The translations under genes and the position numbers were made by a program. DNA of 64,000 nucleotides from Jiella marina (GTDB lineage Bacteria > Pseudomonadota > Alphaproteobacteria > Rhizobiales > Rhizobiaceae), in NCBI RefSeq assembly GCF_024359545.1, contig NZ_JAKQZG010000009.1, forward strand, positions 124,001-188,000, in the 5' to 3' direction. The notes beneath the pieces were generated by a model, which searched no databases, was not told the DNA's origin, and saw only the letters and a list, made by a program, of their open reading frames with translations. The stretch's first letter is position 1; every line of letters starts with the position of its first letter. Shown here one piece after another: positions 1-64,000 of this stretch.

Positions 1-505
1 AGCCCGACGCCTGGACCCTGTCGGCGCGAGATGCGGCGAAGGCCCCCGGATTGCGCCGCCAGACCGAGAGGTTCAGGCACGCGGCGATCGTCACCCAGAC
101 GAGATAGGGGATCAGTAGCAGGCCGGCGATGGCGTCGATCGGATAGAACAGAAGCGCGTTGACCGCCACCGCCAGCCACATCGCCAGAACATCGGCGAAG
201 GCCAGGCCCGGCCGCCTGAGGCCGAAGAAGAAGGCCGACCAGGCGGCATTCAGCACGAGCTGCACCGCATAGGCGAGAAACGGCAGGGCGACGAGCCCGG
301 CGGCTTCATAGACGCGCCAGCCGGCGATGGCGATCATCACGTAAAGCGCCGACCAGACCACGGGAAATGCCCAGTTGGGCGGGGTCCAGCGCGGCTTGTC
401 CAGGACTTCGTACCAGGGACCGGGCTTGAAGACCGCGCCGCTCATCGCGACGACGAAGACAATGCCCAGAAAGACGAAGAGGCTGACGATCGATGAGACG
501 TCCAT
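1..505 (-). CDS. tspO: TspO/MBR family protein (partial)
   Basis: Tryptophan-rich membrane protein of the TspO/peripheral benzodiazepine receptor family, which binds porphyrins and modulates tetrapyrrole or stress responses. Reading leftward from the ATG at 505, the protein has five hydrophobic segments, the family motif KPRWTPPNWAFPVVW near residues 35-50, and PYLVWVTIAACLN near residue 140. At least 168 residues are open without a stop, so the C-terminus lies outside the window. It is divergent from the secreted LprI-like gene that starts at 586, with about 80 bases between them for promoters. The family assignment is firm; the physiological role is inferred. Confidence 0.9.
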   Translation of the reverse strand, partial: MDVSSIVSLFVFLGIVFVVAMSGAVFKPGPWYEVLDKPRWTPPNWAFPVVWSALYVMIAIAGWRVYEAAGLVALPFLAYAVQLVLNAAWSAFFFGLRRPGLAFADVLAMWLAVAVNALLFYPIDAIAGLLLIPYLVWVTIAACLNLSVWRRNPGAFAASRADRVQASG

Positions 506-585
506 GTCTGAAAAATTCCCGTTGCGGATAAGAGAAATCCGTTGAATATCTGGAGCTTCGCCAACTCGCTCAAGGTCGCCTCGCG

Positions 586-1083
586 ATGCGCCGCCTTCCC
601 CTCATCCTATCGAGCCTGATCCTGCTTGCCCATCCCGCCATGGCGCAAGATGCTTCAACCGGAGCCGACGTCACCGAGCTTCGACAATGCGTCGCCGGGG
701 CGGGCGACAATCCGCGCAGCTGTATCGAGAGCATCGTGACCCCTTGCGTCGACGGGCTCTCGGAAGAAAGCGAGGACGGCGTCAACGGCTGCTACGACCG
801 CGAAGCCCAAGCCTGGGACGTGCTCTTGAACGAAAACTACCAGATCGCGCTCAAGGACGCGCAGTCGGTCGACACCGACCTTCGTGAATATGGCGGCGGC
901 GAACCCACCGTCGCTGCGAGCCTGAAGACGGCCCAGCGCGCCTGGATCGCCTATCGCGATGCCGAATGCGACCGTCTCTACGACCGCTACAAGGACGGCA
1001 CGATCCGCTTCACGGTCTTTGCCGCCTGTCAGAACGAGTTGACGGCAAGCCGCGCGATCGATCTGGCGCCTTCCGGGGAATAG
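586..1083 (+). CDS. Secreted LprI-like (DUF1311) protein
   Basis: A 165-residue exported protein. An N-terminal signal peptide (RRLPLILSSLILLAHPAMA) ends near residue 20. The mature part carries paired cysteines and the DUF1311/LprI signature around residues 110-150 (LKTAQRAWIAYRDAECDR, then a Cys near AACQNELTASRA). LprI-type domains include inhibitors of host lysozyme; for this copy the ligand is unknown. A second, larger protein with the same C-terminal domain is encoded at 33718-35016. The ATG at 586 is the natural start because the signal peptide follows directly. Confidence 0.8.
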   Translation: MRRLPLILSSLILLAHPAMAQDASTGADVTELRQCVAGAGDNPRSCIESIVTPCVDGLSEESEDGVNGCYDREAQAWDVLLNENYQIALKDAQSVDTDLREYGGGEPTVAASLKTAQRAWIAYRDAECDRLYDRYKDGTIRFTVFAACQNELTASRAIDLAPSGE

Positions 1084-1096
1084 GCAGGCCCCTCCG

Positions 1097-1603
1097 TCAG
1101 CCGAAAAGCGGGCTCTGCCAGATATAGGCCCCGGTGGCGATCAGCGCGACGATCGGGATTGCCATCTGGAACGGCCGGAGGGTGGCGAAGAACAGGGGCG
1201 CCTCGCCCCGCTTCGCCGCGATCGGATCGAAGACGGCCAGGCTGACATAGCCGATCAGTTCGAGGATCACTGCGGTCAGCGGATAGGCCCAGACCGTGGA
1301 GACGACGGCTGCGAAGCCGAGACCGAAGAGCCAGAGCATGATGGCAAGCTGCGCCCATGTCGGGCCACCGGGCTGGCGGAAACTCACGCCCCGCCGGACG
1401 CCGCCGAGAAACATCAGAATCCCGGAGGCCCAGAGCAGGGTGAGGTTCAGCGCCAGGAAGGCCTGGGCTTCGTCGCCAAACCAGAGATAGACTGCCCCCG
1501 CCGCGATCGGCAGCATGGCGGCCAGAGCCAGCATAGCGCCGATCGGCGGCGGATCGGCCGGTTCGGTAGCCGTAATCGTCCGGCTCTCCCGGTGGGTTGT
1601 CAT
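1097..1603 (-). CDS. DUF3429 family membrane protein
   Basis: A 168-residue integral membrane protein with five hydrophobic helices, recognisable as DUF3429 (LNLTLLWASGILMFLGGVR, then PFQMAIPIVALIATGAYIWQ). Function is unknown; related proteins in alphaproteobacteria are inner-membrane proteins without an assigned substrate. The frame stays open further upstream, but that would overlap the 3' end of the FGGY kinase gene and give a basic, non-membrane leader. The ATG at 1603 is therefore preferred. It lies just downstream of the kinase on the same strand and could be co-transcribed. Confidence 0.75.
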   Translation of the reverse strand: MTTHRESRTITATEPADPPPIGAMLALAAMLPIAAGAVYLWFGDEAQAFLALNLTLLWASGILMFLGGVRRGVSFRQPGGPTWAQLAIMLWLFGLGFAAVVSTVWAYPLTAVILELIGYVSLAVFDPIAAKRGEAPLFFATLRPFQMAIPIVALIATGAYIWQSPLFG

Positions 1604-1659
1604 GACATAGCCTCTTCTGCCGCTTTGCAGACCACAAACATGAGCAGCATCCTCAAAGG

Positions 1660-3306
1660 TCAATGCGGCGCGGCGTATTCGCGCATGATCTCGCGCGTGC
1701 GGCGCTCGCATTGCTGAAGCAGGCGATAGGCTTCGTATTTGGTGGAGTGGAATTCGGCGATGGTCCCGCCGGCAGGGCTGATCACGTCGCCGCTGCGACA
1801 CATGCTGGCAGCAGCGGTGCGAAGATCCTCATGGGCTCCCCCGGCGACCGCGCCGACCATCGCACTGCCGAGGAGCACCGGCTCCGGCGTTTCGGGCGAG
1901 GTGATCGTGAGACCGGTCGCGTCCGCGAGAATGCGCCGCAACAAGGGAGAGCGCGCGGCTCCGCCGGAGGCCACGATAGTTCCGAGCTCAAGCCCCTTGG
2001 CCCGGTTCGCCTCGACGATCTGCCTTGTGCCGTAGCAGAGCCCGCACAGCCCCGCGACGAAGAGCCGGACGAGGCTCTCCTTGCTGTTGACCAGGGTCAG
2101 GCCGGACATCGCGGCGGTCGCATGAGGGTCGGCTTCCGGCGAGCGGTTGCCGAGGAATTCCGGCACCACGGTCAGGGCCGCGCCGAGAAGCGCTGCCTTT
2201 TCCAGCGAGCCGGCCATCTCGACGGCGCAAGCTTCCAGATGGTCGAGGAGCGAGACGCCTCTTTCGGCCGCCGCCTTGCTGGCCTCGCCGAACGCCGGAT
2301 GCATGGTGACGAGATGATCGAGCGCGGCCCCATAGGCCGACTGGCCGCCTTCGAGCAGCCAGTATCCCGGCAGCATGGCGCCGCAGAACGGACCCCACAC
2401 ACCATCGACGAAGGCCGGTTCGGTGGTCAGCGTCATGGTGCAGGACGAGGTGCCCATGATGAAGGCGAGTTCGCGGGTCGGATCGAACGCTTCGCCCGTC
2501 GGCGAGGTCCCCCCGACGGTCCCGACGCCGCCGGCATGGGCGTCGATCAGCGAAGCACCGACCGGCGTACCCGGCCTCAAGCCCAGCTCGGCGGCGGCCT
2601 TTTCGGTCAAGCCGGAACCAAGTGGCGTGGCGATATCCACCACCTGGGCCCCGATCCGCTCGAAGCCCTCCTCCGCCAGTTCCTCAAGGCCGATCGTGCG
2701 AAAATAGTCCGCATCGAACCGGCCTTCATGGGCGAGATAGGTCCATTTGCAGGTCATGGTGCAGACCGAACGCGCACGGCTGCCTGTCGCCCGGAAGGAC
2801 AGGAAGTCGGCGAGATCGAAGAACTGCCCGGCCTCAGCGAAGGTCTCCGGCTTGTTCTCCTTCAGCCAGAGAAGCTTCGGCGTCTCCATTTCCGGCGAGA
2901 TGCGCCCGCCGACATAGCGCAGCACGTCATGGCCCGTGGCGTTGATGCGAGCCGTCTGGTCGAGGGCGCGGTGGTCCATCCAGACGATGACGTTGCGCTC
3001 GTTCTCGTCGGAGGGGCCGACCGACAGCGGCCGGTCGTCCCGGTCCAGCACGACCATGGAACAGGTCGCGTCGAAGCCGAGACCCCCCACGTCCTGCGGG
3101 TCGATGTCGGCCTCGGCCAGGACCGCACGGACGCTGTCGCAGATCGCCTGCCAGATATCCTCTGAGGATTGTTCGACGATGTCGGGATCTTCGCGCCAGA
3201 TCTTGATCGGGCGCTTGGCGGCAGCGATCAGCCTTCCGTCCTTGCCGAACAGCCCTGCCCTCGCGCTGCCCGTACCGACATCGATGCCGAGAAAAGCCTG
3301 GGCCAT
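1660..3306 (-). CDS. FGGY-family pentulose kinase (D-ribulokinase-like)
   Basis: A 548-residue sugar kinase that should phosphorylate a ketopentose such as ribulose with ATP in the cytoplasm. The FGGY N-domain opens with the phosphate loop GIDVGTGSARAGLF (residues 7-20). A substrate-binding stretch WMDHRA lies near 109-114, and the catalytic Asp sits in SLIDAHAGG (Asp255). Length and motifs fit the FGGY pentulose kinase branch that includes human FGGY, rather than xylulokinase or glycerol kinase. The start ATG follows GAAAGGGAGCGAGC. It is probably the kinase of the polyol pathway encoded at 7336-14316, although unrelated genes now separate them. Exact substrate is inferred. Confidence 0.85.
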   Translation of the reverse strand: MAQAFLGIDVGTGSARAGLFGKDGRLIAAAKRPIKIWREDPDIVEQSSEDIWQAICDSVRAVLAEADIDPQDVGGLGFDATCSMVVLDRDDRPLSVGPSDENERNVIVWMDHRALDQTARINATGHDVLRYVGGRISPEMETPKLLWLKENKPETFAEAGQFFDLADFLSFRATGSRARSVCTMTCKWTYLAHEGRFDADYFRTIGLEELAEEGFERIGAQVVDIATPLGSGLTEKAAAELGLRPGTPVGASLIDAHAGGVGTVGGTSPTGEAFDPTRELAFIMGTSSCTMTLTTEPAFVDGVWGPFCGAMLPGYWLLEGGQSAYGAALDHLVTMHPAFGEASKAAAERGVSLLDHLEACAVEMAGSLEKAALLGAALTVVPEFLGNRSPEADPHATAAMSGLTLVNSKESLVRLFVAGLCGLCYGTRQIVEANRAKGLELGTIVASGGAARSPLLRRILADATGLTITSPETPEPVLLGSAMVGAVAGGAHEDLRTAAASMCRSGDVISPAGGTIAEFHSTKYEAYRLLQQCERRTREIMREYAAPH

Positions 3307-3487
3307 GCTCGCTCCCTTTCACTCCCCGGAAGCGACGTAGCCGATTTTTCGGCGTGAAGGAACGGGCGACCGAGAGGACTCCGGCGAAGCGGCGAACCCG
3401 GCGCGGTCCCGCCGGTCAGCCCGTGGACCGGCCGGCTGGCATCAGACGGCAGGCCCGCAGAGGCTCTCGGGGGCTGCCGATGACCCA

Positions 3488-3721
3488 TCATGAGAACGAA
3501 GGGCGCGACGATCCTGGCAGACGGGGCCGCAACTGCCGGCTGATCGCGGTCACCTCGTCCTTCATGCGCAGACGCAGGCGCTTCAGCGTCGCCAGACGCA
3601 CCGCGTCCGGCAGCGGACGCTTCATTTCGTCGCTGATCCGCCTTTCGATCTGCGCCCTGCGCTCGACGAGCTTCCTCATGCGCTCACGCAGCTTGGGGGC
3701 CTTCCTTTCGACGATCATGCC
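3488..3721 (-). CDS. YdcH-like (DUF465) small protein
   Basis: A 77-residue, highly charged, helical protein of the YdcH/DUF465 type. The core pattern (RMRKLVERRAQIERRISDEM, then RPLPDAVRLATLKRLRLRMK) matches the family's antiparallel helical hairpin, with the usual P-D and LKxxRLRxKDE positions. Members are common in alphaproteobacteria; molecular function is unknown. An earlier in-frame ATG exists at 3739, but AAGGAGGATGGC directly precedes the ATG at 3721, so that start is chosen. It is divergent from the LysR gene starting at 3831. Confidence 0.75.
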   Translation of the reverse strand, partial: GMIVERKAPKLRERMRKLVERRAQIERRISDEMKRPLPDAVRLATLKRLRLRMKDEVTAISRQLRPRLPGSSRPSFS

Positions 3722-3830
3722 ATCCTCCTTGATTTTCATCGACAGAGGGAAGATGGGCGTGGGCTCTGATTGATGGGAGAAGGTCTCGCTTCTATTTTCG
3801 ATCGGAATTTCCTATCTAGCGGACGTCACG

Positions 3831-4760
3831 ATGGCTCAAAAACCGCCCAGCCTGCGCCAGCTGCAATGCCTGCTCGAACTTTCCCGCACGCTCCATTTCG
3901 GCGAAGCCGCCCGACGGTGCGGCATGGCGCAGCCCTCCCTGAGTGCACAATTGCAGACATTGGAAGCCAGTCTCGGGATCCGGCTGGTCGAGCGGAGCCG
4001 CAGCGGTGTTCTGATGACTCCGGCCGGCAGAACGGTCGCGACACACGCCGCAACGGTGATGGACGAAATCCGCAACATCATCCAGTTCGCCGAGACCTGT
4101 CAGGAGGGAATCGTCGGCACGATCAATCTCGGCGCCAAGCCAACTCTCGGGCCCTACATGCTTCCGCAGATCGTCGCGCATCTGCATCGCGAATATACAT
4201 CGCTGCGCCTCTATATCCGCGACGCGATGCCGCTCGATCTGGAACGCGAATTGCGCGAGGGCAGGCACGACCTCATTCTGGCCCAGCTGCCGGTCTCAGG
4301 CGACGACCTCGTCGTCCGGCGCCTCTTCCGCGAAAGGCTCTATATCGCTGTCGCGGCCGACGATCCGTTTGCCAGGCGCGAGAGCATCAACCCGGAGGAA
4401 TTGCGCGGACGCCCGGTTCTGGGCATGCGCAGCGGATATCATTTGCATGAAAGCATCCGCGCCCTCTGCGAGGAGCATGGCGCGCACTTCCTGCGCGAAT
4501 ACGAGGGAACGAGCCTCGATGCCCTGCGGCAGATGGTCGGAATGGGAATGGGCCTGAGTTTCTTTCCCGCGCTCTACGTCCAATCGGAAGTGACTGGACG
4601 ATCCGACGTCGTGGCGATTCCCCTCGCCGGCCGACCGATCACCCGTTCCATCGGCCTCGTCTGGCGCGAGCGGTCCGGACAGGCGCATGTCTTCGAGACG
4701 ATCGCCGCCATGATGCGGTCGATCGCCGGGAAGAATTTTACCGGCATCACACTGGAATAG
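3831..4760 (+). CDS. LysR-family regulator, OxyR-like without peroxidatic Cys
   Basis: A 309-residue LysR-type regulator. The winged HTH occupies residues 7-65 (LRQLQCLLELSRTLHFGEAA, then QPSLSAQLQTLE). The effector domain resembles OxyR closely: TLGPYMLPQIVAHL, EGTSLDALRQMVGMGMGLSFFP and ITRSIGLVWRE correspond to conserved OxyR segments. At the redox site, OxyR has Cys-x8-Cys (Cys199 and Cys208 in E. coli). Here the first position is His204 and only the second, Cys213, remains. The protein therefore probably cannot form the disulfide switch and may sense something else. The target is unknown; the divergent YdcH-like gene is a candidate because LysR proteins often act on their divergent neighbour. 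Confidence 0.85.
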   Translation: MAQKPPSLRQLQCLLELSRTLHFGEAARRCGMAQPSLSAQLQTLEASLGIRLVERSRSGVLMTPAGRTVATHAATVMDEIRNIIQFAETCQEGIVGTINLGAKPTLGPYMLPQIVAHLHREYTSLRLYIRDAMPLDLERELREGRHDLILAQLPVSGDDLVVRRLFRERLYIAVAADDPFARRESINPEELRGRPVLGMRSGYHLHESIRALCEEHGAHFLREYEGTSLDALRQMVGMGMGLSFFPALYVQSEVTGRSDVVAIPLAGRPITRSIGLVWRERSGQAHVFETIAAMMRSIAGKNFTGITLE

Positions 4761-4915
4761 TGCCGGCATCGCCGCCAGCCCAACGCATCGGACCGGAACC
4801 TTGGGACCGGTTCTCGGAAATTCCGATGCAAGACCGAAAGCTTGGATCATAAGGCCGATTCCGAAATCGGGCCTTGTGCTCTCGTGTCGTGCCGGCGGCG
4901 ATGCTGTTCTGTCGA

Positions 4916-5200
4916 TCAGTTCTGGAGAACCGGACGCGTGGCACCGTCTTGAATGAGCAATTCGTCGCCGTTGTTCGCCAGGAAGTCATGACCGGTGAAG
5001 CGGACGCCGCAACCGTTCGGGCAGGCTTCCTCGACCGTCGCGCCGGGTTCGAGGTCGTGGCGGTTCTCTTCGGCGCCGTGATCGAAGGTCACGGAATGGG
5101 TGGCGTCGGTCTCGTTGGTGACCTTCACCATCGCATGGACGGGCGCGGCAGCGAGAACAAGGCCGCTTGCGAGCAGGATCGAGGTCGTCAGTCTGGACAT
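4916..5200 (-). CDS. Small secreted protein of unknown function
   Basis: A 94-residue exported protein. A signal peptide (LTTSILLASGLVLAAAPVHA) ends near residue 23. The 70-residue mature part is acidic with two closely spaced cysteines (EEACPNGCGVRF) that could form one disulfide, and several histidines. No family is recognised. A GGGAG motif precedes the ATG at 5200. It is convergent with the LysR gene and monocistronic as far as can be seen. Confidence 0.65.
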   Translation of the reverse strand: MSRLTTSILLASGLVLAAAPVHAMVKVTNETDATHSVTFDHGAEENRHDLEPGATVEEACPNGCGVRFTGHDFLANNGDELLIQDGATRPVLQN

Positions 5201-5586
5201 GTCGGTCTCCCATATTGTCTTCTTCCCATGACGGCGCGAAACCGCCGTGAGAGAGATCTGGGGAGTGACGACGATAGTATCTAATAGACAACTACGCGCA
5301 TTTTGATAGTTTTTTCCGATGAATGCTCAAGGACCCCCGATGCCTTCGCTCTCCTGTCCAATCGGTGATTTCCAGCAGCATTCTCACCATGCCTCAAGCA
5401 GACTTCTCAACCCCTTCTGCAAGTCGAACCAAAGCCCGCGCGCCGTCTTCTTCTTGAAAGTGGAAACATCTTCCCATCTGCTGAATACAGGCATGTATCC
5501 TTCAATCTCGCGGGTGTTTGGCCTCACCGACACTCGAAACCAGCACATGATATCGATCCGATTCCCGATCCAAACCGGCCCCGCAA
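5201..5586. other. 386-base gap, AT-richer than its surroundings
   Basis: This separates the small secreted protein (minus) from the glycosyltransferase (plus) and should hold both promoters. The segment 5270-5320 is clearly AT-rich. An open frame at 5319-5594 has no family features or ribosome binding site and runs into the start of the next gene, so it is not called. No clear operator, hairpin or RNA gene is visible. Confidence 0.5.
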
Positions 5587-7296
5587 ATGAGTGACATGCA
5601 TGATATCGAGGATCTGCGCAGCCGTGCCTTGACGGCGCGAAAGAGCGGCAATCACGAGGAATCCCTGGGTCTTTTCCGACAGTTACTGGAACAGCATCCC
5701 GCAGATCAACGCTCTTGGATCGACATCGCCATCAGCCTTCGCGAATTGTCGCGGTTTTCCGAAGCACGCGCCACGCTGGCGAGCTATCTGAGCACCGACA
5801 GACCGTCGAACTGGCGTGGGCTTGCCGTCGAGAACCTGGTCGCTCTCACCGAACGCGAAATCGACGAACTTCTGGGATCTGCGCTGATCGACGAAGCCAA
5901 CGCCGCGTTCCGACAGCTGTGTTCAAGGCTGGATTCTTCCGACTTCGCCACCTGGACGGACAACATATGGCGGATGAACTTCAAGATACTCGCCTTCCAT
6001 GGCCTTGAATCGGGCTCGTATCACACGTCGCTGACGCAGCTTGCGTCAGGGGCACTGTCACTGTCCCAACGCTCCCTGACCCTTCTCGCCCATCATGCCA
6101 TTCGAGTTGAACGCCTCGACGATGCACGTGCATTGCTTCTACGGATCAAGGACGATCTGCGTCTCCGTCTGCAACTCCTCGAAGCGCGGCAGAGCATGTT
6201 CGCCCCCGATGCCCGGGACAAGGAACTCGCCGAAGAGGCGAAAGCCGTTCACGATCCGCTTGTAAGAAAGGCCGGATGGGCCCAGGAATTCTACAGTGCG
6301 ATGCATGCGGCGGATCGCGATGGCGTCCGGCGCGCGTCGGAGGAGATGCAGCACTGCCTTGCGGCTGCAACCCGGATTTCCAGCAAGTTCTCGATCTCCG
6401 GCATCGACAAGATGCGAAGCCTCTACGCCAGCGTTTTCGTGGCGACCAAGAACCTCTCTGATCTCAACGAGGCAGGCTCCCTCGAGGAAATGGCCGAGCG
6501 CTATCTCAGGCTCGACCTCAAGGCTGCGGGACAGGAGAAAAGGGTCTGCCTTTCCCAGCATTACCTCTCGCAAGTCATTCACCGCGACGACCCGCATATC
6601 CGCATGCTGGACGATGGGCCCGAGCCCGACAGGCGAGTTCCGAGATCGCTCGTGCAGTTCTGGGATAGCGCAGCGGTTCCGAGCGATGTCGAGCGATGCT
6701 GCCGGACATGGCGGGCGATGGCGGCCAAAGATGGATTCGACTACGCAATCTTCAACGAGGCGGAGGCTCGCGATTTCCTGAAGACCGCCTGTGGCGACGA
6801 TGTCGCGCGACGCTTCGAGCGGGCGGGACACCCCGCCATGAAGGCCGATCTCTTTCGGATCTCCTATCTCTACGATCGCGGCGGGGTCTATGTCGACGCC
6901 GACGAATATCTGAAATCGCCGCCGTCCTTTCTCACCGGCGCCGCGCGATGCGTGAGGCTTCAGCCGATCACCGTGCCCGTCGAGTTGCCGAACATGTATC
7001 TGGCGCTCGTCAGACACGACCCGCTGCTTCACAGGCTGATCGACGTCGTTCTGGGGATGCCGGAGGATGAGCTGTTGAATGGCGGGATCTGGTGGAACAC
7101 CGGACCCGGGCTCTTCTCGGTGGGCTTTGCGCGGCTCCATGCCGAGATTGTCCTCGGACTTGGCGAAACCCTGCCTCAGGGCATACCACGGAGCCTTTAT
7201 ACACGGCACATCGCCGCGCCCGAACTCGACTACAAATCCACCAGTCGGTCGTGGCAGGTCGAATTGGACGCGAAAATGGACGGCGTCGCCCGGTAG
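5587..7296 (+). CDS. TPR-containing glycosyltransferase with DxD (OCH1-like)
   Basis: A 569-residue two-part protein. Residues 5-75 resemble TPR repeats (RSRALTARKSGNHEESLGLF, then SWIDIAISLRELSRFSEA), and a helical linker extends to about residue 340. Residues 345-560 form a glycosyltransferase domain of the sugar-binding DXD type (Gly_transf_sug, OCH1-like). Its features are VPRSLVQFWD, HPAMKADLFRISYLYDRGG, and the metal/nucleotide-sugar motif Asp437-Ala-Asp439 in YVDADEY. It probably transfers a hexose to a surface polysaccharide or protein; donor and acceptor are unknown. There is no signal peptide or membrane segment. It stands alone between the FGGY kinase region and the polyol operon, which suggests a later insertion. 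Confidence 0.8.
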   Translation: MSDMHDIEDLRSRALTARKSGNHEESLGLFRQLLEQHPADQRSWIDIAISLRELSRFSEARATLASYLSTDRPSNWRGLAVENLVALTEREIDELLGSALIDEANAAFRQLCSRLDSSDFATWTDNIWRMNFKILAFHGLESGSYHTSLTQLASGALSLSQRSLTLLAHHAIRVERLDDARALLLRIKDDLRLRLQLLEARQSMFAPDARDKELAEEAKAVHDPLVRKAGWAQEFYSAMHAADRDGVRRASEEMQHCLAAATRISSKFSISGIDKMRSLYASVFVATKNLSDLNEAGSLEEMAERYLRLDLKAAGQEKRVCLSQHYLSQVIHRDDPHIRMLDDGPEPDRRVPRSLVQFWDSAAVPSDVERCCRTWRAMAAKDGFDYAIFNEAEARDFLKTACGDDVARRFERAGHPAMKADLFRISYLYDRGGVYVDADEYLKSPPSFLTGAARCVRLQPITVPVELPNMYLALVRHDPLLHRLIDVVLGMPEDELLNGGIWWNTGPGLFSVGFARLHAEIVLGLGETLPQGIPRSLYTRHIAAPELDYKSTSRSWQVELDAKMDGVAR

Positions 7297-7335
7297 CCGA
7301 CGTTCTCGCTCAGAACTTCCGCAGCCGTCCGGCTC

Positions 7336-8808
7336 TCAACTGTCGCCGAGATAGACCTTCAGCGTCTCGGCCGTCCCCTTTTCCGCCAGCATCTTGAGCC
7401 AGGCGGCGAAGGGTTCGGCAAAGCGCGGCTCGTTCTTCAGCGAGCCATAGACGTCGCTCATTGCGAGCCACTCCATCGGGTCCGACTCGGCGGCCTTGGC
7501 GCGCTCGACAAGGCGATCCCAGTTCGGGTCGTTCGGCTCGATCTTGGCGCCGGAGTCCGTCACGCCGCGGCAGTAGCGGCACCAGAGCGCCGATTCGAGC
7601 GCGAGACCGGTCGGCTCCCTGCCCGCCCTCAGATTGTCGAGGATCGAGGTGACGATGAATTTCGGCTGGCGGTTCGAACCGTCGAGGCAGAGCCGGCGAA
7701 TGGTATCGCCGATCTTGGGATTGGCGAAGCGGCGCTTGATGAGGGCGTAATATTCGGCAAGGTCCGTGTCCGGCACCGGCGGGACGATCGGCAGCACCTC
7801 CTCGGCTTCCAGCTTGTCGAGAAACCGCGCGACGAGGTCGTGCTCCATGGCCTCATGGACGAAATGCACGTCCATCAACCCGGCCGGATAGGCGATGATC
7901 GCATGGCCGCCGTTGAGGATGCGGATCTTCATCGTCTCATAGGGGCTGACATCCGGCACGAACTGGACGCCGACCTTATCGAGAGCGGGCCGCCCAGCCG
8001 GGAAGTCGTCCTCCAGAACCCATTGCTTGAATTCCTCGCAGAAGACCGGCCAGGAATCGTCGATGCCGTAGGTGTCCCGGCAGATGTCGATCTCGCGCTT
8101 GCCGGTGGCCGGCGTAATGCGATCCACCATGCCGCTCGGAAAGGCGACATTGCTGTCGATCCAGTCGGCGAGTTCGGGATCGGATAGCCTCGCGGTGCCG
8201 ACCACGGCGGCGCGCGCGACCTTGCCGTTGTGCGGAATGTTGTCGCAGGACATGACGGTGAAGGGGATGGTGCCCGCCGCGCGGCGCCGCTTCAGCCCCG
8301 CCGCGATCAGGCCGAAGACGGTCTTCGGCTCGGCGGGATTGTGGCCATCGGCGGCGATCGCCGGATGGCTCGGATCGAAGACGCCGTCGGAATCGATGAA
8401 ATAGCCGCCTTCGGTCACCGTCAGCGAGACGATCTTGATCGCCGGATCGGCGAGCTTGTCGATGATCGCTTGCGGCTCGCCGACGGGCAGGATGTCGACC
8501 ATCGGCGCGGTGACGCGGGCGGCCGAACGGGCGTTGTCCTGTTCGACCACGGTGGTCAGGAAGTCCTGGCCTGCGAGCTTCTCGCGCATCGCCGCGTCCG
8601 AAGGCATGACGCCGGCGCCAACGATCGCGAAGTCATGGCCCTCGCCGGTGTTGAACAGGTCGTCGAGATAGACCGCCTGATGGGCGCGGTGGAAATTGCC
8701 GACGCCGAAATGCAGGATGCCAGCGGTGAGCGCCCCGCGATCATAGGCCGGAATGGACGCATTGCCCGCAATCTGCGGGAGGTTGGCGGACGAAAGCCGT
8801 ACGCTCAT
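7336..8808 (-). CDS. mtlK: Mannitol 2-dehydrogenase (polyol dehydrogenase, long-chain)
   Basis: A 490-residue NAD-dependent polyol-specific long-chain dehydrogenase that oxidises D-mannitol (or arabitol/sorbitol) to the ketose. The N-terminal Rossmann segment HFGVGNFHRAHQAVY is at residues 33-47. The catalytic K-x4-N-x2-H motif is complete (Lys294, Asn299, His302 in KIRILNGGHAIIAYPAGL). A CAGGAGG motif precedes the ATG. It is the last gene of the polyol ABC operon, about 75 bases after the ATPase gene. Mannitol is the best-supported substrate from the family; related enzymes use D-arabitol, so the exact polyol is uncertain. Confidence 0.9.
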   Translation of the reverse strand: MSVRLSSANLPQIAGNASIPAYDRGALTAGILHFGVGNFHRAHQAVYLDDLFNTGEGHDFAIVGAGVMPSDAAMREKLAGQDFLTTVVEQDNARSAARVTAPMVDILPVGEPQAIIDKLADPAIKIVSLTVTEGGYFIDSDGVFDPSHPAIAADGHNPAEPKTVFGLIAAGLKRRRAAGTIPFTVMSCDNIPHNGKVARAAVVGTARLSDPELADWIDSNVAFPSGMVDRITPATGKREIDICRDTYGIDDSWPVFCEEFKQWVLEDDFPAGRPALDKVGVQFVPDVSPYETMKIRILNGGHAIIAYPAGLMDVHFVHEAMEHDLVARFLDKLEAEEVLPIVPPVPDTDLAEYYALIKRRFANPKIGDTIRRLCLDGSNRQPKFIVTSILDNLRAGREPTGLALESALWCRYCRGVTDSGAKIEPNDPNWDRLVERAKAAESDPMEWLAMSDVYGSLKNEPRFAEPFAAWLKMLAEKGTAETLKVYLGDS

Positions 8809-8883
8809 CGAAAAACCTCCTGGTTCAGTCGGTTCGAAACGGTCTGGAAAGACAGGGGATCGCGGGCTCGGATCTCGAGCAAC

Positions 8884-9888
8884 TCAGCGGATCGCCAGAC
8901 CCTTGTCGTCGAAGCGATGGATCTTGTCCTCCTGCGGGGTCAGATAGATCGTATCGCCATAATGGACCGGAAACTCGCCGCCGGCGCGCACGGTGAGCGG
9001 CTCGGCGTGGACCGGCGATTCTACGTGCAGGTAGGTGTCGGAGCCCAGATGCTCGGAGACCTTCACCGTGCCCTTCCACTGGCCCTCGGAGGTGGACAGC
9101 GAGATGTGCTCGGGTCTGACACCGATCGTCGCGGCATTGTGCTTCTTGGCCTCGCCGCCATTGAGCAGGTTCATCTTCGGCGAGCCGATGAAACCGGCGA
9201 CGAAAGTGTTGCGGGGCTTGGAATAGAGCTCCAGCGGCGAGCCCACCTGCTCGATATTGCCGGCGTTCAGCACCACGATCTTGTCGGCCATGGTCATCGC
9301 CTCGACCTGATCGTGGGTGACGTAGATCATCGTGGTTTTCAGTCGCTGATGCAGCTCGGAGATTTCGAGACGCATGCCGACGCGCAGCGCGGCGTCGAGG
9401 TTCGAAAGCGGCTCGTCGAACAGAAAGGCTGCCGGCTCGCGCACGATCGCCCGACCGATCGCGACGCGCTGACGCTGGCCGCCCGAAAGCTGGCCCGGGC
9501 GCCGGTCGATGTAATTGTCGAGGTTCAGGATCTTGGCGGCGTTGTTCACCCGCTTCTCGATCTCGGCCTGATCCATTCCCGCCATCTTCAGCGGGAAGGC
9601 GATGTTCTTTCTGACGCTCATATGCGGATAGAGCGCGTAGGACTGGAACACCATGGCCAGCCGGCGCTTGGCCGGCGGCAGGGTCGTGGCGTCGACGCCG
9701 TCGATGGTGATCTTGCCGTCGGTGACGTCCTCGAGACCCGCGATCAGGCGCAGGAGTGTGGATTTGCCGCAGCCCGACGGGCCGACGAAGACGACGAACT
9801 CGCCCTCCTCGATGTCGAGGTCGAGTTCGGGAATGATGACGACGTCGCCGAACGCCTTGCGGACCTTTTCGAGCCGAATGGCACCCAT
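8884..9888 (-). CDS. smoK: Polyol ABC transporter ATP-binding protein
   Basis: A 334-residue ATPase of the CUT1/MalK-UgpC type that energises sugar or polyol import. Walker A is GPSGCGKST (about 36-44), the signature is [14 protein letters not shown], and Walker B is [11 protein letters not shown], followed by a switch His in [11 protein letters not shown]-terminal regulatory OB-fold domain of about 100 residues follows, containing the TOBE-type stretch GVRPEHISL. It lies 13 bases downstream of the second permease gene. The residue pattern and position match SmoK/MtlK ATPases of sorbitol/mannitol uptake systems. Confidence 0.93.
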
Positions 9889-9901
9889 TGTCTGATGTCC
9901 C

Positions 9902-10732
9902 TTACTTGACCGCGCCGAAGGTGAGACCGCGCACGAGTTGCTTCTGGCTGAACCAGCCGACGATGAGGATCGGCGCGATGGCGAGCATCGAGGCGGCCGA
10001 CAGCTTGGCGTAGAAATTGCCCTGAGGCGAGGAGAAGGAGGCGATGAAGGCCGTCAGCGGCGCAGCGTTCGATGTCGTGAGGTTCAGCGTCCAGAACGCC
10101 TCGTTCCAGGCGAGGATGACGTTGAGGAGCACCGTCGAGGCAATGCCGGGCACCGCCATCGGGGCGAGGATCTGGGTGATCTCCTGGCGCAGCGTCGCGC
10201 CGTCCATCCGGCCGGCCTCGAGGATCTCGCCGGGGATCTCCTTGAAGTAGGTGTAGAGCATCCAGACGATGATCGGCAGGTTAATCAGGAACAGGACCAC
10301 GATCAGGCCGAGGCGGGAGTCGAGCAGCCCGAAATTGACGAAGAGCAGGTAGATCGGAATGAGCACGCCGACCGCCGGCAGCATCTTGGTGGACAGCATC
10401 CAGAGCAGGATGTCCTTGGTCCTCGGCGTCGGCGAGAACGCCATCGCCCAGGCCGCCGGGATCGCAAAGAGCAGACCCAGCGCCGTCGAGCCGATCGACA
10501 GATAGATCGAGTTCATCATGAAGTGGAAGTAGTTCGACTGCGACTGGATGGTCGCATAGTTCTCGGTCGTCCAGTCGAAGAACAGGAACTGCGGCGGGAT
10601 CGAGATCGCGACGAGCTCCGACTTGAAGGACGTCAGGAACGTCCAGAGGATCGGGAAGAAGATCAGGAGCCCGACCGACCAGGCGAGGATCGTCATGCCG
10701 ATCTTGCGACGGGGGGAAACGCGGCGTGCCAT
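9902..10732 (-). CDS. smoG: Polyol ABC transporter permease (MalG-like)
   Basis: A 276-residue inner-membrane permease of the CUT1 family with six predicted helices. The cytoplasmic EAA loop, which docks on the ATPase, is [20 protein letters not shown] near residues 175-195. It pairs with the upstream permease to form the translocation pore. GGGGAG lies ahead of the ATG, and the gene starts about 15 bases after its neighbour. Specificity for mannitol/sorbitol is inferred from the adjacent mannitol dehydrogenase. Confidence 0.92.
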
Positions 10733-10747
10733 GGTGTTTTCTCCCCT

Positions 10748-11620
10748 TTACGCGTCGAGGTTCTTGCCGATGAGGCGGACGAGGAAGATCGCGACGATAT
10801 TGGCGAGAATGACCGCCACGATGCCGCCGGCCGACGCCGCACCCACATCGCCGAAGGAGATCGCCTGCTGATAGACGAGGTAGGTGATGTTGGTGGACTG
10901 GGAGCCCGGCCCGCCATTGGTCGTCACCAGGATTTCGGCGAAGATCGACAAGAGGAAGATCGTCTGGATCAGGATCACCACCGTGATCGCCCGGCTCATG
11001 TGCGGCAGCGTGATGTACCAGAAGATCGACAGGGCCCCGGCCCCGTCCATCTCCGCCGCTTCCTTCTGATCTTCCGACAGGGATTGCAGCGCGGTGAGGA
11101 GAATGAGCGTCGCGAAGGGCAGCCACTGCCACGCGACGATGATGATGATCGACAGAAGCGGTGCATCCGTCATCCAGTCGATCGGCTGCAGTCCGATCGA
11201 GGAGAGGAACTGGCCGATGACGCCGTAGACCGGGTTCATCATCATGTTCTTCCAGACGAGCGCCGCGACCGTCGGCATGACGAAGAAGGGCGCGATGACC
11301 AGTAGGCGGACGATGTTGACGCCGTAAAAGTCCTGGTCGAGGAGGAGCGCGACCAGGATGCCGCCCCCGACCGTGATGCAAAGCACGCCCACCACCAAAA
11401 TCAGCGTGTTCGTCAGCGCTGCGACGAAGGTCGGGTCGGAGAGGAAATAGGAGTAGTTCTCGAAGCCGACGAAGGGCGTGGAGATGGGATTGTAGAGGCT
11501 GTACCCGAGGGTCGAGTAGTACAGCGTCATGGCGAGAGGGACCGCCATCCAGATCAGAAGCGCGATCACCGCCGGGGCCATCATCGCCCGCGCCGCGCTC
11601 TTGGTATGCATCGTCGCCAT
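10748..11620 (-). CDS. smoF: Polyol ABC transporter permease (MalF-like)
   Basis: A 290-residue inner-membrane permease of the CUT1 family with about six transmembrane helices. The EAA loop (EAAEMDGAGALSIFWYITLP) lies in the C-terminal half. An upstream in-frame start at 11644 is possible, but GGAGGCGGG sits a dozen bases before the ATG at 11620, which is therefore preferred. The coding region follows a 220-base spacer with a strong stem-loop after the binding-protein gene. That spacing is typical where the binding protein is made in excess over the membrane parts. Confidence 0.92.
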   Translation of the reverse strand: MATMHTKSAARAMMAPAVIALLIWMAVPLAMTLYYSTLGYSLYNPISTPFVGFENYSYFLSDPTFVAALTNTLILVVGVLCITVGGGILVALLLDQDFYGVNIVRLLVIAPFFVMPTVAALVWKNMMMNPVYGVIGQFLSSIGLQPIDWMTDAPLLSIIIIVAWQWLPFATLILLTALQSLSEDQKEAAEMDGAGALSIFWYITLPHMSRAITVVILIQTIFLLSIFAEILVTTNGGPGSQSTNITYLVYQQAISFGDVGAASAGGIVAVILANIVAIFLVRLIGKNLDA

Positions 11621-11784
11621 GGTGTTGTCCCGCCTCCGGCCCACGCATCGGGCGATGCGCCGGCTTCGTCAAAAGGATCGGATGGCCAGGGGAAAGGGTG
11701 TCGGCTGGCGAACCCGGCGCGGCATGCCCAGCATGCGGCGTCTCAGATTGCGTTCCGGCGGCCACTCCTCCCAGTGCGGCCGAG

Positions 11785-11827
11785 CCGGGCGGGCAGAGAC
11801 TCTCTCAAGTTCGGGCTGCCCGCCCGG
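11785..11827 (-). promoter_or_regulatory. Intercistronic stem-loop after the binding-protein gene
   Basis: A perfect 12-base inverted repeat: CCGGGCGGGCAG at 11785-11796 and CTGCCCGCCCGG at 11816-11827, with a 19-base loop. It begins 13 bases after the stop codon of the solute-binding protein gene. No run of T follows on the minus strand, so it is more likely an mRNA-stabilising or attenuating hairpin than a full terminator. Such elements raise binding-protein levels relative to permeases in several ABC operons. Confidence 0.75.
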
Positions 11828-11840
11828 ATATCGCAGAGGC

Positions 11841-13160
11841 CTACTTGATGTAGCCGCCTCGGGTCATTTCGCGGGTCGCGATCTGCTGAGCTGCGGCCAG
11901 CGCCTGATCGACGGAGGTCGAACCCGACAGCGCCGCGGCCATCTGCTGGCCGACCGCCGTGCCGAGACCCTGGAACTCGGGGATCGCAGCAAACTGCAGG
12001 CCGTAATAGGGCTTGTCGTCCGTCGGCGAGGGATCGGCGTGCTCGATCGCGTTCATTGTCGCGTCCGCGAAGTCCGCCGCCTCGGTGTAGTTCGGGTTCT
12101 CATAGAGCGAGGTGCGGGTGCCGGGAGGCACGTTGGCCCAGCCTTCCTTCTCCGCGACGAGCTCGAGATACTCCTTCGACGTCGCCCAGCCGATAAAGGT
12201 CTGCGCGGCATCCGCCTTCTCCGAGGATGCCGGGACGGCCAGCGACCAGGCCCAGAGCCAGTTGAAGCCGTCGTTCGGGCAGTTCTCGACGCCGCAGGGT
12301 GCCGGAGCGAAACCGACCTGGTCAGGCACCTGGCTCTGGTCCGGATCGGTCACGAAGGAAGCGGCGACGGAGGCGTCCATCCACATGCCGCACTTGCCCT
12401 GGCTGAACAGCGAGAGGTTCTCGTTGAAGCCGTTCGACGCCGCACCCGGAGGGCCATATTTGGTCATCAAGTCGACATAGAGGGTGATCGCCTCTTTCCA
12501 GCCTTCCGACTCGAACTGCGGCTGCCAGTCGGCATTGAAGTAATTCGCGCCAAAGCTGCGAGCCATGTTGCCGAGGAAGCCCATGTTCTCGCCCCAGCCC
12601 GGCTTGCCGCGCAGGCAGATGCCGTAGACCCCGGCGTCCTTGTCGGTGACCTTTTCGGCGGCCTCCGCGATGAAGTCCCAGGTCGGCTGCTCGGGCATCT
12701 CCAGCCCGGCTTTTTCGAAGAGGTCCTTGCGATAGAGCGTCAGGACGCTCTCGGCGTAGAACGGTGCGGCATAGAGCGTGCCGTCGACCGAAAGCGCCGA
12801 GCGGATCGCCGGGATCAGATCGTCATAGTCGTAGTTCTCGCCGAGATCGTCGAGCGGCTTCAGCCAGTCCTGCTTGGCCCAGATCGGGACCTCGTAGGTG
12901 CCGATCGTCATGATGTCGAACTGGCCGCCGCCGGTGGCGATGTCGGTGGTGACGCGCTGACGCAGGATGTTCTCCTCCAGCGTCACCCAGTTCACCTTGA
13001 TGTCGGGATGAGCCTCCTCGAACACGTTGGTCAGACCCTGCATGCGGATCATGTCGGAGTTGTTGACCGTGCCGATCGTGATCGTGGTCTGCGCGGCAGC
13101 AGGCGCAGCCGCGACGGCGAGCAGCGAAATCGCGCCAGCCGCCATTTTGGTGAATCTCAT
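11841..13160 (-). CDS. smoE: Polyol ABC transporter substrate-binding protein
   Basis: A 439-residue periplasmic binding protein of extracellular solute-binding family 1. The signal peptide (RFTKMAAGAISLLAVAAAPA, cleavage after AAAQ) precedes a mature domain beginning TTITIGTVNNSDMIRMQ. It contains WVTLEENILRQRVTTDIATG and YGICLRGKPGWGENM, as in sorbitol/mannitol binding proteins. An in-frame codon at 13196 would add an unlikely leader; GGGAGG precedes the ATG at 13160, so that start is used. It is the first structural gene of the operon, downstream of a divergently spaced regulator and a repeated operator-like motif. Confidence 0.92.
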   Translation of the reverse strand: MRFTKMAAGAISLLAVAAAPAAAQTTITIGTVNNSDMIRMQGLTNVFEEAHPDIKVNWVTLEENILRQRVTTDIATGGGQFDIMTIGTYEVPIWAKQDWLKPLDDLGENYDYDDLIPAIRSALSVDGTLYAAPFYAESVLTLYRKDLFEKAGLEMPEQPTWDFIAEAAEKVTDKDAGVYGICLRGKPGWGENMGFLGNMARSFGANYFNADWQPQFESEGWKEAITLYVDLMTKYGPPGAASNGFNENLSLFSQGKCGMWMDASVAASFVTDPDQSQVPDQVGFAPAPCGVENCPNDGFNWLWAWSLAVPASSEKADAAQTFIGWATSKEYLELVAEKEGWANVPPGTRTSLYENPNYTEAADFADATMNAIEHADPSPTDDKPYYGLQFAAIPEFQGLGTAVGQQMAAALSGSTSVDQALAAAQQIATREMTRGGYIK

Positions 13161-13184
13161 AAAAGCCTCCCAGCTCTCGCTTGA

Positions 13185-13213
13185 GCATTTGTTCAATGGC
13201 GGGGCAAATGTTC
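13185..13213 (-). promoter_or_regulatory. Candidate operator of the polyol operon
   Basis: On the minus strand, two direct repeats GAACATTTGC (13213-13204) and GAACAAATGC (13194-13185) begin 19 bases apart, about two helical turns. The second lies inside a near-perfect 16-base palindrome, TTGAGCATTTGTTCAA (13181-13196). They lie 25-53 bases upstream of the binding-protein start codon. This layout suits an oligomeric SorC/DeoR-type repressor such as the one encoded next door. Binding is inferred from symmetry and position only. Confidence 0.5.
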
Positions 13214-13359
13214 GTCCGCTACACAGCTAATGTCAAACGAATTCCATGCCGCAGCGCAGCACGACGCGACTCGCAGACTGAAGGAAATGCTAGGACGATC
13301 CGGTCGGCGGGCAATGCCGGATCGAGGGCTCGACCGCTCGATGCACCCGGGAGGAGACC

Positions 13360-14316
13360 TCAGTTCCTGAGAAGGCGCTCCGCGGTCGCCTCGTCCGTGA
13401 TCAGACCGTTGACCAGCCCCCCCTCGGCGGCGGCGCGGATGGCCGACCGTTTGGCCGGCCCCATGGCCACCGCGATCACTTCACTGGTTTCGGTCGAAGG
13501 GATCGGCGCGCTTGCCACGCGTTCGTTGAAAGCGCACTCGATCAGCCTGCCGCGGGCGTCGAAGACCCATCCGACAATCTCTCCCACCGCGCCCATCGCC
13601 AAAAGTTCCTCCCGCTCCTTCGGCGTGATGAAGCCGTCGACGAGCAAGGGGGCATTGGCGGCGATCTCGCCGACGCCGACGAAAGTGACCTCTGCCTCGG
13701 CCGCAAGATGCAGCGTCGACTGCACCACCGTCTGCCGGTGCAGCAGGCGGCGCTCTTCAGGGGTCGAGACGATGACCGGCAGCGGCATCGGATAGTGCGG
13801 CGCCTTGACCTGGTCGGCCATCGAAAAGATCACGTTGTAGACCGAAGCAGAACCATCCGGAGCGATGTTGCCGGTCAGGGAGACGATTCGGTGGTGCTCG
13901 CATGTCATCGGCGGCAGGTTCTCCACCGCCGCCTTCAGCGTCCGCCCGGTTCCCATGGCGATGACGAGCGGGTTCTCCTGCTTGAGCCGGCGCTCCATTT
14001 CAGTGGCACAGGCTTCGGCAATGCCGAGCGTCGTCGACGCGGACGTCGGATCGGAGGGAACGACCTCGGCGTAGCGAAGGTCGAAGCGCGTCTTCAGCCG
14101 TTCGGCGAGTTCCAGACAGGCGGCGATCGGATGATCGAGACGCACGCGCACCAGCCCGGACGTCACCGACAGGGAGACGAGCCGCTGCGCCGCCTGCCGC
14201 GAGATGCCGAGTTTGGAAGCGATCTCTTCCTGGGTGTTCCCAGCGACATAGTAGAGCCAGCCGGCCCTCGCCGCCTCGTCCAGGCGCGTCGTGTCGTCGT
14301 CCCGCGTTCTTGCCAT
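13360..14316 (-). CDS. SorC-family sugar-binding transcriptional regulator
   Basis: A 318-residue regulator with an N-terminal helix-turn-helix (residues 15-60, AGNTQEEIASKLGISRQAAQ). A SorC-type sugar-phosphate-binding domain follows (GIAEACATEMERRL, IVSLTGNIAPDGSASVYNV, VFDARGRLIECAFNERVAS). Family members sense a phosphorylated sugar and control sugar or polyol operons. It is upstream of, and in the same direction as, the binding-protein gene, about 200 bases away, which fits local control of this transporter. AGAGGG precedes the ATG. Confidence 0.88.
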   Translation of the reverse strand: MARTRDDDTTRLDEAARAGWLYYVAGNTQEEIASKLGISRQAAQRLVSLSVTSGLVRVRLDHPIAACLELAERLKTRFDLRYAEVVPSDPTSASTTLGIAEACATEMERRLKQENPLVIAMGTGRTLKAAVENLPPMTCEHHRIVSLTGNIAPDGSASVYNVIFSMADQVKAPHYPMPLPVIVSTPEERRLLHRQTVVQSTLHLAAEAEVTFVGVGEIAANAPLLVDGFITPKEREELLAMGAVGEIVGWVFDARGRLIECAFNERVASAPIPSTETSEVIAVAMGPAKRSAIRAAAEGGLVNGLITDEATAERLLRN

Positions 14317-14585
14317 TGGCCCTCTGCTCTTTCGCTCGGCCTCTGTTTAAGTCGGCCGGCGACGCCAAGGCAAATGCATGCGAGCAGGAAAAGACGTCCG
14401 CCACCTCGCCGGTCACATCATCCCATGGGAGACTCCGGTAGCACTGCCCAGAAAACAGGCATATCCCTGACTTGCCACCCGAAAACCCGCCCAAATCGCG
14501 GGCAAGCGTTGAAGCGTGCGACCAGATGGCTTGATTTTCTCGAATTCGGCTTTCTCTTTATTTGGCAGCAAAACGGAGATGGCCA

Positions 14586-15998
14586 GTGAAACCATTCGAT
14601 GAGATGCTCGTAACGGACGACACCGTCCGCGATCCTTACGCGCGCTTTTACCAGTGGTTTAAGGAACAGGATGTCGCCGCTCTTGGCGAAAAGGCCGGCG
14701 AGGCCGAAGCCTTCTTCCGGCGGACCGGCATCACCTTCAATGTCTATGGCGAGGAGGAGGCGGCCGAAAGGCTGATCCCCTTCGATCTCGTTCCGCGGAT
14801 CATGGCCAAGGCCGAATGGGACCGCCTGGCCGAAGGCATCGAGCAGCGGGTCATTGCGCTCAACGCCTTTCTCGACGACCTCTACCATGATCAGGAGATC
14901 ATCAAGGCCGGCAAAGTGCCCGAGCGGCTGATCGCGGGCAATGAAGCGTTTCTCGAAGAGATGCGCGGTCTTCGTCCGCCCGGCGGCGTTTACACCCACA
15001 TCATCGGCACCGACATCGTCCGCGTTGGCGAGAACGAGTTCTACGTACTCGAAGACAATGCCCGCACACCCTCCGGCGTCTCCTATATGATCGAGAACCG
15101 CGAGACGATGATGCAGATGTTCCCGGAGCTGTTTTCGCAGAATCGGGTCCGGCCGGTGGAAACCTATCCGCATCATCTGCGCCGTTCGCTGGCCAATGTC
15201 GCGCCGCCTGCCTGCGAGGGCACACCGACCATCGCGGTCCTGACACCGGGCATCTACAATTCGGCCTATTTCGAACACGCTTTCCTGGCCGATCAGATGG
15301 GCGTCGAGCTGATCGAGGGTTCCGACGTCGCCGAGATCGACGGCCGCATCCAGATGCGCACGACGGAGGGCTACAAGCCGATCGACGTCATCTACCGCCG
15401 GGTCGACGACGCGTTTCTCGACCCGAAAGTCTTCAACCCGGACTCCATGCTGGGCATTCCCGGCATCATGGACGTCTATCGCAATGGCGGCATCACGATC
15501 GCCAACGCGCCGGGCACAGGCATCGCCGACGACAAGGCCATCTATTCCTACATGCCGGAAATCGTCGAGTTCTATACCGGCAAACCGGCCATTCTGGAGA
15601 ACGTACCGACCTGGCGCTGCGCCGAGGACGACAGCCTGAAATATGTGCTCGAACATCTCGGCGAACTGGTAGTGAAGGAGGTCCATGGTTCGGGCGGCTA
15701 CGGCATGCTGGTCGGGCCCACCGCCACGAAGGACGAGCAGGAGCTCTTCGCCGCCAAGCTGAAGAAGAACCCGGCGAACTACATCGCCCAGCCGACGCTG
15801 GCCCTGTCCACCGTCCCGATCCTGGTCGATGGCGGGCTCGCCCCCCGGCATGTGGATTTACGTCCCTTCGTTCTCGTTTCCGACAAGGTCCGCATCATTC
15901 CCGGCGGCCTCACGCGTGTCGCCCTCAAGGAGGGCTCCCTGGTCGTGAATTCCAGCCAGGGCGGCGGCACCAAGGACACCTGGGTTTTGAGGGACTGA
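14586..15998 (+). CDS. Circularly permuted ATP-grasp protein (DUF404/407)
   Basis: A 470-residue cytoplasmic protein of the circularly permuted ATP-grasp type 2 family. Recognisable stretches are FDEMLVTDDTVRDPYARF at the N-terminus, NEAFLEEMRGLRPPGGVYTH, YVLEDNARTPSGVSYMIENR, and VVKEVHGSGGYGMLVGP (nucleotide-binding loop). Such proteins are predicted peptide ligases and are encoded with alpha-E and Anbu proteins. No ATG lies at the expected N-terminus; a GTG at 14586 with GGAG seven bases upstream gives a start that matches family members. Three bases separate it from the alpha-E gene. The substrate is unknown. Confidence 0.88.
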   Translation: MKPFDEMLVTDDTVRDPYARFYQWFKEQDVAALGEKAGEAEAFFRRTGITFNVYGEEEAAERLIPFDLVPRIMAKAEWDRLAEGIEQRVIALNAFLDDLYHDQEIIKAGKVPERLIAGNEAFLEEMRGLRPPGGVYTHIIGTDIVRVGENEFYVLEDNARTPSGVSYMIENRETMMQMFPELFSQNRVRPVETYPHHLRRSLANVAPPACEGTPTIAVLTPGIYNSAYFEHAFLADQMGVELIEGSDVAEIDGRIQMRTTEGYKPIDVIYRRVDDAFLDPKVFNPDSMLGIPGIMDVYRNGGITIANAPGTGIADDKAIYSYMPEIVEFYTGKPAILENVPTWRCAEDDSLKYVLEHLGELVVKEVHGSGGYGMLVGPTATKDEQELFAAKLKKNPANYIAQPTLALSTVPILVDGGLAPRHVDLRPFVLVSDKVRIIPGGLTRVALKEGSLVVNSSQGGGTKDTWVLRD

Positions 15999-16001
15999 GC
16001 G

Positions 16002-16955
16002 ATGGCACTTCTCGGACGCACCGCAAACGGCCTGTTCTGGATGTTTCGCTACATCGAACGGGCGGAAAACACCGCAAGACTGCTCGATGCCGGCCAGCGC
16101 ATCGCACTCACCAACCTGTCAGCCGAGCCCGAGGAATGGCAGTCGGTCCTGGTCTCGGCTGGAGTCGAGACGGCCTACAAGGCCAAATACGATGATTTCG
16201 AGCCTGAGAATATCATCCACTTCATGCTGTGCGACCGGGACAACCCGTCGAGCGTGCGCTGCTCGTTCGAGACGGCGCGCACGAACGGGCGCATGGTGCG
16301 AACCGCCCTCAGCCGAGAATTGTGGGAAGTGGTCAACGAGAGCTGGATGACGATCCAGCGGCGTCTCTCGAGCCGGATCACGGCAAGCGAACTGCCGACC
16401 GCGATCGATCTCGTGAAGCGGCAGGCGGCGCTCATTCGCGGCACGTTCTATTCGACGATGCTGCGCAACGAGATCTTCGACTTCTGTAATCTCGGCGCCT
16501 TTATCGAGCGCGCCGACAACACCGCCCGCATTCTCGACGTGAAGTACTGGCTGCTTCTGCCCGAGCACAGCCAGGTGGGCTCCGCGCTCGACGATTTCCA
16601 ATGGCGCTCGGTGCTGCGATCGGTCGCCGCCCACCGCTCCTACGCCTGGGAGTATGACGGCGAATATCGCGCGGTGAACATCATCGACTTCATGATGCTG
16701 AACCGTCGCATGCCGCGATCCCTCGGCTATTGCTACCGGGTGATCAAGGACAGCCTCGACTATCTCGACCGCAACTACGAGGTCCACCAGCCTTGCCATC
16801 AGATCGCGACGGAGATGAACGAGCGACTCGCCGGTCTGACCGTCCGCCAGATCATCGATAACGGGCTGCACGAATTTCTCGAACAGTTCATCATGGACAA
16901 CAACCGCCTCGCCCAGGAGATCGGCTGGAACTATCGCTTCTATCCGGATCGATAA
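16002..16955 (+). CDS. Alpha-E domain protein (DUF403)
   Basis: A 317-residue, almost wholly helical protein of the alpha-E (DUF403) family. It is recognised by LLGRTANGLFWMFRYIERAENTARLLDAG at the N-terminus and repeated arginine/glutamate-rich helices (GAFIERADNTARILDVKYW). The family is a constant partner of ATP-grasp DUF404/407 proteins and is thought to take part in the same peptide-modification reaction. Three bases separate it from the upstream gene, so translation is probably coupled. Catalytic role is unproven. Confidence 0.9.
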   Translation: MALLGRTANGLFWMFRYIERAENTARLLDAGQRIALTNLSAEPEEWQSVLVSAGVETAYKAKYDDFEPENIIHFMLCDRDNPSSVRCSFETARTNGRMVRTALSRELWEVVNESWMTIQRRLSSRITASELPTAIDLVKRQAALIRGTFYSTMLRNEIFDFCNLGAFIERADNTARILDVKYWLLLPEHSQVGSALDDFQWRSVLRSVAAHRSYAWEYDGEYRAVNIIDFMMLNRRMPRSLGYCYRVIKDSLDYLDRNYEVHQPCHQIATEMNERLAGLTVRQIIDNGLHEFLEQFIMDNNRLAQEIGWNYRFYPDR

Positions 16956-17288
16956 GCGCAGGCCCAGGCCTCCTCTTGGGGCGCGCGTCGGGTATGCCGG
17001 GCGCGCGCTACGAAAGCCGTCGCTTTTCCGCCACGATGGTGCAGGATTTCGCCCGAACATGGGGACGAGGTCCATGTGGCCCATTGCCAAAGCGTGCGAC
17101 TTGGCGGAATCATTCCAAAGTGGACTCGGTGAGAGTCGCTCGGGAAGTGATTCCATTCCGCGATGGCGGGCGTGGTCCGATTGACGACATGAATGCGCGC
17201 GGGCTGACGCCGGGCGATCCTAGCGGTTCGAGTCGAACCCCGATCGTCAGGGCCAAAGCGGTTTGCGGTGGAGGGGCGGCGAGCCGCG
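16956..17288. other. 333-base gap before the Anbu gene
   Basis: In many genomes a transglutaminase-like gene fits between alpha-E and Anbu genes. Here the space is too short for one, and no recognisable fragment of such a gene is seen. The gap probably holds a promoter for the Anbu gene. No strong hairpin or repeat is evident. Confidence 0.5.
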
Positions 17289-18020
17289 ATGACCTATTGT
17301 GTCGGGCTGATGGTCGAGGCCGGGCTGGTATTCATGTCCGACACGCGGACGAATGCCGGCGTGGACAACATTTCCGTGGTCTCCAAGATGAAGACCTGGG
17401 AGATCCCGGGGGACCGTTTTCTCTGTCTCCTCTCGGCCGGAAATCTCGCCACGACGCAGGCGACCGTCTCGCTTCTCGATGAGCGCCGGCTGGCACCCTC
17501 CGAGCGTGAACCCTCGATCCTCTCGCAGCCTTCGATGTTTCAGACTGCGAAGCTGGTCGGCGAGACGCTGAAGGAGGTGATCTCGGAAAGCACACCGACT
17601 GGCCCGACCGCCGACGGACGCTTCTTCGCCTCGCTGATCCTCGGCGGTCAGATCAGGGGCGGCCGCCCGCGCCTGTTCATGATCTATCCGGAAGGCAACT
17701 TCATCGAGGCTGGTGCCGACAATCCCTTCTTCCAGATCGGCGAGCACAAATACGGCCGCCCCATCATCATCCGCACCTACGATCCGCAGATGTCGCTGGA
17801 GGAATGCGCCAAGCTGCTCCTCGTCTCCTTCGATTCGACCATCAAGTCGAACCTTTCGGTCGGTCTGCCGATCGACATGCAGTTCTACGAGACCGACAGT
17901 TTCGAGCGCGGCTACCGCCGGCGCTTCGACCAGAACGACGAATATTACCAGACGATTTCCGGCGGCTGGTCCGACGCCCTGAAGAGCGCCTTCGACGCCC
18001 TGCCCGCCTTCGAGCGTTGA
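17289..18020 (+). CDS. Anbu-type proteasome-like peptidase
   Basis: A 243-residue protein of the Anbu (ancestral beta-subunit) branch of the Ntn-hydrolase proteasome fold. The N-terminus MTYCVGL exposes Thr2 as the likely nucleophile after Met removal. Asp18 in SDTRTNAGVDNIS and Lys33 or Lys35 complete the expected Thr-Asp-Lys set. Anbu proteins assemble into helical or ring oligomers and co-occur with ATP-grasp and alpha-E genes, as here. A longer frame begins 21 bases earlier but would bury the catalytic Thr, so the ATG at 17289 is chosen. The native substrate is unknown. Confidence 0.88.
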   Translation: MTYCVGLMVEAGLVFMSDTRTNAGVDNISVVSKMKTWEIPGDRFLCLLSAGNLATTQATVSLLDERRLAPSEREPSILSQPSMFQTAKLVGETLKEVISESTPTGPTADGRFFASLILGGQIRGGRPRLFMIYPEGNFIEAGADNPFFQIGEHKYGRPIIIRTYDPQMSLEECAKLLLVSFDSTIKSNLSVGLPIDMQFYETDSFERGYRRRFDQNDEYYQTISGGWSDALKSAFDALPAFER

Positions 18021-18037
18021 GCCGGCGTCGCAAGACG

Positions 18038-19030
18038 CTACCGCTCGACGCCCAGAACGAGAATCGCGCGCTTCGCCCCGTCGCCATTGCTGAGAAAGGC
18101 GGCGCCCGCCTGACCGAAGCGCTCGCTCCGGATGGCGGAGGCGAACTGCGGATTGTCCAGCCACTGGTCCTTGAAGAAGTGCAGATCCGAGTCGGTAATC
18201 TCGGTGCCGCAGCCCCCGCACCCGGCCGAGACCACGCGCAGGGATCGCCAGTCGTTGCGGGCTGCTTCGGGAAGCGCGGCAAACAGATCCTGTTCGCCAT
18301 CCTGTTCCAGAATATCGTCGGGACTCTCCGGCAGTAGCGCCTGCGCGGTCTGCGCCAGGGTCTCGTTTGACTTCAGGCCGGAGAGCCCCTGCCGCTCGCG
18401 AGCTCGGTTCAGAAGCGCGATCAACTCCTCCGAGCGTTGGGCTTCCGGCACCGCCTCGGCGGACTGGTCGGGCCCATGGGCCGGAGAAGTTCCGGGGCCG
18501 GCGAATGTCTGCACCGCGACGATGCGGCCATCCTCGCCGGCAATCCCGAAGCCGAAAGTTTCCAGTCCTTCCGCGAGGATGTTGCGGCGGTGCCCCGGGC
18601 TGTTCATCCAGCCCTGTTCAAAGGATTCGACCCGCTCTTCACCCGGCGGCAGCGGACATTCGGAGCAGCGGGCGATGTTTTCTTCCACCAGTTTCGCCCG
18701 GCTTCCACCTTCATCGAGGTAGCGATCCTGCGGGCTGACGCCGTCCGGAGAAACATGGGCGAAATAGTCCTCTTCGATCATCTCCACCGCATGGGCCTGC
18801 GCGGCCGCGTTGAGGCTCTCCTCCAGGCTCAGGGGCGGCAGATCATGCTCGGCGCGATCGGCGTTCATCACCGCCAGCGCCTTCTCCCGCAACGCGTCCA
18901 AATCGCCGGTCTCGATCGCCGTCGCCTGGGTCGTCATGGCAAGAAGGCCGAGCCCGGCACCGCCGACGACGGACCGCAAAATTCCTGCAAGGCCCGCACC
19001 CGTCTGCCCCATCGTCATCAGTCCACCCAT
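18038..19030 (-). CDS. Secreted CAP-domain (SCP/PR1) protein
   Basis: A 330-residue exported protein. After a hydrophobic N-terminal segment (GILRSVVGGAGLGLLAMTTQA), residues 45-185 form a CAP domain with YFAHVSPDGVSPQDRY and SFEQGWMNSPGHRRNIL. Residues 200-330 begin like a second CAP repeat (EELIALLNRARERQGLSGLK, then TLAQTAQALL) but lack the HxxP and GH motifs, so it is degenerate. Bacterial CAP proteins are extracellular with uncertain activity. The frame extends upstream antisense to the flavoprotein gene; the ATG at 19030 is chosen because the signal sequence follows it. Confidence 0.82.
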   Translation of the reverse strand: MGGLMTMGQTGAGLAGILRSVVGGAGLGLLAMTTQATAIETGDLDALREKALAVMNADRAEHDLPPLSLEESLNAAAQAHAVEMIEEDYFAHVSPDGVSPQDRYLDEGGSRAKLVEENIARCSECPLPPGEERVESFEQGWMNSPGHRRNILAEGLETFGFGIAGEDGRIVAVQTFAGPGTSPAHGPDQSAEAVPEAQRSEELIALLNRARERQGLSGLKSNETLAQTAQALLPESPDDILEQDGEQDLFAALPEAARNDWRSLRVVSAGCGGCGTEITDSDLHFFKDQWLDNPQFASAIRSERFGQAGAAFLSNGDGAKRAILVLGVER

Positions 19031-19175
19031 CCTCGTCGATCCTCTTGTCCCTGCGCCGGGACGCTCTCGATTGCCGTCATCGACCAACGCGCCGGCCGCC
19101 GGATGGCTGCGTCGGTGCCGGACAAGCCGTCGGGCAGAATGCCGCACGGTGCGCAACGACCACGAGGGGAACAAG

Positions 19176-19739
19176 ATGCCTGACGTCATTGCCAAGGAGG
19201 ACTTTCCGGTCAGCCGCGTGCGGCGTTTCCTCGAGCCCGGCCCGGTCGTGCTCGTCTCGTCCCGGCGCGGCGAGGAGACCGACATCATGACGCTCGGCTG
19301 GCACGTCGTCCTGTCCTTCCTGCCTTCCCATGTCGGGCTGATGATCTCCGCCGGCAATCACAGCCATTCGCTGATCCGCGACACCGGCGAATGCGTCATC
19401 AACCTGCCGACCACGGCGCTGACCGACACGGTGATCGGCATCGGCAACACCAGCGGCACCGAGATCGACAAATTCGCGCATTTCGACCTGACCGCCGAGC
19501 CGGCGTCGAAGGTCGGCGCGCCGCTGATCGGCGAGTGCCACGCGAGTTTCGAATGCCGTCTGGCCGACGAAGCGCTGGTCGGTCGCCACGGCTTCTTCGT
19601 CTTCGAGGTGGTCAAGGCGCATGCGGCGCCGTCGCCCGAACATCCCGAAACGCTGCACTACAAGGGCGACGGCATCTTCATGGTCTCGGGCGACATCATC
19701 GACCGTCGAGAGCTGTTCCAACCGGAAATGCTGGACTGA
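19176..19739 (+). CDS. Flavin reductase-like domain protein
   Basis: A 187-residue FMN-binding split-barrel protein of the flavin reductase-like family. Characteristic stretches are PGPVVLVSSRRGEETDIMTL near residues 20-40, GLMISAGNHSHSLIRDTGECVINLPT, and FECRLADEALVGRHGFFVFEV. It probably binds FMN and reduces or transfers it; the electron acceptor is unknown. GAGGGG lies ahead of the ATG at 19176. The frame is open far upstream, but that part lies antisense to the CAP gene and carries no family similarity. Confidence 0.85.
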   Translation: MPDVIAKEDFPVSRVRRFLEPGPVVLVSSRRGEETDIMTLGWHVVLSFLPSHVGLMISAGNHSHSLIRDTGECVINLPTTALTDTVIGIGNTSGTEIDKFAHFDLTAEPASKVGAPLIGECHASFECRLADEALVGRHGFFVFEVVKAHAAPSPEHPETLHYKGDGIFMVSGDIIDRRELFQPEMLD

Positions 19740-19847
19740 CGACCGCAAGTGGGGGTCGAAAGTGGTCCTCACGTCCTTGTGCGCGGGGCGCCTTTCGCGG
19801 GTGGCCGCACCTTCCATCCGCCTGCCGTGATCTCTATATGTTCCGCC

Positions 19848-22800
19848 ATGGCTTCCCGACCCCGCAAGGCTCCGCGCCGCCCCGCTTCCGCCGATCGCGA
19901 CGACGCATCCGACGACGCCGTTTTCGATCCCTCCGCGCCGCCGCGGCGTGGGCCGTTGAGCGATTTTTCCGACGCGTCCGAGCGCGCCGACGAGCCGAGC
20001 GGATTCGAAGAGGCCCCGCAGGCGGGCTTCGATTCGGGCGAGGCGTTTTCCGGGCCGATTTCTGGCTGGGCCGACGAGATCGCGAAGAACGCCGAGACCC
20101 GGGCCGAGCGGACGGCCGATGCAGAGCAGGCGCCCGAAAAAGCGGCCGGGAAGAAGCCGAAATCGGCGCGGGGCGAGACGCAGAAGACCGGGCAAAAGCC
20201 GGGTAAGACTTCGCGCGGCACGTCGATGGGCGGCACCAACGACCCGAAGAAGCGCGCCGCCGCCGGACTCAATCCCGTCGCCGGCATGGATGTCAGCCTG
20301 GAGGACGCCAAGAGCCTGCCGGAAGGCGGCGTCACCGCGACGGTGGAGGCGCTGACCAAGCTGATCTCCGAGGGCAACCCGCTGATCAAGAATGGCGAGG
20401 TCTGGCTGCCGCACCGGCCGGCCCGGCCCAACAAGTCGGAAGGCGGCGTCGCCTTCGAGATCGCCTCGGACTATACGCCCATGGGCGACCAGCCGACCGC
20501 GATCGCCGATCTCGTCTCCGGCATTTCCGATCACGACAAGACCCAGACGCTGCTCGGCGTGACCGGCTCGGGCAAGACCTTCACCGTCGCCAATGTCATC
20601 GAGAAGACCCAGCGTCCGGCGCTGGTGCTGGCGCCCAACAAGACGCTGGCGGCGCAGCTCTATGGCGAGTTCAAGAGCTTCTTCCCGAACAACGCCGTCG
20701 AGTATTTCGTCTCCTATTACGACTACTACCAGCCCGAAGCCTACGTCCCGCGTTCGGACACCTATATCGAGAAGGAATCCTCGATCAACGAGCAGATCGA
20801 CCGGATGCGCCATGCGGCGACCCGCGCGCTGCTCGAGCGCGACGACGTGATCATCGTCGCCTCGGTCTCCTGCATCTACGGTATCGGCTCGGTCGAGACC
20901 TATACGGCGATGACGTTCCAGATGAGTGTGGGCGACCGGCTGGACCAGCGCCAGCTTCTGGCCGATCTCGTCGCCCAGCAATACAAGCGCCGCGACATGG
21001 ACTTCCAGCGCGGCTCCTTCCGCGTGCGCGGCGACACGATCGAGATCTTCCCCGCCCACCTGGAGGATCGCGCCTGGCGCATCTCCATGTTCGGCGACGA
21101 GATCGAGGCGATCCAGGAGTTCGACCCGCTCACCGGCCAGAAGACCGACAATCTGAAGTCGGTGAAGATCTACGCCAATTCCCACTATGTCACCCCGCGC
21201 CCGACGCTCAATCAGGCCGTGAAGCAGATCCGCGAGGAGCTGAAGCACCGGCTGGTCGAGCTGGAAAAGGCCGGGCGGCTGCTCGAAGCCCAGCGGCTGG
21301 AGCAGCGCACGCGCTTCGACATCGAGATGATCGAGGCGACGGGCTCCTGCCCCGGCATCGAGAACTATTCGCGCTATCTCACCGGCCGCGCCCCCGGCCA
21401 CCCGCCGCCGACCCTGTTCGAATATCTCCCCGACAACGCGCTGGTCTTCATCGACGAGAGCCACGTCACCGTGCCGCAGATCGGCGCCATGTATCGCGGC
21501 GACTTCCGCCGCAAGGCGACGCTGGCCGAATATGGCTTCCGCCTGCCCTCCTGCATGGACAACCGACCCTTGCGTTTCGAGGAATGGGACGCGATGCGGC
21601 CGCAGACCGTGGCGGTCTCGGCGACGCCCGGGTCATGGGAGCTGGAGGAATCCGGCGGTGTCTTCGCCGAACAGGTGATCCGCCCGACGGGGCTCACCGA
21701 CCCGCCCGTCGAGGTGCGCCCGGCGCGCTCGCAGGTCGACGATCTTCTCGGCGAGATCCGCGAGACGGTGGAGCGCGGCTACCGCGTCCTCTGCACGGTG
21801 CTGACCAAGCGCATGGCCGAGGACCTCACCGAATATCTGCACGAACAGGGCATCCGGGTGCGCTACATGCATTCGGACATCGACACGCTGGAGCGCATCG
21901 AGATCATCCGCGATCTGCGCCTCGGCGCCTTCGACGTCTTGGTCGGCATCAACCTGCTGCGCGAGGGTCTCGACATTCCCGAATGCGGGCTCGTCGCCAT
22001 TCTCGACGCTGACAAGGAAGGGTTTCTGCGCTCGGAGACCTCGCTGGTCCAGACGATCGGCCGCGCGGCGCGAAACGTCGACGGCAAGGTGATCCTCTAT
22101 GCCGACCACGTCACCGGCTCGATGGCGCGGGCGATGGCCGAGACCAATCGCCGGCGCGAGAAGCAGGAAGCCTACAATGCCGAGCACGGCATCACCCCAG
22201 CGAGCGTGAAGGCGAAGATCGCCGATATTCTCGACAGCTATTACGAGAAGGACCATGTGCGCATCGACGCCGGCCCGGCCGCCAAGGAAGGCGAACTCGT
22301 CGGCAACAATTTGCGCGCCCATATCGAGCATCTGGAAAAGCAGATGCGCGAGGCGGCCGCCGATCTCGACTTCGAAACCGCCGCCCGCCTGCGCGACGAG
22401 ATCAAGAAGCTCAACGCCAAGGAGCTGGAATTCGGCGGTTCGGGCCCGGGCTCCGGCCGCCGCAAGGGCGGCGCGAAGAACGCCGTCGAGGAAGCCGACC
22501 CGATGGCCGCCGCCGTCGAGCTGGAGGAATCCGTCATGGGCCCCTCCACCGGCCGCACCAAGCACGGCAAGAAAGCCAAGCGCGACCGCGCCCCCCAGGG
22601 CGACGAGCGCTTCGGCCCGCGCGGCGAAGTCCTCAAGGCCCCCGGCTCCGGCGCCGTCAGCGCCCCCGCCTCCCTCTTCCGCAAACCCAGCCTCGACGAC
22701 ATGGGCCCCGGCACCGACACGGCGGTCCCCGCCGGCAAGGGCACCGCTTCCCCTCATCCTGAGGAGCCCGGAACGGGCCTCGAAGGGCGAGGGGAAGCCC

Positions 22801-23099
22801 CCCGCTCCTATTTCCGCAAGAACACCCTCGACGAAATGACTGTCGGCCGCACGGAAAAGCCCACCGGCAAGACCCCACCCAAGAAGCCCGACACACCCAC
22901 GAAGACACAGCCAGTCTCCCCCCGTGAGGGGGAGATGTCCGGCAGGACAGAGGGTGGCGCGAAGGGTCCGGCGGCAGACGGCAAGGACGACTCCCCCGCC
23001 CCGATCAGGCGCGAACGCATCGGGCGCGGGTCGTATGAGGATGCGGGGGATCAGAAGCGCAAGCGGCGACCGACGAAGACGGGGCGGCCGGGGCGGTAA
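19848..23099 (+). CDS. uvrB: Excinuclease ABC subunit B (UvrB), extended
   Basis: The damage-verification helicase of nucleotide excision repair, acting with UvrA and UvrC. It has 1083 residues against roughly 670-700 in E. coli. A disordered N-terminal extension ends in [20 protein letters not shown], typical of Rhizobiales. Walker A is GVTGSGKT (237-244), the beta-hairpin region has [19 protein letters not shown], and motifs V-VI are [13 protein letters not shown] and QTIGRAARN. The C-terminal UVR helix pair is near residues 818-858. Beyond it is a low-complexity tail that includes two in-frame dispersed repeats (listed separately). The ATG at 19848 is chosen over one at 19749 because the intervening part has no counterpart in the family. 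Confidence 0.96.
22750..22794 (+). repeat. Palindromic repeat element inside uvrB (first)
   Basis: The segment CCCCTCATCCTGAGGAGCCC through GGGCGAGGGG forms an imperfect palindrome of the kind found between genes in many Rhizobiales (the CCTCAT...GAGG type). Here it lies in frame inside the uvrB tail and is read as about fifteen residues including [17 protein letters not shown]. No stop codon or frameshift results. The element class is recognised from memory; its copy number in this genome cannot be seen. Confidence 0.65.
22915..22960 (+). repeat. Palindromic repeat element inside uvrB (second)
   Basis: The segment begins TCTCCCCCCGTGAGGGGGAG and continues ATGTCCGGCAGGACAGAGGG. It matches the familiar rhizobial intergenic repeat whose arms read CTCCCCC...GGGGGAG. 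It is in frame in uvrB and adds residues such as [17 protein letters not shown]. Its sequence is unrelated to the element about 120 bases upstream, so the tail has received two separate insertions. Confidence 0.7.
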
Positions 23100-23118
23100 C
23101 CATAAACTCTAACTCAGA

Positions 23119-24150
23119 TCACGTCGGCTTTAACGGCTTGTAGATAAGGCGCTCAAAGATCCCGCGTACAGTCCACCTTTCCTCTTCTCCGAGGGCAGAT
23201 GCAGCTCCGTGCATTTCCAACGGTGTCTTCTTCGCCATGCTACGAGCTTCGCCGATGAACTCAGCCCACAGTAATTGCATTTTCTCTCTATTGCAGAAAA
23301 ACATCTCCGCGGACGGATTAGCCTCATTCGAAATCCCCGCTGATTCGGTGTACATCAAAATCCCAGGAACGTCATAATCAGAGTAATTTTCACGTGTCCA
23401 TTGAAGATGTTGAAACGCTTGCCCGACCTCCTCTTGATTAAGATTATTATTCTTTTTATCCGTCTTAAGCTCAAATGGAATAACAAGCTTTTTATGATGA
23501 TCAATCCAGATATTATCCGGCCCGTCGTGAACGTCGGTGCATGGCCGCCTGGAATCAAAGCCTAGGACGCTTCCAATATGGCGAACAGCCTCTTCCGCGA
23601 CTTTGTGCGAACAGTCCTGAAATGCTCCTTTTGAGCGATCTTCAATATTGTTTAATCGGCGATTGATCTGCGGTATCTTTCCAGTGCAAATTGCACGAAG
23701 ACCTTCCTCAACTATCGACCGAGGGGGCTTCGGTACCTCTGATTCTCCACTGTCTTGCCGCGGCAGAGGAAGCCCGCCACCGAGTCGGTTTCGCGCTTCA
23801 TCAAACCATCCATGCATATTCTCGAAGTCACCACAATTGCAGTATGCCTGTCCAATACATAGCGCATACCACCCAGCCAGCCTAGGATTTTCAGTCCGGA
23901 CCTTCTCAATTACACCAACTAGTTCGTCGGCAGCACCATTTTGATCACCGTGCCACAGCTTCGTGATAAATTTGATTTCGTGCTTTGCCAATTGATCATC
24001 AAGTCTTGCATCTGCTTCTCGCTCTTGAATTCTTTTTTCGTCAATTGGATTGAGGCCAATTTGCGCCGTATAGTAGTCAACCCAGCCTGCTTCTCGCTCA
24101 ATAATCTGATTAATAATACTTTTCACCGTATCGAGTTTTGGATCTCCCAA
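23119..24150 (-). CDS. PD-(D/E)XK nuclease-like protein with TPR-like N-terminus
   Basis: A protein of about 343 residues from an AT-rich island. The N-terminal half is helical and TPR-like (residues 60-122, including GWYALCIGQAYCNCGDFENM). The C-terminal half carries a nuclease-type motif: helix KVAEEAVRHIGSVLG, then Gly-Pro-Asp (Asp212), a 14-residue strand-turn-strand, and Glu227-Leu-Lys229, followed by a Gln-rich helix (QEEVGQAFQHLQ). This is the standard order of PD-(D/E)XK nucleases. There is no ATG at the N-terminus; TTG at 24150 is the best start, with a weak AGGAAG 14 bases before it. It is in the same frame as the upstream helicase, separated by one TAG and six sense codons, so it may be the C-terminal part of a fused protein. 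Confidence 0.65.
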   Translation of the reverse strand: MGDPKLDTVKSIINQIIEREAGWVDYYTAQIGLNPIDEKRIQEREADARLDDQLAKHEIKFITKLWHGDQNGAADELVGVIEKVRTENPRLAGWYALCIGQAYCNCGDFENMHGWFDEARNRLGGGLPLPRQDSGESEVPKPPRSIVEEGLRAICTGKIPQINRRLNNIEDRSKGAFQDCSHKVAEEAVRHIGSVLGFDSRRPCTDVHDGPDNIWIDHHKKLVIPFELKTDKKNNNLNQEEVGQAFQHLQWTRENYSDYDVPGILMYTESAGISNEANPSAEMFFCNREKMQLLWAEFIGEARSMAKKTPLEMHGAASALGEEERWTVRGIFERLIYKPLKPT

Positions 24151-24168
24151 TTGATCACAAAATTCTTC

Positions 24169-25647
24169 CTAGAGACGAATTTGCTCTTGCAGCACTCGCG
24201 GGAAATAAGCTTGATTAGCAGGATTCCGCAGCCAATTTTCAACATCCGTTGATGCTATAATATATATTCCATAATCGTTTTTCCCGCGATTTATTCTCCC
24301 AAATAATTGTGTAATTCGGTTCGCAACTCGAGGAAAGAATGCTTGGTCTAAGTGAACTTTGTCAAATTGGTATCGCTCAAACTGGGACGATCCAACTGGC
24401 AAGCCATCAACGATCATCAACCTGCACTCATCATCGGGGAGGTCGATACCATCATAGCGACCAAGCAAGAGAAACGAACCATTTGCAGCGTGCCGAAATT
24501 TATCTAGTTCGACGGAAAAAGACTTTGCCCCTTGCGGCGGGATCGCAACGTCCTCCCAATTCGTGGCTTCCCGATCACTAGGTACCGCGATGAGCACCTT
24601 CTGTTCTTCCGATATAGAATTGATGCTCGCTGCGTCAGAAGCTATCTGCCCCAAAGCGGATCCAAACAATAGGACCCGTTCGCCAAGCCCGGCATCGACA
24701 TCAGGTTCAATCACGTGCGGAGCCCGCCCGAACGCACGAGTTATATCTCCCTTCGATTGAACAGTCGCAGAGAGATACACTCGCGGCACATTGTTGTCTT
24801 TAAATGCTCCCACTTCCAAAGCGGGAAGAAACGCTGGTGTTATTTCAACCAGACGCCTACTTATGGTTAGAACACATGAACCAAAATGACCGCGCAAATA
24901 ATCAAAGGGTAATTGCAACGAAATATCGCTGTCTTTTATTGCTTCAATAAGCGATTCAATTTTATTTCCACGCGCGTATAACTCTGTTGGAGGGCAAATC
25001 AATATACCTGGCGATCCAACTTCCGAAAATACGCTGTCGAAATTGTATCTTTTGCCTATTTCTTCGTAGGCGTCGCGGACTTCCCTTGCAATGGCATTGA
25101 AAGTCTCTTCATAATCCTTTTTTGCAACGCGCAATGTAAAAGAATCGCGCACAAGCCTTTCGCCGACATGCGCGTCATCAAGAACTAAGGCGCCCGGGGC
25201 GGCCTGGCCTCGGAATTTGTTTCTCGTATTCAACAGTGCTTGGTACGTGGTAATACAGAATGATTTCCCTTGTGCAAAATTTTGGTCAGAGAATTGTGAT
25301 TCAAAATACGTTGTCGGCCGTATACCGACGCCATTTGCTTCCTTTATGGTCTGATGTATCAAATCAATCGTGGGGCACGCATATACAACGTTTCGGATAC
25401 CCTGGTTCATGAAGCTTTGTGCGATAAGAACACCAACAAGCGTTTTTCCCGCACCCGTGTACATCGAAATGAGAGTGTTTCTGGAGGGGTCCTCGTACCA
25501 CTTGTCGAGAGCCTGCGCCTGCCCTTGCCACAACTCTTTGATCTTGGCCTTGCCCGAAGGGCGGCTACGAAAAATTTCGCGCGGATGAGTTGCCTTTTCG
25601 CCTTTCTTTGGTTTTTTCAGTCCACCAAAGTCGAAACCATTGCTCAT
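24169..25647 (-). CDS. Superfamily 2 helicase, DDAH-box, XPD/DinG-like motifs
   Basis: A 492-residue ATP-dependent nucleic-acid helicase. The order of motifs is Q-like WQGQAQALDKW (40-50), Walker A TGAGKT (64-69), Walker B/motif II Asp157-Asp-Ala-His160 in LVLDDAHVGE, motif III SAT (293-295), motif V GRYDGIDLPDDECRLMIVDG (396-415), and motif VI QLFGRINRG (447-455). Motif V resembles XPD/DinG helicases, but no cluster of four cysteines for an iron-sulfur centre is present. It pairs with a nuclease-like protein immediately downstream. Codon use and base composition are visibly AT-richer than the neighbours, suggesting horizontal transfer. A role in phage or plasmid defence is inferred from this pairing. 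Confidence 0.8.
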   Translation of the reverse strand: MSNGFDFGGLKKPKKGEKATHPREIFRSRPSGKAKIKELWQGQAQALDKWYEDPSRNTLISMYTGAGKTLVGVLIAQSFMNQGIRNVVYACPTIDLIHQTIKEANGVGIRPTTYFESQFSDQNFAQGKSFCITTYQALLNTRNKFRGQAAPGALVLDDAHVGERLVRDSFTLRVAKKDYEETFNAIAREVRDAYEEIGKRYNFDSVFSEVGSPGILICPPTELYARGNKIESLIEAIKDSDISLQLPFDYLRGHFGSCVLTISRRLVEITPAFLPALEVGAFKDNNVPRVYLSATVQSKGDITRAFGRAPHVIEPDVDAGLGERVLLFGSALGQIASDAASINSISEEQKVLIAVPSDREATNWEDVAIPPQGAKSFSVELDKFRHAANGSFLLLGRYDGIDLPDDECRLMIVDGLPVGSSQFERYQFDKVHLDQAFFPRVANRITQLFGRINRGKNDYGIYIIASTDVENWLRNPANQAYFPRVLQEQIRL

Positions 25648-25879
25648 TCAATAATTGCCCCATTAACGAATCGATTGCGCGTTCGACCTAAACCTGCTTG
25701 TTGGTAGCGGATTTTGCAAGATATAACCTTAAATAGCAGACTGAGGCTTGTTGTTCGTTAGCAATGGGTCGCTTTCATCCCTGGTTAAAAATGCAAAGCC
25801 ATTCTCAGAGCGGACGCCGGTTCAAACCCGGGTCTCGTGCGGTAGGTTAAATCATTTACCCTGCCAACGCAGCCGAACA

Positions 25880-25982
25880 GAACTAGTTGGAAATTTGGGA
25901 CTCCGACTTAGGCCCGTTCGGTAGCTCGCTTCTAGTCGTATTCGATTGCGACTAAGGGGCCGGGCATCAGAAGCCCTTTTTT
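25880..25982 (+). ncRNA. Candidate small RNA with intrinsic terminator
   Basis: Two adjacent hairpins point to a short structured transcript. The first pairs TAGTCGTA (25933-25940) with TGCGACTA (25947-25954) around a six-base loop. The second, the terminator, pairs AAGGGGC (25954-25960) with GCCCTTT (25973-25979). No gene ends just upstream on this strand, so the terminator needs another explanation. The 5' end is a guess, and no known RNA family is recognised. Confidence 0.35.
25954..25982 (+). terminator. Rho-independent terminator without an upstream gene
   Basis: The stem AAGGGGC / GCCCTTT (one G-T pair) is followed by six T (25977-25982). It is oriented to stop plus-strand transcription. 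The nearest plus-strand coding gene upstream is uvrB, nearly 3 kb away. Confidence 0.55.
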
Positions 25983-26078
25983 GTTGAAGCGGTTATGTTG
26001 TTCGCTGGGTTCATGCAGACGGTCGCACAAGAAGGGATTACGTGGCGCTGGGCTGTGAATATCCATCATACCACCGCC

Positions 26079-26109
26079 GTCATCCCGGCCTTGAGCCGGG
26101 ATCCATGCC
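26079..26109 (+). repeat. REP-like palindrome, copy A
   Basis: A 31-base element starting GTCATCCCGGCC and ending GGGATCCATGCC, itself partly palindromic. Its reverse complement recurs at 26184-26214 with a single mismatch, giving a head-to-head pair separated by 74 bases. Paired elements of this GTCATCC...GGATC form are common between genes in alphaproteobacteria. Confidence 0.7.
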
Positions 26110-26183
26110 TCGCCGGTGACGGAGCAGTCCGGCGCAGGATGGGGTGCGGTGACTCGGCACCGTCGAGATGCGAAATCGTTCGT

Positions 26184-26214
26184 GGCATGGATCCCGGCTC
26201 AAGTCCGGGATGAC
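26184..26214 (-). repeat. REP-like palindrome, copy B (inverted)
   Basis: Inverted partner of the element at 26079-26109, identical at 30 of 31 positions. The flanks (GAGATGCGAAATCGTTCG before, ATCATCG after) resemble those of the copy at 26302-26338, so the repeated unit is longer than the palindrome alone, about 60-65 bases. Confidence 0.7.
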
Positions 26215-26301
26215 GATCATCGGGGGTGGCGGCGCCCTTTCATCAAGAGCAGTGGGGGATGTGTGGCGGGGGTTCGGCCGCCGAGACGCGAAAACGTCTG
26301 A

Positions 26302-26338
26302 GGCATGGATCCCCGACCCTGCGGGTCGAGGATGACGA
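26302..26338 (-). repeat. REP-like palindrome, diverged copy C
   Basis: Begins GGCATGGATCC like copy B, but its central stem reads CCCGACCCTGCGGGTCG. It ends GAGGATGAC. The upstream flank GAGACGCGAAAACGTCTG parallels that of copy B. The stem has changed on both arms together, which suggests selection to keep the hairpin. Confidence 0.6.
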
Positions 26339-26441
26339 CAATCGCGGGCGGGCGCGGCCTTCCGCGGCCTTCAATGCCAATCGCGGACGTCAGCGGCCGT
26401 CTTCGCTCAGGCCAAACACAGCGCCACGCCCCGCAGTCCCC

Positions 26442-26990
26442 TCACCCCCGCTTCGGCGGCCCCTCGTCGAACCCCGTGTAGATCACCACGCCGCCGGCCA
26501 TCGGCTCGAGCAGGATCTCCTCGTCCACATAGCGGAAATTCTGGGCGGTGCCGCCCTTCTGGACCGGGACGGTGCGCTGACCGAGTTCGGAGTAGATGAC
26601 GCCGTCATTGCCGACCACGGCGACGCGGATCGGGAGTTCGACATTGCGGTTCTTTGCCGCGCGGCCGGGCATGACGCGGCCTTCGACGCCGACGACGATC
26701 TTCAGCTTGCCGTCGACGATGCGGCAGTCGCGCTTGGCGTCGGCGATCGAGGCGACATAGTCGACCGCTTCGCCCTCCTTCTTCTCGATGATCGCCGTGC
26801 CCTCGCGAATCGAGACCTTCGGACAGAAGCGGGCCTCGGTGCCTTCGGCGATCCGGGGGGCGGCGTCTTCGGAGGCGGCGGCCGGTGGATCGAGAGCAGC
26901 GAGCTCGTTGTTGGCGGTGGTCGAACAGGCGGACAGAATCACGAGGCTCGCGGTGGCGAGAAGGCTCCTCAGGGTCCAGGCGGTATGCAT
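26442..26990 (-). CDS. Lipoprotein of unknown function
   Basis: A 182-residue lipoprotein. The N-terminal signal (SLLATASLVILSAC) ends in the lipobox LSAC, so Cys22 would be lipidated. The mature part has a Pro/Ala-rich spacer and a beta-rich domain (FCPKVSIREGTAIIEKKEGE, GRVMPGRAAKNRNVELPIRV). Similar lipoproteins are common in Rhizobiales without an assigned role. It is divergent from thrC. Confidence 0.75.
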   Translation of the reverse strand: MHTAWTLRSLLATASLVILSACSTTANNELAALDPPAAASEDAAPRIAEGTEARFCPKVSIREGTAIIEKKEGEAVDYVASIADAKRDCRIVDGKLKIVVGVEGRVMPGRAAKNRNVELPIRVAVVGNDGVIYSELGQRTVPVQKGGTAQNFRYVDEEILLEPMAGGVVIYTGFDEGPPKRG

Positions 26991-27180
26991 CGCGCGGTTC
27001 TTCCTTTAGTGTGAGGCGGCGTTCTATATCAGGTCGATTTCGGTTAGGCGACAGCGGCGGCGCGACACGCGCCGAGCGGAGCCGGACCGGCGCCGGAACG
27101 GTTCGGGCAGACGGGCGATGACGGAGCCCGAACCATGGACGAGAGATGACGGGCGCGATCCGCCAGGGAGTGAAGACGAC

Positions 27181-28596
27181 GTGAAATATGTGAGTACGCG
27201 CGGCGAGGCCCCGACGCTCGGGTTCGCCGACGCTCTGCTGGCGGGGCTGGCGGCCGATGGCGGGCTCTATGTGCCGGAGACCTGGCCGCAATTTTCGGCC
27301 GAGACGATCGCGGGCTTCGCGGGCCGGCCTTACGCGGAAGTCGCCGAGGCGATCTTCACGCCCTTCGTCGGCGAGGACATTCCGGCCGACGCCCTGAAGC
27401 GCATGATCGCGGAGGCCTACGGCACCTTCGCCCATCCGGCGGTGGCGCCGCTGGTCCAGGTCGGGCCGTCGCATTTCGTCATGGAGCTGTTCCACGGGCC
27501 GACGCTCGCCTTCAAGGACGTGGCGATGCAGATGATTGCCCGGCTGATGGACCATGTGCTGGCCGAACGCGGCGAGCGCGCGACCATCGTCGGCGCCACC
27601 TCGGGCGACACGGGCGGCGCGGCGATCGCCGCCTTTGCGGCGAGCGAACGCACCGACATCTTCATCCTGTTTCCCAACGGCCGGGTCTCGCCCGTCCAGC
27701 AGCGCCAGATGACCACGTCGGGCGCCGGCAACGTCCATGCCGTCGCCGTCGACGGGCATTTCGACGACTGTCAGGCGCTGGTGAAGGCGATGTTCAACGA
27801 CCGGCGCTTCCGCGATGATGTGCGTCTGTCGGGGGTGAACTCGATCAACTGGGGCCGGATCATGGCCCAGATCGTCTACTACTTCACCGCCGCCGCCAGC
27901 CTCGGCGCACCGCATCGCAAGGTGTCCTTCACCGTGCCGACCGGCAATTTCGGCGACATTTTCGCCGGCTATGCCGCCATGCGCATGGGCCTGCCGGTCG
28001 AGCGGCTGGTGATCGCCACCAACGCCAACGACATTCTCGCCCGCACCCTTGCGACCGGGCGCTACGAGACCGGCGACGTCCACGCCACCATGTCGCCCTC
28101 CATGGACATTCAGGTCTCGTCCAATTTCGAGCGGCTGATCTTCGAGGCGAGCGGCCGCGACGCCGGCCTCGTGCGCCAGCTGATGCAGCAGTTGTCGCAA
28201 TCGGGCGGCTTCGACCTCCCGGAGGACGTGCTCGGGGCGATCCGGTCGCAGTTCGACGCCGGCGCCAGCGACGAGACGGCGACGGCCGAGACGATCAAGC
28301 GCGTGCTCACGGCAAACGCCTACCTTCTCGATCCGCACACCGCCGTCGGCGTCCATGTCGCCGAGGCGCAGGAGACGAGCGACAGCGTGCCGATGATCAC
28401 GCTCGGCACCGCGCATCCGGCGAAATTCCCCGAATCGGTGAAGCACGCGGCCGGGGTCACCCCGGCCCTGCCGCCCGCCCATGACGGGCTGATGGAACGC
28501 GCCGAGCGCTTCGACCGGCTGCCGGCCAGCCTCGATGCGGTGGAAGACTATATCCGCACGCGCTCCAGAGCCGTGACGGCGGGAGAAAACGCATGA
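27181..28596 (+). CDS. thrC: Threonine synthase
   Basis: A 471-residue PLP enzyme converting O-phosphohomoserine to threonine, the last step of threonine synthesis. It is the long (class II-type) form. KYVSTRGEAPTLGFADALLA is at the N-terminus, the PLP lysine lies in GPTLAFKDVAMQ, GATSGDTGGAAI binds the phosphate, and PTGNFGDIFAGY binds the substrate. A GTG at 27181, preceded by AGGGAG, starts the protein exactly where family members begin. Its last four bases overlap the start of the M16 peptidase gene, indicating translational coupling. Confidence 0.96.
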   Translation: MKYVSTRGEAPTLGFADALLAGLAADGGLYVPETWPQFSAETIAGFAGRPYAEVAEAIFTPFVGEDIPADALKRMIAEAYGTFAHPAVAPLVQVGPSHFVMELFHGPTLAFKDVAMQMIARLMDHVLAERGERATIVGATSGDTGGAAIAAFAASERTDIFILFPNGRVSPVQQRQMTTSGAGNVHAVAVDGHFDDCQALVKAMFNDRRFRDDVRLSGVNSINWGRIMAQIVYYFTAAASLGAPHRKVSFTVPTGNFGDIFAGYAAMRMGLPVERLVIATNANDILARTLATGRYETGDVHATMSPSMDIQVSSNFERLIFEASGRDAGLVRQLMQQLSQSGGFDLPEDVLGAIRSQFDAGASDETATAETIKRVLTANAYLLDPHTAVGVHVAEAQETSDSVPMITLGTAHPAKFPESVKHAAGVTPALPPAHDGLMERAERFDRLPASLDAVEDYIRTRSRAVTAGENA

Positions 28597-29900
28597 CCGT
28601 GGAACTGACGCAACTGGCCAACGGCCTGACCATCGCCACCGAGACGATGCCGCATCTGGAAAGCGCGGCGCTCGGCGTGTGGGTGAAGTCCGGCGCCCGC
28701 GACGAGATGCAGAACGAGCACGGCATCGCCCATCTCCTCGAACACATGGCGTTCAAGGGCACCAGCCGGCGCAGCGCCCGGCAGATCGCCGAGGAGATCG
28801 AGGATGTCGGCGGCGACCTCAACGCCGCGACCAGCGTCGAGACCACCTCCTATTACGCCCGCGTCCTCAAGGACGACGTGCCGCTCGCCCTCGACATCCT
28901 GACCGACATCCTGGTCGATTCGCGCTTCGACGAGGTCGAGCTCGAACGCGAGCAGCATGTGATCCTGCAGGAGATCGGCGCCGCCGAAGACACGCCCGAC
29001 GACATCGTCTTCGACCATTTCCAGGCGACCGCCTTTCGCGATCAGATCGTCGGCCGCCCCATCCTTGGCACGCGCGAGACGGTGAAATCCTTCAAGCCGG
29101 ACGATCTGAGGGCCTATCTCGCCCGCCATTACGGGCCGGACCGGATGATCATCTCCGCCGCCGGCGCAGTCTCCCACAAGGCCGTCGTCGATCAGGTGAG
29201 TGCTGCTCTCGGCTCGGGCGCCACCCCGGCACCGCCGGACACCGAGGCCCGCACGCCCGCCTCCTATGTCGGCGGCGAGTTCCGCCAGACCCGCGACCTG
29301 ATGGACGCCCAGCTGGTGCTCGGCTTCGAGGGCCGGCCCTATTACGCCCGCGACTTCTATGCGAGCCAGGTGCTCTCGATCATCCTCGGCGGCGGCATGT
29401 CCTCGCGCCTGTTCCAGGAGATCCGCGAGCGGCGCGGCCTGTGCTATGCGATCTACGCCTTTCACTGGAGCTTTTCCGACTCCGGCATCTTCGGCATCCA
29501 CGCCGCGACCGGCGAGGAGGAACTCGCCGAGCTCGCCCCCGTCATCGTCGACGAGTTGATCGAGGCGGCGCACGGCATCGAGGAGAGCGAGGTCACCCGC
29601 GCTCGGGCGCAGATGCGCGCCAGCCTGCTGATGTCGCAGGAAAGCCCGACGGCGCGCGCCGGCCAGATCGCCCGGCAGCTGATGTTCAACGGCCGGATCA
29701 TTCCCAACGAGGAACTGATCTCGCGGCTCGACGCGATTACCGCGCCGCGGCTCGCCGATCTTGCCGAACGCATCTTCGGCGGCTCGACGCCGACCCTCGC
29801 CGCAATCGGGCCGGTCAGCCGCCTGCCCTCGGCGGACGAGCTTGCGAACCGGTTCTCTGAAGGGCGCAATGCGCCTGTCCGGGCGGCTGCCGGGGCCTGA
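28593..29900 (+). CDS. M16 family zinc peptidase (processing-peptidase-like)
   Basis: A 435-residue pitrilysin-type metallopeptidase related to the mitochondrial processing peptidase. The inverted zinc motif HLLEH (in GIAHLLEHMAFKG) and the distal Glu in HVILQEIGAAEDTPDD are intact, so it is likely active. The substrate is unknown. It overlaps thrC by four bases (ATGA). This thrC-M16-GNAT order is, as far as I recall, widespread in Rhizobiales. Confidence 0.93.
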   Translation: MTVELTQLANGLTIATETMPHLESAALGVWVKSGARDEMQNEHGIAHLLEHMAFKGTSRRSARQIAEEIEDVGGDLNAATSVETTSYYARVLKDDVPLALDILTDILVDSRFDEVELEREQHVILQEIGAAEDTPDDIVFDHFQATAFRDQIVGRPILGTRETVKSFKPDDLRAYLARHYGPDRMIISAAGAVSHKAVVDQVSAALGSGATPAPPDTEARTPASYVGGEFRQTRDLMDAQLVLGFEGRPYYARDFYASQVLSIILGGGMSSRLFQEIRERRGLCYAIYAFHWSFSDSGIFGIHAATGEEELAELAPVIVDELIEAAHGIEESEVTRARAQMRASLLMSQESPTARAGQIARQLMFNGRIIPNEELISRLDAITAPRLADLAERIFGGSTPTLAAIGPVSRLPSADELANRFSEGRNAPVRAAAGA

Positions 29901-29908
29901 CCGGGGCG

Positions 29909-30565
29909 ATGGGCCTGATCGACCATTTCATGGGAAGTTCCGCGCCGGTCCTGACGGGCGATGGCGTTCTCCTGCGGCTGCCGCGCCATACGGACTTTCC
30001 TGCATGGCGCAATCTGCGTGAGGAAAGCCGCGACTTCCTGCGCCCCTGGGAGCCGATGTGGACGCTGGACGAACTCTCCTGGCCAGCCTACCGGCGGCGC
30101 ATCCGCCGCTACAATCAGGAGGCCCGGGAAGGGAGCGGCTATTCCTTCTTCATCTTCGACGCTGCTGAGACGACACTCTTCGGCGGCGTGACGGTCGGCC
30201 ACATCCGCCGCGGTGTCGCCCAGTCCTGCACGCTCGGCTACTGGATGGGCGAGCGCCATGCCGGCCAGGGCCACATGCGGCGCGCCGTCGAGGCGGTGAA
30301 GCTTTTCGCCTTCGACATCGAGGGGCTCCACCGGATCGAGGCGGCCTGCCTGCCGCGCAATGAACGTTCGATCCGCCTGCTGGAGAGTTGTGGATTCTCC
30401 CACGAAGGCCACCTGCGCGGTTACCTTAAGATCGCAGGGCGGTGGGAAGACCATTGCTTATATGCTCTTCTTGCCGAACAATGGTCGCGTTCGACGGCTA
30501 GTGCCGTGACGCAGACAGGCGATCCCACTTCGCGGCATCAAGGCGATCGCGTGTCCGTGTCGTAA
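29909..30565 (+). CDS. GNAT family acetyltransferase (RimJ-like)
   Basis: A 218-residue acetyltransferase of the RimJ/RimL branch. LRLPRHTDFPAWRNLREESR is the N-terminal part, GYWMGERHAGQGHMRRAVEA is the acetyl-CoA binding loop, and RIEAACLPRNERSIRLLESC with GFSHEGHLRGYLKIAGRWED closes the fold. It probably acetylates a protein N-terminus. It starts nine bases after the M16 peptidase gene, completing a three-gene operon with thrC. Confidence 0.88.
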   Translation: MGLIDHFMGSSAPVLTGDGVLLRLPRHTDFPAWRNLREESRDFLRPWEPMWTLDELSWPAYRRRIRRYNQEAREGSGYSFFIFDAAETTLFGGVTVGHIRRGVAQSCTLGYWMGERHAGQGHMRRAVEAVKLFAFDIEGLHRIEAACLPRNERSIRLLESCGFSHEGHLRGYLKIAGRWEDHCLYALLAEQWSRSTASAVTQTGDPTSRHQGDRVSVS

Positions 30566-30750
30566 ACGGTTCGAATGGACGTGATCGGCGCGCGGTCTTG
30601 GCGCATCCGTTCGTCCCGGCATGACATGTCGGGGCGGGTGGGCGCGTCGGATCATGGGCGATCGATCGCGGGCGAATGTTTCCTGTGGAGGAGCGCGACG
30701 GGGTTCGGCGCGGCCTCCGTCCGGGCCAAGAAAAGAAAGTGCCGGGGGGC

Positions 30751-33645
30751 ATGCACTGTATCGTTTCGCGTTTTATCCTCAAGCTGCTCGTCGCGTCCTT
30801 TCTCGTCGCCTTCGCCCAGCTTTCTTCGGCCTACGCTCTGGAGCCGGTCGGCGTATCGCGTGACGATACCGCAATCGACCTGAAGCCGGCCGCCGACATC
30901 TATTACGGCCAGGGCCGGAGCTTTCAGGTCACCACCGTGCCCGGCGCCGACGGGATCGTGCGCCGCATCGAGGTGGAAGCCAAGTCGGCGCAGGCCTCCG
31001 GTGACTGGGCCGTGTTCGCGCTTGCCAACAACACCGACGAACAGCTCGACCGACTGGTCGTTGCCTCGCATTTCCGCCTTGTCGATTCCGGCATCCTGTC
31101 GCCGGATCTCGGCTCCCAACGCATTGCCTCGATCACCCCCTCACAGGGCTTTGCCCTGGAGCGGCAGGCGAGCACCGACGCCGACGTCTTTCTGGTGACC
31201 CTCGACCCGGGTTCGGTCGTGACCTTCGTCGCCGAACTCACCTCCTCCCGGCTGCCGGAACTGCGGCTGTGGGAGCCCAACGCCTACAAGGACACCGTCA
31301 ACGCCTTCACGCTCTATCGCGGCATCGTGCTGGGCATCGCCGGCCTTCTCGCGGTGTTCCTGACGATCCTCTTCGTGGTCAAGGGATCGGCGATGTTTCC
31401 GGCCGCCGCCGCGCTCGCCTGGGCGGTACTCGCCTATATCTGCATCGACTTCGATTTCTGGCAGAAGCTCGTTCCGCTTCAGCCCGGACAGGAGACGATC
31501 TGGCGCGCGGGCACGGAGGTGGCACTCGCCTTCACCCTCGCAGTCTTCCTGTTTGCCTATCTCAACCTCAATCGCTGGCACCGGGCGCTGTCGATCTCGC
31601 TCCTGATCTGGCTGGCGATGCTGGCTGGGCTCGGTGCGCTGGCCGTGTTCGAACCGATCGTCGCCTCCGGCATCGCCCGGCTTTCGCTGGCGGCGACGGC
31701 CGGTATAGGGCTCGCGCTGATCGCCGGCTTTTCCTTCCAGGGCTTCGACCGCGCGGTCATGCTCGTGCCCACCTGGTGCCTGATCATCCTCTGGCTTGCG
31801 GCCAGCTGGATGACGGTAACCGGCCAGATCGACAACGACATCATCCAGCCGGCGCTGGGTGGCGGCCTCGTCCTGATCGTACTTCTGATCGGCTTTACGG
31901 TCATGCAGCATGCCTTTGCCGGCGGCACTTTCGCGCAGGGGCTCCTGTCAGACATGGAGCGGCGCTCGCTGGCACTCGCCGGTGCGGGTGATGCAGTCTT
32001 CGACTGGGACGTCTCCCGCGACCGGATCTTCACCGGCGCGGAGGACGACGTGTTGAGCGGCATGCCGATCGCCGCGATGAACGGGCCGGCGCGAGACTGG
32101 CTGCCGATCCTCCATCCCGACGATCGCGACCGCTTCAAGCTCACCTTCGACACCATACTGGAACACCGCCGCGGCCGGATCGACCAGGAATTCCGGGTCT
32201 GCGATGAGGACGGGCACTATCACTGGATGTCGCTGCGGGCACGGCCGGTGCTCGGATCCGATGGCGAGGTGGTGCGCTGTGTCGGCACGCTGAAGGACGT
32301 GACCGGGCGCAAGAAGGCCGAGGAGCGGCTTCTCCACGATGCGCTGCACGACCAGCTGACGGGTTTGCCAAATCGCGAACTCTTCAATGACCGTATGGAG
32401 GCGATTGGCATCCTCGCCGCCTCGCGGCCCGATGTCCGGCCAACGCTCTTCGTCATCGACATCGACCGCTTCAAGCAGGTGAACGACGATTTCGGTCTGG
32501 CGGTGGGCGACACGATCCTTCTCACCGTCGGCCGCCGGCTGAAGCGCATCATCAACCCGCAGGATTCACTCGCCCGCCTCGGCAGTGACCAGTTTGGCCT
32601 GATCCTCATCTCCAAGACCGAGGTGGCTGCGGTCGCGGAATTCGCCGAGGAACTGCGCGAGGCGATCAAGGCCCCGATTTCGCTGGCTGGCCGCGAGATC
32701 GTGCTGACCGGCTCCATCGGCCTCAGCGGTTGGGCCGAAGGCGCCATGGCGGAAGACGTTCTCAAGGAGGCCGAACTGGCCATGTATCAGGCGAAGCGCT
32801 TCGGCGGCGACCGGATCGAACCCTTCCGCCCGGCCTACAAGACCATCGGATCGGGCCGCCTGCAGCTCGAATCAGATCTGCGCCGAGCTTTCGAGCGCTC
32901 GGAATTGTCCCTCGCCTTCCAGCCCATCGTTCATCTCGACAACGAGAAGGTCGCCGGCTTCGAAGCGCTGCTGCGCTGGGAGCATCCCAAGCGAGGGGCG
33001 ATCTCGCCGGCGGAATTCGTGCCGATCGCCGAAAGCACTGGCCTGATCGTGCCGCTCGGCCAGTTCGCGCTGGAGGAAGCGGCGAAGCGTCTCAGCGATC
33101 TTCATCGCGCGACGTCCGCCGAGAAGCTCTTCATGTCGGTGAACATTTCGAGCCGACAACTCATTCGCCAGGATCTGATCGCCGACGTGAAGGCGGCGCT
33201 GGAGCGCTACAAGCTGCCGCCGGCGACCCTGAAGCTGGAACTGACCGAATCCATGGTCATGGACAATCCGGAGCGCTCGGCACAGTTGCTGAGCCGGTTG
33301 AAGGATCTCGGCGTCGGCCTGTCGCTCGACGATTTCGGAACCGGCTATTCGTCGCTCGCCTATCTGATGCGCTTTCCCTTCGACACGCTCAAGGTCGACC
33401 AGTCGTTCCTGCGCAACGACAATCGCCCGCAGCGCCCGATCATCCTGCATTCGATCGTCACCATGGCGCATGACCTCGGTCTGAAGGTCGTCGCCGAAGG
33501 CGCCGAGAGCGAGACCGACATCGTCCAGCTGCGCCAGCTCAATTGCGAGTACGCCCAGAGCTTTGCCTTCTCGCCGCCGCTCTCCTTCGAGATGGCGAAA
33601 CGGCTTCTTGTCGATCGCTCGGCGAGCCTCAAGCGGGCAAGCTGA
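30751..33645 (+). CDS. 7TM-PAS-GGDEF-EAL cyclic-di-GMP phosphodiesterase
   Basis: A 964-residue inner-membrane signalling protein. The N-terminal hydrophobic segment is followed by a periplasmic beta domain (to about residue 180) and seven helices (about 185-390), as in 7TMR-DISM receptors. A PAS domain comes next (410-545, ending GTLKDVTGRKKAEERLLHDA). The GGDEF domain has Gly611-Ser-Asp-Gln-Phe615 in place of GGDEF, so cyclase activity is unlikely. The EAL domain is intact: Glu738-Ala-Leu, KLELTESMVMDN, LDDFGTGYSSL and VAEGAES. It should degrade c-di-GMP, perhaps with GTP as activator. The ATG at 30751, after GGGG, starts at the signal segment. Confidence 0.9.
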   Translation: MHCIVSRFILKLLVASFLVAFAQLSSAYALEPVGVSRDDTAIDLKPAADIYYGQGRSFQVTTVPGADGIVRRIEVEAKSAQASGDWAVFALANNTDEQLDRLVVASHFRLVDSGILSPDLGSQRIASITPSQGFALERQASTDADVFLVTLDPGSVVTFVAELTSSRLPELRLWEPNAYKDTVNAFTLYRGIVLGIAGLLAVFLTILFVVKGSAMFPAAAALAWAVLAYICIDFDFWQKLVPLQPGQETIWRAGTEVALAFTLAVFLFAYLNLNRWHRALSISLLIWLAMLAGLGALAVFEPIVASGIARLSLAATAGIGLALIAGFSFQGFDRAVMLVPTWCLIILWLAASWMTVTGQIDNDIIQPALGGGLVLIVLLIGFTVMQHAFAGGTFAQGLLSDMERRSLALAGAGDAVFDWDVSRDRIFTGAEDDVLSGMPIAAMNGPARDWLPILHPDDRDRFKLTFDTILEHRRGRIDQEFRVCDEDGHYHWMSLRARPVLGSDGEVVRCVGTLKDVTGRKKAEERLLHDALHDQLTGLPNRELFNDRMEAIGILAASRPDVRPTLFVIDIDRFKQVNDDFGLAVGDTILLTVGRRLKRIINPQDSLARLGSDQFGLILISKTEVAAVAEFAEELREAIKAPISLAGREIVLTGSIGLSGWAEGAMAEDVLKEAELAMYQAKRFGGDRIEPFRPAYKTIGSGRLQLESDLRRAFERSELSLAFQPIVHLDNEKVAGFEALLRWEHPKRGAISPAEFVPIAESTGLIVPLGQFALEEAAKRLSDLHRATSAEKLFMSVNISSRQLIRQDLIADVKAALERYKLPPATLKLELTESMVMDNPERSAQLLSRLKDLGVGLSLDDFGTGYSSLAYLMRFPFDTLKVDQSFLRNDNRPQRPIILHSIVTMAHDLGLKVVAEGAESETDIVQLRQLNCEYAQSFAFSPPLSFEMAKRLLVDRSASLKRAS

Positions 33646-33717
33646 TCGGGAAGCGCGGCGGTCTGCGCATCAGCAGGTGGGAGATGAAGCCGGGAGCGGC
33701 GAACCGCCGGGTTCGGC

Positions 33718-35016
33718 CTATCGGCTCCACCAGGACAACTCGTCGATCCGTTCACGAATCGACCGGGCGATGCAGCCCGCATCGTTGCCACAGGAATCGC
33801 GACGGGCGATCCAGCTCTTCTGCTCCTCGGTCAGATATTGCCGGTCCCTCGCGCCGACCCGGCCGCGCGTGCTGGCATAGCTTTGGCTGAGTTCGCGGTC
33901 GAGCGTGGCGAGTTCGGCATTGCCGCAGATGGCGAATTCCGTCGCTGTGCCGGCCTTGCGGCAATCGAAACTCGGCGAGACGAAACGCGGTTTGGGTTGG
34001 GGCTGGAGGACGGGCGCGGGCTGCGGCGCGGGACTGGGCGTCACCGGTGCCGGCACCTGGCGATCCCGTGTCTTGATCAGCTGGATCTGGATCTGGGCGT
34101 TTTCCACCTGCAGGCTGCAATCGCGGTTCTCGATGATGAAGCGCTCGAAGCCTTCGCTCGTATTGGTGCGTTTGGCCGCGGTGAAATTGGTGTCGCAGCG
34201 CTCGTTGTTCAAAAGGCGATCGCGCAGCACCTTGACCGAGTTCTGGCCCGGACAGTCGGTCGTCTCCAGATATTCCGTCAGCGCTGCCGCCGTGTTCTTG
34301 GCCTGGGCGATGGCGAGGCTCCGCTCGCACTGCAATCCCTTCTCCACCGCCTTGAGTTCGGCGATCCGGCTGGTGGCTTCGCCCACTTGGGGACAATCAG
34401 GAAAGAAGGCGACAAAGCTCTGCAAAAGATCGAGGGAGCCCTTCTCGACGGCCGACTGGTAGGCCGCATCGCAGCGTGGATCCACATGGGTGACGGGAAT
34501 GGTCACGCTGAAGGAGGGCGTGCACTGGATCTCGCGCCGGCCGTCCTTGCCCGCCCCCCGTGCCCAGAGAATGATCTCGGTGTCGACGTTGCGTCCCACT
34601 TCGCGGTAGGGGCGCAGGAGGATCGTGACATCCGCATCCGAGGCGCCGTCGATCAGCGTCTGGAGTTCGCGCACCTTTGCTTCGCTGAAATCCGTGCCGC
34701 TCGTGGCGATGAAACGGAAGGAATCCGCCTTGGTGATCCGGGCGCCGGACTGGGTGGAGACGAGTTGCAGGAGCTGGTTCAGGATCTCGATCTGCGCGGC
34801 GTGTTCGATCTTCACCGCTTCGCCGGTCACGCCGAGAATATGCACGCTCCTCACCCGCTCCGAGCCAGGGAAACACTGGGGCTTCGTCTGCAAGGCCAGG
34901 AAGTTGATGATCGTCGTCGTTTGCCATGCGGGCAAGGCCTGCTGCGCAGCGGCCGGCAGAGCCGTGTAGAAGAAGGTCACCAACAGAAGACCTCTTGCCA
35001 GAGCTTGTATCATCAT
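33718..35016 (-). CDS. Secreted protein with C-terminal LprI-like (DUF1311) domain
   Basis: A 432-residue exported protein. Residues 1-25 form a signal peptide (ALARGLLLVTFFYTALPAAA). The central part is rich in spaced cysteines. A Pro/Gln linker (APVTPSPAPQPAPVLQPQPK) precedes an LprI-like domain at about residues 345-430 (SFDCRKAGTATEFAICGN, LATLDRELSQSYA, LTEEQKSWIARRDSCG). The domain matches the small protein at 586-1083. The start at 35016 is chosen because GAGCTGGGACC precedes it and the signal peptide follows. Confidence 0.75.
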   Translation of the reverse strand: MMIQALARGLLLVTFFYTALPAAAQQALPAWQTTTIINFLALQTKPQCFPGSERVRSVHILGVTGEAVKIEHAAQIEILNQLLQLVSTQSGARITKADSFRFIATSGTDFSEAKVRELQTLIDGASDADVTILLRPYREVGRNVDTEIILWARGAGKDGRREIQCTPSFSVTIPVTHVDPRCDAAYQSAVEKGSLDLLQSFVAFFPDCPQVGEATSRIAELKAVEKGLQCERSLAIAQAKNTAAALTEYLETTDCPGQNSVKVLRDRLLNNERCDTNFTAAKRTNTSEGFERFIIENRDCSLQVENAQIQIQLIKTRDRQVPAPVTPSPAPQPAPVLQPQPKPRFVSPSFDCRKAGTATEFAICGNAELATLDRELSQSYASTRGRVGARDRQYLTEEQKSWIARRDSCGNDAGCIARSIRERIDELSWWSR

Positions 35017-35317
35017 GGTCCCAGCTCTTGCCTCGCCGTCCTCCAATTGACGTCTTCCTGCGCTCTCCGGTCACCGCGATGTTGCAGTGGCCGGACCTTG
35101 TCAGGAACATCTTGGAAGGATCAGACCAGATCATGCGCGGAACGGCAACGGCTCTCGGCGACCCTACGTCATATCGCCTGTGTTTCCGGCCGAAGGGTTC
35201 TGTGAAAGCGGCCCCCTTGCCGCGCGGTCACATGGCCCGAGATGGTCGCGTCAGGCATGACTGCAGCAGGAGGCGGAGACGGCCACAGCCAAGCCAGGAC
35301 GCAAACCCTTCAAGGGC
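35017..35317. other. 301-base gap between divergent genes
   Basis: Must contain the promoters of the LprI-domain gene (minus) and the GNAT-like gene (plus). Several overlapping open frames in this interval have no family similarity or ribosome binding site. No repeat or obvious operator is seen. Confidence 0.4.
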
Positions 35318-35827
35318 ATGGCCCCGAAAGGCTATCGCATTCGCATGATGGAGCCGGGCGAAGCCCCTGCCCTCCATGCTTTGCGGGGGCGCGTGCTCAT
35401 GGCCGCCATCGACACGGCGACTGCCCCGGCCATCAGCCTTTCCGACTTCGTCACCTTCCTCGTGACCCGCGAGATCTACGTCGCAGAAGAAAAGGCCACA
35501 GGCGAGATTGCCGGTTATGCGGCGGCCGGGGGTTGGATCGATCTCTACTGGATATCCGAAATCATGGTCGATCCCGACCGTCCGCAGGCCAGTCTCGAAG
35601 ACGCGCTCCTCGTCTGTGTGACGGAGAGAGCACGCTGGTTCCACCATCGCGCGATCGCTCTCAGAGCCCCACTGGACTCGCAGGTCGATCCGCCCTCTCA
35701 TGTCCGACACGGTTTCATGAAGGTTTCACGAAAGGATTGGACGCCTAGTATCGAGGAGATGGTCGCGGAAGAAGCAAACGCGCTCAAGACATCCTTGCCG
35801 CGGGCAATCCATGTCAAATGGCTTTGA
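35318..35827 (+). CDS. GNAT-like acetyltransferase domain protein
   Basis: A 169-residue cytoplasmic protein with a weak GNAT pattern: YRIRMMEPGEAPALHALRGR at the N-terminus, IYVAEEKATGEIAGYAAAGG in the central sheet, and ISEIMVDPDRPQASLEDALL where the acetyl-CoA loop should be. The loop lacks the usual Arg/Gln-x-x-Gly-x-Gly/Ala, so activity is uncertain. AAGGGC lies directly before the ATG. It appears monocistronic. Confidence 0.6.
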   Translation: MAPKGYRIRMMEPGEAPALHALRGRVLMAAIDTATAPAISLSDFVTFLVTREIYVAEEKATGEIAGYAAAGGWIDLYWISEIMVDPDRPQASLEDALLVCVTERARWFHHRAIALRAPLDSQVDPPSHVRHGFMKVSRKDWTPSIEEMVAEEANALKTSLPRAIHVKWL

Positions 35828-35941
35828 CGACAAACCGAACTCGAAGCTGACACGAACTGGACGGCGGAAGAGCGGCGAGTTCTGGGTTTTTAGTAGTAAC
35901 CGTCGACCCGATCCGAGGCGAGACGACCCACTCGAAATTTG

Positions 35942-35954
35942 TGCATTGCAGCAA
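35942..35954 (+). promoter_or_regulatory. Candidate PhaR/AniA-type operator upstream of phaZ
   Basis: TGCATTGCAGCAA contains overlapping TGC/GCA half-sites, including the symmetric TTGCAGCAA, about 38 bases before the phaZ ATG. PhaR/AniA regulators of polyhydroxybutyrate genes are known to prefer TGC-rich motifs. The assignment is by resemblance and position only. Confidence 0.25.
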
Positions 35955-35991
35955 AAATTGCTATATTTGACGCAAACGGAAGGCAAAAGCC

Positions 35992-38019
35992 ATGTTGTAT
36001 CAACTTTATGAATGGAATCACGCTGCGCTGACGCCGTTTCGTGCTGTCGCGGATGCTACCCGGCTGTTTTACCAGAACCCGCTCAATCCGCTGTCCCACA
36101 CCACGGCCGGGCGGTCGATGGCGGCCATGGCCGAATTGTTCGAACGCACGACGCGCGTCTACGGCAAGCCGGAATTCGGTCTCTACGAGACCTTCATCAA
36201 GGGCCAGCGTGTGCCCGTCACCGACAAGCCAATCCTCTCCAAGCCGTTCTGCGATCTCTTGCATTTCGAACGGGAACTGCCGAAGAATCACGGCAAGGAC
36301 CCGCGCATCCTGATCGTGGCACCCATGTCGGGACACTACGCCACGCTCCTGCGCGGCACGGTCGAAGCGCTCCTACCCTATGCCGAAGTCTACATCACGG
36401 ACTGGAAGGATGCGCGCACCGTTCCCCTGACCCTGGGCCGGTTCGATCTCGACGATTACGTCGACTACATCATCGACATGCTGCATGTCCTCGGGCCGGA
36501 CACCCATGTGATCGGCGTCTGCCAGCCCGCCGTTCCCGTTCTGATGGCGACGGCCGTGATGGAGGAGGACGAGGATCCCTGCGCCCCGGCCACCATGACG
36601 CTGATGGGCGGGCCGATCGACACGCGCATCAACCCGACCGCGGTCAACGATCTCGCCGAAGAGCGGGGGATCGACTGGTTCCGCGACAATGTCATCATGT
36701 CGGTGCCGTTTCCCCAGTCCGGCTTCATGCGGCAGGTCTATCCGGGCTTCCTGCAGCTCACCGGCTTCATGTCGATGAATCTCGACCGCCACGTGATCGC
36801 GCACAAGGATTTCTTCTGGCATCTGGTGAAGGATGACGGCGACTCTGCCGAAAAGCATCGGACCTTCTACGACGAATACAATGCGGTGATGGATTTGACC
36901 GCGGAGTTCTATCTCCAGACGGTGGAACACGTCTTCATCAAGCATTCCCTGCCGAAGGGCGAGATCACCCATCGCGGTCGGCGCGTCGACCTGACGGCCA
37001 TCAAGCGCACGGCACTTCTGACCGTCGAGGGCGAGAACGACGACATTTCCGGCGTCGGCCAGACCGAGGCCGCCCAGGACCTGTGCATCAACATTCCCGG
37101 CGAGAAGCGCGTCCACTACGTCCAGGCGAAGGTCGGCCATTACGGCGTCTTCAACGGCTCGCGCTACCGCGCCGAGATCTGCCCGCGTATCGTCGACTTC
37201 GCCCTGACCCATGGCACCACACACACCGGCGCCACGAAGCCGCGCGAAGACGCCAATGTCGACCATACGCCGCGGCGCATGGGCGCGTATGCGGAACGCG
37301 TCGCCAAGGCCGGCAAGCTGGGGCGCAACCTCTCGCAATCGGGCGACAGCGCTTTCGACGCCGCGGCCGGCCTGCCGAGCTTCAACGCCGCGATGAGCGT
37401 GATGACCGCGCCGGCCAAGGCGATGATGGAAGGCGCCATGGAGGCCACGAACTATTCGTTCGGTTCCTTCGCCGGCGGCAACAATGCCGGGTTCTCGGCC
37501 CCGATCGGGCTTCCCTTCCAGGCGAAGAAGCCGAACGGGACGGAAAGCTATCCGAGCGGTCCGAAGACGATGGAGGCCCAGCCGGCGCCGCAGCCTGAGC
37601 CGGAAGCCTCGGAGACCGCAACGCTCGAAACTCCCGCGGCGCTGAAGACCGAAGCTGTCGCTCCCGCCGAGCCCGGGAAGGCTCCAGCGACTCCAGCCGC
37701 CGCGAAATCCGCACCGGCATCGACCGAAGCGGCCAAGCCGGCGGAAAAGGCGAAGGCGCCCACTGCCGCCACCAAGACTGCGGAAAAGGCACCAGCCAAT
37801 GACGCAGGCAAGGAAGCCAAGAGCGAGGCGGCACCCGCGGAAGCCAAGTCAGCGCCAAAGCCTGCCGTAGACACGGCCAAGACCGCAGAGGACAAAGCCG
37901 AGAGCAAGCCGGCCGCCGCTGCGACGACAACCAAGGGCGCGACGCGCAGCACCAAGCCGCGCCGGCCGGCCCGCCGCAAGAGTCCGCAGTCGTCCGGCAC
38001 CGGCAGGCGGCGACATTGA
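35992..38019 (+). CDS. phaZ: Intracellular PHB depolymerase with Ala/Lys/Pro-rich tail
   Basis: A 675-residue protein. Residues 1-410 match intracellular polyhydroxybutyrate depolymerases (LYQLYEWNHAALTPFRAVAD, NPLSHTTAGRSMAAMAELFE). The lipase-like box holds a Cys nucleophile, Cys177 in IGVCQPAVP, as in Ralstonia PhaZ1. The catalytic Asp and His are expected in TVEGENDDISGVGQ and AKVGHYGVFNGSRY. Residues 430-525 contain a phasin-like Gly/Ala stretch. From about 527 to the end the protein is low-complexity Ala, Lys, Pro and Glu, closing with a strongly basic tail (STKPRRPARRKSP). Such a tail could bind DNA or the granule. It is terminated by a hairpin at 38090-38116. Confidence 0.92.
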   Translation: MLYQLYEWNHAALTPFRAVADATRLFYQNPLNPLSHTTAGRSMAAMAELFERTTRVYGKPEFGLYETFIKGQRVPVTDKPILSKPFCDLLHFERELPKNHGKDPRILIVAPMSGHYATLLRGTVEALLPYAEVYITDWKDARTVPLTLGRFDLDDYVDYIIDMLHVLGPDTHVIGVCQPAVPVLMATAVMEEDEDPCAPATMTLMGGPIDTRINPTAVNDLAEERGIDWFRDNVIMSVPFPQSGFMRQVYPGFLQLTGFMSMNLDRHVIAHKDFFWHLVKDDGDSAEKHRTFYDEYNAVMDLTAEFYLQTVEHVFIKHSLPKGEITHRGRRVDLTAIKRTALLTVEGENDDISGVGQTEAAQDLCINIPGEKRVHYVQAKVGHYGVFNGSRYRAEICPRIVDFALTHGTTHTGATKPREDANVDHTPRRMGAYAERVAKAGKLGRNLSQSGDSAFDAAAGLPSFNAAMSVMTAPAKAMMEGAMEATNYSFGSFAGGNNAGFSAPIGLPFQAKKPNGTESYPSGPKTMEAQPAPQPEPEASETATLETPAALKTEAVAPAEPGKAPATPAAAKSAPASTEAAKPAEKAKAPTAATKTAEKAPANDAGKEAKSEAAPAEAKSAPKPAVDTAKTAEDKAESKPAAAATTTKGATRSTKPRRPARRKSPQSSGTGRRRH

Positions 38020-38089
38020 GCGACCGCGCGCTGCCAATGAAGATGTGAGAGCACCGCTTTCGAGCGGAGACGAAGGCAGAGTTCGAAAG

Positions 38090-38124
38090 GCGGCGACTGA
38101 GGCGTTCAGTCGCCGCTTCCTTTT
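38090..38124 (+). terminator. Terminator between phaZ and trmD
   Basis: GCGGCGACTGA (38090-38100) pairs perfectly with TCAGTCGCCGC (38106-38116) around a five-base loop, followed by TTCCTTTT. It fits phaZ termination and overlaps the trmD stop codon on the other strand, where it could also slow convergent transcription. Confidence 0.7.
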
Positions 38125-38804
38125 GCAGCCAGCAGATCGGGCCGACGTTCGCGCGTGATGCGCTCGGCCTCGGCGCGGCGCCAGCGCTCGACGGCGCCGT
38201 GATCGCCGGAGGCAAGAACGTCCGGAATGCGTTGCCCTTCCCACTCTGCCGGTCGCGTGTAGTGGGGATGTTCGAGAAGCCCCTCCTCGAAGCTCTCCGT
38301 CTCCCCGGACAGCGTGTTCCCCATCACGCCGGGAAGCAACCGGATCACCGCATCGAGCAGCACCAACGCGGCGATTTCCCCGCCCGACAGCACATAGTCG
38401 CCGATCGAGACTTCCGTCAGATTCCGCCCTTCGATGACCCGCTCGTCGACGCCCTCGAAACGGCCGCACAGGATCACGGCGCCCGGCCCCGCCGCGAGTT
38501 GCCGCACGAATCCTTGCGTGAGCGGGCGTCCCCGCGGGCTCATCAGGAGCCGTGGCCTCGTGTCCGCCGCGGGCGAAGCCGCATCGATCGCTTCGGCCAG
38601 GACATCGGCCCGCAACACCATGCCGGCTCCGCCGCCTGACGGCGTATCGTCCACCGCGCGATGACGGCCACGGCCGAAATCCCGAATCTGCCGGGTTTCG
38701 AGGCGGACATCGCCTCGCTCCAGCGCCCGCCCCGCGAGCGATATGCCGAGTGGACCCGGAAACATTTCGGGATAGAGCGTCAGAACCGTCGCGTGAAACG
38801 CCAT
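38106..38804 (-). CDS. trmD: tRNA (guanine-37-N1)-methyltransferase
   Basis: A 232-residue SPOUT methyltransferase that makes m1G37 in tRNAs, preventing frameshifts. Motifs: [20 protein letters not shown] at the N-terminus, [18 protein letters not shown] (G37 pocket), [18 protein letters not shown], the knot loop [15 protein letters not shown], and [20 protein letters not shown]. The frame continues 10 residues upstream, but the ATG at 38804 is the family start. It lies seven bases after the ABM gene and belongs to a rimM-ABM-trmD operon. Confidence 0.96.
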
Positions 38805-38811
38805 GGGACGC

Positions 38812-39114
38812 CTAGCCGAGTGGCTCGACCGCACCGGCCTCGATCACGCTCAGTTCACGCTTGAGGATCGTGACCCCGGAGAGGACCTTGTGCCAGTCGG
38901 CGATGTGCGGCGCACGGGCATGGGCATCGAGATCGGCGCGCGTATCCCATTCCTCGTAGATGCGCACGAGGCCAGGTTCCAGAAGGTCTTCGGCAAAGGA
39001 ATAGACACGGCAGCCCGTCTCCTTGCGCGTTTCCGTCAGCACGGTCCTGGCCGCGTCGCGGACACTGGCAAGATCTTCCGGGCTCAAGCGCAGGGTGCCC
39101 GCAACGATGATCAT
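38812..39114 (-). CDS. Antibiotic biosynthesis monooxygenase (ABM) domain protein
   Basis: A 100-residue dimeric alpha/beta-barrel protein of the ABM/quinol monooxygenase-like family ([60 protein letters not shown]). YgiN-type members act on quinols or small aromatics; the substrate here is unknown. A strong GAGGAGG lies inside the end of rimM, nine bases before the ATG. It sits three bases after rimM and seven before trmD, so it is co-expressed with the tRNA/ribosome genes. Confidence 0.88.
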
Positions 39115-39117
39115 GGC

Positions 39118-39717
39118 CTATTCCTCCTCATTCCTGTCCTGCGAGGGCGCGACCCGCGCCGCTTCGACCGATCTCCGCTCGTCCTCGACATCTTCTTCAT
39201 CCTCCCCGGCAGCAAGGCCTGCCGCGACCGGGTCGACCGTCAGGACTCCGGCCTCGACGTCGAGGGCGGGGACGGCGGCTTCGGAAAACGGGATCATCAC
39301 CGTCGCGCCTTCGGGTGGCGCGATCTCCAGGATGTCGCCGGCACCGAAATTGTGGACGGCGACCACCTCGCCGATGGTCTCGCCGGCGGCCGTCGAAGCC
39401 ACCAGACCGACGAGATCCTCCAGATAGAATTCTTCATCGTCTTCGGTCTCGGGAAGCACCGCGCGGTCGACGAAGAGCTCGGTCCCGTTCAGCCTTTCGG
39501 CATGGTTGCGGTCGCCCACCTCTTCGAACCGGACCAGAAGCACGTTCTTTTGCGGCCGGGCGGCCTTCACCGTGTAACGGTTTCCCTTGGCGTCGAAGAG
39601 CGGACCGTAGGCACTGAAGGCCTCCGGCTCTTCGGTAAAGGAGCGCACGCGGCACTCTCCGCGAATGCCATGGGCGCCGCCGATGACGGCCATGAGGATA
39701 GGATTTTCCAGCGTCAC
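39118..39717 (-). CDS. rimM: 16S rRNA processing protein RimM
   Basis: A 199-residue ribosome maturation factor that binds S19 and assists assembly of the 30S head. The N-terminal RimM barrel (LMAVIGGAHGIRGECRVRSF, VKAARPQKNVLLVRFEEVGD) is followed by a PRC-barrel domain (EFYLEDLVGLVASTAAGETI, VMIPFSEAAVPALDVEAGVL). The acidic C-terminal tail of about 30 residues is longer than usual. The start is GTG at 39717. The rpsP and rplS genes that usually flank rimM-trmD are not present here. Confidence 0.95.
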   Translation of the reverse strand: MTLENPILMAVIGGAHGIRGECRVRSFTEEPEAFSAYGPLFDAKGNRYTVKAARPQKNVLLVRFEEVGDRNHAERLNGTELFVDRAVLPETEDDEEFYLEDLVGLVASTAAGETIGEVVAVHNFGAGDILEIAPPEGATVMIPFSEAAVPALDVEAGVLTVDPVAAGLAAGEDEEDVEDERRSVEAARVAPSQDRNEEE

Positions 39718-39831
39718 GCCGCTCGCCGACCGTTCTCGATGGGATCTTCTGCCCTAGACATGGACGGGCAGATACAGGAGGCGACGAGCGCTCGGCAAGG
39801 TCTCCGTGAGCGGCGATCCCGGACCGAGCGG

Positions 39832-41343
39832 CTATTGCACCGATGAGGAGGCGGAGGCCGTCCCGCTGTCGGCGCGCTTGGCGTAGTGCCTGCGCTTTTC
39901 GGCGTACATGTTCTCGTCGGCGCGGATCACCGCATCTTCCAGCCGTTCGCCGTCCTTCGCCGTGGCGAGTCCGAAGGAAAAGGACAGGCGGGCATTGCTG
40001 TAGAACTGGTTGTTGACCTCCACGAGTTCCTGAAGCTCGGCCACCATTTGCCGGCCTTCCGCCAGCGTGCTTCCCGGCATCAGAACGGCGAATTCGTCGC
40101 CGCCGATGCGCGCCACGGTCGCCGGCTTCTTGACGCCTTCCTTGAACACTTCGCTCGCGCGCCTGAGCAGCGCGTCACCGGCGGCATGGCCCATCGTGTC
40201 GTTGGCCGCCTTCAGCCCGTCGAGATCGGCAATGACGATCGTCACCGGCGAAGGCCCCTTGCGCTCCAGACGATTGAGCTCGTCGACGAAGAAGGAGCGG
40301 TTGTAGAGCTTGGTCAGAATGTCGTGCTTGCCGAGGAATTCGAGATAGGCCTCGGCCTTCTTGCGCGCCGTGATGTCGGTCAGCGCGACCTGCACCAGGG
40401 ACCAGTCGTCCTCGCACCCAGGGAATACCGAGAACTGCAGGTGCACATGAAGCTCTTCACCCGACAGCGAATAGTTCACCACCTCGCGCTGCTGGAAGAG
40501 CTTGCCGTTCCACAGATCGATGAGCTGTTCGCGGAAGGGCTGTTCCATGTTGTCGCGAAACACCTCGCCGATCCGGCGCAGAAGCATCTCCTTGCTGGGT
40601 GCCTCGAATAGTTCGAGCGTGTGGCGATTGACGTCGATGATCCGGATCTCGCTCATGCAGCGGCGAACGAATTCGGGATGCACATCGGTGAAGGTGCGGA
40701 AATCGACGACGCCGCTTGCGCGCACCCCATCGATCAGTTCCTTCACGGTCGAGAAGTCTTCCACCCAGAGCGAGATCGGCGAGTGTTCGAACAAGCCGCG
40801 GGCGAAGTTCTCCTTGTCGGCCAGACGACGGCGTTGCTCGACATGCTCGGTGATGTCCTCGGTGGAAATCAGCACCCGGCTCCAGTCATCCTCGTAATCG
40901 GGCAGGATGCGGGCCTTGAGCTGGACCTCCCGGCGCTGGCCGGACAGCGTGTAGTTGACGGCCTGGCTTTCGAAGCCGGTGGCTCCGTCCCAGAGCTGGC
41001 AGAGCTCCCCGATATGGGTGGAGAACATCTCACGAGAGAAGATGACACCGAGATTGGCCGTCAGTTCGTCGAAATCGGCGGCCTCGAACAGTTCGAGCGT
41101 GGGACCGTTGACCGCCAGGATGCGGATGGCATGGGCCGCCTCTTCGACCAGATCCGGCCGGGCTTCGAGATGCTCGCGCAGGGAGACGACACCTTCCGCC
41201 CGCCACCGATCCATCAGGGCTTTCACGCCGCTGTAATCTTCGAGCCAGAGGGGGAGCGGAGCGAGTTCGAATACGCCGCCCTTCGATGAAGACTCGTCGA
41301 GCAAAGCTTCCAGGGGAAGTGCCTCAGATGACAGGGTGTCCAT
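39832..41343 (-). CDS. PAS-PAS-GGDEF diguanylate cyclase
   Basis: A 503-residue cytoplasmic protein. Two related PAS-like sensory domains, about residues 20-165 and 175-320, each begin with a stretch such as PLWLEDYSGVKALMDRWRAE or SLWVEDFSTVKELIDGVRAS and end in an ITEH/ITAR transition. They are internal duplicates. The GGDEF domain (340-490) has an intact ARIGGDEFAVL and should make c-di-GMP. An RxxD inhibitory site is not seen upstream of GGDEF. The frame extends 165 residues upstream without similarity; GGAGG before the ATG at 41343 supports the shorter protein. It has no membrane segment. Confidence 0.88.
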   Translation of the reverse strand: MDTLSSEALPLEALLDESSSKGGVFELAPLPLWLEDYSGVKALMDRWRAEGVVSLREHLEARPDLVEEAAHAIRILAVNGPTLELFEAADFDELTANLGVIFSREMFSTHIGELCQLWDGATGFESQAVNYTLSGQRREVQLKARILPDYEDDWSRVLISTEDITEHVEQRRRLADKENFARGLFEHSPISLWVEDFSTVKELIDGVRASGVVDFRTFTDVHPEFVRRCMSEIRIIDVNRHTLELFEAPSKEMLLRRIGEVFRDNMEQPFREQLIDLWNGKLFQQREVVNYSLSGEELHVHLQFSVFPGCEDDWSLVQVALTDITARKKAEAYLEFLGKHDILTKLYNRSFFVDELNRLERKGPSPVTIVIADLDGLKAANDTMGHAAGDALLRRASEVFKEGVKKPATVARIGGDEFAVLMPGSTLAEGRQMVAELQELVEVNNQFYSNARLSFSFGLATAKDGERLEDAVIRADENMYAEKRRHYAKRADSGTASASSSVQ

Positions 41344-41715
41344 GAGCGCCTCGACCTCCAGATTTTTGCGGCATGTGCCAACGTTGTCGCGACGCGAATC
41401 ACGGCCGCCGCGGCGGAAATTTAGGTTCGAATGCTTACTAACAGGTTGCAAAGCGCATCGGTTATGTAAACAGTTTAATAAATTTTCCTTGTCCCTGCCC
41501 GACGCTTTTCCGCAACGTTGAAGCGATTCAGGACTCGATTTGCCGTCTTCGAGCGCGGCGCACTCGACCAATGTCCGCGACCGGGACGATTCGTTCGGGC
41601 TGAGAGCACGTTCTTCCCTTACGGCATGGAACGTCATATCCTCATGGCAGGCTGGGTGGCGTTGTCTTTGACCCGGCAGCTTTGCCTTTGACGACAATCT
41701 TTGAGAGTGGGCTCG
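41344..41715. other. 372-base divergent gap
   Basis: Separates the diguanylate cyclase (minus) from the envelope gene cluster (plus). An AT-rich stretch at about 41460-41490 is the likeliest promoter zone. No convincing coding gene, repeat or hairpin is seen. Confidence 0.45.
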
Positions 41716-43449
41716 ATGCGGCTTTCTGACATGCCAGATGCCGGGTGCGAAACGTCGATGCTTGGCGCGAACGGATCTGCGTCCCGCGGGCCTGAGGCCA
41801 AAGATGCGGCCCATCATGCTCAGGCGAACCTGATTCACCTCGTGGTGAGCCTCTTCATTGTCGCGGCCTGGGCTCTGTCAGCAGCCTCGGCCGCGGCCGG
41901 CGAATTCCGTCTGGTGCGTGAGCAATTCAGCGCAACGCGATCCGAACCGCTGATCCTGTTATCAGGACCGATCGAGAAGGGTGACGCCGAGCGGCTCGCC
42001 GCATTGATCGACGAGGTCTGTGCGAGTCGCGAGTGCGACTATCAGAATACCGCGGCCATGCTGAGCCTGAACAGCCCGGGCGGCTCGTTCACCGAAGGGA
42101 TCGCGCTGGCCGAGACCATGCGCGAGAAACAGGTTGCGAGCATCGTCGAGAACGGCAGCCTATGCCTGTCGGCCTGCGCGCTCGCCTGGCTCGGCGGGTC
42201 GAGCTTCCATCCGACCGGCGGCGTCGGCACCTATATCGACCGCTATGTCGAGCCGGACGGGCAGATCGGCTTCCACTCGCCCTACCTCTCCGACGCGGCG
42301 ATTGCCGCCTTGCCCGAGGAGGAACGCCTGGGCACCCAGGCGACCGGCCTGCGGCTCGGCATTTCGAAGATGGTGCGGTTTCTCGCGAGCTTCGGCGTCG
42401 ATCCTCTGGTCATCGACCGGATCGTCGCCATGGGTCCGGACGAAGTGATGACGATCGAGACCGTGGCCGATGTGGTGGCATTCAGGGGCGAGCTGCCACC
42501 GGTGCCGGTTTCGACCCTCGGCTTCGACCGTCGGGCGATCACGTACAATGTCTGCCTGAAGCTCCTTGCGCACCATAACGGCACTGATCTCGACGCGCCG
42601 AGCAATCTGGAGTCATCCTATGGGGAAGCGCAGACCGGCAAGACCAGGAGCGGCGAGGCTTTCCTGGGCTTCGAGATTTCGGACAGGCCATTGACGATCG
42701 CCTTTTGCGGCGCCAACGCATCCCAGGCCATTCCATCTGACGACTTCACGATCTCGCTGGCGCGCATGGCCTGGAAGGACGATGTGAGCGAAACCTATAC
42801 GGAGCCCTTCACGAACTTCGTCTTTTCCAAGGTCGGCTGGAACCAGGCCGCCTATGACGGTCAACGCGCGACCCAAAGCATCCTGCGACTGACGCCAATG
42901 GTTTCCTGGCTGTTGCCGAAGCAGATGCGGCTTGCGGATCTGCCGGGACCCGTGCGTGCCGCCATAGAAGCGGACAAGAGAGGCATCGCAGCGCGCCCGA
43001 CGCCGCAACTCACTCGCGGCCCGGCAGCAACGCCTCCCCGCACCGCCGACTTCTCGCGCCTCCGCGCGGCCGTGATTTCAGACGCCGTGCCGACGATCGA
43101 GGACCAGAGCCGAAGGCTGTACCGATTCGGCGATCTCGACGTGGAGGTCACCGTGGGTTCGTTTTCGCTTTACAGCACTGAAGCGGCGCGTCGCGACAGG
43201 CTGAACCAGCGGCTGCTCACCTATAACAAACACTTCGACGATTCCTTCGTTTATTCCGGTGTCGAGGCCGACCGCCAGAGCGGCTTCTACAATTTCGCAC
43301 TTCTCGATGGCGACGCCACAGCCGTTGTCCGGATCGGCTTTGCGCTCGGGGCCGATGGCCGCGCCACGCAGGAAGCTCAGAGACTCATCGGCCAGATCGC
43401 ATGCTCGGCGCGGTTCGGGGCGGCCGGTTTACCTTGCGCCAAGAAATGA
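41716..43449 (+). CDS. Periplasmic ClpP-like serine protease (COG3904 type)
   Basis: A 577-residue exported protein. A hydrophobic segment (LIHLVVSLFIVAAWALSAAS) near residue 45 acts as signal or anchor. The next 200 residues form a ClpP/crotonase-fold protease domain: AMLSLNSPGGSFTEGIALAE (oxyanion region), then SLCLSACALAWLGG with the likely nucleophilic Ser, then a His in QIGFHSPYL. The C-terminal 300 residues are unassigned. It heads a three-gene cluster of exported proteins. A TTG at 41701 is an alternative start; the ATG at 41716 is used. Confidence 0.75.
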   Translation: MRLSDMPDAGCETSMLGANGSASRGPEAKDAAHHAQANLIHLVVSLFIVAAWALSAASAAAGEFRLVREQFSATRSEPLILLSGPIEKGDAERLAALIDEVCASRECDYQNTAAMLSLNSPGGSFTEGIALAETMREKQVASIVENGSLCLSACALAWLGGSSFHPTGGVGTYIDRYVEPDGQIGFHSPYLSDAAIAALPEEERLGTQATGLRLGISKMVRFLASFGVDPLVIDRIVAMGPDEVMTIETVADVVAFRGELPPVPVSTLGFDRRAITYNVCLKLLAHHNGTDLDAPSNLESSYGEAQTGKTRSGEAFLGFEISDRPLTIAFCGANASQAIPSDDFTISLARMAWKDDVSETYTEPFTNFVFSKVGWNQAAYDGQRATQSILRLTPMVSWLLPKQMRLADLPGPVRAAIEADKRGIAARPTPQLTRGPAATPPRTADFSRLRAAVISDAVPTIEDQSRRLYRFGDLDVEVTVGSFSLYSTEAARRDRLNQRLLTYNKHFDDSFVYSGVEADRQSGFYNFALLDGDATAVVRIGFALGADGRATQEAQRLIGQIACSARFGAAGLPCAKK

Positions 43450-43558
43450 CGGCCGGCAGCCTGTCCGCATGCCGCCAAGCTTGATCAATGACCGATCTCG
43501 GGTTTCCAATACGCTGACGGACGAATTCGCGTATCGAGATCAAAAAAGGGGAGGCCAG

Positions 43559-45256
43559 GTGGTCCAGAACAACGATGCCGCCACGTCGAAGAGCCGGATC
43601 GGCCGAGGTGAGGCGCGCCGGATGCTATCCGCCGTGATAATGCTGGTCCTTTCGGCACCGCTCGTCGCAGGCGTCAACGGCACGGCCCGTGCCCAGGGGA
43701 CTGACGACACCCTTGCCCTGATCGAGGACCGGCTGCAGAACACGGTCGCCGACATTCTCACCCGCAATTGCATCGGACCGGGCGAGCCGCGGCCCTTCAC
43801 GGTGACCTTCTACGGCCTGCCCTTCACCGACCCGCATTTTTCCCAGAACGATCGCGAGCGTATCAATCAGACCGTGCTGACCGGCCTGCGCGAGGCACGG
43901 CGTGTCTCGATCGACGTCAGCGCGGCCGAGAACGCCGGCGCCCTCGCTCCGATCTCCGGGCAGGATGCCAGCGACCGCACCGCTCTCGCCAACGCGCTCT
44001 CCCGCCTGGGCTCCTCGACCCTGCCGATCGTCCTCAAGGCGACGCGCCCGGAGCCGAACATCGCCCGTCTCGACATGGCGGTCTTCGCACGCGGCGCCGA
44101 GGGCGCCTATGGCTGCAACCGCTCGATCACCTTCAATCTCGATCTCGGCACGCTGGAGCCGGTTCGCGACAGCCGCGGCTTCAGGGATTACGTCACCCTC
44201 GACGGCGCCTATGGAATGGCGCTCGACAGCCTCGCGCCAAGGCTGAAAGGCGTCACCGGCATCTGGCTCGACACGCAGACCGACAACAGCTGCCCCTATA
44301 TCTCGCGGGCGGTTTCCCGTTTCGAAGACGCCTATTACGGCAACGGCCAGGTCAATTTCTCGGCCGGCCTGACCGACCGCAACCTGCCGGACTTCCTTCT
44401 CGAAGAGCCCGGCGAGGGCGACGGCGCAGCCACGCTGGCGCTCAAGTACAGCGTTCCCGAAGGTGTGGAGAATACGCTCGATCTTCTCGTCTCGCTGACC
44501 GCGAAGGGTCGCGTCCTGTCGCGCCAGCGCTTTTCCGTGGCCGCGGAGACGCAGGATCTCGATGCCTGTCGGCCGGCGCCGGCAACGGCCGATGCGACAC
44601 CGGTCGACGGCGGCGAAGTCCCGCCCACCGATCCCCAGAACGCCGCCGACACGGGTCAGGCCGGGGACGGCGCCGACCGGGTCGCGAGCACGGGCAATCC
44701 GGATGAGCCGGGTGGTGCGCCCGACGTGGCGCGGGACGGAACCGTCAACTCCGTGCCGCAGCCGATCGACGATCCGGACGCCACAGAACCGGGAGAGGAT
44801 CTGGCCACGCTCGATCAGTCCTCGGCGCCGGCCTGTCAGGAACGCGGCGAGATCCTCGACTTCACCGTCGGGCCCCGGATCGCCCGGACCGGCGACCGGC
44901 TTTCGCTGCGGGGCCTCGTCCGCCAATGCCAGCCGGTCTTCTTCGCCTATGCCTCCGGCAAGGTGACGCCGGTTCCCTTGCGGATCTTCGAACTTGGATC
45001 ACAGCCTTCCGGCGCGATCTCCTATGAATCCTCGCCGGAGACGAAGATCAAGCTCTACCTCGAAGAGCAGGATCCCGTCGGCCTGAACAAGATCGTGCTG
45101 TTCTGTTCGAGCTGTGTGGTCAATCCCGCTCAGAGCGATCTGGTCGAATGGCTGCGCGGCGTCCGGGACAGGCTTGCGAGTGACCAGCGCTCCGGGGCTG
45201 CGACGCTTCCGAACGGGGTGGGCTATGCCTTCGGCTCGGTCGAAAAGGTCAATTGA
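43559..45256 (+). CDS. Secreted protein of unknown function
   Basis: A protein of about 565 residues. After a signal segment (MLSAVIMLVLSAPLVAGVNG), two beta-rich parts are joined by an acidic Pro/Asp/Gly linker of about 100 residues. The C-terminal part contains CSSC near residue 520. No family is recognised. The start is uncertain: GTG at 43559 follows GGGGAGG closely and gives a basic n-region, while ATG at 43622 also has a GAGG upstream. It lies between the ClpP-like gene and the OmpA-family gene on the same strand, 19 bases before the latter. Confidence 0.65.
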   Translation: MVQNNDAATSKSRIGRGEARRMLSAVIMLVLSAPLVAGVNGTARAQGTDDTLALIEDRLQNTVADILTRNCIGPGEPRPFTVTFYGLPFTDPHFSQNDRERINQTVLTGLREARRVSIDVSAAENAGALAPISGQDASDRTALANALSRLGSSTLPIVLKATRPEPNIARLDMAVFARGAEGAYGCNRSITFNLDLGTLEPVRDSRGFRDYVTLDGAYGMALDSLAPRLKGVTGIWLDTQTDNSCPYISRAVSRFEDAYYGNGQVNFSAGLTDRNLPDFLLEEPGEGDGAATLALKYSVPEGVENTLDLLVSLTAKGRVLSRQRFSVAAETQDLDACRPAPATADATPVDGGEVPPTDPQNAADTGQAGDGADRVASTGNPDEPGGAPDVARDGTVNSVPQPIDDPDATEPGEDLATLDQSSAPACQERGEILDFTVGPRIARTGDRLSLRGLVRQCQPVFFAYASGKVTPVPLRIFELGSQPSGAISYESSPETKIKLYLEEQDPVGLNKIVLFCSSCVVNPAQSDLVEWLRGVRDRLASDQRSGAATLPNGVGYAFGSVEKVN

Positions 45257-45275
45257 AATGAAGGGAGACTTGTCG

Positions 45276-46082
45276 ATGAAGACGCAACAGCACCTCCGGC
45301 TTCGAAAGGCTCTCTCGGCCCCGTCCGTCAGGTCGTCTCGACGCCGCCTCGCCCTGGCGGGCGCCCTCTTCGCGGCAACCTGTGTCGCCGCGACGCCGAC
45401 GCTTTCACAGGGCACGTCGCTCGACAGCTTCGACCTCGATTCCATCGCACCCGGAGCCGGCCAGTCCAACACCACCGCCTACGAAGCGCCGAAAGTGGAC
45501 GATTCGCTTCTCAACGCCTCCACTGGCCTCGGGGATTGCCTGGTGAGCGGCGGCGACAATTGCTCCGGCGAGGCCAAGAAATCCTCCAAGAGCTTTTCGC
45601 TGGATGATCTGCAGAATCTCGGCGTCATCGAGGAGGAGCCGGCACCGCCCCCGATCGCCGCGACCGAAGCCACGCCGCAGGAGCGGCGGGATCAGGAACG
45701 CCGTCAGGCGGCGATCGCGGTCGAAAAGGCAAAGCCCCTTCCCTCGATCGATATCGAGGTGCTGTTCGCCTATAATGACGCCCAGCCTCTGCCCTCGGAA
45801 TACGGCAAGATCTACGAGCTTGCGGCGGCGCTCAGCGATCCGCGGCTCGCGGATAAGCGCTTCGTACTCCTGGGCCATACGGATGCGGCCGGGAGTGACG
45901 CCTACAATCTCGAACTCTCTCAGCGTCGTTCGGAGGCGCTTGCCCAGGCCCTTGTGCGGGCTTCCGGCCTGCCGCGCCACCGCTTTGTCACGGCTGGGCG
46001 CGGGGAGCGGGATCTGAAGACGCCCTGGGCTCCCGAGGCAGCCGAAAACCGCCGGGTTCAGATCGTGCTTCTCGACCGCTGA
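45276..46082 (+). CDS. OmpA-family peptidoglycan-binding protein
   Basis: A 268-residue exported protein. The signal segment RRRLALAGALFAATCVAATP is followed by a flexible region and, from about residue 160, an OmpA C-terminal domain. That domain shows DIEVLFAYNDAQPLPSEYGK, FVLLGHTDAAGSDAYNLELS and QRRSEALAQALVRASGLPRH, then NRRVQIVLLDR. The Asp and Arg that bind diaminopimelate are present. It probably anchors a complex to peptidoglycan. AAGGGAG precedes the ATG at 45276. Third gene of the envelope cluster. Confidence 0.85.
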   Translation: MKTQQHLRLRKALSAPSVRSSRRRLALAGALFAATCVAATPTLSQGTSLDSFDLDSIAPGAGQSNTTAYEAPKVDDSLLNASTGLGDCLVSGGDNCSGEAKKSSKSFSLDDLQNLGVIEEEPAPPPIAATEATPQERRDQERRQAAIAVEKAKPLPSIDIEVLFAYNDAQPLPSEYGKIYELAAALSDPRLADKRFVLLGHTDAAGSDAYNLELSQRRSEALAQALVRASGLPRHRFVTAGRGERDLKTPWAPEAAENRRVQIVLLDR

Positions 46083-46253
46083 GACGCCGGTCGTCGAGCA
46101 CCGAAGGAGGCCGATCGCAGCCCGAGGATGGGTCGGCACTGAGATCCTTGCCGCTCCCACCGGGCGCTGGCCGATGCCATCCGCCCTTGGCCGCCCGCCA
46201 CGGCCGGAACCTGATTGAAATTGCACCCCTCTTGCCGCGGCGGGGCCAAAGGC

Positions 46254-46292
46254 CAAAAAAAGACCCGATCGCTTGTCAGCGGCCGGGTCTTT
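46254..46292 (-). terminator. Bidirectional intrinsic terminator of irr
   Basis: AAAGACCCG (46259-46267) pairs perfectly with CGGGTCTTT (46284-46292) around a 16-base loop. On the minus strand the stem runs into a T tract (complement of the A run at 46254-46261), 45 bases after the irr stop. Confidence 0.8.
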
Positions 46293-46336
46293 ACAAAGCA
46301 AGAGAGGGTGTTTCGTCGCGGCGGAGCCGCGCCGTC

Positions 46337-46786
46337 TCAATCCGCGCTGCGCGCTTCGGCATCCTTCTTCCGGCGCACACGAACCACGACGTCGACATTG
46401 ACGATTTCCATGCCTTCGGGCGGCTCGGGGAGATCGTCGAACTTCAACGTGTTGCGCGGGATGTCGATCATCTCGTTTTCCTCTTCCACGAAGAAATGGT
46501 GATGATCGGAGGTATTGGTGTCGAAATAGGTGCGCTGTCCTTCCGCCGAGAGCGGACGGACCAGACCGACATCGGTGAACTGGTGAAGCGTGTTGTACAC
46601 GGTGGCAAGCGAAACGGTTTCGCCGGCCTTGTGCGCTTCCTCATAGAGCTCCTCGGCCGAAAGGTGCCGATCGCCCGAGCCGAACATCAGGTTGCACAGG
46701 GCAACACGCTGCCGTGTCGGCCGCAGGCCCACCGACCGAAGCCGCTCGAACACACAAAAGCTCTGGTTACGCGTCTGATTTTCCAT
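46337..46786 (-). CDS. irr: Iron response regulator Irr (Fur family)
   Basis: A 149-residue Fur-family regulator of the Irr branch, which in Rhizobiales represses haem synthesis and iron-using genes when iron or haem is scarce. The winged helix contains LRPTRQRVALCNLMF and SLATVYNTLHQF. The haem/metal site is the His cluster SDHHHFFVE (His95-97). No N-terminal GCPWHD haem motif of the Bradyrhizobium type is present. ATG at 46786 gives the usual Irr length; a GTG at 46825 would add 13 residues. A terminator follows the gene. Confidence 0.92.
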   Translation of the reverse strand: MENQTRNQSFCVFERLRSVGLRPTRQRVALCNLMFGSGDRHLSAEELYEEAHKAGETVSLATVYNTLHQFTDVGLVRPLSAEGQRTYFDTNTSDHHHFFVEEENEMIDIPRNTLKFDDLPEPPEGMEIVNVDVVVRVRRKKDAEARSAD

Positions 46787-46850
46787 TCCCGACAATGCCA
46801 CGCTTGGTATTGGTGTCTCGATCACCGCAGAAAAGCGGCAACGCCGTTTC

Positions 46851-46888
46851 GATGCTTGGACATAGCATATAGGTAAGTGTCAAGCATC
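46851..46888. promoter_or_regulatory. Inverted repeat upstream of irr
   Basis: GATGCTTGGACA (46851-46862) and TGTCAAGCATC (46878-46888) form an 11-base inverted repeat with one extra G in the left arm and a 15-base AT-rich centre. It lies 64-102 bases before the irr ATG. The right arm read on the minus strand includes TTGACA, a consensus -35 element. It may be an operator for autoregulation. It does not match the published ICE motif I remember. Confidence 0.45.
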
Positions 46889-46965
46889 AAAAAACAGCGA
46901 TTACGTTGACAAAATTTATCAGCTTTATCGCAGCCGGGGCAACCCCGGCGTGGCAAGGCCGCACC

Positions 46966-47442
46966 TCAATCCGCGAACCCGCAGCCGGTGCGCAACTTTT
47001 CGAGTGCCTGGGCCGAGCCGGCCAGCGGCACCTCGTAACGGCCGGCCGGCGTCGCGACGACGGCCTTCCGCCCCCTTCGCAGCGCCTCGACGAGATCGGT
47101 CGCCTCACCTCCGGTGACGGCCGCACGCAGCACCGATCCGGCCTCTCTGCCACCCGTGAAGGCGATCGCTCGGAACCGTCGGGCGATCCCATCGATGGTG
47201 ATCACGACCGTATAGGCTGCGCCCGCCTGCAGCCGCGTCGAGAAGCCGGAGAAGCCGAGGGCAAGCCCGGCGCCGGCGCATTCCACCGTCAGTCCGGTGA
47301 AGCGATCTTCGACGGACAAGCCTGCCGTGCCATTGGCATAGCCCCAACTCTGCGCGCCGGCCGGCGAAAGCGCAAAAAAGGGGAGAAGCGCCGCAAGGCT
47401 CGATGCGCGGCTCCACGGCAAGACGGTACGCAGAAGTGACAT
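46966..47442 (-). CDS. Secreted protein of unknown function
   Basis: A 158-residue exported protein. The signal peptide ([19 protein letters not shown]) ends near residue 30. The mature domain of about 125 residues is beta-rich with two cysteines ([18 protein letters not shown] and [10 protein letters not shown]), probably disulfide-linked. No family is recognised; the size and fold pattern recall small periplasmic proteins of Rhizobiales. It is divergent from fabA and upstream of irr in the same direction, with a 180-base gap. Confidence 0.65.
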
Positions 47443-47700
47443 GCAGTCCGCAAATCCTTTGGGAAATCCGACCCATATGCCGGATCATGGGCCGGTCATT
47501 TTCGACAAACGGCGCAAACCTATCGAAATGCGTCCTCTCCCGCCACACATAGCCCTGGCGCAGGTCCTCGCGTTCCGGCCTGTTCGGAGCTGTCCGCCAT
47601 CGCGGTTTTCAGCCCCGCACCGGACGTGCTAAGGGCGCAAGCGAATCCGGCCGTTGCGGAGATGACGGCCGACCAACGACAGGGTGGAAAACCAACACCG

Positions 47701-48234
47701 ATGACAGCGCGCAAATCCTCCTACGACTACGACGACCTTCTCGCCTGTGGTCGTGGCGAGTTGTTCGGTGCCGGCAACGCGCAGCTTCCGTTGCCCCCGA
47801 TGCTGATGTTCGATCGCATCACAAAGGTCGACGAGACCGGTGGTGAGAACGGCAAGGGTCTGATCACCGCGGAGTTCGACGTCAAACCGGACCTGTGGTT
47901 CTTCCAGTGCCATTTTCAGGGCGATCCGGTCATGCCGGGCTGCCTGGGCCTCGACGCTCTGTGGCAACTGACCGGCTTCTTCCTCGGCTGGCTGGGCGAG
48001 CCGGGTCGCGGGCGCGCCCTCGGCGTCGGAGAGGTCAAGTTCTCCGGCCAGGTCACGCCGAAGGTGAAGACGGTCGAGTACGGCGTCGAGTTCCGTCGGG
48101 TCATCCGTTCCCGACTGAAGCTCGGCATCGCCAATGGCTGGATGAAGGCCGATGGCGAGGAGATCTATCGGGCCAGCGATCTTCGCGTCGGGCTGTTTAC
48201 CGACGAACAGGCGGCAGCCGCCGCAAGCGCATGA
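47701..48234 (+). CDS. fabA: 3-hydroxydecanoyl-ACP dehydratase/isomerase
   Basis: A 177-residue hot-dog-fold enzyme that dehydrates 3-hydroxydecanoyl-ACP and isomerises the product, the branch point to unsaturated fatty acids. The catalytic His71 lies in [20 protein letters not shown], with Asp85 as partner. The frame opens 75 bases earlier, but the family begins at [20 protein letters not shown]. It is followed 34 bases later by fabB and then fabI, a typical alphaproteobacterial operon. Confidence 0.96.
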
Positions 48235-48268
48235 ACCATTGCCGGCAGGACAGAGAGGAAAGCGCGCG

Positions 48269-49498
48269 ATGAGACGGGTTGTCGTGACCGGAATGGGAAT
48301 CGTCTCCCCCATCGGCAACGATGTGGAGGAGGTGGCGCGCTCCCTTAAGGAAGCACGCTCCGGAATCAGCTTTTCCGAGGAATACAAGGAACTCGGCTTC
48401 CGCAGCCAGGTGCACGGCAAGCCGACCCTCGATCCGACGACGGTGCTCGACCGCCGGGCCATGCGCTTTCACGGCGGCGGCACGGCCTGGAACCACATCG
48501 CCATGGATCAGGCGATCAAGGATGCCGGGCTCGGCGAGAACGAGATCTCCAACGAGCGAACCGGCATCGTGATGGGTTCGGGTGGCGCGTCCACCATCTC
48601 CATCGTGACCGCCGCCGACATCACCCGCGAAAAGGGCCCGAAGCGGGTCGGACCGACCATGGTGCCGAAGGCCATGTCCTCCACCGCCTCGGCGACGCTC
48701 GCCACCTGGTTCAAGATCAAGGGCATCAACTATTCGATTTCCTCGGCCTGCTCGACCTCCAGTCACTGCATCGGCAACGCTGCTGAACAGATCATGATGG
48801 GCAAGCAGGACCTGATGTTCGCCGGTGGTTGCGAGGATCTCAACTGGTCGCTCTCGAACCTGTTCGACGCCATGGGCGCCTTGTCGGACGGGTACAACGA
48901 CCGCCCGGACGTCGCCTCGCGCGCCTACGACGCCGATCGCGACGGTTTCGTGATCTCCGGCGGTGCCGGCGTTCTCGTTCTGGAGGAGTATGAGCGCGCC
49001 AAGGCACGGGGCGCGACGATCCATGGTGAGCTGGTCGGCTACGGTGCGACGTCCGACGGCGCCGACATGGTCGCGCCTTCCGGAGAAGGCGCGGTGCGCT
49101 GCATGCGCCAGGCCCTCTCCGGTTTCAAGGGCCGCCTCGACGGCCCGATCGACTACATCAACCCGCACGCCACCTCGACGACCGTCGGCGACCGCATGGA
49201 AATCCAGGCGATCCGCGAGGTGTTCGGGGAGAGCATCCCGCCGATATCCGGAACCAAGTCGCTGACCGGGCACAGCCAGGGCGCAACGGGCGTGCACGAG
49301 GCGATCTATTCGCTGTTGATGATGCGCGACGGCTTCATCGCCAAGAGCGCACACATCGAGAATCTCGATCCCGAATTCGAGGGTCTGCCGATCGTGCAGG
49401 AACGTCGCGACGACATCCAACTCGACCGGGTTCTCTCCAATTCCTTCGGCTTTGGCGGCACCAATGCCTGCCTTGTCTTCCAACGCGTATCCGATTGA
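48269..49498 (+). CDS. fabB: 3-oxoacyl-ACP synthase I
   Basis: A 409-residue condensing enzyme that elongates cis-3-decenoyl-ACP made by FabA. The active-site Cys161 is in [20 protein letters not shown]. The two histidines are in [11 protein letters not shown] and [15 protein letters not shown], completing the Cys-His-His triad. AGAGAGGAAAG precedes the ATG at 48269. It begins shortly after fabA and ends 17 bases before fabI. Confidence 0.96.
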
Positions 49499-49515
49499 GG
49501 AAGAGGGCGACCGCC

Positions 49516-50358
49516 ATGGGCGATCTGATGCAAGGCAAACGCGGGCTCGTGATGGGCGTCGCCAACCACAACTCCATCGCCTGGGGCGCCGCCAAGGCGC
49601 TGGCCGGGCAAGGCGCAGAGGTCGCGCTCACCTATCAGGGCGAGGCCTTCGGCCGCCGCGTCAAGCCGCTCGCACAGGAAATCGGCACGAAGCTCGTTCT
49701 TCCCTGCGACGTCGAAGACCCCCAATCCCTCGACGCCGTCTTCGCGGCGCTCAAGGAGGAATGGGGCTCGATCGACTTCGTTCTCCACGCCATCGCCTTT
49801 TCCGACAAGAGCGAGCTCAAGGGTCTCTACGCCGACACGACGCGGGAAAATTTCACCCGAACGATGGTGATTTCCTGCTTCTCCTTCACCGAAGTCGCCA
49901 AGCGCGCGGCCGAGATGATGGAGAATGGCGGGTCGATGGTCACCATGACCTATGGCGGCGCCGTGCGCGTCATGCCGAACTACAACGTCATGGGAGTCGC
50001 CAAGGCGGCGCTCGAGGCGTCGGTGCGCTATCTCGCGGCCGATTTCGGCCCACGCAACATTCGCGTCAATGCGGTCTCGGCTGGCCCTGTCCGCACGCTG
50101 GCCGGTGCCGGCGTTTCGGATGCGAGGCTGATGTTCAACTATCAGCGCCGCAACGCGCCGATGCGCCGCAACACGACGATCGAGGAAGTGGGCGGCGCGG
50201 TCCTCTACCTGATGTCGGAACTCGCCAACGGCGTGACCGGCGAGATCCACTATGTGGATTCCGGCTACAACATCATGTCCATGCCGGCGCTCGACGAGTT
50301 GAAAGCGCAGGAGCACCGCAAGGTGATCGTCGAAGGCGAGGATCCCGGCGAGGGTTGA
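49516..50358 (+). CDS. fabI: Enoyl-ACP reductase (NADH)
   Basis: A 280-residue short-chain-type reductase completing each fatty-acid elongation cycle; it is the target of triclosan and isoniazid-like drugs in other bacteria. GVANHNSIAWGAAKALAGQG is the NAD site. The catalytic Tyr156 and Lys163 in NYNVMGVAKAALEASVRYLA match the E. coli FabI numbering exactly. A TTG start 21 bases earlier is possible, but the ATG at 49516 fits family length and has GAGGAAGAGGG upstream. Confidence 0.96.
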   Translation: MGDLMQGKRGLVMGVANHNSIAWGAAKALAGQGAEVALTYQGEAFGRRVKPLAQEIGTKLVLPCDVEDPQSLDAVFAALKEEWGSIDFVLHAIAFSDKSELKGLYADTTRENFTRTMVISCFSFTEVAKRAAEMMENGGSMVTMTYGGAVRVMPNYNVMGVAKAALEASVRYLAADFGPRNIRVNAVSAGPVRTLAGAGVSDARLMFNYQRRNAPMRRNTTIEEVGGAVLYLMSELANGVTGEIHYVDSGYNIMSMPALDELKAQEHRKVIVEGEDPGEG

Positions 50359-50467
50359 GCGGCCTTTCGCGTGAGGCGGCGGGAAACATTGCGCATACTA
50401 AGGCTTAGAAGAGCAGAGGTGTCATAGCGGCGGCGGCATGAGATGTGGCGCCCCATGCTGCGACGTC

Positions 50468-50497
50468 GTCATCCTCGGGCTTGTCCCGAGGATCTAC
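50468..50497 (+). repeat. REP-like palindrome, left copy
   Basis: A 30-base element with core CCTCGGGCTTGTCCCGAGG, beginning GTCATCC and ending GATCTAC. Its reverse complement recurs at 50567-50595 with one base deleted. The outer GTCATCC...GGATC form is shared with the repeats at 26079-26338, so these are probably one family. Confidence 0.7.
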
Positions 50498-50566
50498 CGA
50501 GGCGAGTTCATACGGCCCTCCTCGGGCGGAAAGGCATTCGGAAACGATTTTGACTCGTCGCTGGCA

Positions 50567-50595
50567 GTAGATCCTCGGACAAGCCCGAGGATGAC
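50567..50595 (-). repeat. REP-like palindrome, right copy (inverted)
   Basis: Inverted partner of the element at 50468-50497, beginning GTAGATCCTCGG and ending GAGGATGAC. It differs from the partner only by one missing G. The two lie about 70 bases apart, the spacing seen for the pair at 26079-26214. Confidence 0.7.
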
Positions 50596-50663
50596 GGGAT
50601 TCGCAGTCACCCGCGCCTCGTCATTGCCAAGCCGCGACCTCACGTCGAACCGTCACCCAGACG

Positions 50664-51419
50664 TCAAACCGAGCTATGCCCCTCCGCGAGCGGCTCCCGC
50701 CGTTCCGGTGCCGGGAGCCCGCCTGTCTTCAGCGAAATCCGCTGGTGGAGATGCACCATCATCGAGGCGGCAAACAGCGGCGCCAGCAGATTGACGATCG
50801 GGATCATCAAAAACAGCGCGACCACGAGGCCGGCGAAGAAGACCGTCGTGCCGTGGCGCCCGCGCATCGCCTTCGCCTCGGCCTCCGAGCGATAGCGCAT
50901 CGCGGCGAACTCGAAATATTCCCGGCCGACCAGATAGCCGTTCACCAGAAAGAAGGCGACGAGGTTGATGCCCGGCACAACGAGCAGAAGCAATGCCAGA
51001 AGATTGCCGAGGATGACCACGCCAAAGAATTTGGCCGACAGGATCACGCCCTGGACGAAAGGGACGGCACGGCCGTTCGGCGTATTGGGATAGGACTGCT
51101 TCTCGACGACCTCCGCGACATCGTCCAGGAACAGGCCGGCAATGATCGCGCTGATGGGGCCGATCAGGAAGACGAGCGCGATGGCAAGCGCGATCCCTGC
51201 CCCCCAGCCGGCGACTGTGCCGGCAGAATCGACCCAGCCGGGCGCGTCGGGAAAGAGGTTCGTCAGGAGCGGCACCGCAAGCCATTCGAACACCGCCTCG
51301 ACCGCGAACCACAGGACAATGAGCACGATCAGGGTCAGCCCGAGCGACTTCCACAAGGCGGCACGGAAAGGCGGCGACAGGATATCGGCAAGGGCGAGGC
51401 GGGCGGCGGTGACGATCAT
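50664..51419 (-). CDS. EI24/CysZ-like membrane protein
   Basis: A 251-residue inner-membrane protein of the EI24 family, which includes the sulfate transporter CysZ. Features are FRAALWKSLGLTLIVLIVLW, IGPISAIIAGLFLDDVAEVV, VVPGINLVAFFLVNGYLVGR (membrane hairpin), and YFEFAAMRYRSEAEAKAMRG followed by another hairpin. No sulfate-assimilation gene is nearby, so transport function is inferred from the family. ATG at 51419 is preferred over a start at 51458, because the family begins near IVTAARLALADI. Confidence 0.8.
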   Translation of the reverse strand: MIVTAARLALADILSPPFRAALWKSLGLTLIVLIVLWFAVEAVFEWLAVPLLTNLFPDAPGWVDSAGTVAGWGAGIALAIALVFLIGPISAIIAGLFLDDVAEVVEKQSYPNTPNGRAVPFVQGVILSAKFFGVVILGNLLALLLLVVPGINLVAFFLVNGYLVGREYFEFAAMRYRSEAEAKAMRGRHGTTVFFAGLVVALFLMIPIVNLLAPLFAASMMVHLHQRISLKTGGLPAPERREPLAEGHSSV

Positions 51420-51583
51420 GCCATTGGAGATAGGCAGCGCCCCGGCTCCCCGCAACATCTGGCTTTGACCAAACGTTACGACGCCCCGCTGCCAATGGCA
51501 TGCAGGGCTTTGGCGCGAAACCGGACGGTCAGCGTGTTGCGGCGATCCGCGACGAGAGTCGCAAGGGATCGCCGGAAGGAGCT

Positions 51584-52090
51584 TTAATTGCAGCTCTGAA
51601 TCGAGTTCAGCGCGGCTGTCACACCTGACAGCGAATAGGTGTAGCTGGTATTCGTGCCCCGGCGCGAGGTCGCTTCGACAGTCAGCGTCCGGCCGGCCTT
51701 GAGCGCTGCCACGAGCTGGGGCTCTTCGGCGGCGTTCTCCATCCAGGCCGATTCGCCCTTGACGAACATGGTGTAGTCCTTGCCGTCCACGTCGACATTG
51801 ACCTTCGAGCCTTCCTTGAGCTGGTAGCCCATGACGGCCTGGGGCTCATAGGAAACGTTCTGACCGGGCCGCTGGGAGACCAGGAAGAAGATGTCGCCAT
51901 GATCGACATTGGTCGGCAACTTCTGCTTGGGCGTCGACAGGATGTAGCAGACCTTCCCGTTCGAGCTCGTGTAGGAGTAGGTGCCCCAGTCGTTGAACGT
52001 GTTCATGCGCGTCGGGGTCTGTGCCGCGCTGGCAACGCTCGAACAGATCAGCATGGCCGCCGCAGTGGTCAGGACGTTCTTGTATTTCAT
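51584..52090 (-). CDS. Invasion-associated locus B (IalB) family protein
   Basis: A 168-residue exported protein of the IalB family, named after a Bartonella invasion factor and widespread in Rhizobiales. The signal peptide is YKNVLTTAAAMLICSSVASA. The mature part shows the family pattern: FNDWGTYSYTSSNGKVCYIL, FFLVSQRPGQNVSYEPQAVM, and TLTVEATSRRGTNTSYTYSL, with two Cys. The role outside pathogens is unclear. GCAGGAAGCC precedes the ATG at 52090, which is chosen over a start at 52114. Confidence 0.85.
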   Translation of the reverse strand: MKYKNVLTTAAAMLICSSVASAAQTPTRMNTFNDWGTYSYTSSNGKVCYILSTPKQKLPTNVDHGDIFFLVSQRPGQNVSYEPQAVMGYQLKEGSKVNVDVDGKDYTMFVKGESAWMENAAEEPQLVAALKAGRTLTVEATSRRGTNTSYTYSLSGVTAALNSIQSCN

Positions 52091-52449
52091 GGCTTCCTGC
52101 TCTCCGGTGTGCATATCTCAAGCGACGGTCGCACCGGGAATCGCGTTCGGTGGCCGCCCAGGGTCGATGACTTTGAAAACATTAATCGAGGCCCCTTTAT
52201 CGATGGTTAAAGAACCGCAAAAGGCTTCGCGACATATCTCTGCAATCGTCAGGGCAGCCAGGCCGGTCAGCATTGCCTGATCGAAGTATGCGAGGCCCGG
52301 TTCGCTCCCCGCCCCTGACAGGACCTCCACCCGTTTTGACAGGATGCCCGCCCCTCCGCCGGCGATCACGGCTTATGAACAAGAAAAGGAATCCGGCAAC
52401 AGTTTGACCCGAACCGCGCTTTCACGCGGGACGGAAAGGCTTGCGCACG
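52091..52449. other. 359-base gap upstream of the IalB-family gene
   Basis: Expected to contain that gene's promoter. The AT-richer stretch 52175-52210 has ATCGA/TCGAT arms around CCCCTTT. An 83-codon open frame on the minus strand (52118-52369) has a weakly hydrophobic C-terminal part but no family match and no ribosome binding site, and is not called. Confidence 0.4.
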
Positions 52450-52824
52450 CTACAGATCTGCCAGCGTCTCACGCGCCCGTTCATAATGCTCGGGCCTGAT
52501 GTTGTGCTGGACGGCCTGGAAGGCCGCCAGCAGCACGGCAATGTCGTCGGTGAAACCGAGGCCGAAGAGAATGTCGGGCACGAAATCCGTCGGCAGCACG
52601 AAATAGGCAAGGGCCGCAATCAGGATGCCGCGCGTGGCGCTCGGCGTCTCCGGGTCGAGCGCGCAATAATAGGAGGCGACCACGTCCTCCATAAACGGGA
52701 TGTGGCGAATGGCACGACGCACCGTGTCGAAGAAGGAGGACCGCACACGCTTTTCGCGCCGGCTATGCTCCTTGTGCGAGCCGATCCTCAGGATTTCGCC
52801 GATCTTGCGGTCATCCAACGACAT
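52450..52824 (-). CDS. YkvA-family (DUF1232) protein
   Basis: A 124-residue protein with the DUF1232 core ATRGILIAALAYFVLPTDFVPDILFGLGFTDD, a hydrophobic hairpin containing the signature YFxxPxDxxPD, followed by DIAVLLAAFQAVQHNI. Members are small membrane-associated proteins without known activity. GGGAG precedes the ATG at 52824. It runs in the same direction as thpR but 110 bases from it. Confidence 0.82.
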   Translation of the reverse strand: MSLDDRKIGEILRIGSHKEHSRREKRVRSSFFDTVRRAIRHIPFMEDVVASYYCALDPETPSATRGILIAALAYFVLPTDFVPDILFGLGFTDDIAVLLAAFQAVQHNIRPEHYERARETLADL

Positions 52825-52937
52825 TACAGTCTCCCATCACGTTGATGAGAGAAATGGCGAAGCAGGCGCTGTGGCTCAAGCCCCGGTGCCCGGAGAATTG
52901 CTCGATTTTTCCTTTTCGGACGGGCCCTTAGCCCCTG

Positions 52938-53531
52938 TCAGCGATAGTTCGGCGCGTAGGCGAAGGCCTCCTCATGCACCGGGCGCCCGGCTTCCGGCGC
53001 GTGGAGATCGAACGCCTCCTCCAGCAAATACGGACCGCCGCCGACCGAATCCTTGGCGGAAAACAGACCGAACCGCTTGACCTCGAAACTGCGGCTCTGG
53101 AAGCCGCCGCGCAGGGCCAGATAGTGGGCGACGTCTGCCGGTTTGGCCTGGCGCAGCCGCGCCAGCGTCACATGCGGCACGAATTTGCGCTGGTCGCTGT
53201 CCAGCCCCAGCCGCTTGCAGGCCCGATCGATATCCGCCTGGAGAGCATGAAGCTCTGGCGATGGCGCGACTTCGGCGTAGACAGCATGGGGCTTGCGGTT
53301 GCCGAAGGCGGCGAGCCCTCTCAGCGTCAGCTGGAAGCCAGAGCGCTCGATCCGGTCGAGTCCGGCCACCAGTTCGTCGGCGATCCGTGCCTCGACGTCG
53401 CCGATGAAGCGCAGGGTCAGATGGTAGTTTTCCGGATCGATCCACCGTGCCGCGGGCAATCCGCCCCGCAACAGCGAAAGGGACAAGGCGACATCCTGGG
53501 GGATCTCGAGGGCAGTGAACAGTCGCGGCAT
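52938..53531 (-). CDS. thpR: RNA 2',3'-cyclic phosphodiesterase
   Basis: A 197-residue enzyme of the 2H phosphoesterase superfamily (LigT/ThpR) that opens 2',3'-cyclic phosphates on RNA. Both catalytic motifs are intact: His37-Leu-Thr39 in YHLTLRFIGD and His120-Val-Thr122 in VPHVTLARLRQ. Length is typical. GGAGG lies ten bases before the ATG. Confidence 0.92.
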   Translation of the reverse strand: MPRLFTALEIPQDVALSLSLLRGGLPAARWIDPENYHLTLRFIGDVEARIADELVAGLDRIERSGFQLTLRGLAAFGNRKPHAVYAEVAPSPELHALQADIDRACKRLGLDSDQRKFVPHVTLARLRQAKPADVAHYLALRGGFQSRSFEVKRFGLFSAKDSVGGGPYLLEEAFDLHAPEAGRPVHEEAFAYAPNYR

Positions 53532-53708
53532 CGGATGACCTCCGTGCGTCGGTGCCTCAAGGAGACACTTTCATCTCGAGAATCCCGTTTCAAGGACGCA
53601 GCGCGCTTTGGGCGGCATTTGGTGAACGCATCTTGCTGCCATGCACAAGTATCTGCGCTGAGCTTTGAACGTGGCGAAAGCCCGGAATTCGCCCCTCTCG
53701 CGACCTTC

Positions 53709-54407
53709 TCAGTTGGATTGCGGAACGCTCTCGCCGAGGCCGGAAAGAATGTTCTCGATCACCGGCTTCATCTCCGCGACGATCTTTGCCACTCCTTCGC
53801 TGTTCGGATGCATGCCGTCGTCCTGGTTCAGTTCAGGTTCGGCCGCGACCCCCTCCAGAAAGAACGGATAGAAGGTGACGTCGTATTTTTCGGCAAGATC
53901 CGGAAAGATCGGATTGAACTCTGCCGCATAGTCCGAGCCCATATTGGGAGGTGCCATCATCCCGGTGAAGACGACCTCCTGACCGCGATCGGTCAGCTTC
54001 TGAAGGATCTGGTCGAGATTGTCCCGCGTGATTTCGGGCGAGATCCCGCGTAGCGCATCATTGGCCCCGAGTTCGACGATGACCAGTTCCGCCGTCGCGG
54101 GCACCGACCAATCCAGCCGTGAGAGCCCGCCCGTCGTCGTATCGCCGGAAACCCCGGCATTCAGGACTTCGACATCGTAGCCGTCCTCACGCAGCGCGGC
54201 CTGAAGCTGTTCGGGAAACGCCTCGCCCGGCGCGACACCATAGCCCTGCGTCAGACTGTCGCCGAAGGCGACGATCTCGATCGGCTCGCCGCCCGCCTGT
54301 TCCGAGGCATCCTGCGCGTAGCCGGGCGTGAAAGAGAGGAGGACGAGCCATGACAAGGTCGTGACGAGACCGAAAGTTCGGCTACGGAACGGTTGGAAGC
54401 GCTGCAT
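53709..54407 (-). CDS. tesA: Periplasmic GDSL esterase/arylesterase (TesA-like)
   Basis: A 232-residue exported lipase/lysophospholipase. A signal peptide (TFGLVTTLSWLVLLSFTPGY) precedes the catalytic block IVAFGDSLTQGYGVAPGEAF (Ser nucleophile near 51). Block III is VIVELGANDALRGI, and DDGMHPNSEG supplies Asp and His. The ATG at 54407 is preferred to the adjacent TTG. It is divergent from, and conserved next to, the YbbA/YbbP-type ABC transporter genes in many proteobacteria. Confidence 0.92.
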   Translation of the reverse strand: MQRFQPFRSRTFGLVTTLSWLVLLSFTPGYAQDASEQAGGEPIEIVAFGDSLTQGYGVAPGEAFPEQLQAALREDGYDVEVLNAGVSGDTTTGGLSRLDWSVPATAELVIVELGANDALRGISPEITRDNLDQILQKLTDRGQEVVFTGMMAPPNMGSDYAAEFNPIFPDLAEKYDVTFYPFFLEGVAAEPELNQDDGMHPNSEGVAKIVAEMKPVIENILSGLGESVPQSN

Positions 54408-54506
54408 CAATCACCCATATGGTCAGCCGATCGGGCCGAGACCGCCGTGCGGGCTGTTGAACGATGCCCGCCGACCTGACGACGACTGACATAGGATGCG
54501 ACGATC

Positions 54507-55250
54507 TTGGCGGAAACGGCGATCCGATTACGAAATGTTCATCTGACGCTCGGCACCGGCCGCAGCGAGGTGCATGTCCTGAAAGGCGTGGACCTCGAAG
54601 TGGATCGCGGAGAATCGGTCGGCATCGTCGGCCCGTCGGGCTCCGGCAAGTCGACACTCCTGATGGTGCTCGCCGGGCTCGAACGCGCCGATGAGGGTCT
54701 GATCGAGATCGCGGGAACATCGCTCAAGGGCATGAGCGAGGACTCGCTCGCCGCCTTTCGCGGCCAGAATGTCGGCATCGTCTTCCAGTCCTTTCACCTG
54801 ATTCCCAACATGACGGCGCTCGAGAACGTCGCCGTTCCACTGGAGCTGGCCGGCGTCGACAACGCCTTCGAACGGGCCGAGCGGGAACTCGGCAATGTCG
54901 GGCTCAAGGATCGCGCCACGCATTACCCCGGCGAACTGTCGGGCGGCGAGCAGCAGCGCGTGGCGATGGCCCGGGCACTTGCTCCGGAGCCGGCGATCCT
55001 GATCGCCGACGAGCCCACCGGCAATCTCGACCAGGAAACCGGGCGGCAGATCGCCGACCTGCTCTTTGCCGAGCAGGCAAGGCGGCAGATGACCCTGGTT
55101 CTCGTCACCCATGATGAAGGTCTGGCGAAGCGCTGCCAGCGCACCATCGCCGTCCGCTCCGGCAACATCCATGATGATCGGGTGACGGGCGATTACGGCC
55201 ATGGGCCCGGATCGAGGGCCCACGAAACGGCCTCGGAGCAGACCGCCTGA
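54507..55250 (+). CDS. ABC transporter ATP-binding protein (YbbA-like)
   Basis: A 247-residue ATPase of the LolD/YbbA group. Walker A is VGPSGSGKSTLL, signature LSGGEQQRVAMARAL, Walker B ILIADEPTGNLD, H-loop VLVTHDEGLA. It forms a complex with the two-FtsX permease encoded next, whose ATG overlaps the last base of its stop. No ATG is available; TTG at 54507 with AGGA upstream is the likely start. The transported substrate is unknown; lipoprotein- or lipid-related export is the usual guess, supported by the divergent tesA. Confidence 0.9.
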   Translation: MAETAIRLRNVHLTLGTGRSEVHVLKGVDLEVDRGESVGIVGPSGSGKSTLLMVLAGLERADEGLIEIAGTSLKGMSEDSLAAFRGQNVGIVFQSFHLIPNMTALENVAVPLELAGVDNAFERAERELGNVGLKDRATHYPGELSGGEQQRVAMARALAPEPAILIADEPTGNLDQETGRQIADLLFAEQARRQMTLVLVTHDEGLAKRCQRTIAVRSGNIHDDRVTGDYGHGPGSRAHETASEQTA

Positions 55251-57844
55251 TGACCACGCTCGCGGACGCTTCCGACATCTCTCTTGGCACAGGTCACGAG
55301 TCGCTTGGCACGCGGGACCGGCTAAGACTGGCCTTCCGCTTTGCGCTCCGCGAGATGCGGGGCGGGCTGTCGGGCTTCTACATCTTCCTCGCCTGCATCA
55401 CGCTTGGCGTCTTCGCGATCGCGGCGGTGAACTCCGTCGCCTCGATGATGGCCGAGGGCATCCGCACGGAAGGCCGCGCGATCCTGGGTGGCGATCTGCG
55501 CTTTGCCCTCGTCCAGCGCGAGGTCGCGCCCGACGAGCGCAGCTATATCGAAGGCCTCGGACAGGTTTCCGAGACAGCCACCCTGCGCTCCATGGCGCGC
55601 CTTTCCGACGGCAGCGACCAGTCGCTTGCCGAAGTGAAGGCGATCGACGGCACTTATCCGCTCTATGGGAGTGTCGCCACCACGCCGGACCGTCCACTGG
55701 GCGAACTCCTTGCCGAGACCGAGGGCGGGTTCGGCGCCGTCGCGGCGCAGGAGCTCTTCGATCGGCTCGGCCTCTCCACCGGGGATACGATCCGGCTCGG
55801 CGATCTAAACCTGACTCTGACCGGCGTTCTCGACCGCGAACCCGATCTCCTGTCGGAAGGAATGGCGTTCGCCCCGCGGCTGATGGTCTCACGCGACGCG
55901 CTTCAGGCAAGCGGCCTCGTGCAGCCCGGTAGCCTCGTCGAATATGACTACAAGGTCCGACTGCCGGCGAACGCCGATGCCGAGGTCATCGCCGAGCAGG
56001 CGAACGACCGCTTTCCGACGGCGGGCTTTCGAATCCGTACCGCCAACGAGGCGGCTCCCTCGCTCCAGCGCAATATCGAGCGCTTTTCGCAATTCCTGAC
56101 CCTCGTCGGCCTTACGGCGCTGATCGTCGGCGGCGTCGGCGTGGCGAATGCCGTCAACGCCTATCTCGACGCCAAACGCCACGTGATCGCGACCTTCAAG
56201 AGCATGGGCGCTTCGGGCCGCTTCGTGGTGGTGCTCTATCTCATCCAGATCATGACGCTGGCGGCGCTCGGCATCCTGCTCGGCCTCGTGCTCGGCATGA
56301 TCGCGCCGTTCCTGACCGCCCGCTTCCTGGAAAGCCTGATTCCGGTCTCCGCCGACGCATCGATCTACCCCGGAGCACTCGCGATCGCCGCGGCCTTCGG
56401 CGTGCTCACGGCGTTAACCTTTGCGCTGATCCCGCTCGGGCGCACCCGCGACGTCCCCGCCACCGCCCTGTTCCGCGAGGCCGGCAGCGGCGGCACCGCG
56501 CCGATGCGCTGGACCTATCTCGGGGCGGCGATCGTCCTGGCGCTGATGATCTCCGCATTGGCGCTGTTCATGGCGCGCGACAAGACGGTGGCGCTGATCT
56601 TTCTCTGCGGGACGGCGGCGTCCTTCATCATCCTGCGGCTGGTCGCGATGGGCATCCAGTCGCTTGCCCGACGCGCGCCGAGCGTGAGGTCCACCCCCCT
56701 CCGGCTTGCGATCGGCAACATCCACCGCCCCGGCGCACTGACCCCTTCGGTGGTGCTGTCGCTCGGCCTCGGCCTGACGCTGTTGGTGACCCTGGCGATC
56801 ATCGACTACGACCTCAGACAGGAGATCGGCTCGGGGCTGGCCAATCGCGCGCCGGATTTCTTCTTCGTCGACATCCAGAACGGCGAGATGGACGCCTTTC
56901 GCGAGGAGATCGCGACGCTCGCCCCGAACGCCACGCTCGATGCCGCCCCCATGCTGCGCGGTCGCATCACCCATCTGAACGATCAGGACGTCGCCACGAT
57001 GGAGATCCCGGCCGAAGGCGGCTGGGTCCTTAGGGGCGATCGCGGCGTTACCTATTCGCCGGTGGTGCCCGACAATGCGACGCTCACCGAGGGTGAATGG
57101 TGGCCGGAAGACTATCAGGGCGAGCCGCTCGTCTCCTTCGCCGCCGAGGAAGGCGGCGAACTCGGCCTCGAAGTCGGCGACACGCTCACCGTCAACGTGC
57201 TCGGGCGCAACATTACCGCCCGTATCGCCAATTTCCGCGCGATCGAGTGGGAGAGTTTGTCGATCAATTTTGTCATGGTGTTCTCGCCGAACGCCTTTGC
57301 CGGCGCGCCGCATTCCTGGCTCGCGACCCTTTCGATGGATGCCGACACGGAGGCCGAGGAAAAGGCTGTCGTCAACGGTGTCACCAACCGCTTTCCGGCG
57401 GTCACCACAGTCCGCGTCAAGGAAGCGCTCGATGCCGTCAACGGCCTGATCGCGCAGCTCGCGCTGGCGATCCGCGTGGCCGCCGCGGTCGCGCTCGTGG
57501 CATCCGTTCTCGTGCTCGCCGGTGCGCTCGCCGCCGGCAATCGCGGCCGCATGCACGACGCGGTCGTGTTGAAAACGCTCGGCGCGACGCGCATCACCCT
57601 GATCCAGGCCTTTGCGACCGAGTACATGCTTCTGGGGCTCGCAACCGGTGTCTTCGCGATCGCCGCCGGCGCTGCCGCCTCCTGGTTTGTCGTCGACTGG
57701 ATCATGACGCTGCCATACGTCTTCAACTGGACGGTGGCGCTGACCACGCTGATCGTCTCGCTGGTGCTTACCGTCGGCTTCGGCCTCGCCGGCACCTGGC
57801 GCATTCTCGGCCAGAAGGCAGCACCGGTCCTGCGGAACCTGTAG
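55250..57844 (+). CDS. ABC transporter permease with two FtsX domains (YbbP-like)
   Basis: An 864-residue inner-membrane protein with about ten helices. One helix lies near residue 45, followed by a periplasmic MacB-like domain. A first FtsX block sits near residues 275-400 (LTLVGLTALIVGGVGVANAV). A central helix pair follows, then a second periplasmic domain and a second FtsX block at 740-860 (IRVAAAVALVASVLVLAGAL, DAVVLKTLGATRITLIQAFA). Its start codon shares one base with the preceding stop, so translation is coupled. It is the YbbP type usually found with TesA. Confidence 0.92.
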   Translation: MTTLADASDISLGTGHESLGTRDRLRLAFRFALREMRGGLSGFYIFLACITLGVFAIAAVNSVASMMAEGIRTEGRAILGGDLRFALVQREVAPDERSYIEGLGQVSETATLRSMARLSDGSDQSLAEVKAIDGTYPLYGSVATTPDRPLGELLAETEGGFGAVAAQELFDRLGLSTGDTIRLGDLNLTLTGVLDREPDLLSEGMAFAPRLMVSRDALQASGLVQPGSLVEYDYKVRLPANADAEVIAEQANDRFPTAGFRIRTANEAAPSLQRNIERFSQFLTLVGLTALIVGGVGVANAVNAYLDAKRHVIATFKSMGASGRFVVVLYLIQIMTLAALGILLGLVLGMIAPFLTARFLESLIPVSADASIYPGALAIAAAFGVLTALTFALIPLGRTRDVPATALFREAGSGGTAPMRWTYLGAAIVLALMISALALFMARDKTVALIFLCGTAASFIILRLVAMGIQSLARRAPSVRSTPLRLAIGNIHRPGALTPSVVLSLGLGLTLLVTLAIIDYDLRQEIGSGLANRAPDFFFVDIQNGEMDAFREEIATLAPNATLDAAPMLRGRITHLNDQDVATMEIPAEGGWVLRGDRGVTYSPVVPDNATLTEGEWWPEDYQGEPLVSFAAEEGGELGLEVGDTLTVNVLGRNITARIANFRAIEWESLSINFVMVFSPNAFAGAPHSWLATLSMDADTEAEEKAVVNGVTNRFPAVTTVRVKEALDAVNGLIAQLALAIRVAAAVALVASVLVLAGALAAGNRGRMHDAVVLKTLGATRITLIQAFATEYMLLGLATGVFAIAAGAAASWFVVDWIMTLPYVFNWTVALTTLIVSLVLTVGFGLAGTWRILGQKAAPVLRNL

Positions 57845-57997
57845 GTCACGATGATGCACGAAGCGGGCTGATGATGTGGCGAGGACACGGCGCGTCTGGA
57901 ATGGCATAGGCCCGTGACTTAACGGAAATTTCAGGCCGAGAGTGGAGCTTGGCGCGCGTCGATCGTCGCCCATGCCGCCCCCGAGCTCGAGCCTATC

Positions 57998-59749
57998 ATG
58001 TCCGTCCGTGCCACCGGTCCTGCCGCACTCTTCCTGGCCGTCTGTCTGGGCGTGATCGGTCTCCTCACTCTGCCGCTCACGGTGCCGGTGGGGCCCTTCT
58101 ACTGGGACACGCTGATCTACTACGACGGCGCGGCGCGGGTGGCTGACGGGCAGATCCCGAGCGTCGACTTCATGACGCCCGGCGGACCGTTGGGCTACTG
58201 GCTGTTCTATGCAATCCTGCAGGTCTTTCCGAACGCCCAGGGACTCTACGCCGCCTCCTGGATGCTGCTTCTGATCACCGGGCCGCTGATGGCGCTGGTC
58301 GTCTACGACGTCTCCCGCCGAAGCCCGCTCACTGCGCTCGGCCTCGCGGCGCCGTTCCTGTTCTTTTCGGTCCTGCCCTTCAATGTCGAGCAGTTCTATC
58401 CCTATCCCGGCGCCGACGGATACGGCATCTACAATCGTCAGCCCGCCCAGCTGCTCTTCGTCCTTCTGGCCGCCCTGCTCTTCGCCGAGGCTCGCGCCAT
58501 TCGCGTCATCTGCGCGGCAGCGACGCTGCTGGCGCTGTTTCTGATCAAGATCACCGGCTTTCTCGTCGCCCTGCCCCTGATCGCGCTGGCGCTGCTGTCG
58601 GGACGGCTCTCATGGCGCATGGGGACCCTCGTTCTGGTGCTCGTCGTGCTGCCCCTGGCGGGTCTCGAGCTTTGGAGCGGCGTGATCGGAGCCTATCTCC
58701 ATGACATCGCAAGGCTGGTGGCCATCAACGGCAACTCGCTGACCTTCAGCCTGTTGCGCGGAACGTCGATCCATCTCGGCCAGATCGTCCCGGCTTTGTT
58801 GCTCGCTGCCGCCCTGATGGTCTACGAGCGACATCGCATATTCGCCGCTCTCGGCGCCTTGGTCCGGCGCACAGGCTGGCCGAGCCTTGCCGCCGGTTTC
58901 GACAGCCATACCGCCTGGATCGCGCTTTCGATCGCGGTCGGTATCGTTTTCGAAAGCGAGAACTGGGGCGGTCAGGCCTTCATCTTCCTGTGGCCGCCGG
59001 TTCTTCGCTGCCTCCTCGACCGCGATCTTCAGGGAGGCGCGCGCCAGGCCGTAATCGCAGTGCTGGGGGCGGCAACGGTTCTGCCGGCCGTGGACAATGT
59101 CGCCGGCCGCGCCCTGCGCAGCTTTGCAGCCGACACCCGCTATGTGCGGATGGAGGCTCCGGAACTCGGGCCTCTCGCCGCGGTGACCCAGCATCCGGAA
59201 AGTTTCGAACGCGCGGCGCTGATCCGTGAACTCTCGGTGAATTTCCCCGAATTCTATGCCCATGCCGCCGACAAGGGGCATCTGCCGAACTACATCGTCT
59301 ATAACGAGCCCGACTTTCAGATCGCCTGGCTCCGTGCCATCGGCGAAGGCGTTTCCGCAATCCGGGCCTATGAGCAAAGGACTGGCGCTCGCTTCGAGAC
59401 GATCCTCAACCTCAACTTCGTCAATCCCTTTCCCTATCTCTTGGATCGGAAGGGACCCAAACACGTCTCGATCGGCGCCGATCCCTTCCGGACGATCCCG
59501 CCCCCCGACGCAAGGACTGTCAAGGCGCTCGCCGAGACCGATCTCATCCTCTGGCCCAGATGTTTCGAGACAATCGCCAACCGAAAGATCAGGCAGATCT
59601 ACGCGGCCGGGCTCGAAGGCAGGCGCGCCGTCTCGCTCTCCCCTTGCTGGGACGGCTTTATTCGCGGCGATGCTACGCGTGATTCCGTCTTGCCCGCCGG
59701 GAGAAGTGCGGCCGGGCCGCTGGCTTGGTCGCCGGAAAGAAGTCGTTAA
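57998..59749 (+). CDS. Multi-pass membrane protein, GT-C-like
   Basis: A 583-residue protein. The first 360 residues contain about ten hydrophobic helices, with the acidic first loop PFYWDTLIYYDGAARVADGQ after helix 1. The last 220 residues are soluble (YVRMEAPELGPLAAVTQHPE, HLPNYIVYNEPDFQIAWLRA). This layout, an early Asp-containing loop and a C-terminal globular part, resembles GT-C glycosyltransferases that use lipid-linked sugars, but no specific family is recognised. It appears monocistronic. Confidence 0.65.
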   Translation: MSVRATGPAALFLAVCLGVIGLLTLPLTVPVGPFYWDTLIYYDGAARVADGQIPSVDFMTPGGPLGYWLFYAILQVFPNAQGLYAASWMLLLITGPLMALVVYDVSRRSPLTALGLAAPFLFFSVLPFNVEQFYPYPGADGYGIYNRQPAQLLFVLLAALLFAEARAIRVICAAATLLALFLIKITGFLVALPLIALALLSGRLSWRMGTLVLVLVVLPLAGLELWSGVIGAYLHDIARLVAINGNSLTFSLLRGTSIHLGQIVPALLLAAALMVYERHRIFAALGALVRRTGWPSLAAGFDSHTAWIALSIAVGIVFESENWGGQAFIFLWPPVLRCLLDRDLQGGARQAVIAVLGAATVLPAVDNVAGRALRSFAADTRYVRMEAPELGPLAAVTQHPESFERAALIRELSVNFPEFYAHAADKGHLPNYIVYNEPDFQIAWLRAIGEGVSAIRAYEQRTGARFETILNLNFVNPFPYLLDRKGPKHVSIGADPFRTIPPPDARTVKALAETDLILWPRCFETIANRKIRQIYAAGLEGRRAVSLSPCWDGFIRGDATRDSVLPAGRSAAGPLAWSPERSR

Positions 59750-59941
59750 CGAAAATCACGCCGAAGTCAGCGCCGAAGCCGACGAAAAACGCCGCGGCGC
59801 GGGCGGAAACTCTTGTGCCGCAACCCTTCAATCCGCATATTACCGGCAGGACTGCTGGGCGTCCCGCCAGCGGCGCCTCCTCGGTCAGTCGCCCTGGCGC
59901 GCGAGGACACCGGACGGGACACGCAGAAAGGAATTCAATCC

Positions 59942-60700
59942 ATGGCTGATTATCGGAATGCCAGCGTGCGGTCCGTACCCGCTGCCGGTGCTCGGACTGA
60001 TATCGACCAGGGCCTTCGCAACTACATGCTGAAGGTCTACAATCTGATGGCAGGCGGCGTGGCGCTCACCGGCGTCGCGGCCTACGTCATGTATATGCTT
60101 TCCTTCGTCACGAACGATGCCGGCCAGGTCGTCGGCGTGACGGAGCTTGGCAATACGCTCTTCAATACGCCGCTCAAATGGGTGGTGATGCTTGCGCCCC
60201 TCGGGATGGTGTTCTTCCTCTCGTTCCGCGTTCACAAGATGAGCGTGGCGGCTGCGCAGACGACCTTCTGGATCTACGCCGCGATGGTCGGTGTGTCGCT
60301 GGCCTCGATTTTCGCCGTGTTCACGGGCGAGTCGATCACCCAGGTGTTCTTCATCACGGCCGCCGCCTTCGGCGCGCTGTCGCTGTGGGGCTACACCACC
60401 AAGCGCGACATTTCGGGCTGGGGCTCGTTCCTGTTCATGGGCGTGGTCGGCATCATCATCGCGATGATCGTCAACATCTTCCTGGCCTCGCCGGCGCTGC
60501 AGTTCGCGATCTCGGTGATCGGCGTTCTGGTCTTCGCGGGCCTGACCGCCTACGACACGCAGCAGATCAAGGAAATGTACTATGAGGGCGACGGCTCGGC
60601 CGTGGCCGGCCGCAAGGCCGTGATGGGCGCGCTGCGTCTCTATCTCGACTTCCTCAACATGTTCCTCTTCCTGCTGCAGCTCTTCGGCAGCCGCGAGTAA
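59942..60700 (+). CDS. BAX inhibitor-1/YccA family membrane protein
   Basis: A 252-residue protein with seven transmembrane helices of the BI-1/YccA family. YccA in E. coli inhibits FtsH; bacterial BI-1 (BsYetJ) is a pH-sensitive calcium leak channel. Features: GLRNYMLKVYNLMAGGVALT at the N-terminus, the family motif FAGLTAYDTQQIKEMYYEGD containing the conserved Asp, and GALRLYLDFLNMFLFLLQLF at the end. The frame is open upstream, but AAAGGA precedes the ATG at 59942. A strong terminator follows. Confidence 0.94.
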   Translation: MADYRNASVRSVPAAGARTDIDQGLRNYMLKVYNLMAGGVALTGVAAYVMYMLSFVTNDAGQVVGVTELGNTLFNTPLKWVVMLAPLGMVFFLSFRVHKMSVAAAQTTFWIYAAMVGVSLASIFAVFTGESITQVFFITAAAFGALSLWGYTTKRDISGWGSFLFMGVVGIIIAMIVNIFLASPALQFAISVIGVLVFAGLTAYDTQQIKEMYYEGDGSAVAGRKAVMGALRLYLDFLNMFLFLLQLFGSRE

Positions 60701-60752
60701 AGACCCGGCGCATGGCCGCTGGCCGTCCCGCCGCAGACAGGTGATGCAAGAC

Positions 60753-60785
60753 AAAAACCCCGCCGAGGCTCTCGGCGGGGTTTTT
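60753..60785 (+). terminator. Strong rho-independent terminator
   Basis: AAAAACCCCGCCGAG (60753-60767) pairs perfectly with CTCGGCGGGGTTTTT (60771-60785) around a three-base loop. It lies 52 bases after the BI-1 stop. The A/T symmetry makes it effective in both directions. Confidence 0.95.
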
Positions 60786-61328
60786 CGTTAGGCCGAGACG
60801 ATCTCGGCGCACCTCCAAGCCTGACAGTTTACAGCTCGATCGAAACGAACATCGCGGAAGACCCGGACCCGTCTCGCATTCATCTGACGCGCCATCGCGG
60901 CGATGCTGCTGTCTGTGCACCACCGATCTTGCTCTTTTGATTATTGCGGACTTCTCGCGGCGAGGCGGGCACAGGCAACGTGAGGGGACCCGGCCCTATG
61001 TTGCGCAGCAAGCTCTGGTCGGGAGCCTGCAAGCCCCGACGCGCACTGACATGACGTATCGCAAAGACCCTTCATCGGGGTGGCAGGCACCGGGGAAGCT
61101 GTGTAGGAGGAGACCGTCAGCCGACAGCGCAATCGGCACAGTCGACAGGGCTCGAAGCCTCAATCTCTTCAGACGACCGGGCGCATTCTCATGCCCACCG
61201 AAATCGGGATCAATTTGGGAGGGGAAGGACCTTCACCCTGACTGTGGCGCGTGATGGCCCTGCAAAAAACCGAAACCGCCCGCCCTACGCAAGGAACGAC
61301 CTCGCTGAGGCGGACGGAGAGCTTTCCG
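60786..61328. other. 543-base gap between convergent genes
   Basis: No gene is supported. An open frame at 60937-61254 starts with TTG, has no ribosome binding site and a basic, low-complexity translation. No known riboswitch or RNA family is recognised, and no clear repeats are present. The length is large for a convergent junction, so an unrecognised small RNA is possible. Confidence 0.45.
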
Positions 61329-62672
61329 TCACTGATAGAAGTCGTCGCCCTGGACGTAGGGGTTCTGCTGGTTTCCAGCATAGGCCGTCGTCGTGAGTTC
61401 GCTCATGGCGAGCTGCTCTGCACCGTCGCGGTGATAGATGTCGTCGCGGAACTGGACCACGGTCGGGTCAGTCGCCCAGGCGGTGACATAGGTGAAATAG
61501 ACCGGCACCGGATTGGTGAGATCGATGTCCTGGCGCTGGCGCGCTGCGATGATGCGCTCGATCGCCTGGCGATCCCAGCCCATTTCGTCGCGGGCGAGCC
61601 AGACGATCAGGTCGCGCACGTTCTGGACCCGCACGCAGCCCGAGGATTCGAAGCGCATCAGTTCGGAGAAGAGCCCCTGCTGCGGCGTGTCGTGCATGTA
61701 CACCGCATGGGGGTTCGGGAAGTTGATCTTCACCGAAGCCATGGCGTTGTTTTTGCCCGGCTCCTGACGGAAGAGGTACTTCACCGCTTCGTCGGTGTTC
61801 CAGTCGATCGCCTGTGGCGGGATCTCGTCGCCATTGCCGTCGAAGATGTGGATGTCATTGCGCTGCAGATAGGTCGGATCCTTCTGCATCAGCGGAATGA
61901 TGTCCTTCCTCACGATCGACGCCGGCGCGTGCCAATAAGGGTTCAGATTCAGATTGGTGATCCGGGAGGACAGGATCGGCGTCTGCCGGTCGACCTTGCC
62001 GACGATGGCGGTGTGCCGCTGGACGACCTGACCGTTTTCCACCGCTTCGATCGCCGCGGCCGGAATGTTGACCATCACGAAGCGTTGGCCGAGATCCTGC
62101 CCGACCATCTCGTCCAGCCGCTGGGCGTTGGTGACGAGCTGGTTGAGCCGCAGATGCGCCGGCACATTGAGCGCCTTGAAGGTATGGGTCGACACGACAC
62201 CGTCGGCAGGCAGGCCATGGCGTGCCTGAAAGCGCTTCACCGCCGCCTCGACATAGGTATCGAAAGCCGGGGACGCCGAGGCATTCGTGGCCAGATCGCC
62301 GGCAATCGCCAGACGGCGCCGCAGAACGGAGACCGCGGGCGTCTGAACGCCGAGCTTCAGGACATGCTCCTGGGGCACCATCGGCCAGCCGCCGCTTTGC
62401 ACGATTCCCTGATAGGCGCCGATGGCGCTCTGGGTCGCAAGCTGCGTGTACTGGGAGAAGATCGGTGTATTCGAGGCGACCTGCCGCACATTCGAGCCGC
62501 GGGTGTCGAACTGGTCATCCCAATTGCCGCGCGAGGGCGCGCGCAGGATGTCTTCCAGTGCGTTCTGAGCGAAGGCGGCGCCAGGCGCCAATCCCAATCC
62601 CGTCGCAGCCGCGCCCAGAAGAAACCGTCGACGCGTCGACAGATCGGCGCCGCGATGCGATGCTCTCGTCAT
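61329..62672 (-). CDS. L,D-transpeptidase with peptidoglycan-binding domain
   Basis: A 447-residue exported enzyme of the YcbB/LdtD type that forms 3-3 cross-links or modifies peptidoglycan. A twin-arginine-like signal (STRRRFLLGAAATGLGLAPG) is followed by a PG_binding_1 domain near residues 150-210 (FDTYVEAAVKRFQARHGLPA). The YkuD catalytic domain has a His in AVYMHDTPQQGLF and the nucleophilic Cys in FESSGCVRVQNVRDLI. The C-terminal tail is Gln/Asn/Tyr-rich. The ATG at 62672 has GGGGG just upstream; 62684 is an alternative. It lies about 740 bases beyond the ldtR gene on the same strand. Confidence 0.92.
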   Translation of the reverse strand: MTRASHRGADLSTRRRFLLGAAATGLGLAPGAAFAQNALEDILRAPSRGNWDDQFDTRGSNVRQVASNTPIFSQYTQLATQSAIGAYQGIVQSGGWPMVPQEHVLKLGVQTPAVSVLRRRLAIAGDLATNASASPAFDTYVEAAVKRFQARHGLPADGVVSTHTFKALNVPAHLRLNQLVTNAQRLDEMVGQDLGQRFVMVNIPAAAIEAVENGQVVQRHTAIVGKVDRQTPILSSRITNLNLNPYWHAPASIVRKDIIPLMQKDPTYLQRNDIHIFDGNGDEIPPQAIDWNTDEAVKYLFRQEPGKNNAMASVKINFPNPHAVYMHDTPQQGLFSELMRFESSGCVRVQNVRDLIVWLARDEMGWDRQAIERIIAARQRQDIDLTNPVPVYFTYVTAWATDPTVVQFRDDIYHRDGAEQLAMSELTTTAYAGNQQNPYVQGDDFYQ

Positions 62673-62946
62673 GAATGCCCCCATTTGGTCTGCAAGACGT
62701 CTTCGGCGTCGCAGGATGCATGATAAGACTTACGAAACCATCACATCCACGGCGCTATGCCGAGACACCACCCTCTGACGCGTATTATTCCGGTCAATAT
62801 GGCCAAAGCGTGAAGCAGCGGGGCGAACTGGACCAGCTTGGACGACCTAGTCCGCAAGATGGCGTGGCGTGCGCCTGGTGATTTGATTTCACTATCTTCC
62901 TTCAGCCGCCCGGACCGGAAACGACATGATGGAGACCAGCAGCTGA

Positions 62947-63177
62947 ATGACCGAAGGTGAACGAGAGCGGATCAAACTCCGGGCAACATTCTTCAACGGC
63001 GTCGGGATCGGTTTCTGGCTGGTGGGGACGCTCGCTCCGATCACGAGCGCCATATACAATCGGCAGGCGACAAGGGATGCCTTCTTTCTCATGGCCGCAA
63101 CAGCGGTGATTTGCTTTGCCGTCGGCCTCATCCTACATTTTTACGCGGCTTCCCATCTCGAGGAGTTGGACAGATGA
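62947..63177 (+). CDS. Small two-helix membrane protein
   Basis: A 76-residue protein with a charged N-terminus (TEGERERIKLRA) and two transmembrane helices (FFNGVGIGFWLVGTLAPITS and FFLMAATAVICFAVGLILHF), ending AASHLEELDR. No family is recognised. GGAGA lies upstream of the ATG. Its stop overlaps the start of a second tiny membrane gene (ATGA), so both are probably made together. It may be a regulator or subunit of a larger envelope complex. Confidence 0.65.
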   Translation: MTEGERERIKLRATFFNGVGIGFWLVGTLAPITSAIYNRQATRDAFFLMAATAVICFAVGLILHFYAASHLEELDR

Positions 63178-63290
63178 GCCTTTATAACGTGCTGATGTTG
63201 TTCATCCCGGTGGTGGTGGCTCTTGCGGTGGTCGGAGCCTTCGCCCTGCATGACCGCAGCCGAAACCATCGCGAGGAGCTACGCCGTTGA
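63174..63290 (+). CDS. 38-residue single-helix membrane protein
   Basis: A very short gene whose ATG overlaps the preceding stop (ATGA at 63174-63177). It encodes SLYNVLMLFIPVVVALAVVG, one hydrophobic helix, followed by a basic/acidic tail AFALHDRSRNHREELRR and a TGA at 63288. Evidence is the coupled start, the clean helix and the positively charged C-terminal side; no homologue is known to me. Confidence 0.55.
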   Translation: MSLYNVLMLFIPVVVALAVVGAFALHDRSRNHREELRR

Positions 63291-63336
63291 CATCGCTTCG
63301 ACGGCGCGTTGCGCGGAGATGCGGCCTCCCACGACG

Positions 63337-63370
63337 AACACCCCGCCATCGACTAACGATGCGGGGTGTT
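63337..63370. terminator. Hairpin between convergent small gene and ldtR
   Basis: AACACCCCGCCATCG (63337-63351) pairs with CGATGCGGGGTGTT (63357-63370), one C bulged, five-base loop. It lacks a T tract on either strand, so it may act as a weak bidirectional terminator or as an RNA 3'-end protector. Confidence 0.55.
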
Positions 63371-63414
63371 GGGGCTGAGTGCGTCGACGCTGGAGGTCGT
63401 CGATTACTCGCTTA

Positions 63415-63924
63415 TCAGAGCCGATAGAGGATCTGATCGTTCCAGAAGCGGTCGAGGCGCTGCAGCGACTTGTTCATCTTCTGGAATTCCTGCTCGTCGA
63501 GCCCGCCGACCTTGTCGATCGAGCCGATGTGCCGGTCGTAGAGTTCGCCGACGATCTGCGCGATTTCCATGCCCGCCTCGGTCAGGGAGACCCGCACCGC
63601 ACGGCGGTCGACGCGGGATTTCTGATGGTCGATGAAGCCGAGATCGACAAGCTTCTTCAGATTGTAGGATACGTTCGATCCCAGATAGAAGCCGCGGGTG
63701 CGCAATTCGCCGGCGGTCAGGACCGAGTCGCCGATATTGAACAGGAGCAGCGCCTGAACCGCATTGATGTCGGTGCGACCGGACCGGTCGAACTCGTCCT
63801 TGATCACATCCAGAAGACGGCGATGCAGACGCTCGACCAGCTGAAGAGTTTCCAGGTAGAGTGTCTTCAGCTCCGCCTTCTCTTCGGGAACGGGGACCGG
63901 CTGAACCTTGTTATTCGCGACCAT
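63415..63924 (-). CDS. ldtR: MarR-family regulator LdtR
   Basis: A 169-residue MarR-type regulator matching LdtR, described in Liberibacter and Sinorhizobium as a controller of L,D-transpeptidase and stress genes. The N-terminal helix TLYLETLQLVERLHRRLLDV is followed by DINAVQALLLFNIGDSVLTA, the recognition region TRGFYLGSNVSYNLKKLVDL, and the wing HQKSRVDRRAVRVSLTEAG. GGAG precedes the ATG. An L,D-transpeptidase gene lies nearby on the same strand (61329-62672), consistent with the known regulator-target link. Confidence 0.9.
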   Translation of the reverse strand: MVANNKVQPVPVPEEKAELKTLYLETLQLVERLHRRLLDVIKDEFDRSGRTDINAVQALLLFNIGDSVLTAGELRTRGFYLGSNVSYNLKKLVDLGFIDHQKSRVDRRAVRVSLTEAGMEIAQIVGELYDRHIGSIDKVGGLDEQEFQKMNKSLQRLDRFWNDQILYRL

Positions 63925-64000
63925 AGTATTGCTCCACTGTTGAGGCGATGGATTTTTGTTTTGAATTCCATCTTGCCTCGCAATCTACGGGCCGCATCTA

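Follow-up and report, generated by a model that had tools for sequence, protein, structure and literature searches.

The closest described relative of the locus is Hna of Sinorhizobium meliloti, named for helicase-nuclease abortive infection, a single-protein system whose cryo-EM structures have been published (PDB 9YHN, 9YKJ, 10UJ; PMC13381803). In the accessible part of that report it is characterized as an 845-residue 3'-5' ssDNA exonuclease with SF2 domains, which ATP keeps restrained as a dimer until a phage SSB releases it, and a resemblance to ExoDinG is remarked upon. According to the accessible sections of a further report, homologues of hna occur widely and have undergone extensive horizontal transfer (PMC12445080). 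Hna of S. meliloti 1021 itself belongs to PDC-S28, matching the PADLOC sister model PDLC04986 with an E of 0 and PDLC04987 with 5.3e-120; as far as the accessible text of PMC11811056 indicates, PDC-S28 is counted among the unpublished candidates of Payne et al. Another system in which a helicase and a nuclease act against phage is Hachiman (HamAB).

The locus considered here lies in the window, i.e. the complete stretch of 64,000 nucleotides of Jiella marina DNA that was analysed. Quite probably, it represents an anti-phage gene of Hna type (PDLC04987 subfamily) that was acquired by horizontal transfer, is located behind uvrB at a chromosomal spot used repeatedly in Rhizobiaceae and is interrupted by a TAG between its ATPase and nuclease parts. 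The features are as follows (L and G numbers denote loci and genomes of the comparison):

23100..26000 (edges approximate), no strand: island of foreign cargo immediately behind uvrB, AT-rich by composition; a similar patch lies behind uvrB in 13 of 38 sampled Rhizobiaceae genomes.
23119..25647, minus strand: hna-family gene (PDC-S28, model PDLC04987) of 842 codons before the final stop, with one in-frame TAG inside; single frame, whole-frame match to PDLC04987 3-842 with 1034.7 bits.
24169..25647, minus strand: N-terminal part, SF2 (DinG/XPD-like) ATPase of 492 aa; PDLC04987 3-491 (E 3.5e-209), ResIII and Helicase_C_2, Hna (E 2.7e-38).
24169..24171, minus strand: in-frame TAG, codon 493; a sense codon at this point in intact relatives.
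23119..24150, minus strand: C-terminal part, helical stretch and PD-(D/E)XK nuclease, 343 aa if the start is TTG 24150; PDLC04987 503-842 (E 3.7e-94), Foldseek to the Hna monomer (3.2e-10) and dimer (4.8e-6).
19749..23099, plus strand: uvrB (Pfam UvrB domains), conserved neighbour of the insertion and convergent to the gene in the island; the true start may be further in.

The original prediction had read this stretch as two genes of a probable helicase-nuclease defence system and as a candidate for an undescribed one. Its AT-rich, foreign-looking composition was confirmed by a G+C of 43-50% in the 500-base windows starting from 23000 to 25500, compared to 62-71% in the flanking windows (starts up to 22500 and from 26000 on), and both open reading frames, 24169-25647(-) and 23119-24150(-), do exist. 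However, they share one reading frame, with one TAG and six sense codons between them and TTG 24150 as codon 500, and both were assigned to the same PADLOC model, the first to positions 3-491 and the second to positions 503-842 of 846. Among solved structures, the first ORF has one strong relative with an E of 2.7e-38, which the second ORF reaches weakly (2.6e-5); the entries are Hna according to Foldseek. The domain order of Hna / PDC-S28, an N-terminal SF2 ATPase followed by a C-terminal PD-(D/E)XK nuclease, was likewise found in the window locus. The close relatives, which are 58-63% identical, are single uninterrupted genes, and the single ORFs of L010 (864 aa), L011 (840 aa), L014 and L051-L053 run straight through the point of the stop. 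These relatives contradict a conserved two-gene layout. The predicted defence gene stands by its match to the PDC-S28 / Hna family, but the system is not an undescribed one, since both ORFs belong to a family that includes the published Hna of S. meliloti. While two ORFs carrying the predicted motifs would suit a new two-gene system, the end-to-end match to a known single-protein family, the shared frame and the single-ORF relatives make this reading highly improbable. Since the window copy lacks the single uninterrupted polypeptide of approximately 845 residues that the six relatives comprise (TAG at codon 493), it was filed as an interrupted copy of Hna / PDC-S28 and not as a working member.

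The protein motifs agree with what had been predicted for both halves. For the ATPase part, a Walker A motif TGAGKT (residue 64), DDAH (157), SAT (293), DGIDLPD (399) and GRINRG (450) were determined; the part is a DinG/XPD-like SF2 helicase. Its five cysteines are scattered (91, 131, 218, 258, 408), and a four-cysteine iron-sulfur cluster was not found in this part. Pfam assigned generic helicase domains (ResIII, Helicase_C_2) to the ATPase part and nothing to the nuclease part. The latter carries Asp212 and Glu227-x-Lys229, and when this half was modelled with AlphaFold2 (5 sequences, pLDDT 78.6), residues 182-286 formed the helix-strand-strand-strand-helix-strand order expected of a PD-(D/E)XK core, located behind a helical part. 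A nuclease core is thus predicted in the 343-residue protein, and with this model the Hna monomer (3.2e-10) and the Hna dimer (4.8e-6) were the only two Foldseek hits below 0.001, the monomer being the first. Of the TPR-like N-terminus proposed for the second ORF, the helical part was recovered, whereas the likeness to TPR is weak (2avp, 73 columns, Foldseek E of 0.083). For the intact protein of Nitratireductor luteus, the AlphaFold2 model was poor (pLDDT 51.9).

Further families were considered for the assignment. A DinG or DinG-related protein was rejected with 21.9 bits for NCBIfam dinG_rel at a cut-off of 547.7 and 9.8 bits for DinG at a cut-off of 789, and Cas3-type matches were partial or below the cut-off. 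Based on the PADLOC models, the locus does not belong to Hachiman with its HamA nuclease and HamB helicase families: the HamB models align to residues 31-103 alone (best E 2.2e-4), and the nuclease half gave no match to a HamA model up to an E of 1.

Compared to Hna of S. meliloti, as far as the accessible part of PMC13381803 describes it, the window copy has a similar length (842 codons versus 845), and both share the domain order, the SF2 motifs, the absence of an Fe-S cluster and the assignment to PDC-S28. The residues P-D...E-x-K of the nuclease are equally spaced in both, and Walker A, DDAH, SAT and motif VI as well as the equivalents of P712, D713, E727 and K729 of Hna are kept in the window copy. 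In contrast, the two are only 25.6% identical over 716 residues, fall into separate clades and differ in their best PDC-S28 model. The in-frame stop and the changed HEL1 residues T30, D31, P34 and R36 also set the window copy apart. These changes extend to its whole clade: the dimer-loop residues T30, D31 and P34 are not retained, and of the ATP-site pair Q39 is kept and R36 is not. In a tree of 30 PDC-S28 members, the window copy was located apart from Hna proper, in a clade of six rows (100/100) whose other genes are intact; this clade also includes N. luteus, a Mesorhizobium MAG, G069 and two plasmid copies. PDLC04987 itself models one protein, of which the window match spans positions 3 to 842 of 846 with the frame broken by the one TAG. 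The N. luteus gene of the Hna subfamily (L010) is 62.5% identical to the window copy and likewise lies directly behind uvrB, but is a single 864-aa ORF co-oriented with uvrB, whereas the window gene is convergent with it.

Two further observations concern other members. On plasmids of Agrobacterium pusense and S. meliloti, a divergent gene annotated as ATP-binding protein, of equal length in both, precedes the close Hna relative (L051:2308-4068, L052:2286-4046); it is a possible partner. In several distant PDC-S28 members (L019, L020, L042-L044, L049), parts of the P-D...E-x-K nuclease signature are missing, so that these proteins, judged by their residues, may not cut DNA.

By analogy with S. 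meliloti Hna, as described in the accessible part of PMC13381803, the intact protein would carry a 3'-5' exonuclease for single-stranded DNA joined to an SF2 ATPase, and ATP would restrain it as a dimer. In this abortive infection, a phage single-strand-binding protein would free the exonuclease, and the infected cell would be lost before phage is made. Since T30, D31, P34 and R36 of HEL1 are changed in the subfamily, the ATP-locked dimer may not hold for it and the control may differ in detail. In the window copy, translation would mostly stop after the ATPase part, resulting in little or no whole protein, so that the defence is probably lost. That both parts are otherwise open and keep their key residues suggests that this loss is recent.

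The origin of the stop was evaluated on the basis of four overlapping surveys of 201, 397, 398 and 394 genomes, each including the window genome. Combined, they comprise 24 distinct places of the family at an E of 1e-30 or better, of which two (G755, G1075) match the first part of the model only. An internal stop is present in two of the 24, at different positions, namely in the window copy and in G108 (TAA near codon 99; L017). Since the stop column of the surveys may count the terminal stop, as in the thrC rows, both stops were verified directly. A copy from Brucella cytisi, found by a separate search, is broken at several points. The stop position of the window copy was found in no relative (1 of 24 family places), and therefore a recent loss is favoured.

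The stop is known from one genome assembly, from which alone a mutation and an assembly error are indistinguishable; the assembly record (99% complete, 41 contigs) says nothing on single bases. Everything else in the gene is intact, as it would be in an ordinary gene of the Hna subfamily with one wrong base in the assembly, but single-base errors are rare in high-quality assemblies and we regard this origin of the stop as distinctly unlikely. Recoding of the TAG was rejected, since no tRNA with a CUA anticodon was found among the 45 tRNA genes (Rfam search, ARAGORN anticodons) and TAG terminates 10 of 42 script-called ORFs in the window (mechanical calling).

The Helicase_C_2 match ends approximately 37 codons before the modelled nuclease part begins its first helix, and the TAG falls into this interval, which amounts to about 4% of the gene. 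Such a position, at which a split would be least harmful, is a mild point for a working split Hna, in which an ATPase and a nuclease polypeptide would act together in an outline like HamB and HamA of Hachiman, the second being made by re-initiation at TTG 24150; the point is weakened because the locus was chosen for its two-protein look. Further points in favour are that both parts are open with intact active sites and that neither evolved at an increased rate, as shown below. However, no other of the 24 family places is divided there, and TTG 24150, located 18 bases downstream of the stop codon, lacks a suitably placed ribosome-binding site: the duplex amounts to -3.8 kcal/mol, with AGGAAG 14 bases away. 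Among the 23 other start-like codons of the ATPase part (mean -1.94), three reach -4.0 or lower by chance, so that the TTG is above average but unexceptional. Altogether, a working split is considered unlikely.

For the relative-rate test, L015, L046, L058 and L059 were used as outside outgroups and L010, L011 or L014 as partners, resulting in 24 rows. With L010 as partner, the counts for window copy/L010 were 20/20, 19/26, 14/23 and 20/25 in the nuclease part and 27/35, 33/29, 26/27 and 27/28 in the ATPase part. None of the 24 rows showed an excess of changes in either part (p of 0.08 to 1), and relaxed selection on one part is thus unsupported by these rows. Another 12 rows with L010, L011 or L014 as the third sequence (some p down to 1.7e-9) were left uncounted, because these belong to the clade of the window copy and are no outgroups. 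In a leave-one-out comparison with the positions invariant in the close clade, the window copy departs at 34 of 280 in the ATPase part and 32 of 164 in the nuclease part, compared to 7 of 253 and 14 of 146 for L010. When 11 members are compared, the departures of the window copy amount to 5 of 118 and 1 of 40 invariant positions, respectively. The higher number of departures is as expected of a lone deep branch and may include a mild relaxation; further decay was not visible in either part. Since the relative rates show no excess, the interruption is either recent or tolerated. Most likely, the window copy was recently interrupted, and it is probably inactive.

Regarding the distribution of the family, copies at an E of 1e-30 were determined in 10 of 394 genomes of the Rhizobiaceae, 8 of 397 of the order and 6 of 398 of the phylum, the window genome being counted each time. 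Only one of nine other members of the genus carries any copy, which is distant (approximately 30% identical). Plasmid-borne relatives of the window gene exist; a search of viral contigs for the window protein gave no hit, and the phage records contained one distant match (23% identical). A housekeeping role as a DinG/ExoDinG-like repair helicase-exonuclease could be suggested by the shared SF2 motifs, the weak match to NCBIfam dinG_rel (E 4.3e-5, 21.9 bits, cut-off 547.7) and the likeness of Hna to ExoDinG noted in the accessible part of PMC13381803. Against this stand the patchy presence, the foreign composition and the plasmid-borne relatives, which render such a role hardly credible. Housekeeping homologues with vertical inheritance were looked for in the four surveys and not found.

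The island had been placed between uvrB and a lipoprotein gene. The first neighbour is indeed uvrB; the second is a 182-aa ORF across approximately 0.8 kb, for which no Pfam match was obtained at 1e-5. This ORF and thrC are kept as a pair in all 10 genus members searched, including the window genome. In the nine other members, uvrB was not found within the approximately 10 kb around this pair, and no gene common to all nine was found behind uvrB, so that no empty site can be demonstrated. Ten neighbouring ORFs scanned with PADLOC showed no match at 1e-5; the locus is therefore not a classical defence island. Convincing direct repeats flanking the island were not found, and scans for promoters and terminators around the locus gave signals near background. 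Just past the island, at 26078-26215, an inverted repeat of 35 nt was observed (94% complementary, arms 68 nt apart, partial third copy at 26300-26313), which looks like a REP-type element. An Rfam match of the palindrome 26073-26220 to a plant miRNA family was under the gathering score and was taken as chance.

The position behind uvrB is not restricted to the window. Across 37 loci with Hna-family genes, most of them with a flank of 1.5 kb only, the gene was found directly after uvrB in three genomes, namely in the window genome, in N. luteus (same direction) and in G108 (convergent, 36% identical; L148). A stop is present in two of these three copies. The site was further evaluated in 40 of the 97 Rhizobiaceae genomes with uvrB, using 9 kb on each side and the thrC flanks of the same 40 genomes as control. 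These genomes were the first in table order, i.e. those with the UvrB most like that of the window; the window genome and five genomes with uvrB less than 8 kb from the contig start were left out, and G098 and G108 are found further down the table, outside the sample. Cargo was counted where the G+C of a 1-kb stretch within 3 kb of the flank lay under the local median by 0.15 or more.

AT-rich cargo was determined after uvrB in 13 of 38 genomes (two dropped due to a short contig), compared to 2 of 40 before uvrB and 0 of 39 both before and after thrC (one dropped each). For the pooled controls (2/118) this corresponds to a Fisher p of 1.3e-7, which is a guide only, since the genomes are related and the measure was fixed with the outcome of a first look already known. 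With a threshold of 0.12 the amounts were 13/38 and 5/118, with 0.18 they were 11/38 and 1/118, and the first look, based on another measure, had given 14/37 after and 4/37 before uvrB. Foreign cargo is thus in excess after uvrB. The AT-rich loci behind uvrB comprise window positions 23100-26000, L010, L148 (G108), L154-L158, L162, L166, L169, L171, L172, L181, L186 and L188.

PADLOC was run on all 20 low-G+C ORFs within 5 kb after uvrB (15 of the 40 genomes) and on one more distant ORF. Of the 20, eight ORFs in seven genomes gave a match with an E of 1e-15 or better, and six of the 13 genomes with an AT-rich flank are among these seven. The matched cargoes include a retron III-A pair (L166), a dCTP deaminase (L169), an NsnA/GmrSD-like (L172) and an RmrA/CapP-like gene (L188), a gene with a part-length match to PDC-S33 (L186) and, at a distance of 2.4 kb, a methyltransferase (L160). 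At L155:13075-15168, AriA and AriB of PARIS are joined in one gene of 697 aa, which matches the AriAB model with an E of 1.4e-197. One more genome with an AT-rich flank carries a cargo with a NACHT domain (L171, Pfam). No PADLOC match at 1e-5 was obtained for L154:12357-14318, L157:12157-13605, L158:7380-7865, L162:12465-13574 and L181:6124-7885, which are candidates for undescribed defence genes. An integrase was not found in the ten cargo ORFs scanned with Pfam. Before uvrB, eight low-G+C ORFs were present in five of the 40 genomes, of which four, in three genomes (L158, L166, L185), match PADLOC at 1e-15 or better. Since low-G+C ORFs upstream also match defence models, the excess after uvrB concerns foreign cargo, and a greater share of defence genes in it than in other islands does not follow.

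While Hna is a known system, the flank of uvrB is possibly a new landing site: the paper listings searched, with few subscription papers among them, did not reveal a defence hotspot at uvrB described for Rhizobiaceae. Tentatively, and with slightly less than an even chance, the 3' flank of uvrB can be regarded as a dedicated landing site of the Rhizobiaceae, at which compact cargoes of one or two genes, many of them anti-phage, are exchanged. The cargoes unmatched by PADLOC would then be candidate undescribed defence genes and the window Hna one decaying cargo.

Altogether, the reading as two genes is wrong, and with it a false lead towards a two-gene defence system is removed and explained. 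The locus points to a sister subfamily of Hna, in which the catalytic sites are kept and the residues reported for the ATP-locked dimer are changed. Accordingly, the generality of the published control can be tested on intact relatives, for example that of Nitratireductor luteus. The part worth following is the landing site at uvrB. If it holds up, the flank of uvrB would offer a simple handle for finding defence genes in Rhizobiaceae, namely by looking at the cargo behind one conserved gene.
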